DNA of 38,621 nt from Novacetimonas hansenii JCM 7643 (GTDB lineage Bacteria; Pseudomonadota; Alphaproteobacteria; Acetobacterales; Acetobacteraceae). The stretch's first letter is position 1, and each line of letters begins with the position of its first letter. This document shows, in pieces, positions 1-38,621 of this stretch. A model generated the notes under the pieces. The model was not told where the DNA came from. It did not search any database and worked only from the letters and a program-made list of their open reading frames with translations. The translations under genes and the position numbers were made by a program. Location: contig NZ_BANE01000008.1 of the NCBI RefSeq assembly GCF_000964405.1, positions 1-38,621 of the forward strand, read 5' to 3'.

Positions 1-304
1 CAAGGCCATACCCACCCCAGCCCCAACCCCAGCCGTACGGATATCCCCATCCGCCCCAGCCCGACATCGGATAACCGCCACCCCAGCCCCAGCCCCAGCC
101 GCGACCGCTCCAACCGCCGCCACGCCAGCCATCGACGTTACGCCACCTGCCACCGCCGCCATGCCAGCCGCCGCCCATGCGACCACCACCATCACCGCCG
201 TGCCAGCCACCCCCGCCACCACGGGCATAGGCGGGTGCAGGGCCACCGACGACCATGCCCCCGGCCAGGGCCAGCGCAACACCAGCCAGAAGAAAGCGCT
301 TCAT
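1..304 (-). CDS. Gly/Trp-rich secreted protein, 3' end cut by window edge
   Basis: The frame opens with ATG at 304 behind a good ribosome site (GGGAGGA, 6-7 bases upstream) and runs off the left edge, so about 101 residues are visible. The first 27 residues form a classical signal peptide (MKRF, a hydrophobic Ala/Leu/Gly/Val core, then PAYA before an Arg). The rest is almost entirely Gly, Trp, Arg and His, with repeated GWGWG and GGGWHGG blocks and no recognisable catalytic motif. It is therefore predicted to be exported to the periplasm or cell surface. I do not recognise a family; low-complexity Gly/Trp/Tyr-rich envelope proteins are the nearest general description. The opposite strand is also open here, but only because of the composition bias. 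Confidence 0.65.
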   Translation of the reverse strand, partial: MKRFLLAGVALALAGGMVVGGPAPAYARGGGGGWHGGDGGGRMGGGWHGGGGRWRNVDGWRGGGWSGRGWGWGWGGGYPMSGWGGWGYPYGWGWGWGGYGL

Positions 305-548
305 TCCCAGTTCCTCCCTTGCCAGGGCATCATGCCCCACAAATACGCCCCCATACGGCACTGGATCCTATCGATATGTTACGCCCGCCCCCATGCAATG
401 GGACATGGGTACAACCACGTGCGTCAGCATCAATATGGGAAGATACAGCCACCTGCACGAGAAGGCACATATCCAATAATTTCAGGCATGATTTTCTGGG
501 GGGAAACATCGCCCAAAGGCGATTTCCTGACCGGGAAAGATGACCGGC

Positions 549-568
549 CCCCTGTAAAAACAGGGGTG
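549..568 (-). terminator. Hairpin after tRNA-Pro, possible terminator
   Basis: On the minus strand CCCCTGT and ACAGGGG form a perfect 7-bp stem with a four-T loop, immediately 3' of the tRNA CCA end. No T-run follows the stem, so it may be a processing or 3'-end structure rather than a classical intrinsic terminator. Confidence 0.45.
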
Positions 569-643
569 GTCGGAGTGAGAGGATTCGAACCTCCGGCCCC
601 TGCGTCCCGAACACAGTGCTCTACCAGGCTGAGCTACACTCCG
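567..643 (-). tRNA. tRNA-Pro (anticodon CGG)
   Basis: The minus strand folds into a complete cloverleaf. The acceptor stem is CGGAGTG/CACTCCG and the D arm contains AGCCTGGTAGA. The anticodon stem is CTGTG/CGCAG with loop TTCGGGA, giving anticodon CGG (reads CCG, proline). The T loop is GTTCGAATC. The CCA tail is genome-encoded at 569-567 after discriminator A. A promoter-like sequence lies just upstream and a hairpin directly downstream, so it looks like a single-gene transcription unit. Confidence 0.95.
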
Positions 644-653
644 TCTGGACGCG

Positions 654-682
654 GCTATACAGGGGTCTGGCGGGTTCCGCAA
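654..682 (-). promoter_or_regulatory. Candidate sigma-70 promoter of tRNA-Pro
   Basis: On the minus strand TTGCGG (682-677) and TATAGC (659-654) are separated by exactly 17 bases and end about ten bases before the mature 5' end of tRNA-Pro at 643. Both hexamers match four of six consensus positions. The spacing and placement support the call, but nothing has been tested. Confidence 0.45.
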
Positions 683-699
683 GAGGGGGGCGCGTCTTT

Positions 700-1284
700 T
701 CAGAAATGACCGACATTGGCGTTGCCACCATCGGTGGCCGCCGTATCACGCAGCGCACGCATCACGGCGGGGACATCATCAACCACGCAGAACAGGCGGC
801 GCACATCCGGGGCTGCGAATCCGCTTTTGATCGTCGCCTCGATCATCGCCAGCAACGGATCGGCCCAGCGCGCGATATTGACGATGAAAATCGGCTTGTC
901 ATGCTGTCTGAGCTGTCGCCACGTCATGATCTCGATCGTCTCGTCAAAGGTGCCAAGGCCGCCGGGCATCACCACGAAAGCGTCAGATTTCGAAAACATC
1001 AGCGCCTTGCGTTCATGCATGGAGGTCGTGACCGTCAGGTCCGTCACTCCTTCATGCATGACCTCGCGATCATGAAGGAAGGCGGGAATGATCCCGGTCA
1101 CGCGTCCGCCCGACGTGATGGCAGCATCGGCCACAGCCCCCATCAGGCCGACATGGCCACCGCCATAAACCAGCCGGATCCCCGCCTGACCCAGACACGC
1201 GCCGAGCTGCGTGGCGGCATCACGGAATTCAGGCCGCACGCCAAAGCGCGATCCACAGAATACAGCGACCGAGGAAATGGACAT
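700..1284 (-). CDS. LOG family phosphoribohydrolase (Rossmann fold)
   Basis: A 194-residue protein with the hallmarks of the LOG/YvdD family: an N-terminal VFCGS strand, GGGHVGLMG at 41-49, SMHERK at 88-93 and the nucleotide-binding signature PGGLGTFDE at 107-115. Characterised family members remove ribose 5'-phosphate from AMP or cytokinin ribotides to release the free base. The bacterial role is often unclear, and whether this one makes cytokinins or salvages nucleotides cannot be told from sequence. ATG at 1284 was chosen because GGGAG lies upstream and the protein then begins like the family. A GTG at 1302 would add six residues. It is transcribed towards tRNA-Pro and follows the MFS gene in the same direction, about 50 bases away. 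Confidence 0.87.
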   Translation of the reverse strand: MSISSVAVFCGSRFGVRPEFRDAATQLGACLGQAGIRLVYGGGHVGLMGAVADAAITSGGRVTGIIPAFLHDREVMHEGVTDLTVTTSMHERKALMFSKSDAFVVMPGGLGTFDETIEIMTWRQLRQHDKPIFIVNIARWADPLLAMIEATIKSGFAAPDVRRLFCVVDDVPAVMRALRDTAATDGGNANVGHF

Positions 1285-1334
1285 ATCAGAGCAGTCTCCC
1301 ACAAATCTTGGCGATGGATATCAGGCCCGTCCGG

Positions 1335-2531
1335 TCATGCACGCGCCTGACGTTGCAGGAGGATCGTGGTCCCGACACCCGCCAGCGTAAACAGTGCCGA
1401 CACCATGAACAACGCGCCATACCCCATTGTCTGAATGACAAGACCCAGCAGTGGCCCCGACAGGCCCACAGCGATATCAAGGAATACGGAAAACGCACCA
1501 AGTGCTGCGCCACGATTTTCCGGCCCGACCCGTGCAACAGCCAGTACCCCAAGCGCCGGAAACACAAGCGAGAACCCCGCCCCCGTCAGTGCAGCGCCCA
1601 CATCGGCCATGAACACCCCCGAACAGCGCCACAGCACCAGCAGGCCGATCGTCTCCACAATCAGGGAAATCAGTGCAACGATCAGGCCCCCGCGACGGTC
1701 GATCTGGCGTGCAAAGACAAACCGCACCAGCACGAACACGATCCCGAACGCCGCCAGCGCGACAGCCGCGCCATCCCAGTTCTGGTGTGCGAAAAACAGG
1801 GCAAGGCATGATGAAATGGTGCCGAACCCGACCGACCCGCATGCCAGCACCACCCCATGGGGCAGAACGCGCCAGAATACGGTGCTGAATGGTGTGCGCG
1901 GCCCCTTGTGCGCGACGGGGGGCACGGGTTCGTATCCCAGCGCCAGCAGGAATCCGGCCAATGGCAGCACCGCCGACAGGGCCCCCACCAGCACCAGCCC
2001 GCCATAAGGCAGCGGCATGCCCGAAAGCATCTGCCCGATGGGCGCACCCAGCGCGATACCACCATAGGAGGTCACGCCATTCCATGAAATCACCTGCGCC
2101 GTGCGCGTGGCGCCAACGCGCCCGATATTCCACATGATCGCGCCGGTCGCGGTCCAGCTTTCACCCACCCCAAGGAAAACGCGGCTGAAGATCAGCAAAA
2201 GCGCCGACAGGGCTGCATAATGGCGCAGCAGGCCCGACGTCATCAGCATCAGGCCCGACAGGGTACAGACCGCAAGCCCGACCACTACGGCCGGTTTCGC
2301 CCCGCGCCGGTCCGCCGCCTGCCCCGCCGACGCGCGTGAGGCGAAGGTCGCGAGATACTGCAACGATACGGCGAAACCCGCGATGACCGTATTATATCCC
2401 AGCACCTGATGCACAAAAACCGGGATGACCGCCATCGGCAGCCCGATATCAATGTAACATAGCAGGTTGAACAGGACGACGGCCAGAATCCGCCGTGTTG
2501 GTGACGCCATGGACGTCTGCGGCAGGGTCAT
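1335..2531 (-). CDS. MFS transporter, YhhS/YfcJ (UPF0226) type
   Basis: A 398-residue hydrophobic protein with about 12 membrane segments, typical of major facilitator exporters. Segments such as VISWNGVTSYGGIALGAP and GAGFSLVFPALGVLAV closely match what I recall of E. coli YhhS, a putative arabinose/drug efflux permease. A cytoplasmic loop after the second helix carries SRASAGQAADRRG, the MFS motif A region. The substrate is unknown. ATG at 2531 places about 20 residues before the first helix, as in the family. ATG at 2510 or an extended start at 2603 are alternatives, and none has a strong ribosome site. It is divergent from the NUDIX gene across 228 bases and co-directional with the LOG gene downstream. 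Confidence 0.85.
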   Translation of the reverse strand: MTLPQTSMASPTRRILAVVLFNLLCYIDIGLPMAVIPVFVHQVLGYNTVIAGFAVSLQYLATFASRASAGQAADRRGAKPAVVVGLAVCTLSGLMLMTSGLLRHYAALSALLLIFSRVFLGVGESWTATGAIMWNIGRVGATRTAQVISWNGVTSYGGIALGAPIGQMLSGMPLPYGGLVLVGALSAVLPLAGFLLALGYEPVPPVAHKGPRTPFSTVFWRVLPHGVVLACGSVGFGTISSCLALFFAHQNWDGAAVALAAFGIVFVLVRFVFARQIDRRGGLIVALISLIVETIGLLVLWRCSGVFMADVGAALTGAGFSLVFPALGVLAVARVGPENRGAALGAFSVFLDIAVGLSGPLLGLVIQTMGYGALFMVSALFTLAGVGTTILLQRQARA

Positions 2532-2759
2532 GATGGGATCGAAACTCCGGCTGGGACATACGGCGCGCCCGTCAGGCCCGCGTGAATATGGGCAGTATGG
2601 CAATGCAATGACGCAATATCAGTAAAAAGGCATCACGACAGCAATACAACCGCGTGACCCACGTACATGATACGGTGCGTGTCATGGTTGGCAGCGCAGG
2701 CGCGTAACATATAACCTGCCCCGACGTCATCCCGCCAACAGACAACAGGCACGCATGCC

Positions 2760-3344
2760 ATGACCGACACCCCATCCGACCCCACACCCGACGCCGGCGG
2801 ATTTGTCACCGTATCGAGCCGCCTTGCCTATGAAAACCCATGGACCCGCGTGCGGGAAGATATCATCATCCGCCCCAATGGCCGCAAGGGATTGTACGGC
2901 GTGGTCGAACGTGGGGATTTCGTCGTGATCCTGCCCCTGTGGGAAGAGAACGGCAAACGCTTCGTCACGCTGGTCCAGCAATATCGCTACCCCATAAAAC
3001 AGCGGATGTGGGAACTGCCGATGGGCATGTGGGAAACCCGCCCTGATGCCAGCGCGCAGGACGTGGCGCACGGAGAATTGCGAGAAGAGACCGGGCTTGT
3101 GGCGGAAAACATGCGCGATGCGGGCCTGATGTACCAGGGCGCGGGATATACCACGCAAAAGGGCCGCGCCTATCTCGCCACCGGCCTGACACAGGGGCCA
3201 CATGCGCGGGAGGAGACGGAAGAAGACATCACCTGTCACAAGGTAAGGCTGGAGGAAATGGAGGCCATGATCCGCGATGGCCGCATCACCTGCATGGTCA
3301 CGATCGCCGCCTTTGGCCTGATCCGCGCACAGGGCTGGATTTGA
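2760..3344 (+). CDS. NUDIX hydrolase, ADP-ribose pyrophosphatase-like
   Basis: A 194-residue NUDIX-fold protein. A beta-rich N-terminal half (GLYGVVERGDFVVILPL, then VQQYRYPIKQRMWELP) resembles the ADP-ribose pyrophosphatase/YjhB-NudF group. The NUDIX box lies near residues 90-115 and ends in GELREETGLV. The two metal-binding Glu residues of REETG are kept, but the leading Arg of the consensus REx2EExG is Gly and the spacing from the first Gly is two residues longer. Family members hydrolyse nucleoside diphosphates linked to another group, and the actual substrate is not readable here. The start lacks a clear ribosome site. A 7-bp hairpin (CTGTCCC/GGGACAG, 3346-3363) overlaps its end and a cloverleaf-type repeat follows. 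Confidence 0.85.
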   Translation: MTDTPSDPTPDAGGFVTVSSRLAYENPWTRVREDIIIRPNGRKGLYGVVERGDFVVILPLWEENGKRFVTLVQQYRYPIKQRMWELPMGMWETRPDASAQDVAHGELREETGLVAENMRDAGLMYQGAGYTTQKGRAYLATGLTQGPHAREETEEDITCHKVRLEEMEAMIRDGRITCMVTIAAFGLIRAQGWI

Positions 3345-3375
3345 ACTGTCCCCGCCGGGACAGGCATATGATAAC

Positions 3376-3436
3376 AGAAAACGCCGCCTTTTTAAAAAAG
3401 TCGGCCCCCAAAAAACTTTTCCTGTTTTTTATCAGG
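3376..3436. repeat. Cloverleaf-type intergenic repeat, partial copy A
   Basis: This 3' portion of the repeat family follows the NUDIX gene. It has a GCCGCC/GTCGGC inner hairpin around TTTTTAAAAAA, then the outer right arm CCCCCAAAAAACTTTTC. The matching left arm is missing or decayed. The rest of the 272-base gap between the convergent NUDIX and reductase genes holds no gene I can support. Confidence 0.55.
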
Positions 3437-3616
3437 ACCATACCCGAAATCTTTGCCCATTCCCCCAATGGGGCATTTCCAATCACCCCTTGTAATTTCT
3501 GACTGTGGCCTTTTTCAGAAATGCAATAGCCATAGCGATGTTTCTGGAAACAGAAGTGCGCCAGAGTTTGTAGATCCCGGCGGGTTTAAAGGGGGAATAC
3601 CCTGCCAGACGGCCGC

Positions 3617-4350
3617 TTACACACCACACAGCGGAACAAGATAACGCTGCAGGTTCACCCGTAGAGGCATGAGATAGACATTGCCCCCCTGTGTCCGCAC
3701 GGTGCGCATCATCTGCCGGGCAAAAGCGATGTTCGCCTCCATCGTCGGTTCGAAATCATGGGGGAAGATGACATGGTTCGTCGTCTCCCAATAAGAACGC
3801 GAACGCGGGCCGACCACGGGGGAAATGCCCCAGAACACATTTTCCCCATGCAGCCAGTTCATGCACAGGTCCAGCATGCGCATGTCAAAGATCGGCTGCG
3901 TAAAGAACCCGACCGCCCCGGCTTCCTTTTTGCGTGCGATGGCCTCCATCTCCCGGTAAGGGGCGCGGCGATACGGGTCGAATGCGGCATAGACCGCCAG
4001 GTGCGGCGCCTCTGTACAGTACCGGCGGATGATGCTTTCGGTCGTGTTGGGATAGGTCAGGTGCCGCAGGTCCGATGGCGGGTCGCCCTGCACCACCAAC
4101 ACCGCCTCCAGCCCTTCCTGCCCAACACCCGGCAGGGGCGCGTCAGGCGCGATGTCGATGGCACGGATATGCGGGATCACATTGGGGAAATGCGGCCGCG
4201 CCAGCGCGGCTGCGTCCCAGCTCCGCAGGGGAAAGCGCAGCAGGTCGGGAATGTTGATCATATCCGCAAGGGGGAAGCACGACCGCACCTCCGCCGCGTC
4301 ACGCAGAAGGGTTTCGGTATCGCGTGGGATCAGTTCGACAGAAACCTGCA

Positions 4351-4351
<1 letters not shown>
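3617..4351 (-). CDS. Methylenetetrahydrofolate reductase-like protein (short form)
   Basis: A 244-residue TIM-barrel protein with divergent MetF-like features: VSVELIPRD at the position of the usual EFFPP (catalytic Glu kept, residues 3-11), VVQGDPPSD corresponding to the LRGD flavin-site strand, and TQPIFD corresponding to the folate-binding Gln. MTHFR reduces 5,10-methylene-THF to 5-methyl-THF for methionine synthesis. Classical MetF is about 50 residues longer, so this is a short variant and its donor and cofactor are uncertain. The ATG overlaps the folD stop as TGATG, indicating translational coupling with the enzyme that makes or uses the same substrate. This context supports a one-carbon role. 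Full-length metF may exist elsewhere in the genome. Confidence 0.75.
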
Positions 4352-5273
<922 letters not shown>

Positions 5274-5277
<4 letters not shown>

Positions 5278-5360
5278 AACGCCTCCGCGACTTTCAACAC
5301 GACGCACAGCAGATACGCAAGAAGTCCGGTCGCGACAATCACCTTTAGGCGCAATGGCAC
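5274..5360 (-). CDS. Possible 28-residue membrane peptide upstream of folD
   Basis: A GTG-initiated frame (GTG at 5360, or 5366 for 30 residues) encodes a basic start then one hydrophobic helix ([17 protein letters not shown]). It ends in a TGA that overlaps the folD ATG as ATGA. Position and hydrophobicity suggest a coupled leader or short membrane protein. No good ribosome site is seen, and a promoter-like TTGTCG-17-TATCTG pair lies inside it, so it could be simply folD leader sequence. Confidence 0.2.
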
Positions 5361-5384
5361 GCACACATATCGACCATGGCCATG

Positions 5385-5411
5385 AAAAAACCGGGGGACA
5401 TGCCCCCGGTT
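5385..5411 (-). terminator. Rho-independent terminator of htrA
   Basis: On the minus strand AACCGGGGG and CCCCCGGTT form a 9-bp GC-rich stem with a CATGT loop, followed directly by TTTTTT. It sits about 145 bases after the htrA stop and before folD, separating the two transcription units. The plus strand also has A-rich flanks, but no plus-strand gene ends here. Confidence 0.85.
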
Positions 5412-5554
5412 CACACAATCAGGACAGTGCCTGAAAATAATCCGTTGATAAAAAGAACAAAGGTCTTTGGCCATCATGTAGCCTAAGCTTTCCGTGGGAA
5501 AGATCGGGCAAAAGACCCTTGGTTTTTATCAGTCAGGTACCTTCAGCCTCTTCC

Positions 5555-7105
5555 TTACTGCCCATCATCGTCATCACTGCTGTTATCGGCGTCATCGCTG
5601 CCCGGTGTCACCGCGACGAAAATGCTCTGGCCGTTACGCACAACCCGCAGCAGGACCGAATGATTGGTCTCCAGCGCCTGGCGGATGGCGGATACCGTGG
5701 CACGGGGATTTTCCACCGGCTTGTTGCCCACGGCCTGGATCACGTCGCCCGCATGGATGCCCGCCTGCTCTGCCGAGGAACCGGGCTGCACATCGCTGAC
5801 GACCACGCCATGGACATTTTCATCAAGGCCAAGCTGCTGGCGTGCATCCGGCGTCAGCGGCGCAAGCGAGACGCCAAGGCGCGGTCCCTTGTCGTCGGTA
5901 TGGTCATCGCCCACCGTCCCGTCGGTCGAGCCGCCCTTGCCAAGGTTCGCGATGGTCACGCTGGCGGTCTGGGGCTTGTCATTGCGCAGATAGCCGACCG
6001 TTACCTTGGTCCCCGGCACGACGGACGCCACCTTGACCGCAAGCGTATGGGGGGTATCGATCTTCTGCCCATTCAGGTCGGTTACGACATCCCCTGCCTT
6101 GATCCCGGCCTTTTCCGCCGGGCTGCCGGCGCTGACGCTGGCGACAAGGGCGCCTGTGGCCGGCGTGCCATTGACGGATTTCAGGCCCAGCGCCGTCGCC
6201 ATGGACGGCGTGATCACCTGCGCCGTCACCCCGAGATAGCCGCGCGTCACATGGCCGGTCTTCTCCAACTGTTCGACCACGTTCTTGACCGTGTCGGACG
6301 GAATGGCGAAGCCGATGCCGATCGAACCGCCCGATGGCGACAGGATGGCAGTGTTCACGCCCACGACCTTGCCGTCCTGCGTGAACAGCGGGCCACCGGA
6401 ATTGCCACGGTTGATCGGGGCGTCAACCTGGATGAAGGAATCATACGGCCCGTCGCCAATATCGCGGCCGCGTGCAGAGACGATGCCCGCCGTCACCGTG
6501 CCGCCCAGGCCATAGGGATTGCCCACCGCAACAACCCATTCCCCCGGCTCCACCTTGTCGGAATCGCCAAGTTCGATGAAGCGCAGCTTGCCCGAAGGCG
6601 TGACCTTCAGCAGCGCGATGTCCGTCTTGGAATCACGACCGACGATCTTGGCGGGCAGGCTGGTGCCGTCATCAAGCGTCACCGTCACCTTCGTCGCACC
6701 CTTTACGACATGGTTGTTGGTCACGACATACCCATCGGGCGAAATGACAAAGCCAGAGCCCCGGGCCTCCACATCATGATGTTGCTGCGGCATCATCTGG
6801 AACGGGAAGGGAAACGGAAAGCCGCCGGGCATGCCGCCACCGCCACCCACGTCCTCGCCAATATCGGCATTGTGGATCTTGGCGGTGATGGAAACGACGG
6901 CGGGCTTCACCTGTTTGACGAGGTTGACGAAATTCGGAAGCTGCTGGACCTGCGTATCAGGCCGGATGACGCCGCTGTCATCCGCCCGGGCGCATGGCGC
7001 ACCGGCCACCATCCCACCCAGCAGGCTGCTGGCAAGCAATGTGGCGAGGAAGGCCCCGCGCACCGGGCGAGGAAAAACGGTTTTCGGCTGTAATGCGTCT
7101 GACAT
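5555..7105 (-). CDS. degP: Periplasmic serine protease, DegP/HtrA (Do) family
   Basis: A 516-residue chaperone-protease for misfolded envelope proteins. A signal peptide (about residues 1-41, ending ARA-DD) is followed by the trypsin-like domain. Its catalytic triad is His132 in TNNHVVKG, Asp162 in SKTDIALLKV and Ser236 in RGNSGGPL. Two PDZ domains follow, near 270-365 and 410-500, carrying YLGV and LGVSLAPL entry strands. A Gly/Pro/Phe-rich Q-linker loop (GGGGGMPGGFPFPFPF) lies at about 87-102. ATG at 7105 has AGGGA just upstream, while ATG at 7120 lacks a ribosome site. The C-terminus is rich in Asp/Ser. The gene ends before a strong terminator. It could equally be labelled DegQ or MucD, since paralogue names cannot be settled from sequence. 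Confidence 0.93.
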   Translation of the reverse strand: MSDALQPKTVFPRPVRGAFLATLLASSLLGGMVAGAPCARADDSGVIRPDTQVQQLPNFVNLVKQVKPAVVSITAKIHNADIGEDVGGGGGMPGGFPFPFPFQMMPQQHHDVEARGSGFVISPDGYVVTNNHVVKGATKVTVTLDDGTSLPAKIVGRDSKTDIALLKVTPSGKLRFIELGDSDKVEPGEWVVAVGNPYGLGGTVTAGIVSARGRDIGDGPYDSFIQVDAPINRGNSGGPLFTQDGKVVGVNTAILSPSGGSIGIGFAIPSDTVKNVVEQLEKTGHVTRGYLGVTAQVITPSMATALGLKSVNGTPATGALVASVSAGSPAEKAGIKAGDVVTDLNGQKIDTPHTLAVKVASVVPGTKVTVGYLRNDKPQTASVTIANLGKGGSTDGTVGDDHTDDKGPRLGVSLAPLTPDARQQLGLDENVHGVVVSDVQPGSSAEQAGIHAGDVIQAVGNKPVENPRATVSAIRQALETNHSVLLRVVRNGQSIFVAVTPGSDDADNSSDDDDGQ

Positions 7106-7301
7106 GGCATCCCTGAACATCTTGGTCTGATCTCGCTTGCGTCGGGCTGGGCCGTCCCGACCGGGGTTACAGTCCCATCGCCCGCACTGTGACGCAAGAG
7201 AACCAACCCCACTTATACCATGGCATGAAAGATACGTTAGATTACGCATCGTGACGCAACCCAGGAGCGACCGGGAGACAACCGGGGAGGCATCGCATGG
7301 T

Positions 7302-7793
7302 TCAGGACATGCGACGGTTACGAAAAAACGCGCGCAGCATGTCCTGCGCCTCGCGCTCGCGCAGGCCACCGATGACCTCCGGGCGATGAAGGCAGCCGGG
7401 ACGGGCGAACAGGCGCGGCCCATGGTCCACGCCACCGCCCTTTGGGTCATATGCCCCGAAAAGGATGCGTCCGATACGGAAATGCACCGCCGCCCCCGCG
7501 CACATGGGACACGGCTCAAGCGTGACATACAGGGCGCAGTCCGACAGCCGCTGCCCCCCGCGTATCCGCGTGGCCTCCCGCAGGGCCAGCATTTCCGCAT
7601 GCGCCGACGGGTCATGCCATTCTTCCGACCGGTTCCCCGCGCACGACAGGATGGCGCCATCGGGGCCGACAACCACCGCACCGACAGGCACTTCCCCCCG
7701 GCTGGCGGCGGCGCGCGCCTCGGCAAAGGCAAGGGACATCGGGTCCACCACACCGTCGGGACGGGCGGCAGCGGGGGGGAAAGATGCAGGCAT
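7302..7793 (-). CDS. tadA: tRNA-specific adenosine deaminase
   Basis: A 163-residue zinc deaminase that converts A34 to inosine in tRNA-Arg(ACG), and is essential in most bacteria. The cytidine-deaminase signature is complete: HAEML with zinc ligand His65 and proton shuttle Glu67, and PCPMC with Cys95 and Cys98. GEVPVGAVVV and the C-terminal FFRNRR also fit TadA. ATG at 7793 is chosen because GGGGG lies upstream. ATG at 7739 would begin exactly where E. coli TadA's first helix aligns, so the N-terminus is uncertain by about 18 residues. The tadA-rluB-rsmD neighbourhood is common in alphaproteobacteria; here tadA points away from rluB. Confidence 0.94.
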   Translation of the reverse strand: MPASFPPAAARPDGVVDPMSLAFAEARAAASRGEVPVGAVVVGPDGAILSCAGNRSEEWHDPSAHAEMLALREATRIRGGQRLSDCALYVTLEPCPMCAGAAVHFRIGRILFGAYDPKGGGVDHGPRLFARPGCLHRPEVIGGLREREAQDMLRAFFRNRRMS

Positions 7794-8108
7794 CACGGCA
7801 CGATACCCCCGCACCGCAACCATTCAAGCCATTACGGCGTTGCACGGGTCGGCCCCGGTTTATGTTACCGTTATATGACCGTGCAAAAACACCACAGCGA
7901 TGCACATTAACGTCAGGAAACCGCCATTTTCATGGACATTCCCTGACGTGTGCTGCCATCATTGACCTATGTGGTGTTACGTTTTGCAATATTCTGTAAT
8001 CAGGGGTCCTGAATTTAACCGCGTCTCGTACCCGCGCCGCATTCCTGCAGGCTTTTGCACGGATCGCACGGCCACACGACACGCCTGACAGCACACGGGA
8101 GAAAGGGC
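7794..8108. other. Intergenic region between tadA and the small ORF
   Basis: I see no further gene in these 315 bases. The one structure of note is an 8-bp inverted repeat, ACGTCAGG at 7910-7917 and CCTGACGT at 7942-7949, separated by 24 bases, which could be an operator or a weak hairpin. A TTGACC near 7963 is followed after 17 bases by TGCAAT, a poor promoter match directed at the small ORF. Confidence 0.35.
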
Positions 8109-8243
8109 ATGCATACGCTTACGCTGATTTTGACCACAGCCGCGATCGTTGCAGGCATGGCCATCGCGGATGCCCCCCGTGGCGTCCGCCGCTCCGAATC
8201 CTGTCCCCTTTCCTGTAGTCTCGCACCCGTGGCGCAACAATAG
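8109..8243 (+). CDS. Candidate small membrane or secreted protein, 44 aa
   Basis: ATG at 8109 lies behind an unusually strong Shine-Dalgarno stretch (GGGAGAAAGGG). The product opens with a single hydrophobic helix (TLILTTAAIVAGMAIADAP) and continues with a short Arg/Ser/Cys-containing tail with two Cys residues. It could be a small inner-membrane protein or a lipoprotein-free secreted peptide. I recognise no family. The next gene starts 76 bases downstream in the same direction, so it may be a leader of that operon. Only the ribosome site and hydrophobicity support it. Confidence 0.42.
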   Translation: MHTLTLILTTAAIVAGMAIADAPRGVRRSESCPLSCSLAPVAQQ

Positions 8244-8318
8244 GCCCGGACTGACGAAACGACACGGGACGGACGCGGGCGCATTTCCTTTCCTTGCGAA
8301 TTATTCTAGGGAAACGGA

Positions 8319-9056
8319 ATGGATACGTCCCATCCCCTGATCGGCGTGACACTGGATTGCGAACCGCCCTGTCCACCGCAACAGGGCGGATACTCACGCT
8401 ATCCATGGTACGCCATACGCTGCAACTACATGGATGCCGTCACGGCCGCAGGTGGGGTGCCGGTCGGGCTGCCCCATGATTCGGCGGGGGCGGCTGCCAT
8501 CATGGCGCGACTCGATGGCCTGATCGTCACTGGCGGGGCGTTCGATATCGCGCCCGACCTGTATGGCGGGGATGCGCCACATCCCACCGTCACCACGAAA
8601 TCCACGCGCACGGCCGCCGAACTGGCGCTGGTACAGGCCGCGTTGCGGATGGGACGGCCCATTCTGGGCATATGTGGCGGGGAACAATTACTGGCGGTTG
8701 CACTGGGCGGCACACTGATACAGCATATCCCCGACACCATCACGGCCCCCCTGCCCCATGAACAGCCCAATCCGCGCGACGAAGCCGGACACGAGGTCAC
8801 AATCGTCCCCGGCACGCGTCTTGCGCATATCACGCGCGCCACCCGCATGGCGGTCAATTCGGCCCACCACCAGGCGGTCGCAACCCCCGGGCGCGCCATC
8901 GTCAGCGCCGTCGCCCCCGATGGCGTGATCGAGGCCGTGGAACTGCCGGGCCATCCTTTTTGCATCGGGGTGCAATGGCATCCCGAATTCGGCATTTCAA
9001 CAGGGGACCGGCTCCTGTTCGATGCCCTGATCGACGCTTCGAGACACAGAGAATGA
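8319..9056 (+). CDS. Class I glutamine amidotransferase, PuuD-like
   Basis: A 245-residue peptidase C26 family protein, related to gamma-glutamyl-GABA hydrolase PuuD. The nucleophile is Cys119 in GICGGEQ, and the His/Glu pair is in WHPE near residue 220. LDGLIVTGGAFDIAPDLYGG at 66-85 is the family oxyanion region, with GGAFD replacing the more common GGxDV. PuuD releases GABA from gamma-glutamyl-GABA in putrescine breakdown, but no other puu gene is nearby, so the substrate is unknown. The start has GGGAAACGGA just upstream. Its stop overlaps the next ATG (ATGA), so it is translationally coupled to the pseudouridine synthase. Confidence 0.85.
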   Translation: MDTSHPLIGVTLDCEPPCPPQQGGYSRYPWYAIRCNYMDAVTAAGGVPVGLPHDSAGAAAIMARLDGLIVTGGAFDIAPDLYGGDAPHPTVTTKSTRTAAELALVQAALRMGRPILGICGGEQLLAVALGGTLIQHIPDTITAPLPHEQPNPRDEAGHEVTIVPGTRLAHITRATRMAVNSAHHQAVATPGRAIVSAVAPDGVIEAVELPGHPFCIGVQWHPEFGISTGDRLLFDALIDASRHRE

Positions 9057-9829
9057 CAAAAGACGCCTCCCCCGCCCCCACCACGCCGCATGGCGATCGC
9101 ATCGCCAAGTGGCTGGGACGTTCCGGCGTCGCCAGCCGGCGCGATGCCGAACGGATGATCGAGGAAGGGCGCGTGCGCCTGAATGGCGACATCGTGCGCC
9201 ATCCCGCCACCTTCGTGTCCGATGGCGACATCGTGCAGGTGGATGACAAAGTCATCGCCGCACCCGACCGCACGCGCCTGTGGCGCTATCACAAACCTGA
9301 CGGGCTGGTGACAACCCATCGCGACCCTGATGGTCGCCCCACGGTATTCGCCTCCCTGCCCGAAGGGATGCCGCGCGTCATCAGCGTCGGCCGACTCGAC
9401 CTCAACAGCGAAGGGCTGCTTTTGCTGACGAATGACGGTGAACTGGCGCGCAAGCTGGAACTGCCCAGCAACGGCTGGATCCGTCGCTATCGCGTGCGGG
9501 TCTTTGGCGTGGTGAACGAAGACCAACTGGCCGACCTTGCACAGGGCAGCGTGTTCGAAGGCGTCCATTACGGCCCGATCGAGGCGGCGCTGGATTCCAG
9601 CCGGGGCGACAATGCGTGGCTGACGGTTTCCCTGCGCGAAGGCAAGAACCGCGAAATCCGCAAGGTCATGCGTGGACTGAACCTGCATGTCAGCCGCCTG
9701 ATCCGCACCTCTTATGGCCCGTTCCAGCTTGGCACGCTCGAACGCGAGGAGCTGGAGGAAGTGACCGGCAAGGTGCTGCGTGAACAGGTGCCCGGCCTTG
9801 CCAACCCGCGCCGCAACACGCGGGCGTAA
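9053..9829 (+). CDS. rluB: rRNA pseudouridine synthase, RsuA/RluB family
   Basis: A 258-residue enzyme that isomerises a specific rRNA uridine. An N-terminal S4 RNA-binding domain (RIAKWLGRSGVASRRDAERM and GRVRLNG, about 12-50) precedes the catalytic domain with the signature GRLDLNSEGLLLLTNDG, whose first Asp is the nucleophile. A C-terminal GKNREIRKVM segment is also diagnostic. RsuA, RluB, RluE and RluF share these motifs; I favour RluB because alphaproteobacteria usually keep it beside rsmD, as here. The ATG overlaps the upstream stop by ATGA, and rsmD starts 14 bases after its end. Confidence 0.9.
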   Translation: MTKDASPAPTTPHGDRIAKWLGRSGVASRRDAERMIEEGRVRLNGDIVRHPATFVSDGDIVQVDDKVIAAPDRTRLWRYHKPDGLVTTHRDPDGRPTVFASLPEGMPRVISVGRLDLNSEGLLLLTNDGELARKLELPSNGWIRRYRVRVFGVVNEDQLADLAQGSVFEGVHYGPIEAALDSSRGDNAWLTVSLREGKNREIRKVMRGLNLHVSRLIRTSYGPFQLGTLEREELEEVTGKVLREQVPGLANPRRNTRA

Positions 9830-9843
9830 CGGGCACGACGGGA

Positions 9844-10419
9844 ATGAGGATCGTTGCCGGCCGTTTCCGTGGCCGCGCCCTGCGCGCGCCGCCGGGCCGT
9901 GTCACACGCCCCACCGCCGACCGGGTGCGCCAGGCGCTGTTCGACATGTTGATGCATGCGCCATGGGCCGGACGTGACGTGATGGAGGGCGCGCAGGTGC
10001 TCGACGGATTCGCCGGCACCGGTGGTCTGGGGCTGGAGGCCCTGTCGCGCGGGGCGGCGGCGGCGCTGTTCATCGAAAGCGACCGCAACGCGCTGTCGGC
10101 CCTGCGTGACAATATCGCCGCGTGCGGGGCGCAGCCCATGGCGCAGGTCCGGACATGGAACATGACGCGCCTGCCCCCACGCGAGGCGGCAACCCCGGCG
10201 GGGCTGGTGTTCCTTGACCCCCCTTATGGCCGCGACCTGCCCGCCGCCGCACTCGCCACGCTTGAACGGGGGGGATGGATCGCACCGGGCGCGCTGCTGA
10301 TCGTGGAAACAGCCGCCGACGAAATCCCGCCCGTCGCCCCCGAACGCCTGCTGGCGCAGCGCGAACATGGTGCGGCACGGCTGTCGGTCTGGCGGCACGA
10401 GGACGCCACGGGACGATAA
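9844..10419 (+). CDS. rsmD: 16S rRNA (guanine-966-N2) methyltransferase
   Basis: A 191-residue SAM-dependent methyltransferase acting on G966 of 16S rRNA in the 30S subunit. It begins with MRIVAGRFRGR and RPTADRVRQALFDML, typical of RsmD. The SAM motif I is LDGFAGTGGLGLEALSRG, the acidic strand is FIESD, and the target-base motif is DPPYG. Length is normal for the family. It follows rluB by 14 bases in the same operon, so both rRNA modifiers are probably made together. An exactly equivalent pairing is common in this class. Confidence 0.94.
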   Translation: MRIVAGRFRGRALRAPPGRVTRPTADRVRQALFDMLMHAPWAGRDVMEGAQVLDGFAGTGGLGLEALSRGAAAALFIESDRNALSALRDNIAACGAQPMAQVRTWNMTRLPPREAATPAGLVFLDPPYGRDLPAAALATLERGGWIAPGALLIVETAADEIPPVAPERLLAQREHGAARLSVWRHEDATGR

Positions 10420-10530
10420 TTTCGTCCATAAAAGGCGCAACCGCCCTTCTGTCACGCGCCATGGCCGCGTTATAGTCCCACGGATGTGGGCGCATGGCGT
10501 CATGCCCGCCCCTTTGCGCCCAGAGTTTTC

Positions 10531-13482
10531 ATGACGGCCACACCCCGGCAACCTGCATGCCGCGATGTCATGGCCACACAAGCAGGATACGGATTTTTGG
10601 CGATCCCCGGCCGTTTCATCCCCGAGTCCCTGACATCCGGCCCCACACGGACCCGGCTGCTGCGGCGTCTTGCCGAAACGGGCGGGGTGGCGTTGTGGAT
10701 GCTGGCGCTGGCGCTGATAGCCGCCTTGTGGAGTTATGATCCGCGCGATTCCTCGGCCAATACCTCCAGCGCGCAGGCCCCCACCAACCTGCTGGGCACG
10801 GTCGGGGCATATGTGTCGGACTTCCTGTTGCAGAACATGGGCGTCACCAGCGCACTGGTCATCCTCGCGCTGATCGCATGGGGATGGCGTATCATCCGCC
10901 ATAATGGCGTGGGCTCCGGGCTGATCCGCGTGGCCGCGCTGCTGGCGGCGATGCCGGTCCTGTCCGCCCTGCTGGCGGCCGTGCCGATCATGTTCCCCGC
11001 CGTCCCCAATCCGCAATGGCCGGCCGATTCCGGGCCAGGTGGGGCGGTGGGGCTGTCGCTGGCGCATATGGCGCTCCAGGCCGGGGTCAGCATGATGGGT
11101 GCGTGGGGACGGCCCATCATGTGGCTGCTGGGCCTTGTTCTGGCCCTGCTGCTGATCCCGCTGGCACTGGCGCTGTCACTGTCGGAATGGCGCGCGATCG
11201 GGCGCGCGCTGCGCATGGTGGGACGCCAGCCCGTCCGCCTTGCGGGCGGGGCGCATACCCTTGCGGGCAACATGCGCGCACGGGTGCAGGCCTCGCGCAG
11301 CGACCCTGCCCCCACCATTACGGACGCGCCCCCCCGGGCGCGTGACAGCCTTGCCGACGCCCTGCCTGAAGAGGACATCCCCCTTCCCCGCCGCATGGAG
11401 CCCGAGGCAGCCCCCCGTGCGCCGGACCCGGCCTATCCCGTGACGACGCACGCCCCCGTGCAGGCGCCTGCCCCCGCTGTACCCGATACCACGCCCGCGC
11501 GGGCCATGACGCCACCACCGCCCGTGCCGCTACCTGCGACCTCACGCTCGCTAAGCGTACGTGACGCCGCGCCACCGCCACTGCCCCCCGCACGGGAAAC
11601 AGCCACACAGCCCGAACCCGCAGCCAGCCTGCCCGCATCCCCCATGCAGGGCCGGGTGTCGATCGGCACGAACTGGGTCCATCCGCCAGGCATGGAGGAG
11701 GATATTTCCCCGCCGCTGCTGGTGAATCCGTCGGAACCGCAGGACCTTGCCCCCTGGCACGAGGACACGCCCACACCGGCGACGACATTCGCCCCGCCGA
11801 TCGACACCCCGTCACAACCCGAACGACCAACCCTGCTGGGACGTCTGTTCAGCGGGGGCGCCACGCGCCCACCCGCGCCCCCCGTGTCCGAAGACCTGCC
11901 ACCGGCGGCCCCGCCGACGGGTACGACCACCGCACCGATGGGCGAACGCTATGACGCACCGCAGCAGCATACATGGCAGTTGCCGCCCCTCTCTCTCCTT
12001 CGGCCCCCACCGTCACATGCCACCACCGGCCCGACGGAAGAGCTGCTGAAGGCGAACGCCGCGCACCTTGTCACCATCTTGTCCGAATACGGCGTGCAGG
12101 GGGAAATCAGGACCTATCACGCAGGCCCGGTCGTCACCCTGTTCGAACTGATGCCCGCGCCTGGCATCCGTGCCGCGCGCGTCATCGGGCTTGCGGATGA
12201 TGTCGCACGCTCCCTTTCGGTGCTGAGCGTGCGTATCGCCACGGTGCCGGGACGCAATGTCATCGGGATCGAGGTGCCCAATACCCGCCGCGACACGGTC
12301 TATTTCTCCGAACTGCTGCGCGACGACCGCTGGGTGCATGCCCGCGCGCGCCTGAACCTCGCGCTGGGCAAGGATATTGCGGGGGAACCTGTCTATAGCG
12401 ACCTTGGTTCCATGCCACACCTGATGATCGCGGGCACCACCGGGTCGGGCAAGTCGGTGGGCGTGAACGCCATGATCCTGTCACTGCTGTACCGGCTGTC
12501 ACCGGATCAGTGCCGGCTGATCCTGATCGACCCCAAGATCCTTGAATTCTCGATCTATGAGGGCATTCCCCACCTGATGACGCCGGTGGTGACGGAACCG
12601 GCCAAGGCGGTCGCGGCCCTGAAATGGACCGTACGCGAAATGGACCGCCGTTACCGCGCCATGGCGCACCTGCAGGTCCGCAACATCGCCAGTTATAACG
12701 AACGTGTGGCCGAGGCGCGCGCCCGGGGCGAAATCGTGACCCGGCGCGTGCAGACGGGATATGACCCCGAAACGGGCAAGCCGACATTCGAAGAACAGCA
12801 ACTCGCACTTGACGCCCTGCCCTATATCGTCGTGATCGTGGACGAGATGGCGGACCTGATGATCGTCGCGGGCAAGGAAATCGAGGCCCTGCTGCAACGC
12901 CTGGCGCAAAAGGCCCGCGCGGCGGGCATTCACCTGATCATCGCGACACAGCGCCCGTCCGTCGATGTCATCACCGGCACCATCAAGGCGAACTTCCCGA
13001 CGCGCATCTCCTTTCAGGTCATCAGCAAATTCGACAGCCGCACCATCCTTGGCGAACAGGGGGCGGAACAGTTGCTGGGGCGTGGTGACATGCTGTTCAT
13101 GCAGGCGGGGGGCCGCATCACGCGCGTCCATGGTCCCTTCGTCGATGATAGCGAAGTAGAGGCCGTGGTTGCCTTCCTGCGCGCGCAGGGGGAGCCCATC
13201 TATGACGATGAAGTCATCTCCGCCCAGGACGAGGACGGGGGTGGCCGCGCCATTGGCGGCGGCGCAGGCGGGAACGAGGAAGACAGCCTGTTCGGACAGG
13301 CGGTGGAGCTTGTCGCGCGCGAAGGCAAGGCGTCCACGTCCTTTATCCAGCGCCATCTTTCGATCGGCTATAACCGCGCGGCCAAGATCATCGAGCAGAT
13401 GGAGAAAGAAGGCCTCGTCAGCGAAGCCAACCATGTCGGCCGTCGCGAGGTATTGATGCGCAAGACCGCCGACGACGAATGA
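10531..13482 (+). CDS. ftsK: DNA translocase FtsK
   Basis: A 983-residue septal DNA pump that clears and aligns chromosome termini at division. About four membrane helices occupy the first 190 residues. A Pro/Ala-rich linker follows to about 480, then the alpha/beta RecA-like motor, with Walker A GTTGSGKS near 635 and Walker B VVIVDEMADLM near 765. The C-terminal winged-helix gamma domain contains STSFIQRHLSIGYNRAAKIIEQ and reads KOPS-like sites. ATG at 10531 is chosen, though no strong ribosome site is seen; a GTG at 10486 or ATG at 10570 are possible. Its TGA overlaps the next ATG. Its presence near parAB/parS matches a chromosome-maintenance neighbourhood but not one operon. Confidence 0.95.
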   Translation: MTATPRQPACRDVMATQAGYGFLAIPGRFIPESLTSGPTRTRLLRRLAETGGVALWMLALALIAALWSYDPRDSSANTSSAQAPTNLLGTVGAYVSDFLLQNMGVTSALVILALIAWGWRIIRHNGVGSGLIRVAALLAAMPVLSALLAAVPIMFPAVPNPQWPADSGPGGAVGLSLAHMALQAGVSMMGAWGRPIMWLLGLVLALLLIPLALALSLSEWRAIGRALRMVGRQPVRLAGGAHTLAGNMRARVQASRSDPAPTITDAPPRARDSLADALPEEDIPLPRRMEPEAAPRAPDPAYPVTTHAPVQAPAPAVPDTTPARAMTPPPPVPLPATSRSLSVRDAAPPPLPPARETATQPEPAASLPASPMQGRVSIGTNWVHPPGMEEDISPPLLVNPSEPQDLAPWHEDTPTPATTFAPPIDTPSQPERPTLLGRLFSGGATRPPAPPVSEDLPPAAPPTGTTTAPMGERYDAPQQHTWQLPPLSLLRPPPSHATTGPTEELLKANAAHLVTILSEYGVQGEIRTYHAGPVVTLFELMPAPGIRAARVIGLADDVARSLSVLSVRIATVPGRNVIGIEVPNTRRDTVYFSELLRDDRWVHARARLNLALGKDIAGEPVYSDLGSMPHLMIAGTTGSGKSVGVNAMILSLLYRLSPDQCRLILIDPKILEFSIYEGIPHLMTPVVTEPAKAVAALKWTVREMDRRYRAMAHLQVRNIASYNERVAEARARGEIVTRRVQTGYDPETGKPTFEEQQLALDALPYIVVIVDEMADLMIVAGKEIEALLQRLAQKARAAGIHLIIATQRPSVDVITGTIKANFPTRISFQVISKFDSRTILGEQGAEQLLGRGDMLFMQAGGRITRVHGPFVDDSEVEAVVAFLRAQGEPIYDDEVISAQDEDGGGRAIGGGAGGNEEDSLFGQAVELVAREGKASTSFIQRHLSIGYNRAAKIIEQMEKEGLVSEANHVGRREVLMRKTADDE

Positions 13483-14360
13483 AACCCCGCAGACCCGCCA
13501 TCCCCCGCGTCACATCCCCCGCCCCGCGTGCTGTCACGCGTGCTGTATCGGACCGCAACGACGGGGAACTGCCCTTCCCTGTCCTGCTGCGGACGCGGCA
13601 CTTCATCGTGATCGACAAGCCCCCGGGCCTGCCCGCCCATGCGGGTCGCGCGGGCGGGCCAAGCGTGGAAGACGCGTTCGCCCTGATGTCACGCCATCGC
13701 AACGGGCCATGGCTGGCGCACCGGCTGGATCGTGACACATCGGGGTGCCTGCTGGTGGCATTGCGCAAACAGGCGCTGATCGCGGCACAGGAATGTTTCG
13801 CCAGTGGCCGGACCACCAAGGTGTACTGGGCCATCACCCATGGCCATCCCACAGCGGGGCATGGGGTGGTCGATGCCCCGCTGCTGCGGCGGGCGGAACG
13901 CGGGCAATGGCGGATGGAGATCACGCCCGACGGGCAGGACGCCCGCACGGCGTGGCGGTGCCTCGCACGCGGCCACATGCCCGATGGCAGCCCGGCAAGC
14001 TGGCTTGAACTGCGGCTGGAGACGGGGCGCACCCACCAGGCACGGGTGCATTGCGCGGCACTGGGTTGCCCGGTGATGGGGGATGGTCAATATGGTCGGG
14101 CGGACGGAAAGTCGCTACATCTGATGAGCCGTGAACTGTACCTGCCCCTTGACCCACCCATCCATGCCATCGCCCCGCCACCAGCCCATATGTGCCTGAC
14201 CGCACGACAGGCGGGATGGACGCTGGCATGTCCGCCGGCCATCACACATGCCGTAACCAGAGCGCATATAACCGAACCACCCGCCGCCATGGCCCTGCGG
14301 GACAATGCCCCCACCCACGCGCAACATCCCGGCCATGACGTGCCCGCCACCACGCCCTGA
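13479..14360 (+). CDS. RNA pseudouridine synthase, RluA family
   Basis: A 293-residue RluA-type enzyme with no N-terminal S4 domain. VIDKPPGLPAHAG at about 43-55 and the catalytic signature AHRLDRDTSGCLLVA around 88-102, with its invariant Asp, are present, as are RTHQARVH and MGDGQYG near the C-terminal half. Targets of this family include 23S rRNA positions and tRNA U32; the one used here cannot be assigned. The last 40 or so residues (after LACPPAITHA) are low complexity and His/Ala/Pro-rich, unlike a conserved tail. The ATG overlaps the ftsK stop (ATGA), and a GTG-started gene follows 23 bases later. Confidence 0.87.
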   Translation: MKPRRPAIPRVTSPAPRAVTRAVSDRNDGELPFPVLLRTRHFIVIDKPPGLPAHAGRAGGPSVEDAFALMSRHRNGPWLAHRLDRDTSGCLLVALRKQALIAAQECFASGRTTKVYWAITHGHPTAGHGVVDAPLLRRAERGQWRMEITPDGQDARTAWRCLARGHMPDGSPASWLELRLETGRTHQARVHCAALGCPVMGDGQYGRADGKSLHLMSRELYLPLDPPIHAIAPPPAHMCLTARQAGWTLACPPAITHAVTRAHITEPPAAMALRDNAPTHAQHPGHDVPATTP

Positions 14361-14383
14361 CGCGCGCCATTACGGAGAACCCC

Positions 14384-16474
14384 GTGTTTGCCCACCAGCT
14401 CACCGAAGGTCTGATCCGGGTCCTTGAACGTCCCGATCTGCGCGTTATCGCCGGTTCGCGGCGCATCAGCCTGTCGCCTGACCTGCCCGTTCCCTTCCGC
14501 GTCACCGATACGGGGCATGTCCTGCTGGGCGCGGCATGTCTGGGCAATGGGGATCACAGCGCATTTTACCTGCGCCATGCGCTCGAACTGGCGCATCTGC
14601 TGGAGGTTGCCCCCCGCCACCCCGTCATCGCCGCCCTGTGCGCGGCGCGGACGGCGGCACTGTTTCACGGGCTGGACGTCACATGCGACGCCCCCACCAC
14701 CACGGTCGCGGGGCCGCTGCCGGCGTGGATCGACATCATGGCAGCAGACCACCTGCCCCCCCCTGCCGTCCTGCATGAGGTCTGGCTGTCCGTGGCACCA
14801 TGCCAGCCCGCGCCCGCCGATACGCCCGACATCGCGGCCATACATGCGCGCATGCAGGCAGTGTGGCCGTGGACCGGGCCGACCGAAACACTGATGGCCC
14901 TGGGCGGCGATGCACGGCTGAGTATCGACCCCACGACCGGCCTGAACCATTATGGCTGTTCACACCGGCCGCGCCCGTGGGCGGTCACATTCGCCTCATC
15001 CACCGCGTCCTCGCTCTCCGAACGTGGCTTTGCCGGGGCGGAGGCGGCGCGCCTGCGCCTGATCGCCGCCGCCCTGTCGGACCCGCATGCCGATGTGCCT
15101 GCCGCCCTGACGACGGAAATCCATGACGGAATCGCACGGTATTTCGGCCTGCGCGGGGATGAGGGGATCATCCTTGCCCCCTCTGGCACGGACTGCGAGC
15201 TTTATGCACTGGCGCTGGCGGCGCTGGCGCCGGGGGGACGTGCGGTCAGCAATATCCTGATCGCGCCGGAAGAAACCGGAAGCGGCGTGCCTCTGGCCGC
15301 ACGCGGATGCCATTTCGCCAATGATACCGCGCTGGGTCACATGGTGCCAAAGGGGCACCTGATCGCGGGATTCCCCGATGATACGCAGGTGATCGACCTG
15401 CCGATGCGTGACGCACGCGGGCAACAGATCCCGCTGGCGCAGGTCGATGCGGACTGCCTGCGCGTGGCGCGCGCGGAACTGGCACGCGGGCGGCATATCC
15501 TGCTGCATCGCCTTGACCTGTCAAAAACCGGGCTGCTCGCCCCGCAGATGGAAACACTCGATACCCTCATCGCCACGGCCGCGGCCGGGCAGGTGGATGT
15601 GGTGGTCGATGCCTGCCAGACGCGACTCGACCCCGTGCGGGTACGCGACTACCTCGACCGGGGGTGGATGGTGATGGTCACGGGGTCCAAGTTCTTTACG
15701 GGGCCGCCGTTCTGCGGGGCGGTCCTGCTGCCTGCGCCGGTCATGGCGCGCCTGTCGGGCACGCCCCTGCCGACGGGGCTGGCGCAATACACCCATCAGG
15801 CGGCATGGCCTGCGGGACGCGCGCGCATGGTGCTGCCGACGGGGCACAATATCGGGTTGAGCCTGCGCTGGCAGGCGGCCCTTGCGGAAATGGCCGCCCT
15901 GTCGGAGGTGCCACGCGCCACCGTCACGCAACGTCTGCGGACATTCCTGTCGGCGGCACGCGACGCCATCACGCATAATCCCGACCTGTGCCTGTTGCCC
16001 CCTGTTGCCCCGCGCCGACCACCACTGGCCGATGCATGGGATGATGCCGCGACGATCCTGTCCTTTTTCGTGCGCGCACATGATGCACATGACACCTTCC
16101 GCCCGCTGGCGCTGGCACAGGCGCGCAGGCTTTATGTATGGCTCAATACCGACCTATCGACCGTCATCCCCACCGGTGACGGGGATGAACGCCGCCTTGC
16201 GGCACTGTTGTGCCATGTGGGACAGCCGGTGCCGCTTGCACATCCGGCGCTGGGCGGGGAACTGGCCGGGGCGTTGCGCATTTCGGCGGGCGCGCGTCTG
16301 GTTTCGGGCGAGCCCTCGCATGACGGTATGGACAGCCGACGCCGGATGGAGCGCGAAACACGCGATGTCCGTCGTGTGGTGGAAAAAATCAGCCTGATCC
16401 TGCGCCACTGGCCCACCATCGCCGCCCATGACCCGCATCCGACCTACATGCCGCATCACCTGGAGCAGGGATGA
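14384..16474 (+). CDS. Unassigned PLP-dependent fold-type I enzyme, 696 aa
   Basis: A long protein with a fold-type I aminotransferase/lyase core at about residues 180-620. TVVVDACQ-like sequence with Asp409 would contact the pyridine nitrogen, and MVTGSKFFTGPPFCG carries probable Schiff-base Lys436. An earlier stretch, GGDARLSIDPTTGLNHYGCS followed by SSTASSLSERGF (about 169-212), lies where substrate-loop residues could be. A roughly 165-residue N-terminal region (residues 1-165) shows no motif I know. The core most resembles class V aminotransferases or cysteine desulfurases, but the Cys-containing active-site loop is not identifiable. The reaction is unknown. The start is GTG at 14384 with GGAG eight bases upstream; ATG alternatives are internal. 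A cloverleaf repeat begins four bases after the stop. Confidence 0.8.
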   Translation: MFAHQLTEGLIRVLERPDLRVIAGSRRISLSPDLPVPFRVTDTGHVLLGAACLGNGDHSAFYLRHALELAHLLEVAPRHPVIAALCAARTAALFHGLDVTCDAPTTTVAGPLPAWIDIMAADHLPPPAVLHEVWLSVAPCQPAPADTPDIAAIHARMQAVWPWTGPTETLMALGGDARLSIDPTTGLNHYGCSHRPRPWAVTFASSTASSLSERGFAGAEAARLRLIAAALSDPHADVPAALTTEIHDGIARYFGLRGDEGIILAPSGTDCELYALALAALAPGGRAVSNILIAPEETGSGVPLAARGCHFANDTALGHMVPKGHLIAGFPDDTQVIDLPMRDARGQQIPLAQVDADCLRVARAELARGRHILLHRLDLSKTGLLAPQMETLDTLIATAAAGQVDVVVDACQTRLDPVRVRDYLDRGWMVMVTGSKFFTGPPFCGAVLLPAPVMARLSGTPLPTGLAQYTHQAAWPAGRARMVLPTGHNIGLSLRWQAALAEMAALSEVPRATVTQRLRTFLSAARDAITHNPDLCLLPPVAPRRPPLADAWDDAATILSFFVRAHDAHDTFRPLALAQARRLYVWLNTDLSTVIPTGDGDERRLAALLCHVGQPVPLAHPALGGELAGALRISAGARLVSGEPSHDGMDSRRRMERETRDVRRVVEKISLILRHWPTIAAHDPHPTYMPHHLEQG

Positions 16475-16478
16475 AAAT

Positions 16479-16557
16479 GAAAGTTTTTGGGTGTCGCCTC
16501 TTTTCAAAAAGGCGACGTCTTTCAAAGCTTTTTGAAAAAAGCTTTACCAAAAACTTC
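16479..16557. repeat. Cloverleaf-type intergenic repeat, complete copy B
   Basis: The outer arms are GAAAGTTTTTGG (16479-16490) and CCAAAAACTTC (16547-16557). They enclose hairpin 1, GTCGCC/GGCGAC around an A/T-rich loop, and hairpin 2, AAAGCTTTTT/AAAAAAGCTTT. The element sits immediately after the stop of the PLP enzyme and could end its transcript. Confidence 0.75.
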
Positions 16558-16609
16558 TGAATTCAGCTTAACCCCGATGCCCTGCAGACGCTTTTATCTC
16601 TCCAGAAAC

Positions 16610-16661
16610 AGGGGGCAGGAACCTGTGCTCCCTGCCGGGTCCGGGCAGAGCCCGGTTTTTT
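16610..16661 (+). terminator. Intrinsic terminator in GC-rich repeat
   Basis: CCGGGC (16641-16646) and GCCCGG (16650-16655) form a tight stem with loop AGA, followed by six T residues. The preceding TGCTCCCTGCCGGGTCCGGG is shared with the repeat units at 27679 and 27839. It ends the plus-strand run beginning near 8.1 kb, downstream of the PLP enzyme. Confidence 0.8.
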
Positions 16662-16704
16662 CTTCGCTGTTTCGTACACTCACACGTCACGCTGACAAAA
16701 GCCT

Positions 16705-17388
16705 ATGGAGACCCCTGCCCTCATGTCGCAGAATCACGGTAATTTCCTCGACACCCCGCAATTGCAGAAGGGGGTTACGCGGTTCTGGCTGATCCGCCAC
16801 GCCATCGTTGAACAGAACGCGCGCAGGCACCTGTATGGTGCGATGGATGTGCCGCTATGCCCCGACAGCCTTGTCGCGCAACGCCCGATGTACGAGACGC
16901 TGGCCCGTCGCCTGCCGCATCCGGCATTATGGTTCACCTCCCCCCTTGGTCGGGCGCAGCAGACGGCGCAGGCCATCCAGCAGGCCGGATATGGCATGCA
17001 GGCCAGCCGGATCGAACCGGGTTTTACCGAACAGTCGATGGGCGAATGGCACGGCACGACACATGACCGCCTGCCGGAAAAACTGGCGGTGCCGGCGCAT
17101 CCGTTCTGGTCCGTGGGGGCCACGGAACAGCCACCGGGTGGCGAAAGCATGGTGCAGGTCTGCGCCCGCGTCGGTGCGGCGCTGGATCGTATGTCGCGTG
17201 AATATGCGGGACAGGACATGGTGGTCGTCAGCCATGGCGGGGCGATCCGCGGGGCGTTGGCGCATGCGTTGCATGTCCATGCGCATACGGCACTGCATTT
17301 TTCGGTCCAGAACCTGTCACTTAGCGTCATAGAACACCTGCGCGAGGGATGGCGCGTCGTCAATGTGAACGAACTGCCTCTGGCCTGA
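16705..17388 (+). CDS. Histidine phosphatase family protein (phosphoglycerate mutase-like)
   Basis: A 227-residue branch 1 histidine phosphatase. The catalytic motif is LIRHAIVEQN (Arg31, His32), a variant of RHGxT/RHGE. The second signature, VVVSHGGAIRG, holds the other active-site His, and SPLGRAQQTAQAI is the usual central Arg-containing block. Such enzymes dephosphorylate small metabolites; CobC (alpha-ribazole phosphatase) and GpmB-like proteins look similar. No cobalamin gene is nearby to favour CobC. Start ATG at 16705 or 16723 (GGAG upstream) cannot be decided. It is downstream of an intrinsic terminator, so it probably has its own promoter. maeA begins 76 bases later in the same direction. 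Confidence 0.85.
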   Translation: METPALMSQNHGNFLDTPQLQKGVTRFWLIRHAIVEQNARRHLYGAMDVPLCPDSLVAQRPMYETLARRLPHPALWFTSPLGRAQQTAQAIQQAGYGMQASRIEPGFTEQSMGEWHGTTHDRLPEKLAVPAHPFWSVGATEQPPGGESMVQVCARVGAALDRMSREYAGQDMVVVSHGGAIRGALAHALHVHAHTALHFSVQNLSLSVIEHLREGWRVVNVNELPLA

Positions 17389-17464
17389 CCCGTTCCATGT
17401 GCGGCATGCTCGGCTGTTATATCATGGCCCGTTGCCTGCTTTCCATTGCCGGAGACCGCACATC

Positions 17465-19108
17465 ATGACCCATCCCACGTCCCGTTCCTTTCCGCGGGGA
17501 GCGGCGCTGCTGAACGATCCTGCCGCGAACAAGGGAACCGCCTTCAGCGCGGAGGAACGGCGCGTACTGGATATCGAAGGGCTGCTGCCGCCACAGATCG
17601 AAACACTGGAACGTCAGGCGGAACGCGTGTTCCGCCATCTTGACGCCAAACCGAACGACCTTGAACGCTATATCTACCTCTCCAGCCTTGGCGACCGGAA
17701 TGAAACCCTGTTTTACAAGGTCGTCATGTCCGACCCGGCACGATTCGTGCCCATCATCTATGCCCCGACGCTGGGTGCGGTGTGCAAGGCGTTCAGCCAC
17801 CTGTACCGCCGCCCGCGCGGCATGTATATCAGCCTGGAACATAAGGGGCGCATCGCCTCTGTCCTGCGTAACTGGCCCGAACGCAATGTCCGCTTTATCT
17901 GCGTAACAACCGGCGGGCGCATCCTTGGCCTTGGCGATATCGGGGTCAACGGCATGGGCATCCCGATTGGCAAGCTGCAGCTCTATACCGCATGCGGGGC
18001 CGTGCCACCACACACCACCCTGCCGATCCAGTTGGACATCGGCACGACCAACGCGGCACTGCGGGCGGACCCGCTTTATCTCGGGCTGCGGCACGAACCG
18101 CCGGAACAGGCGGAACTTGATGCGTTCGTAGAGGAATTCGTCAATGCCGTACAGGAGGTCTTCCCCCCCTGCTGCATCCATTTCGAGGATTGGAAAGGTA
18201 CGGATGCGATCCGCTACCTTGCGCATTATCGCGACCGTGTTTTGTGCTACAATGACGACATCCAGGGCACTGCGGCTGTCACACTGGCCGGCTTGACCAC
18301 GGCCCTACAGATTCTGGAAGCCCCTTTGTCGGCCCAGAAAGTTGTGTTTCTGGGCGCGGGGTCATCAGGGCTGGGTATTGCGGACCTGCTTGTACGCGCC
18401 ATGCAGCGCGAGGGCCTGTCGGAAGATGCCGCGCGCGCGCGCATCACCATGATGGACAAGGACGGGCTGCTGGTCACATCGCGCACCGACCTGTCGGAAC
18501 AGCAGCGCCGCTATGCCCGCGATGATACGCCCACGACAGACCTTCTTGACGTGATTACGCGGGTGCGTCCCACGATCCTGATCGGGGTATCCACCATGGG
18601 GGATGCCTTCACACAGGCGGTGGTCGAACGCATGAGCGCGATCAACAGCCGTCCCATCATCTTTGCCCTGTCGATCCCCAATGCCGAATGCACGGCGGAA
18701 CAGGCTTATACCTGGTCAAAGGGACAGGCCCTGTATGCCGCCGGCATCCAGTATCCAGTGGTCCAGGTCGGGGACCGGTCCTTCCATCCGGGGCAGGCCA
18801 ACAATTTCTATATCTTTCCGGGGCTCGGCCTGGCCACCTATGCCACATGCCCACGCCACATCACCGATGATATCATCATCGAGGCCGCACATGCGCTTGC
18901 GGATCAGGTGGATACCGCAAGCCGTGCGCGCGGGCGGCTGTTCCCGCCACAGGACCAGATCGTGGAGGTGGAAATCACCTCGGCCTGTCGCCTTGCGGAA
19001 TATATCTTTGACCATGACATGGCCCATGTCGAACGCCCCGACGATATCCGCAAATGGGTCGAGGGCATGATCTATACCCCGACATACAAGCCCATCGCAC
19101 TGGAGTGA
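17465..19108 (+). CDS. maeA: NAD-dependent malic enzyme
   Basis: A 547-residue enzyme that oxidatively decarboxylates L-malate to pyruvate and CO2, making NADH. It aligns end to end with what I recall of E. coli SfcA/MaeA. Shared features are LLNxPxxNKGTAFS, the catalytic Tyr in IYAPTLG, Lys in GIPIGKLQLYTACG, the metal-binding acidic pair in FEDW, CYNDDIQGTAAV and the dinucleotide motif FLGAGSSGLGIADL. The NNFYIFPGLGLA segment keeps its Asn pair. An oddity is LSIPNAECT where the family has LSNPTxxAECT (two residues fewer, and the malate-binding Asn replaced by Ile). The start ATG at 17465 has GGAG ten bases upstream. No phosphotransacetylase domain is fused, unlike MaeB. Confidence 0.92.
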   Translation: MTHPTSRSFPRGAALLNDPAANKGTAFSAEERRVLDIEGLLPPQIETLERQAERVFRHLDAKPNDLERYIYLSSLGDRNETLFYKVVMSDPARFVPIIYAPTLGAVCKAFSHLYRRPRGMYISLEHKGRIASVLRNWPERNVRFICVTTGGRILGLGDIGVNGMGIPIGKLQLYTACGAVPPHTTLPIQLDIGTTNAALRADPLYLGLRHEPPEQAELDAFVEEFVNAVQEVFPPCCIHFEDWKGTDAIRYLAHYRDRVLCYNDDIQGTAAVTLAGLTTALQILEAPLSAQKVVFLGAGSSGLGIADLLVRAMQREGLSEDAARARITMMDKDGLLVTSRTDLSEQQRRYARDDTPTTDLLDVITRVRPTILIGVSTMGDAFTQAVVERMSAINSRPIIFALSIPNAECTAEQAYTWSKGQALYAAGIQYPVVQVGDRSFHPGQANNFYIFPGLGLATYATCPRHITDDIIIEAAHALADQVDTASRARGRLFPPQDQIVEVEITSACRLAEYIFDHDMAHVERPDDIRKWVEGMIYTPTYKPIALE

Positions 19109-19473
19109 ATCCAGACATATGCCTTTTCCCAAAGATCCATATCTTTGCGCAGCGTTTGAGAGACTGCTTGAAAAGTCATTCTTGATAACATACTGAAATT
19201 ATAAAGATTTTTTTCTGAAGCTTTTTCCAAAAAGCTTCAGAAGACGCCGCCTTTCTGAAATAAAAAGCGGCGTCCAGAAACTTTTCTTATTTTTTCTCAA
19301 TGAGCTGTTTTCAGACACGCTCCGAGAACAGCGACGCCATAAACATTTATAATGTCAGTAGGTGACTGGTCCTGCCATTTCAAATGGCCTGCCAAAGAAT
19401 GACAAACCTTCTGATACCGCCCCCCTTTCAGGACTCTGGGGCTGCGACCTCTCTGCGGGGCTATCGCGGCAGT
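19109..19473. other. Gene-free region between maeA and ynfA
   Basis: These 365 bases hold cloverleaf repeat copy C (19160-19290) and a 15-base perfect palindrome, GCCATTTCAAATGGC, at 19374-19388. The genes either side converge, so both ends need terminators. I see no coding frame with a ribosome site. Confidence 0.5.
19160..19290. repeat. Cloverleaf-type intergenic repeat, copy C
   Basis: A conserved leader beginning GAGACTGCTTGAAAAGTC precedes a perfect 12-bp hairpin, CTGAAGCTTTTT/AAAAAGCTTCAG with a CC loop (19214-19239). A second hairpin follows, GACGCCGC/GCGGCGTC, then a right arm CCAGAAACTTTTC. About 85 bases are nearly identical to the copy at 38536. Confidence 0.8.
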
Positions 19474-19812
19474 TTATGCATTGCGGGGATGGAACAGGAT
19501 CACCCCTGCCCCGATCAGGCAGATCGCAGCCCCCAGGATTTCCCAACGTGTCGGGGCATATCCCTCCACCACGCGCATCCATGTCAGGGATGCAAGGATA
19601 TAGATCCCGCCATAGGCCGCATAGGCCTGCCCCGCCGTATCGGTATCAATGCGTGTCAGCAACCACGCAAACGCCACCAGCGCCGCCATGCCAGGGATCA
19701 GACAGGCGATGGACCGCCCCAGCCGCAACCACGCCCAAAAAGCAAAACAGCCACCAATTTCACAAAAACCAGCCACCAGATAAATGGCAAGGGACAGGAT
19801 ATACTGCTTCAC
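19474..19812 (-). CDS. ynfA: YnfA/UPF0060 family small membrane protein
   Basis: A 112-residue inner-membrane protein of four helices. [50 protein letters not shown] and the final [14 protein letters not shown] match E. coli YnfA along its length. The family is distantly related to small multidrug-resistance-like exporters, but no substrate is firmly known to me for this group. GTG at 19812 is chosen, with GGAAG about ten bases upstream, because the product then has the family length. A longer frame upstream would read through unrelated sequence. The gene stands alone between maeA and tRNA-Lys, and the two flanking gaps contain repeats. Confidence 0.88.
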
Positions 19813-20050
19813 TGACGACGCTTCCTTTCCTGATATCAGAACCGGCCATATCCACAGCAGAACACCCCGTCCCCGTCCAATGGCTGGAACCTGCATATCC
19901 ACGGTACATGACCTGAATGGTAACGGGATTTTGGTGGAGATTTTTCAAAAATCTGCAACAACGTCGCCCTTGTCGAAAAGGCAGCATGGCACCGTTTATG
20001 ATCTTTATCGGGCATCCCGGACGGATATTGCCGGATTGTTGTCCAGATAC
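19813..20050. repeat. Degenerate cloverleaf repeat copy H within a gene-free stretch
   Basis: At about 19920-19990 a decayed copy is visible: ATTTTGGTGGAG, then GATTTTTC/AAAAATC, then GTCGCC/AAAGGC. It retains family order but mismatched arms. The remaining bases from ynfA to the tRNA-Lys terminator contain no supported gene. Confidence 0.4.
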
Positions 20051-20084
20051 AAAAAATCCCGGCATCAGATGATACCGGGATTTT
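20051..20084 (-). terminator. Rho-independent terminator of tRNA-Lys
   Basis: On the minus strand AAAATCCCGG and CCGGGATTTT form a 10-bp stem around a 13-base loop, with the T-run completing a TTTTTT tail. It is about 33 bases beyond the CCA end of tRNA-Lys. Confidence 0.8.
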
Positions 20085-20116
20085 CATACGGCAATCGGCG
20101 TTACACCGGAATTCTG

Positions 20117-20192
<76 letters not shown>

Positions 20193-20503
20193 ACAGACTT
20201 TCCCCTTTCGGGTGAGGGGCTTTTACCAAGACAGGCCCATGGCGACAAGGGGTTTTTTGAATATTTTTTCCAACATAGTGAACCCACCCCATGGATCACC
20301 ATCACCCCACCTGAACGTCCACAGGTTCATCGTTTGTTTTTTAACGCCCGAAAGAACACACATTCAAAACCCGCAGAAACATTCCCCCGATCGGGCCATG
20401 GGCAGAGGTTTGAAACCACCCCGTATAATTCCAGAAGCGGCCTGGTCCTTTTCCGCAGGAAAGAACCCTCTGCCCCCTTCCCTCATGCCTCATGCCTCAT
20501 GCC
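20193..20503. other. Gene-free region between tRNA-Lys and parB
   Basis: This stretch carries the tRNA-Lys promoter at 20220-20248, a CCCCT/AGGGG hairpin near 20200, AT-rich runs, and a 7-base tandem array ending at the parB stop. A short plus-strand frame exists but has no ribosome site and I do not call it. Confidence 0.4.
20220..20248 (-). promoter_or_regulatory. Candidate sigma-70 promoter of tRNA-Lys
   Basis: On the minus strand TTGTCG (20248-20243) and TAAAAG (20225-20220) have a 17-base spacer and lie about 28 bases before the mature tRNA 5' end. Each matches four of six consensus bases. Confidence 0.4.
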
Positions 20504-20508
20504 TCATG
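20481..20508. repeat. Four tandem copies of CCTCATG at the parB stop
   Basis: Four perfect 7-base units, CCTCATG, abut the 3' end of parB. On the parB strand the TGA stop lies inside the first unit (CATGAGG), and each further unit repeats it. Copy-number changes would therefore alter only untranslated sequence, not the protein. Confidence 0.85.
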
Positions 20509-21403
20509 CCTGCAACAGCCGCAGCAACCCATCGAACTGGTCCAGGGAACGGTAATCCACACGCAGCGAACCACCCTTGCCATCAAAGGTAATCTGGACC
20601 TTCAACCCGAGCTTTGCCGTCAGGTCACGTTCCAACGACCCGATTTCCGGGTCTTTATGCGCCTGCTCCTCCCGCTTTGCCGCGACCTTGTTCTTTGCAT
20701 CCGTTTTTTTCGACAGGGCCTCGGTCTGGCGGACGTTGAGCCCCTGTTTCAGCACAACCTTCAGCGCCGCGACAGGATCGGGATGCGCCAGAAGCGCACG
20801 TGCATGACCCGCCGACAGTTCCCTGTCCCGCACGGCATCACGCACAGGCGGGGGAAGTTGCAACAGGCGCACCATATTGGCGACATGGGGGCGTGACTTG
20901 CCAATGGCCCCCGCCAGTTCTTCCTGTGTCAGGCGGTAATCGTCGAGCAGACGTTGCAGGCCCTCCGCCTCTTCCATGGCATTCAGGTCTGCGCGTTGCA
21001 GGTTTTCCACCAGCGCCGCCGCCATCGCATCGCCATCGTCAAGGGCACGGATATGGACCGGCACCTCATGCAGGGACGCAAGCTGGGCGGCACGCCAGCG
21101 TCGTTCCCCGGCGATGATCTGGAACATATTGGGACGATCCGGGTGGGGACGCACAAGGATCGGCTGCAAAATACCCCGCGTACGGATGGAATCCGCCAGT
21201 TCTTCCAACGCTTCGGGGGCCATGTGCTGGCGCGGCTGGAACGGGCCGGGTTCAAGGACATCCACCGGAAGCACAGAGCCACCATCCATATTTTTACGCG
21301 GTTCCAGCCCCGGTGCAGGATTGAGCATGTTCACCTGATCGCCGAGCAACGCGGCAAGCCCCCGGCCCAATCGTGGGCGGGCGGCATCCTTCTTGGGTTT
21401 CAT
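20504..21403 (-). CDS. parB: Chromosome partition protein ParB
   Basis: A 299-residue CTP-dependent DNA clamp that loads at parS and spreads along DNA to segregate chromosome origins. The N-terminal LGRGLAALLGD motif contacts ParA. The CTP-binding/box II motif is GERRWRAAQL near 104-113, and the helix-turn-helix is LTQEELAGAIGKSRPHVANM near 155-175. The C-terminal dimerisation region ends at LLRLLQA. ATG overlaps the parA stop (ATGA), so it is translationally coupled to parA. It is the last gene of the mnmE-mnmG-rsmG-parA-parB run; a 7-base tandem repeat lies directly after its stop. Two perfect parS sites within this operon support chromosomal function. Confidence 0.96.
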   Translation of the reverse strand: MKPKKDAARPRLGRGLAALLGDQVNMLNPAPGLEPRKNMDGGSVLPVDVLEPGPFQPRQHMAPEALEELADSIRTRGILQPILVRPHPDRPNMFQIIAGERRWRAAQLASLHEVPVHIRALDDGDAMAAALVENLQRADLNAMEEAEGLQRLLDDYRLTQEELAGAIGKSRPHVANMVRLLQLPPPVRDAVRDRELSAGHARALLAHPDPVAALKVVLKQGLNVRQTEALSKKTDAKNKVAAKREEQAHKDPEIGSLERDLTAKLGLKVQITFDGKGGSLRVDYRSLDQFDGLLRLLQA

Positions 21404-22227
21404 CCCTGCTTTTTCCCTTTCCGGCCCGCCCTGAGTGCAAGGCGTGAGGTCACTTCATCCGACAGCGCCCTATAGGCCTGGCTGCCGGAGGAACGGGCGT
21501 CGTAAAACATCACGGCCTGCCCATGGCTCTGTGCTTCGGAAATGCGAATATTGCGCGGAATGACCGTCTCCAGCACGCGATCGCCAAAGAAGCTGCGGGC
21601 GTCCGCCGCCACCAGTTCCGACAGGTTGTTACGCCGGTCATACATCGTCAGCACGATTCCCTCCAGCTTCAGCGCCGGGTTCAGGGACTTGCACAGGCTG
21701 TTGACGGTGCGCACCAACTGGCTGATCCCTTCCAGCGCAAAAAACTCGCACTGCAACGGCACGATCACCGCCTGTGCGGCCACAAGCGCATTCAGCGTCA
21801 ACAGGCCAAGGCTGGGTGGGCAATCAATCAGGATGACATCATATTCACCGCCAATCCGCGCAATGGCATCACGCAGGCGATATTCCCGTCGATCCGACAT
21901 GACCAGTTCCAGTTCCGCCCCGGCCAGTTCGGTATCCGCCGCAATAACCGACAGGCCGGGAACGGATGTTTCCTGGATCAGGTCAGCCGCCGGCGCATCC
22001 TCCCCAATCAGGGCATAGGTCCCACGACGCCGGTTTTCATAACCGATCCCCAACCCGGTGGACGCATTTCCCTGCGGGTCGATATCAATCAGCAGAACAC
22101 GGAACCCACCTGCCGCAAGACCGGCGGCAAGGTTGATGGCAGTAGTTGTTTTCCCCACCCCGCCCTTCTGGTTCGCAAGGGCGATGATGCGGGGGGCATG
22201 CGCGGCCTTATCGACCGGATGATGCAT
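21400..22227 (-). CDS. parA: Chromosome partition ATPase ParA
   Basis: A 275-residue deviant Walker ATPase that moves ParB-parS complexes over the nucleoid. The deviant P-loop is [15 protein letters not shown] near residues 15-29 (two lysines), and Walker B is [26 protein letters not shown] follows the P-loop as in all Soj-like ParA proteins. ATG at 22227 is one choice; a GTG at 22245 would add six residues and overlap rsmG further, and neither has a good ribosome site. Either start overlaps the end of rsmG, and its stop overlaps parB (ATGA). Plasmid ParA paralogues differ in sequence and context; the gidA/gidB location shows this is chromosomal. Confidence 0.95.
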
Positions 22228-22852
22228 GGTTGTGGTCTGTGACACGCCTTATATCGCTCAATCTAAGAATGATACCATCCGCATCAGTGCGGCTTGGAAT
22301 TCGAGTCACCGCCATACGCCAGTCGGCATTGGCGGCATTGAGTTCTTCGTCTGCGTTCTTTCCCTTCAGAAACAGGCAGAATCCTTCCTTATCCAGAAAT
22401 CGTACGCCCCATTGCAATAACTGCGGCAATGGGGCCAGGGCACGCGCGGTGACGATATCGGCAGGCCCGGCCTCCGCCGCCTCGATCCGCGCGGCGATGA
22501 CACGGGTGCGCACACCCGCCACACGGGAGGCCTCGCGCAGGAACGCGGCCTTGCGTTGGTCAGATTCAATCAGCGTGACATGCGCGTCAGTCGCCATCGC
22601 AATCACCAGCCCGGGAAATCCCCCGCCCGACCCCATATCCACAACCCGCGCACCCTGTGGGATCAGGGCCGCAAGTTGCAGGCTGTCGGCAATATGGCGG
22701 GGCCATAACTGCGCCAGGTCCGGACGGGACACAAGGTTGATGCGCGCATTCCAGCGCACCAGCAGGTCAGCATAGGCCGTCAGGCGATCGCGTGTTTCAC
22801 GTGAAACATCATCCAGCACACCTGCATGCCCCATCATGTCTGCCCCCGACAT
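22208..22852 (-). CDS. rsmG: 16S rRNA (guanine-527-N7) methyltransferase
   Basis: A 214-residue GidB/RsmG enzyme that methylates G527 in the 530 loop of 16S rRNA; loss gives low-level streptomycin resistance in other bacteria. [12 protein letters not shown] near 35-46 and the SAM-binding [17 protein letters not shown] near 68-84 are diagnostic, as is [11 protein letters not shown]. Codons for VSRET at residues 16-20 coincide with a perfect parS palindrome. The ATG overlaps the mnmG stop as TGATG and the gene end overlaps parA, so all three are tightly coupled. The start is fixed by that overlap. Confidence 0.95.
22793..22808. promoter_or_regulatory. parS site 1 (inside rsmG)
   Basis: TGTTTCACGTGAAACA is the exact 16-base consensus recognised by chromosomal ParB. 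It is embedded in the rsmG coding sequence, encoding the VSRET segment. The parB gene itself lies about 1.4 kb away. Confidence 0.92.
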
Positions 22853-24726
22853 CAGGCCACCTGCCGCACATGCGACAATACAGCCACCAGTGCGGAAGGC
22901 GTAATGCCGGGAATGCGCTGTGCCGCACCAAAAGTGACAGGCCGCGCCTGCGACAGGCGTTCCTGCATTTCGGTACTGAGGCCACCAATCGCATGGTAAT
23001 CAAGGTCATGCGGCAAGACGAGGCGTCCGTCATTGGCAAGCTGGCGGATTTCGCGTTCCTGTCGGGACAGGTATCCGCTGTACCGGGCTTCGGTCGCGAC
23101 ATGCTGACGCACCCGTGGCGACAGGCTGCCCACCCATGGGGCAACATTCTCCACCACATCCATCAGCGCCCCCGTCGCCATGACATCCAGCAACGATCGC
23201 GCACGCCCGTCGGCAGATACTGTAATCCCCTCACGCCGCAGGGTTTCGGGCGGATAGGTATCGGTGCGGGCACGTTCCATCGCCATGTCGATCGCGGCCT
23301 GCTCCTCCGCAAAGCGCTGACGGCGCGCGGGGCCGATACAGCCCCATGCCATGCCCAGCGGCGTCAGGCGCAGGTCGGCATTATCCGCGCGCAACGTCAG
23401 GCGATATTCCGCACGCGACGTGAACATGCGATAGGGTTCGGACACCCCCTGCGTCGTCAGGTCATCAATCATGACACCGATATAGGCCGTGCCCCGATCC
23501 AGCGTCACCGCCCCCTCGCCCGCCGCACGACGCGCGGCGTTGATACCGGCCACGATTCCCTGCGCGCCGGCTTCCTCATATCCCGTTGTGCCATTGACCT
23601 GCCCGGCAAGGAACAGGCCCGGCAGGGACTTCAGCTCCAGCGCGGGGGTCAGCTCACGCGGATCGACATAGTCATATTCAACCGCATAGCCGGGGCGCAC
23701 GATACGACAGCGTTCCAGCCCGGGTATGGAATGCAACATCTGTTCCTGCACATCCGCAGGCAGACTGGTGGAGATCCCATTGGGATAGACCAGTCCCCCC
23801 CCGGGATTATCCGGCAGCGCCTCGGGTTCAAGGAATATCTGGTGGCTGTCACGCTGTGCGAAGCGTACGACCTTGTCCTCGATGGAAGGACAGTAACGCG
23901 GCCCCCGCCCCGAAATCGCGCCACCATAAATGGCCGACAGGTGCAGATGTTCACGAATGATATCGTGCGTACGGGGTGTCGTCGCGGTAATGCGGCATGA
24001 CACCTGGGGGTTCGTGATCGTGTCGGTCATGCGGCTGAACGGTTCGGGAATCGCATCGCCCCGATCCTCCGCCAGAGCATCCCAGTCGATGCTGTCACGG
24101 GCAATACGGGCGGGCGTGCCGGTCTTCAGCCGCCCCATCCGCAGGCCCAGCGCCTGCAACCGCTCCCCCAGCCTACGGGCCGGGGCCTCCCCCACACGTC
24201 CGGCAGGCTGACTGTCATGGCCAACATGGATGACCCCCCGCAGGAACGTCCCCGCCGTCAGGACGACCGCCCCGGCATGGAAGATGCGCCCATCCTCACA
24301 CACAACGCCACGGACCGTGTGGCCATCATCCACCACAAGATCACCCGCAGCGCCCTCGACAATCTCCAGACCTTCGGTTTCAGCCAGAAGATCGAGGATC
24401 GCACGCTGGTAAAGGGAGCGGTCCGCCTGCGCACGCGGACCATGGACGGCAGGCCCCTTGGAGCGGTTGAGCAGCTTGAAATGAATACCCGCCCGGTCCG
24501 CCGCCTTCCCCATCAGGCCATCCAGCGCGTCAATTTCGCGCACAAGATGCCCCTTGCCAATTCCACCGATTGCGGGGTTGCACGACATCACCCCCACCGT
24601 CGCGCGCTGATGGGTCAGCAGCATGGTCCGCGCGCCACACCGCGCGGCAGCGGCAGCGGCCTCGCACCCGGCATGGCCGCCGCCAATCACGATCACATCA
24701 TAAGTGGCGTTGTACGTGGCGTTCAC
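22852..24726 (-). CDS. mnmG: tRNA uridine-5-carboxymethylaminomethyl synthase, FAD subunit
   Basis: A 624-residue flavoprotein (GidA) that, with MnmE, installs carboxymethylaminomethyl groups on U34 of tRNAs for Lys, Glu, Gln, Leu and Arg. The FAD motif [14 protein letters not shown] is near 11-24, with the GidA signatures [14 protein letters not shown] and [20 protein letters not shown]. The conserved [11 protein letters not shown] and the C-terminal helical domain are intact, and the length is normal. The start is GTG at 24726, supported by GGGGG five bases upstream and correct family N-terminus. mnmE ends 25 bases upstream, and rsmG overlaps its stop, so the complex partners are co-expressed. 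Confidence 0.97.
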
Positions 24727-24751
24727 CCTACCCCCTGCTCCTGCTCTATCC

Positions 24752-26092
24752 CTACTTGCCGATACAGAACTGCCCGAACACCGTGTCCAGCAGCGCCTCC
24801 ACCCCTACGGCCCCGGTCAGGCGCCCCAGTGCACGCATCGCCAGACGCATTTCCTCGCCCCGCACCTCCGGCCATGCATCATCGGCGGCGCGGTTCAGGT
24901 GATGGGCCGTCTCCTCGATCGCTGCGCGATGACGCGCCCGCGTCAGGGGGGCGGCGGCACGTCCCTGCGTCAGGTCGCGCGCACGTTGCGCCAGAACATC
25001 ACGCAGGGCCTCCATCCCTTCCCCGGTCCGCACACTGATACCCATGATGCCCGGCGGGGCGGCAACCTCATCAATCCTGTTGCAGACCATGATGCTGTCG
25101 GGGCCGACCTTATCCGGTACCGCTGCCCCTGAAAACACATGTATCACGCAATCTGCCTGTTTCACGTGAAACAATGCACGTCGCACGCCCTCGGCCTCTA
25201 TTTCGTCATCGGTTTCACGCAGGCCCGCCGTATCCACCACTATCACCGGGACATCACCCAGCACGATGCGCACCTCGATCGCATCGCGCGTGGTCCCGGC
25301 ACGCGACGACACGATGGCGGCGTCACGCTGCGCCAGCGTGTTCAGCAGGCTCGACTTCCCCACATTGGGCTCGCCTACAATCGTAAATACCAGCCCCCGA
25401 CGCAGGCGCTCTCCCTGACTGCCATCATCAAGGTACGCCTGCATTTCGTCGCGCAACTGCGCAAGCGTGCCAAGCAATGCGTCTTCCACTTCCGGCGGCA
25501 GGTCCTCGTCCGGGAAATCGATCAATGCTTCCTGATGGGCAAGCGCTGTCCGCAGACGCGCGGCCCAATCCTCATACAGGCGACTTTGTGCGCCATCGGC
25601 CTGTGCCAGCGCCTGCCGCCGCTGGGCCTCGGTTTCCGCATCAATCAGGTCGGCAATCCCTTCCGCCTGCACAAGGTCGAGCCGACCGCCGGCAAAAGCA
25701 CGGCGCGTGAACTCCCCAGGTTCGGCGGGACGCGCACCCAGCGCCACCAGCGCATCGGCCACACCGGCAATGACCGCAGGCCCGGCATGCAGGTGCAGTT
25801 CGGCACTGTCCTCGCCAGTATAGCTGTTGGGACCGGGAAACCACAGCACGACGGCACGATCCAGCAACACGCCCGGCCCCGCATCCGCATCACGTCGCCA
25901 TATCCCACGCAATGACGCGCGGCGCGGTTCAGGCAGGCCACCGCACAGGCTGCGCAGGATTGCATCACACCCGGCGCCACTGATACGCATGACGGCAATG
26001 GCGGCGCGCCCCGCACCGGTGGCGAGGGCAAAAATCACGGGCGCCATACCGTCGCCATGTCGCCTTACTGGAAGCTCGGTTGCCGCGGTCAT
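24752..26092 (-). CDS. mnmE: tRNA modification GTPase MnmE (TrmE)
   Basis: A 446-residue GTPase partner of MnmG. The formyl-THF-binding N-terminal domain holds [23 protein letters not shown]. The G domain has G1 [13 protein letters not shown]3 DTAGLRET and G4 CNRID (Cys at the first position where NKxD is usual). The C-terminus ends FCIGK, the invariant MnmE tail with catalytic Cys. ATG at 26092 has GGGA about ten bases upstream; ATG at 26107 or 26047 are also possible, the last fitting E. coli's length. It is the first gene of the operon running to parB. A perfect parS site occupies codons for LFHVKQ. Confidence 0.96.
25158..25173. promoter_or_regulatory. parS site 2 (inside mnmE)
   Basis: A second perfect TGTTTCACGTGAAACA lies 2.35 kb from the first, in the G-domain half of mnmE where it encodes FHVKQ. 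Two sites flanking mnmG would allow ParB to nucleate and spread over this operon. Confidence 0.92.
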
Positions 26093-26164
26093 TCGGGTTG
26101 TTCCCATTTCCTCTGTGACGGGAACGGGTTATCGTCCACGTCCCTGTCGTGATCAAGGTGACAC

Positions 26165-26632
26165 ATGCCACAACTCTCCCTGCATTCCCCCACTGGCCCG
26201 CTGACCGTCTCGGCCGAGGACGACACGATTGTGGCGCTCGACTGGGGTTGGGGCCGGGACCAGGAAGAAACACCCCTGTTGCGACGCGCATGCGACTGGC
26301 TCGATGCCTATTTCGATGGGGACACCACGCCATGCACCCTGCCGCTGTCCCCTTATGGCACACCACAGCAGGTTGCGGCATGGACATTCATCCGCACCAT
26401 CCCGATGGGCCATACCCTCCCCTGCGCCGAGGTCGCACGGCAGGCCAGCGTGACGGTGGCCGACGTTGTGGCCGCATGCAGCGAAAACCCCATACCCATC
26501 CTGATCCCCTGCCACCGGGTAAATATGGAAGGATGCGCGGATTACGACGCGGATACCTATCCCGGCGATCGCGGGGCGATGGACCGCGCCTTCCTGCGGG
26601 ATCTGGAAACCGACGCCCCCGATCTGGATTAA
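26165..26632 (+). CDS. Divergent methylated-DNA-[protein]-cysteine S-methyltransferase family protein
   Basis: A 155-residue Ogt/MGMT-like protein. LIPCHRV near 116-122 retains the methyl-acceptor Cys and its His partner, NPIPI before it keeps the Asn of the hydrogen-bond network, and a Glu (DLE) near the C-terminus is kept. However, the usual Tyr (SYG) appears as Cys (LPCAEVA), and the Arg finger of RAVG as Ala (VADVV). Normal Ogt repairs O6-methylguanine by suicide alkyl transfer and is longer at the N-terminus. Activity here is therefore uncertain; an alkyltransferase-like protein would lack the Cys, which this one has. AAGG precedes the start. It diverges from mnmE and is followed by qor. 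Confidence 0.72.
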   Translation: MPQLSLHSPTGPLTVSAEDDTIVALDWGWGRDQEETPLLRRACDWLDAYFDGDTTPCTLPLSPYGTPQQVAAWTFIRTIPMGHTLPCAEVARQASVTVADVVAACSENPIPILIPCHRVNMEGCADYDADTYPGDRGAMDRAFLRDLETDAPDLD

Positions 26633-26667
26633 ACACACAGCCTCCTTCACCACAAGGAAACCCTGTC

Positions 26668-27639
26668 ATGAACACAGTCATCCGCGTCCACGAATATGGC
26701 GGTCCCGACGTCCTGCGTATCGAAGACCTGCCAATTCCCGTTCCGGGCAAAGGCGAGGTCCTGATCCGCCAAGAGGCAATGGGCGTCAATTTCATTGACA
26801 CCTATTACCGCAGTGGCCTTTACAAATTCCCTTCCCTGCCCGCGACGCCGGGCATGGAGGGTGCGGGCGTGGTGACGGCGGTTGGCCCCGGTGTGACCGA
26901 CCTCGCGGTGGGGGCGCGGGTGGCCTATCCCATCGTTCTGGGCGGATATGCGCATCACCGTGTCATCGCGGCAGACCGCGTGGTGGCGCTGCCTGCCGCC
27001 ATTCCGTTCGAAACGGCGGCGGGAATCATGTTGCGCGGCCTGTCGGTGCATATGCTGTTGCGACAGGTATATAAGGTGCGCAAGGGGGAAAACATCCTCG
27101 TCTATGCGGCGGCAGGTGGGGTCGGGTTGCTGATGTGCCAATGGGCGCGGCATCTGGGCGCACGTGTCATTGGCGTTGTTTCGACCGAGGAAAAGGCCGA
27201 ACTGGCACGCGCCAACGGGGCGGCCGACATCCTGGTCGGCACACATGACATCCCCACGCGGGTCCGCGACCTGACCGACGGTGCAATGGTGCCGGTCGTC
27301 TATGACAGTATCGGCCGCGTCACGTTCGAAGACAGCCTGAACTGCCTTGCGCCACGTGGCCTGATGGTCAGCTATGGCAACGCATCCGGCGCGGTAACGG
27401 ATGTTGCGGTCGGCACATTGGCCAGTCATGGCAGCCTGTATCTGACGCGCCCGTCACTGGGCACCTATATCGCACAGCGTGATGAACTGGTGGAGGGTGC
27501 GACGGAACTGTTCGGACTGGTGGAACAGGGCATCCTGACCCCACGCATCGGACAGAGTTTCGCCCTGAAAGACGCCGCACAGGCGCATGTCGCGCTGGAA
27601 TCACGCAAGACCACGGGCAGCACGATCCTGCTGCCATAA
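26668..27639 (+). CDS. qor: Quinone oxidoreductase (zinc-free MDR family)
   Basis: A 323-residue medium-chain reductase, QorA type, that reduces quinones with NADPH by one electron or acts as an enone reductase. MGVNFIDTYYRSGLY matches the Qor N-terminal catalytic domain. The NADPH motif is AAAGGVGLLMCQWARHLGA near 148-166. No zinc ligands of the alcohol dehydrogenases are present. ATG at 26668 has AAGGAAA eight bases upstream; a longer open frame upstream overlaps the methyltransferase gene and is not coding. The stop is followed by two copies of the GC-rich repeat family. Confidence 0.9.
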   Translation: MNTVIRVHEYGGPDVLRIEDLPIPVPGKGEVLIRQEAMGVNFIDTYYRSGLYKFPSLPATPGMEGAGVVTAVGPGVTDLAVGARVAYPIVLGGYAHHRVIAADRVVALPAAIPFETAAGIMLRGLSVHMLLRQVYKVRKGENILVYAAAGGVGLLMCQWARHLGARVIGVVSTEEKAELARANGAADILVGTHDIPTRVRDLTDGAMVPVVYDSIGRVTFEDSLNCLAPRGLMVSYGNASGAVTDVAVGTLASHGSLYLTRPSLGTYIAQRDELVEGATELFGLVEQGILTPRIGQSFALKDAAQAHVALESRKTTGSTILLP

Positions 27640-27678
27640 CACGCCACGGCCTGTCGAAAACCACTTTCCATAAATAGG

Positions 27679-27751
27679 TCGAGGGTGCAGGGAGCCATGC
27701 TCCCTGCCGGGTCCGGGCCGCACCCGGATGCCTTACTCAATACAGGGGTTT
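27679..27751. repeat. GC-rich intergenic repeat unit 1
   Basis: The unit opens TCGAGGGTGCAGGGAG, forms a GCAGGGAGC/GCTCCCTGC stem with a CAT loop, has GGTCCGGGC, and closes with CAATACAGGGGTTT. It lies in the gap between the convergent qor and folC genes and corresponds to the units at 27839 and near 16610. Confidence 0.8.
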
Positions 27752-27838
27752 CGTCACCTGATGGCGACCTTCAGGGGCTTTGCCCCCGAACCCCCACCAA
27801 AGGTCACAGACCTTTGGAAACCCCTTCGCCTCAACAGA

Positions 27839-27927
27839 TCGAGGGTGCAGGGAGCATGCTCCCTGCCAGGTCCGGGCTGCACCCTGATACCGCATTCAAT
27901 ACAGGGGTTTATGCAATACAGGGGTTT
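27839..27927. repeat. GC-rich intergenic repeat unit 2 with tail duplication
   Basis: This copy contains a perfect 20-base palindrome, GCAGGGAGCATGCTCCCTGC, at about 27846-27865. It ends with CAATACAGGGGTTT, which is duplicated again at 27914-27927. Between the two units (about 27770-27830) are GGGGCTTTGCCCCC and CCAAAGGTC/GACCTTTGG, a stem that I associate with Acetobacteraceae intergenic DNA. Confidence 0.8.
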
Positions 27928-27931
27928 CGGA

Positions 27932-29263
27932 TCAGGTCGCGATCCAGCCATCCTGCTGCAACGCCACCCCGGCCAGATACAGGCTGCCGCAGATCACCAC
28001 CCGTGCCGGCGGCTGGGACGGCGTATTATTGTGTGACAAATGTTCCAACGCCTGACGGATGGTAGGGCCTGCGGTGACACGTCCCTGTCCTGCCGCGATA
28101 ATCTCTGCGACCGGCAGGGCAAGGTGCTGCTCAGGCTCCGCCACGGCCTGCACACTTGCGGCGTGGGGCAGCAACGGGGCAAGGAAACCGGAGGCATCCT
28201 TGGTCTGTTTCATACCAACGATCAGGTGGACGGGACGATCAGACCAGTCCTGTATCACGCGCGCCAATGCATCACCCGCTCCGGGGTTGTGCCCACCATC
28301 GAGCCACAGATCCCACCCATCGGGCAGAACCTGCGCCAGCGCGCCCCCCAACCGTTGCAACCGTGCAGGCCAGTGCGCATCGGCAAGGCCCGCCCACGCG
28401 CCAGCCGGGATCGACAGGCCACTTGCACGCAGGGTGGCAACCGCAAGGCCCGCATTATCCACCTGATGCGCCCCGTGCATGCCGGGATGCGGCAGTTCCA
28501 GCATCCCTTCCCCATCGCGATAGACCAGACGCGCGCCATCGGGTGACGGGGTGATGGACCATTCATGACCACGCCGCCACAAGGGCGCATCATGTTCCGC
28601 CGCCGTGCGGGCGATCACACCCATCACGTCCGCCGGGTGCCGTCCGGTGGCAACCGGTACGAAATCCTTGATGATACCGGCTTTTTCCAGGGCGATCTTT
28701 TCCAGCGTATCGCCAAGGAACGCCTCATGATCCATGGAGATGGAGGCAATAGCGCATGCCGCCGGGCGCGCCAGCACATTGGTCGCGTCGTAACGCCCGC
28801 CCAGCCCGACTTCGACGATCATCAATTCGGCAGGATGACGCGCGCCCAGCACGAATCCCGCCGCTGTCAGGACCTCGAACACGGTGATCGGCGCGCCTTC
28901 ATTGACGCGTTCGATCTCCTCCAGCACCGCAGCCAGTTCAGGTTCGGACACAAGACGCCCGGCAATACGGAAGCGTTCGGTCACATGCACAAGATGCGGC
29001 GACGTCATGACATGGACACGCCATCCCGCCGCCTCCGCAATCGCGCGGATCATGGCACAGGTGCTGCCCTTGCCATTGGTGCCCGCCACATGGATGACCG
29101 GCGGCAGATGGCGTTCGGGATGACCCAGACGCGCCAGCAGATGTTCCAGACGCCCCAGCGACAGGTCGATCAATGCCGGATAAAGCTGGTTCAGCCGTTC
29201 GAGGATCACACCGGTACGCCCGGCGAATTCAGGACCAAGACCGGACGTTGGCGAAGCATTCAT
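27932..29263 (-). CDS. folC: Dihydrofolate/folylpolyglutamate synthase
   Basis: A 443-residue bifunctional ligase that adds glutamate to dihydropteroate and extends folate polyglutamate tails. The ATP P-loop is VAGTNGKGST near 59-68, the folate loop is TSPHLVHVTERFRI, and the Mur ligase-type LWLDGGHNPGAG is in the C-terminal domain. The catalytic Lys is expected in the EKAGIIK segment. It ends the trpB-trpA-accD-folC operon, 30 bases after accD, an order common in alphaproteobacteria. ATG at 29263 has only a weak upstream site. Confidence 0.94.
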   Translation of the reverse strand: MNASPTSGLGPEFAGRTGVILERLNQLYPALIDLSLGRLEHLLARLGHPERHLPPVIHVAGTNGKGSTCAMIRAIAEAAGWRVHVMTSPHLVHVTERFRIAGRLVSEPELAAVLEEIERVNEGAPITVFEVLTAAGFVLGARHPAELMIVEVGLGGRYDATNVLARPAACAIASISMDHEAFLGDTLEKIALEKAGIIKDFVPVATGRHPADVMGVIARTAAEHDAPLWRRGHEWSITPSPDGARLVYRDGEGMLELPHPGMHGAHQVDNAGLAVATLRASGLSIPAGAWAGLADAHWPARLQRLGGALAQVLPDGWDLWLDGGHNPGAGDALARVIQDWSDRPVHLIVGMKQTKDASGFLAPLLPHAASVQAVAEPEQHLALPVAEIIAAGQGRVTAGPTIRQALEHLSHNNTPSQPPARVVICGSLYLAGVALQQDGWIAT

Positions 29264-29293
29264 GATGGACCGTTACAGGTTACGCCGCGCAGG

Positions 29294-30160
29294 TTACGCT
29301 GCGGATGGCGTGATATGGGCGTGGTTGAGTTGCCCGATCAGGGTGCCAAGGATGGTCGGCAGTTCAGACCGCGTGACCACCATGTCGAGCATGCCGTGAT
29401 CAAGCAGATATTCCGCGCGCTGGAACCCTTCGGGCAACTTTTCGCGCACGGTATCCTCGATCACGCGCTGCCCGGCAAAGCCGATCAGGGCGTTCGGTTC
29501 CGCAATCTGGACATCGCCCAGCATCGCAAAGGAGGCAGAGACCCCGCCCGTCGTCGGGTTGGTCATGACCACGATATAAGGCAGCCTTGCCTCGCGCAGC
29601 ATTTCCACCGCGATGGTCGTGCGCGGCATCTGCATCAGGCTGAGCATCCCTTCCTGCATGCGCGCCCCACCCGATGCGGTAAAGACGATCAGCGGGGCCT
29701 GTTGCAGGATCGCAAGGCGGGCGGCGGCAAGGAATGCCTCGCCCAATGCCGCCCCCATCGTGCCGGCGATGAATTCAAACGCCATGACCGCGACAACCGC
29801 ATCATGCCCACCGATGCGGCCATGCGCGACCGCCATTGATTCCTCAAGCTGGGACTTCGCGCGCTCGTCCTTCAGCCGGTCTGTGTAACGCTTGCGGTCA
29901 CGAAAGGACAGGGGATCAACCGGGGCCTTTGGCAGTTCGATACGGGTGAACTCCCCCTTGTCGAACGTCCATTCCAGGCGCTCATGCACCGAGGCGCGCA
30001 TATGGTGCCCGCAATGCGGACAGACATTCATCGCGCGCCGCAGATCCTTGACCAGGATCATCTGTTCACAGGACTCGCAATTGGTCCACAGGTTGTCCGG
30101 CACTTCCCGCTTGAGCAGGCCACGGATCTTGGGCCGGACATATTCGGTCAGCCAGCTCAT
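29294..30160 (-). CDS. accD: Acetyl-CoA carboxylase carboxyltransferase subunit beta
   Basis: A 288-residue subunit of the carboxyltransferase that, with AccA, makes malonyl-CoA for fatty acid synthesis. The N-terminal zinc ribbon has Cys28, Cys31, Cys47 and Cys50 (CESC and CPHC). The crotonase-like core carries FTASGGARMQEG and TNPTTGGVSASFA, the CoA-binding oxyanion region. ATG at 30160 has GGGAGAGG upstream, making an upstream extension unnecessary. It sits 72 bases after trpA and before folC. Confidence 0.96.
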   Translation of the reverse strand: MSWLTEYVRPKIRGLLKREVPDNLWTNCESCEQMILVKDLRRAMNVCPHCGHHMRASVHERLEWTFDKGEFTRIELPKAPVDPLSFRDRKRYTDRLKDERAKSQLEESMAVAHGRIGGHDAVVAVMAFEFIAGTMGAALGEAFLAAARLAILQQAPLIVFTASGGARMQEGMLSLMQMPRTTIAVEMLREARLPYIVVMTNPTTGGVSASFAMLGDVQIAEPNALIGFAGQRVIEDTVREKLPEGFQRAEYLLDHGMLDMVVTRSELPTILGTLIGQLNHAHITPSAA

Positions 30161-30232
30161 GTTACCTCTCCCTGACGTACGTCTATGCGCCTGCTCCATA
30201 CAGGCAGATCGCACGTTATGCCAGATTCACGT

Positions 30233-31057
30233 TCATACCCGCGCGGCATGGACCGCATCGGCCAGTTCGCGCAAGTGCGACAGCACACTGTCAACGGTCT
30301 GCGCCGTGGCGTTCCCATCCGCATCAAGCGTCCCCTCAAGCGTGTTGAGCAATGCGGAGGCCACAACGGCCGCATCGGCGGCACGCACGGCATTGGCCGC
30401 CTGCGCCGGGGCGCGGATGCCAAAGCCGATGGCGATCGGCAGGTCCGTCACGGCGCGCAGGCGCGGGATTGCGACGGCAAGTTCATCGGTACTGGCCGTG
30501 CGTGTGCCGGTTACACCTGTGATACTGACATAATACAGGAAGCCAGATGCCCCATTCAGTACAACCGGCAGGCGCGCATCCGGCGTGGTTGGCGCGACAA
30601 GGCGGATGATGTCCAGCCCGTTCGCCGCGGCAGGCCCACGCAGCAGGTCGCCTTCCTCTGGCGGGACATCGACGATAATCAGCCCGTCCACGCCCGCGCG
30701 CGCGGCGTCGGCGCAGAACCGTTCATGGCCATATGCCTCGATCGGGTTGAGATATCCCATCAGGATGATCGGCGTGTCATGATCGTCGCGCCGGAATTCC
30801 GCGATCATCTCCAGCACGCGCGGCATGTTCGCCCCGCCACGCAGACCACGCAGCGCCGCCTTCTGGATGGTCGGGCCATCGGCGCTGGGGTCGCTGAAGG
30901 GCATGCCGACCTCGATCAGGTCAGCGCCTGCCCCCGGCATCCCCTTGAGCAATGCGAGCGAGGTTTCATAATCGGGGTCGCATGCCTCCACATACGGGAT
31001 CAGGGCGCCACGCCCCTGTTGCTTCAGGGCGGCGAATCGACTGGCAATACGGCTCAC
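30233..31057 (-). CDS. trpA: Tryptophan synthase alpha subunit
   Basis: A 274-residue TIM barrel that cleaves indole-3-glycerol phosphate and passes indole through a tunnel to Trp[17 protein letters not shown] near 47-62 contains both catalytic acids (Glu and Asp). [12 protein letters not shown] and [11 protein letters not shown] form the phosphate-binding region. The start is GTG at 31057, whose GTGA overlaps the trpB stop, so translation is coupled to trpB and subunits are made in step. No strong independent ribosome site is needed. Length is normal. Confidence 0.95.
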
Positions 31058-32292
31058 AACGACACTCCCAGATGCGCGGCGACGGTGAAGATGTCCTTGT
31101 CCCCCCGGCCTGATACGTTCAGTACGATGACCTGATCCGGCGACATGGTGGGCGCCAGCTTTGCGACATAGGCCAGGGCGTGGGCGCATTCCAGCGCGGG
31201 AATGATCCCCTCCGTCCGCGTGCAGAGCTGGAACGCGGCCAGGGCCTCGTCATCGGTTGCACCAACATATTCGGCGCGGCCAATATCATGCAGCCAGGAA
31301 TGTTCCGGCCCGATGCCGGGGTAATCAAGGCCCGCGCTGATGGAATGCGCCTCTGCGATCTGCCCGTCCGCATCCTGTAGCAGATAGGTGCGGTTGCCAT
31401 GCAGCACACCGGGGCGCCCACGCTCGATGGAAGCGGCGGTCTCCCCGCTATCAAGGCCACGGCCCGCGGCTTCCACCCCGATCAGGCGCACGGACAGGTC
31501 ATCAAGGAACGGGTGGAAGATGCCCATCGCGTTCGACCCGCCACCGATGGCCGCGACAATCGCATCAGGCAGGCGGCCTTCGGCCTCCAGGATCTGCTGT
31601 TTGGTTTCCACACCGATAATCGACTGAAAATCACGCACCATCTCTGGATAGGGGTGCGGCCCGGCCACCGTACCGACAAGGAAATAGGTGTCGCGCACAT
31701 TCGTGACCCAATCGCGCATCGCCTCGTTCATTGCGTCCTTCAGCGTCCCCGCCCCGGCCGTGACGGGAATGACCTCCGCCCCCAGCAGGCGCATGCGGAA
31801 CACGTTGGGCTTCTGCCGCTCCACATCGGTCGCCCCCATGTAGATGCAGCATTTCATGCCGAACAGGGCGCAGACCGTGGCGGTCGCGACGCCATGCTGT
31901 CCCGCGCCGGTTTCGGCGACGATGCGCGTGCGGCCCATGCGGCGTGCCAGCAGGATCTGTCCCATCACATTATTCAGCTTGTGCGAGCCGGTGTGGTTGA
32001 GTTCCTCGCGCTTCATATAGACACGCGCACCGCCAAGTTCCGCCGTCAGGCGACGCGCGAACCACAGCGGGCTGGGTCGGCCGACATAATCCTTGAGGTA
32101 ATATTCCAGTTCACGCCGAAATTCGGGATCGGCCTGTGCTTCCCTGTAGGCTTCGGTCAGTTCGAGGACCAGCGGCATCAGGGTTTCGGCAACAAACCGG
32201 CCGCCAAAGATACCAAACCGCCCATGTTCATCCGGGCCGGTACGCAGGCTGTTCGCGCGGGACGGCGGGGCCGGGGATTGTGCTGCGCTCAA
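31054..32292 (-). CDS. trpB: Tryptophan synthase beta subunit
   Basis: A 412-residue PLP enzyme joining indole and serine into tryptophan. The Schiff-base Lys is in [10 protein letters not shown], the phosphate loop is [10 protein letters not shown], and the C-terminus has the SGRGDKD motif. The protein should begin near LSAAQSPAP, and the only suitable start is TTG at 32292, preceded by GGAGAG nine bases upstream. A GTG at 32406 has AGGAGG too close (two bases) and would add 38 residues with no family match. Its stop overlaps trpA's GTG. The divergent corA lies 206 bases upstream; a CCTGCC/GGCAGG hairpin in that gap has no T-run, so I do not call a trp attenuator. Confidence 0.93.
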
Positions 32293-32498
32293 CTTTCGCT
32301 CTCCACAGGGAATAAAATTCGTGCGGGTGTCGATGATGGTATATCGCACGTCCCCGCGCGATGATACGCCTACGGCGTTCTGGACCCGATGGCGTGAAAA
32401 GGCCACCCCCTCCTGCCCCCCGGCAGGCTGTCACGATTTGACATAAAGCCGGTTGTCCCGATGATAGGCCGGGACAGGTTACGAAAAGAGGATAGCTT

Positions 32499-33473
32499 AT
32501 GTTTCTTGCGCACAGGCCCGGCTCGCCCGCCCGGACGATCACGAGCGAGGCCGATGCACAAGAGGTCAGGGACGTTCCGTGGCTGGACCTGCTGGACCCG
32601 ACCGAGGAGGAGCAGGCACTGGCCGCACGGGTCACGGGACAACGTATCCCCACGCGCGCCGAACTGGACGAGATCGAAAGTTCATCGCGCCTGTTCATGG
32701 AAGATGACGCGGTTTATCTGTCCACGCCCCTGGTGCGCCAGATCGGGGATGACTTCTTTGCCTCCCCCGTCGGATTCGTCCTGATGCGCGACCGGCTGCT
32801 GACGATCCGTTTTACCGGTTTCACCGCATTCGACGTGGTGGCGCGGCAGGTGGCGGGACAGTCCACCCGCCTGTCGGGGGATGAATGCGTCACCCTGCTG
32901 CTTGAGGCGGTCGTGGACCGGCTGGCGGATATCCTCGAACATCTGGGACAGGCGCTGGATGGGATGTCCAAGGACGTGTTCCAGTCCGAACATGGCGGGA
33001 TGCGACGCATGGACGGGCTGCTGCGCAGCATGCTCAGCCGTGTGGGACGGTCAGGCGACCTGGCGTCGTCGGTGCGCGACAGCCTGCTGGGACTGGAACG
33101 CATCACCATCTTTGTAACCGAGAATAAAAAGCGCGACCTGTCAGACAAATTACAGGGGCGGCTTGCCACAGTGGAACGCGATATCAAATCGCTTAATGAT
33201 TTCGTATCGCAGACATCGAACAAGGTGCAGTTCCTGCTTGATGCCACTCTGGGCTTCATCAGTATCGAACAGAATAACGGCATGAAGATCCTGACGGTGG
33301 TCAGCTTCATTGGCGTGGCGCCCACTCTGGTCGCGGGGATATATGGGATGAATTTCCATGATATCCCCGAACTGAACTGGAAATATGGATACTGGTATTC
33401 GCTGGCATTGATGGCGGCGACCGTGATCCTGCCGCTGCTGTGGTTCTGGCGCAAAGGGTGGCTGGGTAAGTAA
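32499..33473 (+). CDS. corA: CorA-family magnesium/cobalt transporter
   Basis: A 324-residue 2-TM-GxN metal channel forming a pentamer in the inner membrane. The N-terminal cytoplasmic domain and long helix (from about 115 to 250) lead to two C-terminal membrane helices. The first ends in the selectivity signature YGMNF near 284, and the second is LALMAATVILPLLWFW before a basic WRKGW tail. The protein could carry Mg2+, Co2+, Ni2+ or efflux Zn2+. AGAGGA lies seven bases before the ATG. Upstream, TTGACA near 32438 is a good -35 but has no convincing -10, and TGTCCCG/CGGGACA can form a stem in the leader. Confidence 0.9.
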   Translation: MFLAHRPGSPARTITSEADAQEVRDVPWLDLLDPTEEEQALAARVTGQRIPTRAELDEIESSSRLFMEDDAVYLSTPLVRQIGDDFFASPVGFVLMRDRLLTIRFTGFTAFDVVARQVAGQSTRLSGDECVTLLLEAVVDRLADILEHLGQALDGMSKDVFQSEHGGMRRMDGLLRSMLSRVGRSGDLASSVRDSLLGLERITIFVTENKKRDLSDKLQGRLATVERDIKSLNDFVSQTSNKVQFLLDATLGFISIEQNNGMKILTVVSFIGVAPTLVAGIYGMNFHDIPELNWKYGYWYSLALMAATVILPLLWFWRKGWLGK

Positions 33474-33693
33474 TCGCAATCCATGTTGACTTTTCAGGTC
33501 ACATGGAGTATCGACACCCTATGAGCTGCGTGGTCGCACGACCATGATGCCTTATCCTCTGTATGAATGTAATATCCACGTCGCATTTCTGACTTCGTCT
33601 GCAGATGCTCGGATGTGACAGCCAGCTTCCCCATGTCACACCGGATATTATCCATTCCTCCCCCCTGAACTGCCAGTCCAAGGCAACGCTTGC

Positions 33694-34995
33694 ATGCATC
33701 TCGCCGAACTCAAGGCCAAAACACCAGCAGATCTTCTGGCTTATGCCGAAGGTCTGAACATTGAAAACGCATCATCCCTGCGCAAGCAGGAACTGATGTT
33801 CACCATCCTCAAGACACTGGCCGAGAATGACCAGGCGATTTATGGGGATGGAACACTCGAAATCCTGTCGGATGGCTTCGGCTTCCTCCGCTCGCCAGAG
33901 GCAAATTACCTGCCCGGTCCCGACGATATCTATATCTCCCCCAGCCAGGTGCGGCGCTTTGGCCTGCGCACCGGCGATACGGTGGAAGGGCAGATCCGCG
34001 CGCCCCGCGATGGGGAACGTTACTTTGCGCTGCTCAAGGTCGATACGATCAATTTCGAACCGCCCGAGGCCGTACGCCAGCGCATCAATTTCGATAACCT
34101 GACGCCGCTATATCCCGAACGCCGCCTGCAGATGGAGGTCGAGAATACCGCCGTAGGACCGGCCGAAGGCAGTGCGAAAGGCAAGGGCAAGGGGCCGGCG
34201 CGCGACTTTACCCCACGCGTGATCGACCTTGTGTCCCCCATCGGGATGGGGCAACGCGCGTTGATCGTGGCGCCGCCACGGACCGGCAAGACCGTGATGC
34301 TGCAGAGTATCGCGTCCTCCATTTCCGCAAACCACCCCGAAGTGTTCCTGATCGTCCTTCTGATCGACGAACGCCCCGAGGAAGTGACCGACATGGCCCG
34401 CTCGGTAAGGGGGGAGGTCGTGTCCTCCACCTTCGACGAACCGGCGACGCGTCATGTGCAGGTGACCGAAATGGTGCTGGAAAAGGCCAAGCGCCTGGTC
34501 GAGCACAAACGCGACGTGGTTATCCTGCTGGATTCGATCACCCGTCTGGCGCGTGCCTACAACACGGTCGTGCCGTCATCGGGCAAGGTGCTGACCGGTG
34601 GTGTGGATGCCAACGCGTTGCAGCGCCCCAAGCGCTTCTTTGGCGCGGCGCGTAACATTGAGGAAGGCGGGTCGCTGACGATCATCGCAACCGCCCTGAT
34701 CGATACCGGTAGCCGCATGGATGAAGTGATCTTTGAAGAGTTCAAGGGCACCGGCAACTCCGAACTGATCCTTGACCGCAAGCTGGCGGACAAGCGCACG
34801 TTCCCGGCCATCGACATCACCAAGAGTGGTACCCGCAAGGAAGAGCTGCTGGTCGATCGCGCCGACCTGTCGAAGATGTGGGTCCTGCGCCGTATCCTGG
34901 CGCCGATGGGCACGATGGATGCAATGGACTTCCTGCTCGACAAGCTGAAATACAGCAAGACGAACAAGGATTTCTTCGACGCGATGAATACGTAA
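33694..34995 (+). CDS. rho: Transcription termination factor Rho
   Basis: A 433-residue hexameric RNA helicase that ends transcripts at rut sites. An N-terminal [19 protein letters not shown] helical region precedes the cold-shock RNA-binding fold ([31 protein letters not shown] in two parts). The P-loop is APPRTGKT near residues 190-197, with LIDERPEEV, and the catalytic [11 protein letters not shown] and Q-loop region VDANALQ. AAGG is about ten bases before the ATG. A 14-bp-stem terminator follows 30 bases after the stop. A weak TTGACT-17-TATCGA promoter-like pair lies about 180 bases upstream (33486-33514). Confidence 0.97.
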
Positions 34996-35025
34996 GCCAC
35001 CGTCGTAGCAATCCGAACCGTGACG

Positions 35026-35060
35026 AAAACCCCTCCTGCGCCATGCAGGAGGGGTTTTTT
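35026..35060 (+). terminator. Strong rho-independent terminator of rho
   Basis: AAAACCCCTCCTGC (35026-35039) and GCAGGAGGGGTTTT (35045-35058) make a 14-bp stem with loop GCCAT, ending in six T residues. On the plus strand it ends rho; the convergent glycosyltransferase gene ends at 35171. Confidence 0.92.
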
Positions 35061-35089
35061 ATGACAATATTTTCTTCAAATCATTCCCC

Positions 35090-35125
35090 AGACGCACCCT
35101 TTTTAAAAAAGGGGCTTCTGGAAAG
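35090..35125. repeat. Cloverleaf-type intergenic repeat, partial copy F
   Basis: GACGCACCCTTTTT and AAAAAAGGGGCTTCTGG align with the second hairpin and right shoulder of the full elements. It lies between the rho terminator and the convergent glycosyltransferase stop. Confidence 0.45.
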
Positions 35126-35170
35126 CTGTATTATTTTACGCATACACGTCCCTGTGGGACCGATGGTGAT

Positions 35171-36115
35171 TTATGCAAGTATACGATTACGAAACTGCTC
35201 GTTCTCGTCCATTTCCTGCCCGAATGCCCGCGCAAGAGAAAATGAATATTCCAGAACCAGCTTGATACATTTTGCCTTGTAATCTGCGTCTTCGGTATAT
35301 TTCAGGTCACCACCATCATACTTCATCATATCCATTGTATAATCGCTGTTAGGGGTTCGTTCGAAAAAACCCTTGTCATTAATGATCCGATTGGGGTCGT
35401 TCATCAAAATCCGCAGTGGTTCGATATAATGCGATCCCGTGCCTTTTGTGACCTCACGCCGCCCCGCCGCAGTGATTTTCAATCGCATGATGATCCATTT
35501 ATATATGTCCTGCCAGCCGGACCGCCGGGGATAATGCGCAATGCACAGGTTGCTGCCCCCAAAGGCATGCAGTTCGATACCATCACGATATGCGGTATGG
35601 TTGCCTTCACTGATTTGGATATTGCCAGGGATCTTGCCCCGGACGGCAACTTTCAGGACGCCGATATTCTCTATCGTTCTCCATATCATACGCTGGGGCA
35701 CGACCCGTTCTTCGGTTTTATCAAATATTGTATCCATATAGTTTCTGATGGGAAGAAGGATGGATTCAAAATTGGGAGGAACGGTTTTTATGAAATTCGA
35801 AAACCCCTCAACCCTGCCACGCATATCAATGAATTCATCAGCATCAATGAAAAATACCCAATCCGCATCAAAATCTCTGCATGCAGTATTGTACAGGAAT
35901 GTATTTCTTTCGCGTTCACTCGACACAATACATGGCTTCTCTATCAACGTGATTGCCAGACCCTCCTGAATCATGTCTTCAATGATCCCTAATGTCCTGT
36001 CCGCGCTGCCATCATCGAGGATAATAATACGGTCCAGATGAGCAAGGTGATGTCTTATATTTGCTTCAATAACATCATCTTCGTTAAGAAGCCTCATCAC
36101 AGCGACCACGTTCAT
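35171..36115 (-). CDS. Glycosyltransferase, GT2-like (Glyco_tranf_2_4 type)
   Basis: A 314-residue protein with an N-terminal nucleotide-sugar-binding fold: VVAVMRLLNEDDVI, ILDDGSADRTLGIIEDM near 32-48 and the metal-binding DADEF near 91-95. Such enzymes transfer a sugar from a UDP/GDP donor onto a lipid or glycan. The central part (HAFGGSNLCIAHYPRRSGWQ in two stretches) is typical of the WcaA-related branch that modifies cell-surface polysaccharides. AAGGA lies eight bases before ATG at 36115. It is AT-richer than the rest of the window. Acceptor and donor cannot be told. It stands beside the FkbH-like gene in the same direction, with a remnant frame and repeats between them. Confidence 0.82.
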   Translation of the reverse strand: MNVVAVMRLLNEDDVIEANIRHHLAHLDRIIILDDGSADRTLGIIEDMIQEGLAITLIEKPCIVSSERERNTFLYNTACRDFDADWVFFIDADEFIDMRGRVEGFSNFIKTVPPNFESILLPIRNYMDTIFDKTEERVVPQRMIWRTIENIGVLKVAVRGKIPGNIQISEGNHTAYRDGIELHAFGGSNLCIAHYPRRSGWQDIYKWIIMRLKITAAGRREVTKGTGSHYIEPLRILMNDPNRIINDKGFFERTPNSDYTMDMMKYDGGDLKYTEDADYKAKCIKLVLEYSFSLARAFGQEMDENEQFRNRILA

Positions 36116-36125
36116 TTTATGTTCC

Positions 36126-36358
36126 TTATCCCTGATTTTTATATTTTATATATGCTTCATAAACAGAAAATAAATCATATGCCGGTCCCGTGTGAAAACT
36201 GCGTGACACGAATCGGATGACGGGATCAGAATCACTGGACATAATCCGTTCCTGCTCGCGCATTTTATAAAAATATCTTTTAATAATCACAGATTTCCTA
36301 AAAATATTATGATGACTCTCTTTCAAAAATCCTCGAAAGATATTGCCTCCTGAATACG
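36126..36358 (-). pseudogene. Apparent 3' remnant of a coding gene, 66+ residues
   Basis: A minus-strand frame ends with TAA at 36126, ten bases before the glycosyltransferase ATG. It is open upstream to 36360, where the CTAG end of the compound hairpin element supplies TAG. The translated stretch (PYSGGNIFRGFLKES near the start, then VSRSFHTGPAYDLFSVYEAY near the end) looks like protein rather than noise. A TTG at 36326 with GAGGA very close is the only start candidate, giving 66 residues. I read it as the tail of a gene truncated where the element sits, though a real small protein is possible. I recognise no family. Confidence 0.4.
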
Positions 36359-36359
36359 G

Positions 36360-36467
36360 CTAGAGCAGATCCTGTTTGAATGCCGACATTCAAACAGGTG
36401 AAGATGCTCGTAAAGACAACAAACTGGAACAGTTCCACCGAACCGGTTTTCGGTGGAAATGCTCTAG
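36360..36467. repeat. Compound hairpin element with CTAGAGCA/TGCTCTAG ends
   Basis: A 108-base element with 8-base terminal inverted repeats. Inside are a perfect 12-bp stem CCTGTTTGAATG/CATTCAAACAGG (36371-36398), a 5-bp AACTG/CAGTT stem (36422-36434), and a perfect 10-bp stem TTCCACCGAA/TTCGGTGGAA (36433-36458). It has no coding capacity and resembles a miniature palindromic element. Confidence 0.7.
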
Positions 36468-36642
36468 CATTAAGAAATTTTCAATCCATCACCTATGATT
36501 CCCTGAAATCGTTCCAGATATTTTTTAAAAACAGCCGATTGGTGAAACAATAAAAGTCCTTGGCGCGTATTTTTTCCAAAAAATACTATTCTTCCAATTT
36601 TTTGCAAAAATCCGCGCCAAGAACTTTTATGTTTCCCGACCA
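36468..36642. other. Gene-free stretch with inverted repeat copy E
   Basis: From 36535 to about 36650 lie long imperfect arms. The left arm runs CCGATTGGTGAAACAATAAA then AGTCCTTGGCGCG, and the right arm runs CGCGCCAAGAACTTTTATG then TTTCCCGACC. They enclose TATTTTTT/AAAAAATA and ATTTTT/AAAAAT hairpins. It has the cloverleaf architecture but its own sequence. Its right end overlaps the final codons of the FkbH-like gene and may end that transcript. Confidence 0.6.
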
Positions 36643-38379
36643 TTAATCGGTTTTTTCGACTTCCAATGCATATTTATCGCAAATATCCATGATTTCCGTA
36701 GCCATTTTCAGATATACTTCACGGGAGAAATGAACTCCGTGATCATCTGGCGCAGCGAGGTCATCGGTGGATCTGACGTATTTTCCGTAATCTACAAGAT
36801 CAAAGCCATATATTTTCGACAGGGGAACGACAATCCTGTTGATGTTCCCATAAACCGACCTGATCCAATTATCCGTACCTATCCGTTCATTCAGGACCAG
36901 CACGATAACCTTTTTACCCTTTAATTTTTCGAATAGTTTACAGACATCGGCCATGAACATCCCGATGTCATGATGGGCGAAAAATTCAAACTCATTTTGC
37001 ATGAATTCCCATTCGCTTTCCGAAAAGCCAGGATCGCGGCCAAATTTCTGGACAAGTGTTTCATAGGATGTTTCACTGAAATCCCGCCCGGCCAGAAAAT
37101 CATTGCATAATGAAAGCGTTACTCCGGTGGAACGGGACCTATATAAATGTGCTGCATATTCAACGGAAAATGACAGGACGTAAATATCGGCTTCCCCGCT
37201 TATGACTGCCGACTCCAGATAATTTTCCGGGAAAATACTTGTTGCCTGCAAAAGCTTGCGTCCCTCCGGGGTCTGCAAGGCCTCAGTCACCGCAACAGTC
37301 CTGACCCAAGGGCTGAAAGCCCATGATTTATAAGCAAGCGGGAATTCCCCGATCACATTATAACGGGCCCGGAAATAATGTTCCATGGACGTGAAATCAC
37401 ATGCGCCACGCAGGCATACTTTCAAATTCTTTGCATATTCACTGATAAAATTATTTGAAACATCATCAACATCGTCAACGATCTCTATCCAGTCCACATG
37501 CCCGTCCAACGAGGATATGACATCCCCCACGACATGCACATGTGGCCGCATGAGATGGTTCCAACAGAACTGTTCCACCCCCATGCTCATGATGCGGCAG
37601 GAAAACAGGAAATGTGTTGCCCGGCCTTCACCAATCAGGAAAAACCCACATATTCCATAGTTACCATATTTATCAGAAACTTTTACATATCCAGAGATTG
37701 CTGGAAACCGTTCCGAAAACTCATTTTGGAACATATTCCACGCTGCCCCCCTATCTTCTGGCCAGCGATTTTTGGTGAAATTGAGTTGGTTTGTTCTGTT
37801 GACCAGTTCATGTATGCGATCAAACTCTTTTTCTATATCATAATGAAAACTGACCCTGATCCCACTCTGTTTCAGAAAACTGATATTATCCCCCTGTATG
37901 TCCTGCCGATCTTTATGCTTTTCCTCCAGCACCTTATACCTTGCAAGGCGATCCATCCCTGCATCCGGTTTGCCCTGGAACCTGTCATCTTCAAGCATGT
38001 TGCCAATAATTCCAGGATCGGCAACCTGCATGCCTGGATAAAAAAACAGGACCTCGTTCAGGTTCATCGGATTATCATCAATGAACATCATCGTTTCGGG
38101 ACGCAGATTCGTCGCTTCGACGATTGCCTTTATCATTGGTCCCTTGGGGGCAAAGGCGATCTGTGGGAAGATAAAATACTCCCATGCACCAATTTTCTTC
38201 AGTTCAGCTTCGGCATCCCCGAAATTATTTTTCGAACATATGGAATTGACAATCCCCCGCTCCGACAGGGCCTTGATCAGGGTGATGTGCTTTTCAACTG
38301 GATGGATGCCCCCTTCACTCAGGGTCCCGTTCCAGAATGTTTCATCCAGATCCCAAATGACCAACCGGACAGGTTCCAT
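36643..38379 (-). CDS. HAD-IIIC/FkbH-like protein with probable SGNH-like C-terminal region
   Basis: A 578-residue protein in three parts. Residues 1-130 are a HAD-superfamily IIIC domain: WDLDETFWNGTLSEGG (first Asp near 10), the SICSKNNFGDAE block, and FIDDNPMNLNEV. Residues about 150-290 match FkbH's second region (ELVNRTNQLNFTKNRW, VSDKYGNYGICGFF), which loads glyceryl or acyl units onto carriers. Residues about 350-578 look like an SGNH/GDSL-type fold with DDHGVHFSREVYLKMATEI near the end; the catalytic Ser is not clear. FkbH relatives prime 3-carbon units, and fusion with an esterase/acyltransferase-like region suggests surface glycan acylation. AGGAAAA precedes ATG at 38379. AT-rich composition suggests transfer. 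Confidence 0.75.
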   Translation of the reverse strand: MEPVRLVIWDLDETFWNGTLSEGGIHPVEKHITLIKALSERGIVNSICSKNNFGDAEAELKKIGAWEYFIFPQIAFAPKGPMIKAIVEATNLRPETMMFIDDNPMNLNEVLFFYPGMQVADPGIIGNMLEDDRFQGKPDAGMDRLARYKVLEEKHKDRQDIQGDNISFLKQSGIRVSFHYDIEKEFDRIHELVNRTNQLNFTKNRWPEDRGAAWNMFQNEFSERFPAISGYVKVSDKYGNYGICGFFLIGEGRATHFLFSCRIMSMGVEQFCWNHLMRPHVHVVGDVISSLDGHVDWIEIVDDVDDVSNNFISEYAKNLKVCLRGACDFTSMEHYFRARYNVIGEFPLAYKSWAFSPWVRTVAVTEALQTPEGRKLLQATSIFPENYLESAVISGEADIYVLSFSVEYAAHLYRSRSTGVTLSLCNDFLAGRDFSETSYETLVQKFGRDPGFSESEWEFMQNEFEFFAHHDIGMFMADVCKLFEKLKGKKVIVLVLNERIGTDNWIRSVYGNINRIVVPLSKIYGFDLVDYGKYVRSTDDLAAPDDHGVHFSREVYLKMATEIMDICDKYALEVEKTD

Positions 38380-38621
38380 TATATTTTCCTAGGAAGCGTT
38401 ACTGATCAACATGATGGTCCCTTATGTTATAAGGTTTTTGTTAATATATACTTCACAGCCATACCGAATGGTGACGTCCCTGATGCCCCTGCCCAAGTTT
38501 GTCCCAGCTTCCTGCCCACATTTAAAAACATCTAAGAGACTGTTTGAAAAGTCAGCTTCGATAACATACTGAAATTCTAAAGGTTTTTGGTGAAGCTTTT
38601 TCCAAAAAGCTTCAGAAGACG
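38380..38621. repeat. FkbH upstream region and cloverleaf repeat copy D, cut by window end
   Basis: Bases 38380-38535 are AT-rich upstream DNA of the FkbH-like gene, with no gene seen. From 38536, GAGACTGTTTGAAAAGTC, a conserved GATAACATACTGAAATT segment, and the TGAAGCTTTTT/AAAAAGCTTCA hairpin match copy C at 19160. The window ends inside the element. Confidence 0.7.

Follow-up and report, generated by a model that had tools for sequence, protein, structure and literature searches.

In the genome of Novacetimonas hansenii JCM 7643, a gene coding for a protein of 578 amino acids lies close to rho, next to a glycosyltransferase gene. The protein combines a HAD-IIIC/FkbH half with a C-terminal tail predicted to have an SGNH fold. 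This raised the question of which reaction such a fusion protein might perform beside enzymes of glycan synthesis. The window, which is the whole stretch of DNA analysed here, comprises 38,621 nucleotides; the gene names rho and corA are presumed ones.

The AT-Rich Block behind rho

Two minus-strand open reading frames were confirmed behind rho from the list of open reading frames (35171-36115 and 36643-38379). The features of the block are the following:

35026..35058, plus strand: perfect hairpin with 14-bp arms behind rho, at the left border of the AT-rich block (inverted-repeat search)
35171..36115, minus strand: GT2-type glycosyltransferase, 314 amino acids (PF13704, PF00535), with orthologues in the congeners G002 and G003
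36126..36326, minus strand: chance open reading frame of 66 codons
36360..36468, no strand: one copy of a dispersed repeat of about 108 bp, with the ends CTAGAGCA...TGCTCTAG (genome repeat comparison)
36550..36630, no strand: imperfect inverted repeat (33-bp hairpin) directly downstream of the FkbH-SGNH gene (inverted-repeat search)
36643..38379, minus strand: HAD-IIIC, FkbH (GNAT-like) and Cys-SGNH fusion protein, 578 amino acids (profiles, alignments and structure matches)
37969..38379, minus strand: HAD-IIIC phosphatase domain, residues 1-137
37525..37953, minus strand: second FkbH module, approximately residues 143-285
36661..37437, minus strand: predicted SGNH-fold domain, residues 315-573, with the Cys327 codon at 37399-37401 and the His550 codon at 36730-36732
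38534..38600, no strand: one copy of a dispersed repeat of about 66 bp near the contig end

A preliminary description of the sequence had claimed a drop in base composition after rho and a GT2-like enzyme, and both were confirmed. The GC content falls from 0.608 at positions 34001-35000 to 0.394-0.461 from 35001 on (1-kb windows), and GC3 is 0.758 for rho and 0.495 and 0.499 for the two AT-rich genes. The product of 35171-36115 passed the cut-offs of two GT2 models in Pfam (PF13704, 48.2 bits, cut-off 27.5; PF00535, 37 bits, cut-off 23.3). We read the hairpin at 35026-35058 as the rho terminator; it was absent from the list returned by the terminator scan. A promoter scan revealed 13 sites, compared to 7.6 ± 3.0 in shuffled sequences, and in a PADLOC search for a defence role nothing matched at E ≤ 0.01.

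Between the two genes, a gene remnant and hairpin elements had been described. The hairpins were identified at 36360-36468 and 36550-36630, the former in the dispersed repeat; the genome contains at least 12 more copies of this repeat, each 93-120 bp in length. The remnant was rejected: for 36126-36326 no match was obtained in Pfam and NCBIfam at E ≤ 1, and its likeness to relatives is limited to the last 23 codons, located in the short leader preceding the glycosyltransferase gene, so that it is regarded as a chance open reading frame beside the 108-bp repeat. The open 65-aa reading frame at 38422-38619, part of which is formed by the 66-bp repeat, does not in itself point to a gene.

In the congeners G002 and G003, the GT2 and fusion genes were identified as a pair at the same rho-flanking site, with the GT2 orthologues (89% identical) adjoining rho. 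The pair is followed by two proteins of about 1000 amino acids, which are two giant glycosyltransferases; the cluster extends beyond the contig end, close to which the AT-rich pair breaks off. In the genome of the window, GT2 and GT4 counterparts of the giant proteins are located at the end of another contig, together with a second copy of the fusion enzyme; the order across the two contigs is our inference. The two giant glycosyltransferase genes of N. entanii carry interruptions, with an open fusion gene beside them, which weighs against the glycan function proposed below. The third congener is devoid of the pair and contains an AT-rich UDP-sugar dehydrogenase gene at this site instead. The island is neither uniformly present, being absent from one of three congeners, nor native in composition, so that this refuting condition named in the preliminary description does not apply. 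The rho-flanking block is best explained as a variable surface-glycan cassette which contains the fusion enzyme.

The HAD-IIIC and FkbH Modules

The proposal of a three-part fusion was borne out, with a HAD-IIIC domain, an FkbH module and an SGNH-fold tail. The protein scored 36.6 bits with TIGR01681 (HAD-IIIC), above the curated cut-off of 35.75. With TIGR01686 (FkbH), a match with E 3.1e-35 over residues 5-276 was obtained, which at 121.8 bits is below the curated cut-off of 146.65. Conserved alignment columns of the HAD-IIIC domain are Asp10, Asp12, Lys79, Asp101 and Asp102. The aspartates of the DxDxT motif, Asp10 and Asp12, were found in 75 of 76 alignment rows, the remaining row having a gap there. 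The second module, which we take to be GNAT-like, contains an invariant Ser-Cys261-Arg motif, and Cys261 is conserved in all 77 rows of the HAD-GNAT alignment, including a Streptomyces FkbH-type protein. The conserved cysteine of this type in FkbH is presumably the acyl site. With Asp10, Asp12 and Cys261 retained, the acyl-loading half looks intact from its sequence.

The Tail and Its Cysteine

For the tail, an SGNH fold with a Ser/His/Asp triad had been suggested; the fold was supported and the triad was not. The structure model of the tail has a pLDDT of 95.8. Among the 50 VIA-align matches listed for the PDB, the top ones were 4h08 (Z 13.3), PatB (Z 13.3) and OatA (Z 13.0), the latter two being peptidoglycan O-acetyltransferases, and identity to the solved SGNH matches was 8-17%. 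Foldseek gave a single PDB match at E ≤ 0.001 (4ppy, TM 0.45/0.55), and the assignment of the fold therefore relies on two other lines, the Z scores of VIA-align and the profile search. The profile of the tails found the SGNH enzyme PAF acetylhydrolase with E 7.7e-7, and in this alignment the invariant histidine of the tails falls on the AHLSR motif. Model and profile together indicate that the tail is an SGNH domain.

Gly325, Cys327 and His550 are present in 76 of 76 aligned rows, among which row L124 is out of frame at its end, including the His550 region. The cysteine thus occupies the serine position of SGNH block I throughout, and His550 is the block V histidine. Directly before Cys327, 56 rows have Gly, 15 Ala and five Pro; one sequence dropped from the alignment for its length (L111) reads Gly-Ser-Cys. 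In the model, a strand (320-324) leads into G325-x-C327, and a helix spans residues 327-337. An acid three residues ahead of the histidine was found in 31 of the 76 rows.

The Gly-x-Cys motif also suggested membership in the WcbI family. Pfam-A presumably includes a WcbI family, which was listed neither for 17 members at E ≤ 1 nor for 71 tails at E ≤ 0.01, and the idea was set aside. None of the 50 listed matches each of Foldseek and VIA-align had a WcbI title, which does not prove that the folds differ.

Distribution and Gene Neighbourhoods

In a search for the tail in 299 genomes of the phylum, the only match was the genome of the window itself, whereas among 200 genomes of the order matches were obtained in 31, the genome of the window included, and in 20 of these they exceeded 150 bits. 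In a quick tree, the HAD-GNAT modules that carry a Cys-SGNH tail group together on one side of a branch with support 91, and they include modules from MAGs labelled as other phyla. In database records, proteins of this HAD-IIIC group are called hypothetical or are named after another domain.

Glycosyltransferases adjoin the fusion gene in the genome of the window, in the congeners and in Komagataeibacter saccharivorans. For a relative from Loktanella salsilacus, no glycosyltransferase was present among the 15 annotated features around the gene. Across 80 loci, the cluster of the enzyme itself was found in 78 and the next commonest neighbour family in only 14; the glycan context is not general across loci. 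By eye, some neighbour clusters of these loci resemble antisense open reading frames or housekeeping genes.

In other FkbH relatives, an SGNH-like region was seen by eye ahead of the HAD module, which implies that the partner can occupy more than one place. A simple move of this region from the N- to the C-terminus was rejected, since the two profiles matched over 35 columns at a probability of 25%, and a recent common origin of the two regions is thus unsupported. The N-terminal set (A5) consists of eight of 14 relatives picked by a G-x-C motif; its invariant G-x-C is therefore by choice, and its invariant histidine is not. Outside the set are L037 (G-A-C by eye), L039 (cut short) and L038, L042, L043 and L044, in which no G-x-C was seen by eye at that place and three of which carry Ser.

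Proposed Function and Alternatives

We tentatively favour, at somewhat below even confidence, an enzyme which is a self-contained acyl loader and acyltransferase acting on a surface glycan. The HAD-IIIC/FkbH half would take an activated three-carbon acid, remove the phosphate and keep the acyl group bound to Cys261 in a thioester. By analogy with FkbH, the best guess for the donor is D-glycerate from 1,3-bisphosphoglycerate, and the group would then be D-glyceroyl. From Cys261 it would be relayed to Cys327 of the SGNH-fold half, with His550 as the partner, and we infer that this half transfers it onto the glycan which the neighbouring glycosyltransferases assemble, at one of its hydroxyls. This glycan may be the exopolysaccharide suggested in the preliminary description or another surface glycan. 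In its strictest form, which we regard as rather unlikely, a single polypeptide would act without a carrier, from the acyl phosphate to the Cys261 thioester, to Cys327 by thioester exchange and to an ester on the growing surface glycan.

An alternative that also appears doubtful is that the two halves work separately and are joined for coexpression. Here, the HAD-IIIC/FkbH half would supply another pathway with an acyl-S-carrier, and CoA would be used by the Cys-SGNH half, as an O-acyltransferase (for example, for acetyl groups) or esterase. This agrees with the loading of stand-alone ACPs proposed for FkbH-like enzymes (PMC7489565), with a phosphopantetheine-binding protein gene near the Streptomyces FkbH-type gene of locus L146, and with the N-terminal SGNH-like regions seen by eye in some FkbH relatives. 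WcbI, a capsule protein, is further described as binding CoA at a reactive cysteine near a histidine (PMC4104973). However, the occurrence of the fused architecture on one side of the branch across several labelled phyla argues for a coupled function. Moreover, no ACP was recognised among the scanned cluster proteins (Pfam, for proteins above the short open reading frames) or in the 80 loci. The E. coli AcpP query matched none of 1050 predicted open reading frames and gave one weak match in 9788 (L088, E 0.029), and it also missed a Streptomyces ACP used as positive control, so that the absence of an ACP is weak evidence; with the Streptomyces ACP as query, no match was found in the 9788.

It is improbable that the tail is a hydrolase which takes an acyl group off, in editing or deacylation. 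Many of the listed solved SGNH matches are named esterases or lipases, and 14 of 71 tails, the window's own excepted, weakly match Lipase_GDSL_2 of Pfam at E ≤ 0.01. However, cysteine replaces the serine in every aligned row, the tail is fused to an acyl-loading module, and two acetyltransferases, PatB and OatA, rank with the top listed matches. Least probable is a catalytically dead tail which binds the glycan or tethers the loader to the glycosyltransferases: the nucleophile serine and, in most rows, the acid are absent, but dead domains usually lose catalytic residues of this kind, whereas Gly325, Cys327 and His550 are the sole invariant columns of the 71 tails, at a mean column identity of 25%.

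If the favoured acyl loader and transferase is correct, the SGNH fold would be established in a cysteine version, with a predicted donor. Direct acylation of glycans by the fusion would connect glycolysis with the decoration of the surface through a single enzyme, and would explain HAD-IIIC proteins labelled as hypothetical or by another domain. The carrier-free form would add a cysteine branch of SGNH acyltransferases, in which both ACP and CoA are replaced.

Comparison to Known Systems

In agreement with the preliminary description, the searches made, with the literature restricted to open-licence papers, revealed no characterised orthologue of the fusion protein. In the same literature, nothing was found linking FkbH with SGNH, on HAD-IIIC with polysaccharide, on FkbH with O-antigen, or on SGNH with a catalytic cysteine and acyltransferase.

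FkbH-like enzymes feed glycerate-derived units to polyketide synthases via carrier proteins, and Mad7 and Mad14 are examples of such glyceryl transferase/phosphatases. The fusion protein shares with the FkbH type (TIGR01686) the HAD-IIIC and GNAT-like modules, the aspartate pair and Ser-Cys-Arg. However, it scores under the curated cut-off (121.8 versus 146.65 bits), contains an additional C-terminal SGNH domain and is located among glycosyltransferases, and no ACP gene was recognised beside it with a query that failed its positive control. The closest solved structures to residues 3-139 are BF1531 of Bacteroides (PDB 3slr) and MDP-1 (27-28% identity, both Z 17.2). In BF1531, the aligned phosphatase domain starts at chain residue 221, with another region in front, whereas the extra domain of the fusion comes after.

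Among bacterial glycans, the flagellin glycan of Campylobacter carries an acyl group derived from glycerate, di-O-methylglycerate. A strain comparison names the fkbH-domain gene cj1302 (PMC7099621), and the modification was tied to Cj1295 in a text whose available part makes no mention of Cj1302 (PMC3068675). The likeness seen between cj1302 and the fusion is in the fkbH domain.

WcbI resembles the tail model, since its reactive cysteine is described near a histidine, in the crevice where the first strand ends, and PDBeFold ranks 4h08 first for it (PMC4104973), the structure that also heads the VIA-align matches listed for the tail. In contrast, WcbI has about 310 residues, and a HAD module is unmentioned in the available part of its description, whereas the tail follows a HAD-IIIC/FkbH half; acetyltransferase activity of WcbI was absent in the published assays (PMC4104973), a point against the favoured role of the tail. 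PatB, OatA, BT3161 and PAF acetylhydrolase share the fold of residues 315-573 and the position of the catalytic histidine, but have a serine in block I, where the tail of the fusion protein has a cysteine.

The rho-flanking Locus and Its Genes

Behind the gene which we take to be rho, two genes are encoded on the minus strand:

35171-36115, minus strand: glycosyltransferase of the GT2 type (314 aa)
36643-38379, minus strand: FkbH-like protein with a C-terminal SGNH-fold tail, the FkbH-SGNH fusion protein (578 aa)

A hairpin at 35026-35058 behind rho is absent from the terminator-scan list. The drop in base composition after rho noted in the preliminary description was confirmed, since behind the hairpin the GC content falls from 0.608 to 0.394-0.461 in 1-kb windows, and the GC3 values of the two genes are 0.495 and 0.499, as compared to 0.758 for rho and 0.748 for the neighbouring, presumably corA-like gene. 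At 18500-20500 and 20504-22245, a second GC dip (0.51-0.54) adjoins the parB and parA genes, which may place the window near the chromosome origin.

The gap between the two genes comprises 527 bp, versus 184 bp in both Gluconacetobacter entanii LTH 4560 (Novacetimonas entanii) and Novacetimonas maltaceti LMG 1529, the named relatives with the same genes (L066 and L067). Its conservation is restricted to the part adjoining the GT2 gene. A 66-codon open reading frame in the gap was rejected as a gene, and the gene remnant proposed earlier had to be given up. The hairpin elements proposed for the gap were found: its remainder contains a dispersed repeat and a strong hairpin identified by an inverted-repeat scan. 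A second dispersed repeat lies near the contig end:

36360-36468: repeat of about 108 bp, ends CTAGAGCA...TGCTCTAG; at least 12 other genome copies of 93-120 bp, 83-91% identical (a lower bound, 40 of 261 candidates having been scored)
38534-38600: repeat of about 66 bp, matched in no fewer than 32 other places on many contigs of the genome

Copies of the longer repeat are present on contigs C408, C289, C356, C329, C415, C405, C418, C383, C436, C377, and C115. Nine of the matches to the shorter one start no more than 100 bases from the beginning of a contig. The window represents all of contig C460 in a draft assembly of 467 contigs, and the assembly probably stops at the window end because of the 66-bp repeat, which probably fragments the draft in general.

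Extent of the Cassette

N. maltaceti has the gene order rho, GT2 (314 aa), FkbH-SGNH (578 aa), proteins of 989, 1003, and 142 aa, and a 564-aa protein on the opposite strand; the 142-aa and 564-aa proteins gave no Pfam match at E ≤ 0.01. The cluster very probably continues beyond the contig end, where an extension had been suggested as a check, with two giant proteins. Their counterparts in the window genome contain GT2 and GT4-type domains and are encoded at the end of another contig, C371 (77% identity over query residues 5-989 for one, 80% for the other). Back from these genes, C371 encodes a 534-aa protein without a Pfam match, a second FkbH-SGNH protein, a two-component system, DnaK, and DnaJ:

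C371 (L049), 7296-9059: another HAD-GNAT-Cys-SGNH protein, sharing 38% identity with the copy in the window

The cassette genes on C371 have GC3 values of 0.535-0.580, whereas the histidine kinase gene and dnaK reach 0.775 and 0.776. The cassette very probably extends from the two-component system to rho, with the join of C371 to C460 predicted from synteny.

In N. entanii, both giant genes are interrupted (L045, 10643-13560 and 13588-16599), the 989-aa one lying in two frames after a frame change and the 1003-aa one being split by an in-frame stop into two open reading frames of the same frame; they are therefore broken or misassembled there. In the fourth genus member (G001), rho is present with neither the GT2 nor the FkbH-SGNH gene at the site, and the first open reading frame of 150 codons or more beyond rho, which follows at a distance of about 1.1 kb, is AT-rich:

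G001, contig C19 (L064), 733-1920: UDP-glucose/GDP-mannose dehydrogenase gene, GC3 0.441 (0.44)

Of the three other genus members, two thus have the pair at this site and the third has different AT-rich content, which fits a variable surface-glycan cassette at the rho-flanking locus.

The HAD/FkbH Half

The full-length model of the fusion protein has a mean pLDDT of 93.5 and a pTM of 0.81. Residues 1-137 match HAD phosphatases, the best being MDP-1 and 3slr (Z 17.2 each). The match to the FkbH model spans residues 5-276 (E 3.1e-35), yet scores below the cut-off of that model. Lys79, Asp101, Asp102, and Ser260-Cys261-Arg262 are conserved throughout the aligned rows, and Asp10 and Asp12 are present in every row without a gap at those columns. 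Cys261, the equivalent of which we take to be the glyceryl-thioester site in FkbH enzymes, was identified in all 77 rows, including 14 relatives with an SGNH-looking region in front of the HAD module and one Streptomyces FkbH-type protein, which is encoded near a phosphopantetheine-binding protein. Judged from these residues, the loading half is predicted to be intact.

The Cys-SGNH Tail

Modelled by itself with an alignment of 71 rows, the tail (residues 312-578) has a mean pLDDT of 95.8 and a pTM of 0.92. In a Foldseek search the top rows were acylhydrolases and lipases, with 4ppy (7.3e-4) as the single match at E ≤ 0.001. Among the matches listed by VIA-align were 4h08 (Z 13.3, 165 residues, 2.8 Å), PatB 7trr (Z 13.3, 175 residues, 3.0 Å), and OatA 6wn9 (Z 13.0, 145 residues, 2.6 Å). 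A sequence-only profile of the tails matches PAF acetylhydrolase (E 7.7e-7), with the invariant His aligned with its AHLSR motif.

SGNH enzymes have a Gly-x-Ser at the end of a strand which in the full-length model ends at residue 324 and is followed by Gly325-Ala-Cys327 at a helix start. Of the SGNH-like tail of the preliminary description, the fold was thus borne out by VIA-align and the PAF acetylhydrolase profile, and the Ser of the triad is replaced by Cys327. Gly325, Cys327, and His550 are present in 76 of 76 rows (the window protein and 75 relatives), where the final part of the L124 row is out of frame and uninformative for His550, and where near-copies are included, so that counts refer to sequences and not to independent events. 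The residue preceding Cys327 is Gly in 56, Ala in 15, and Pro in 5 rows. The relatives were taken from the best 80 of 175 loci, with L079, L109, L111, L127, and L129 omitted as short or open-ended; L111 has a Ser before the Cys and keeps the Cys itself.

Distribution and Descent

In the family, 61 of 150 genomes match the fusion protein at E ≤ 0.001, 16 of them above 200 bits (own genome counted), one of which, G008 (L030), has another tail by eye. The tail profile matches 31 of 200 genomes in the order, 20 above 150 bits (own genome counted), and in the phylum one of 299, the window's own. Near full-length matches among the best 80 of 175 loci include metagenome-assembled genomes labelled, as given, Clostridia, Bacteroidales, Acidimicrobiaceae, and Gastranaerophilales. 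In a quick tree built from 77 HAD-GNAT modules, the 60 tail-bearing rows lie on one side of a branch with a support of 91; the Streptomyces row forms a long branch. Of the 76 rows, 17 had been removed beforehand, most of them near-copies, and the second copy of the window genome had been added.

Some relatives carry extra N-terminal parts, for example:

Komagataeibacter saccharivorans plasmid (L015), 13633-16719: HAD-GNAT-SGNH protein with an N-terminal fusion of DUF1796 (putative papain-like peptidase) and TPR repeats

The stretch W-x-W ... FGADG ... W ... W-x-F-E recurs in similar form about 120-175 residues ahead of the HAD module in L070-L076 and L080, and by eye also in L031, an FkbH protein of the N-terminal type. 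In this type, found among other FkbH relatives in the family, the SGNH-looking region was assigned by eye. Eight such regions contain an invariant His along with the G-x-C by which they were selected; a profile comparison with the C-terminal domain did not support a close relation.

Proposed Mechanism and Comparison to Known Systems

Fold, residues, and context of the fusion protein were computed. As the most likely working mode, the HAD/FkbH half would charge Cys261 with the acyl group of an acyl phosphate, and the Cys-SGNH half would accept this group on Cys327, with His550 as the base, and esterify the glycan built by the adjacent glycosyltransferases; donor, relay, and acceptor are presumptive. 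Against the glycan mechanism count a Loktanella relative with no glycosyltransferase among 15 annotated neighbours, and the neighbour families of the 80 loci, none of which is common to more than 14.

For the proposed modification there is a precedent of a bacterial glycan with a glycerate-type acyl group, namely the Campylobacter flagellin glycan, which according to two studies bears di-O-methylglycerate, a modification tied to Cj1295 (PMC7099621, PMC3068675); the former also names cj1302 as an fkbH-domain gene. The nearest functional parallel is WcbI, in which CoA is reported to be bound at a Cys close to a His, and for which transferase activity could not be demonstrated (PMC4104973). In searches of open-licence literature, no description of the HAD/FkbH and Cys-SGNH arrangement was found. 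The arrangement is real and well conserved and occurs in a variable surface-glycan cassette, with its chemistry predicted from sequence and models.
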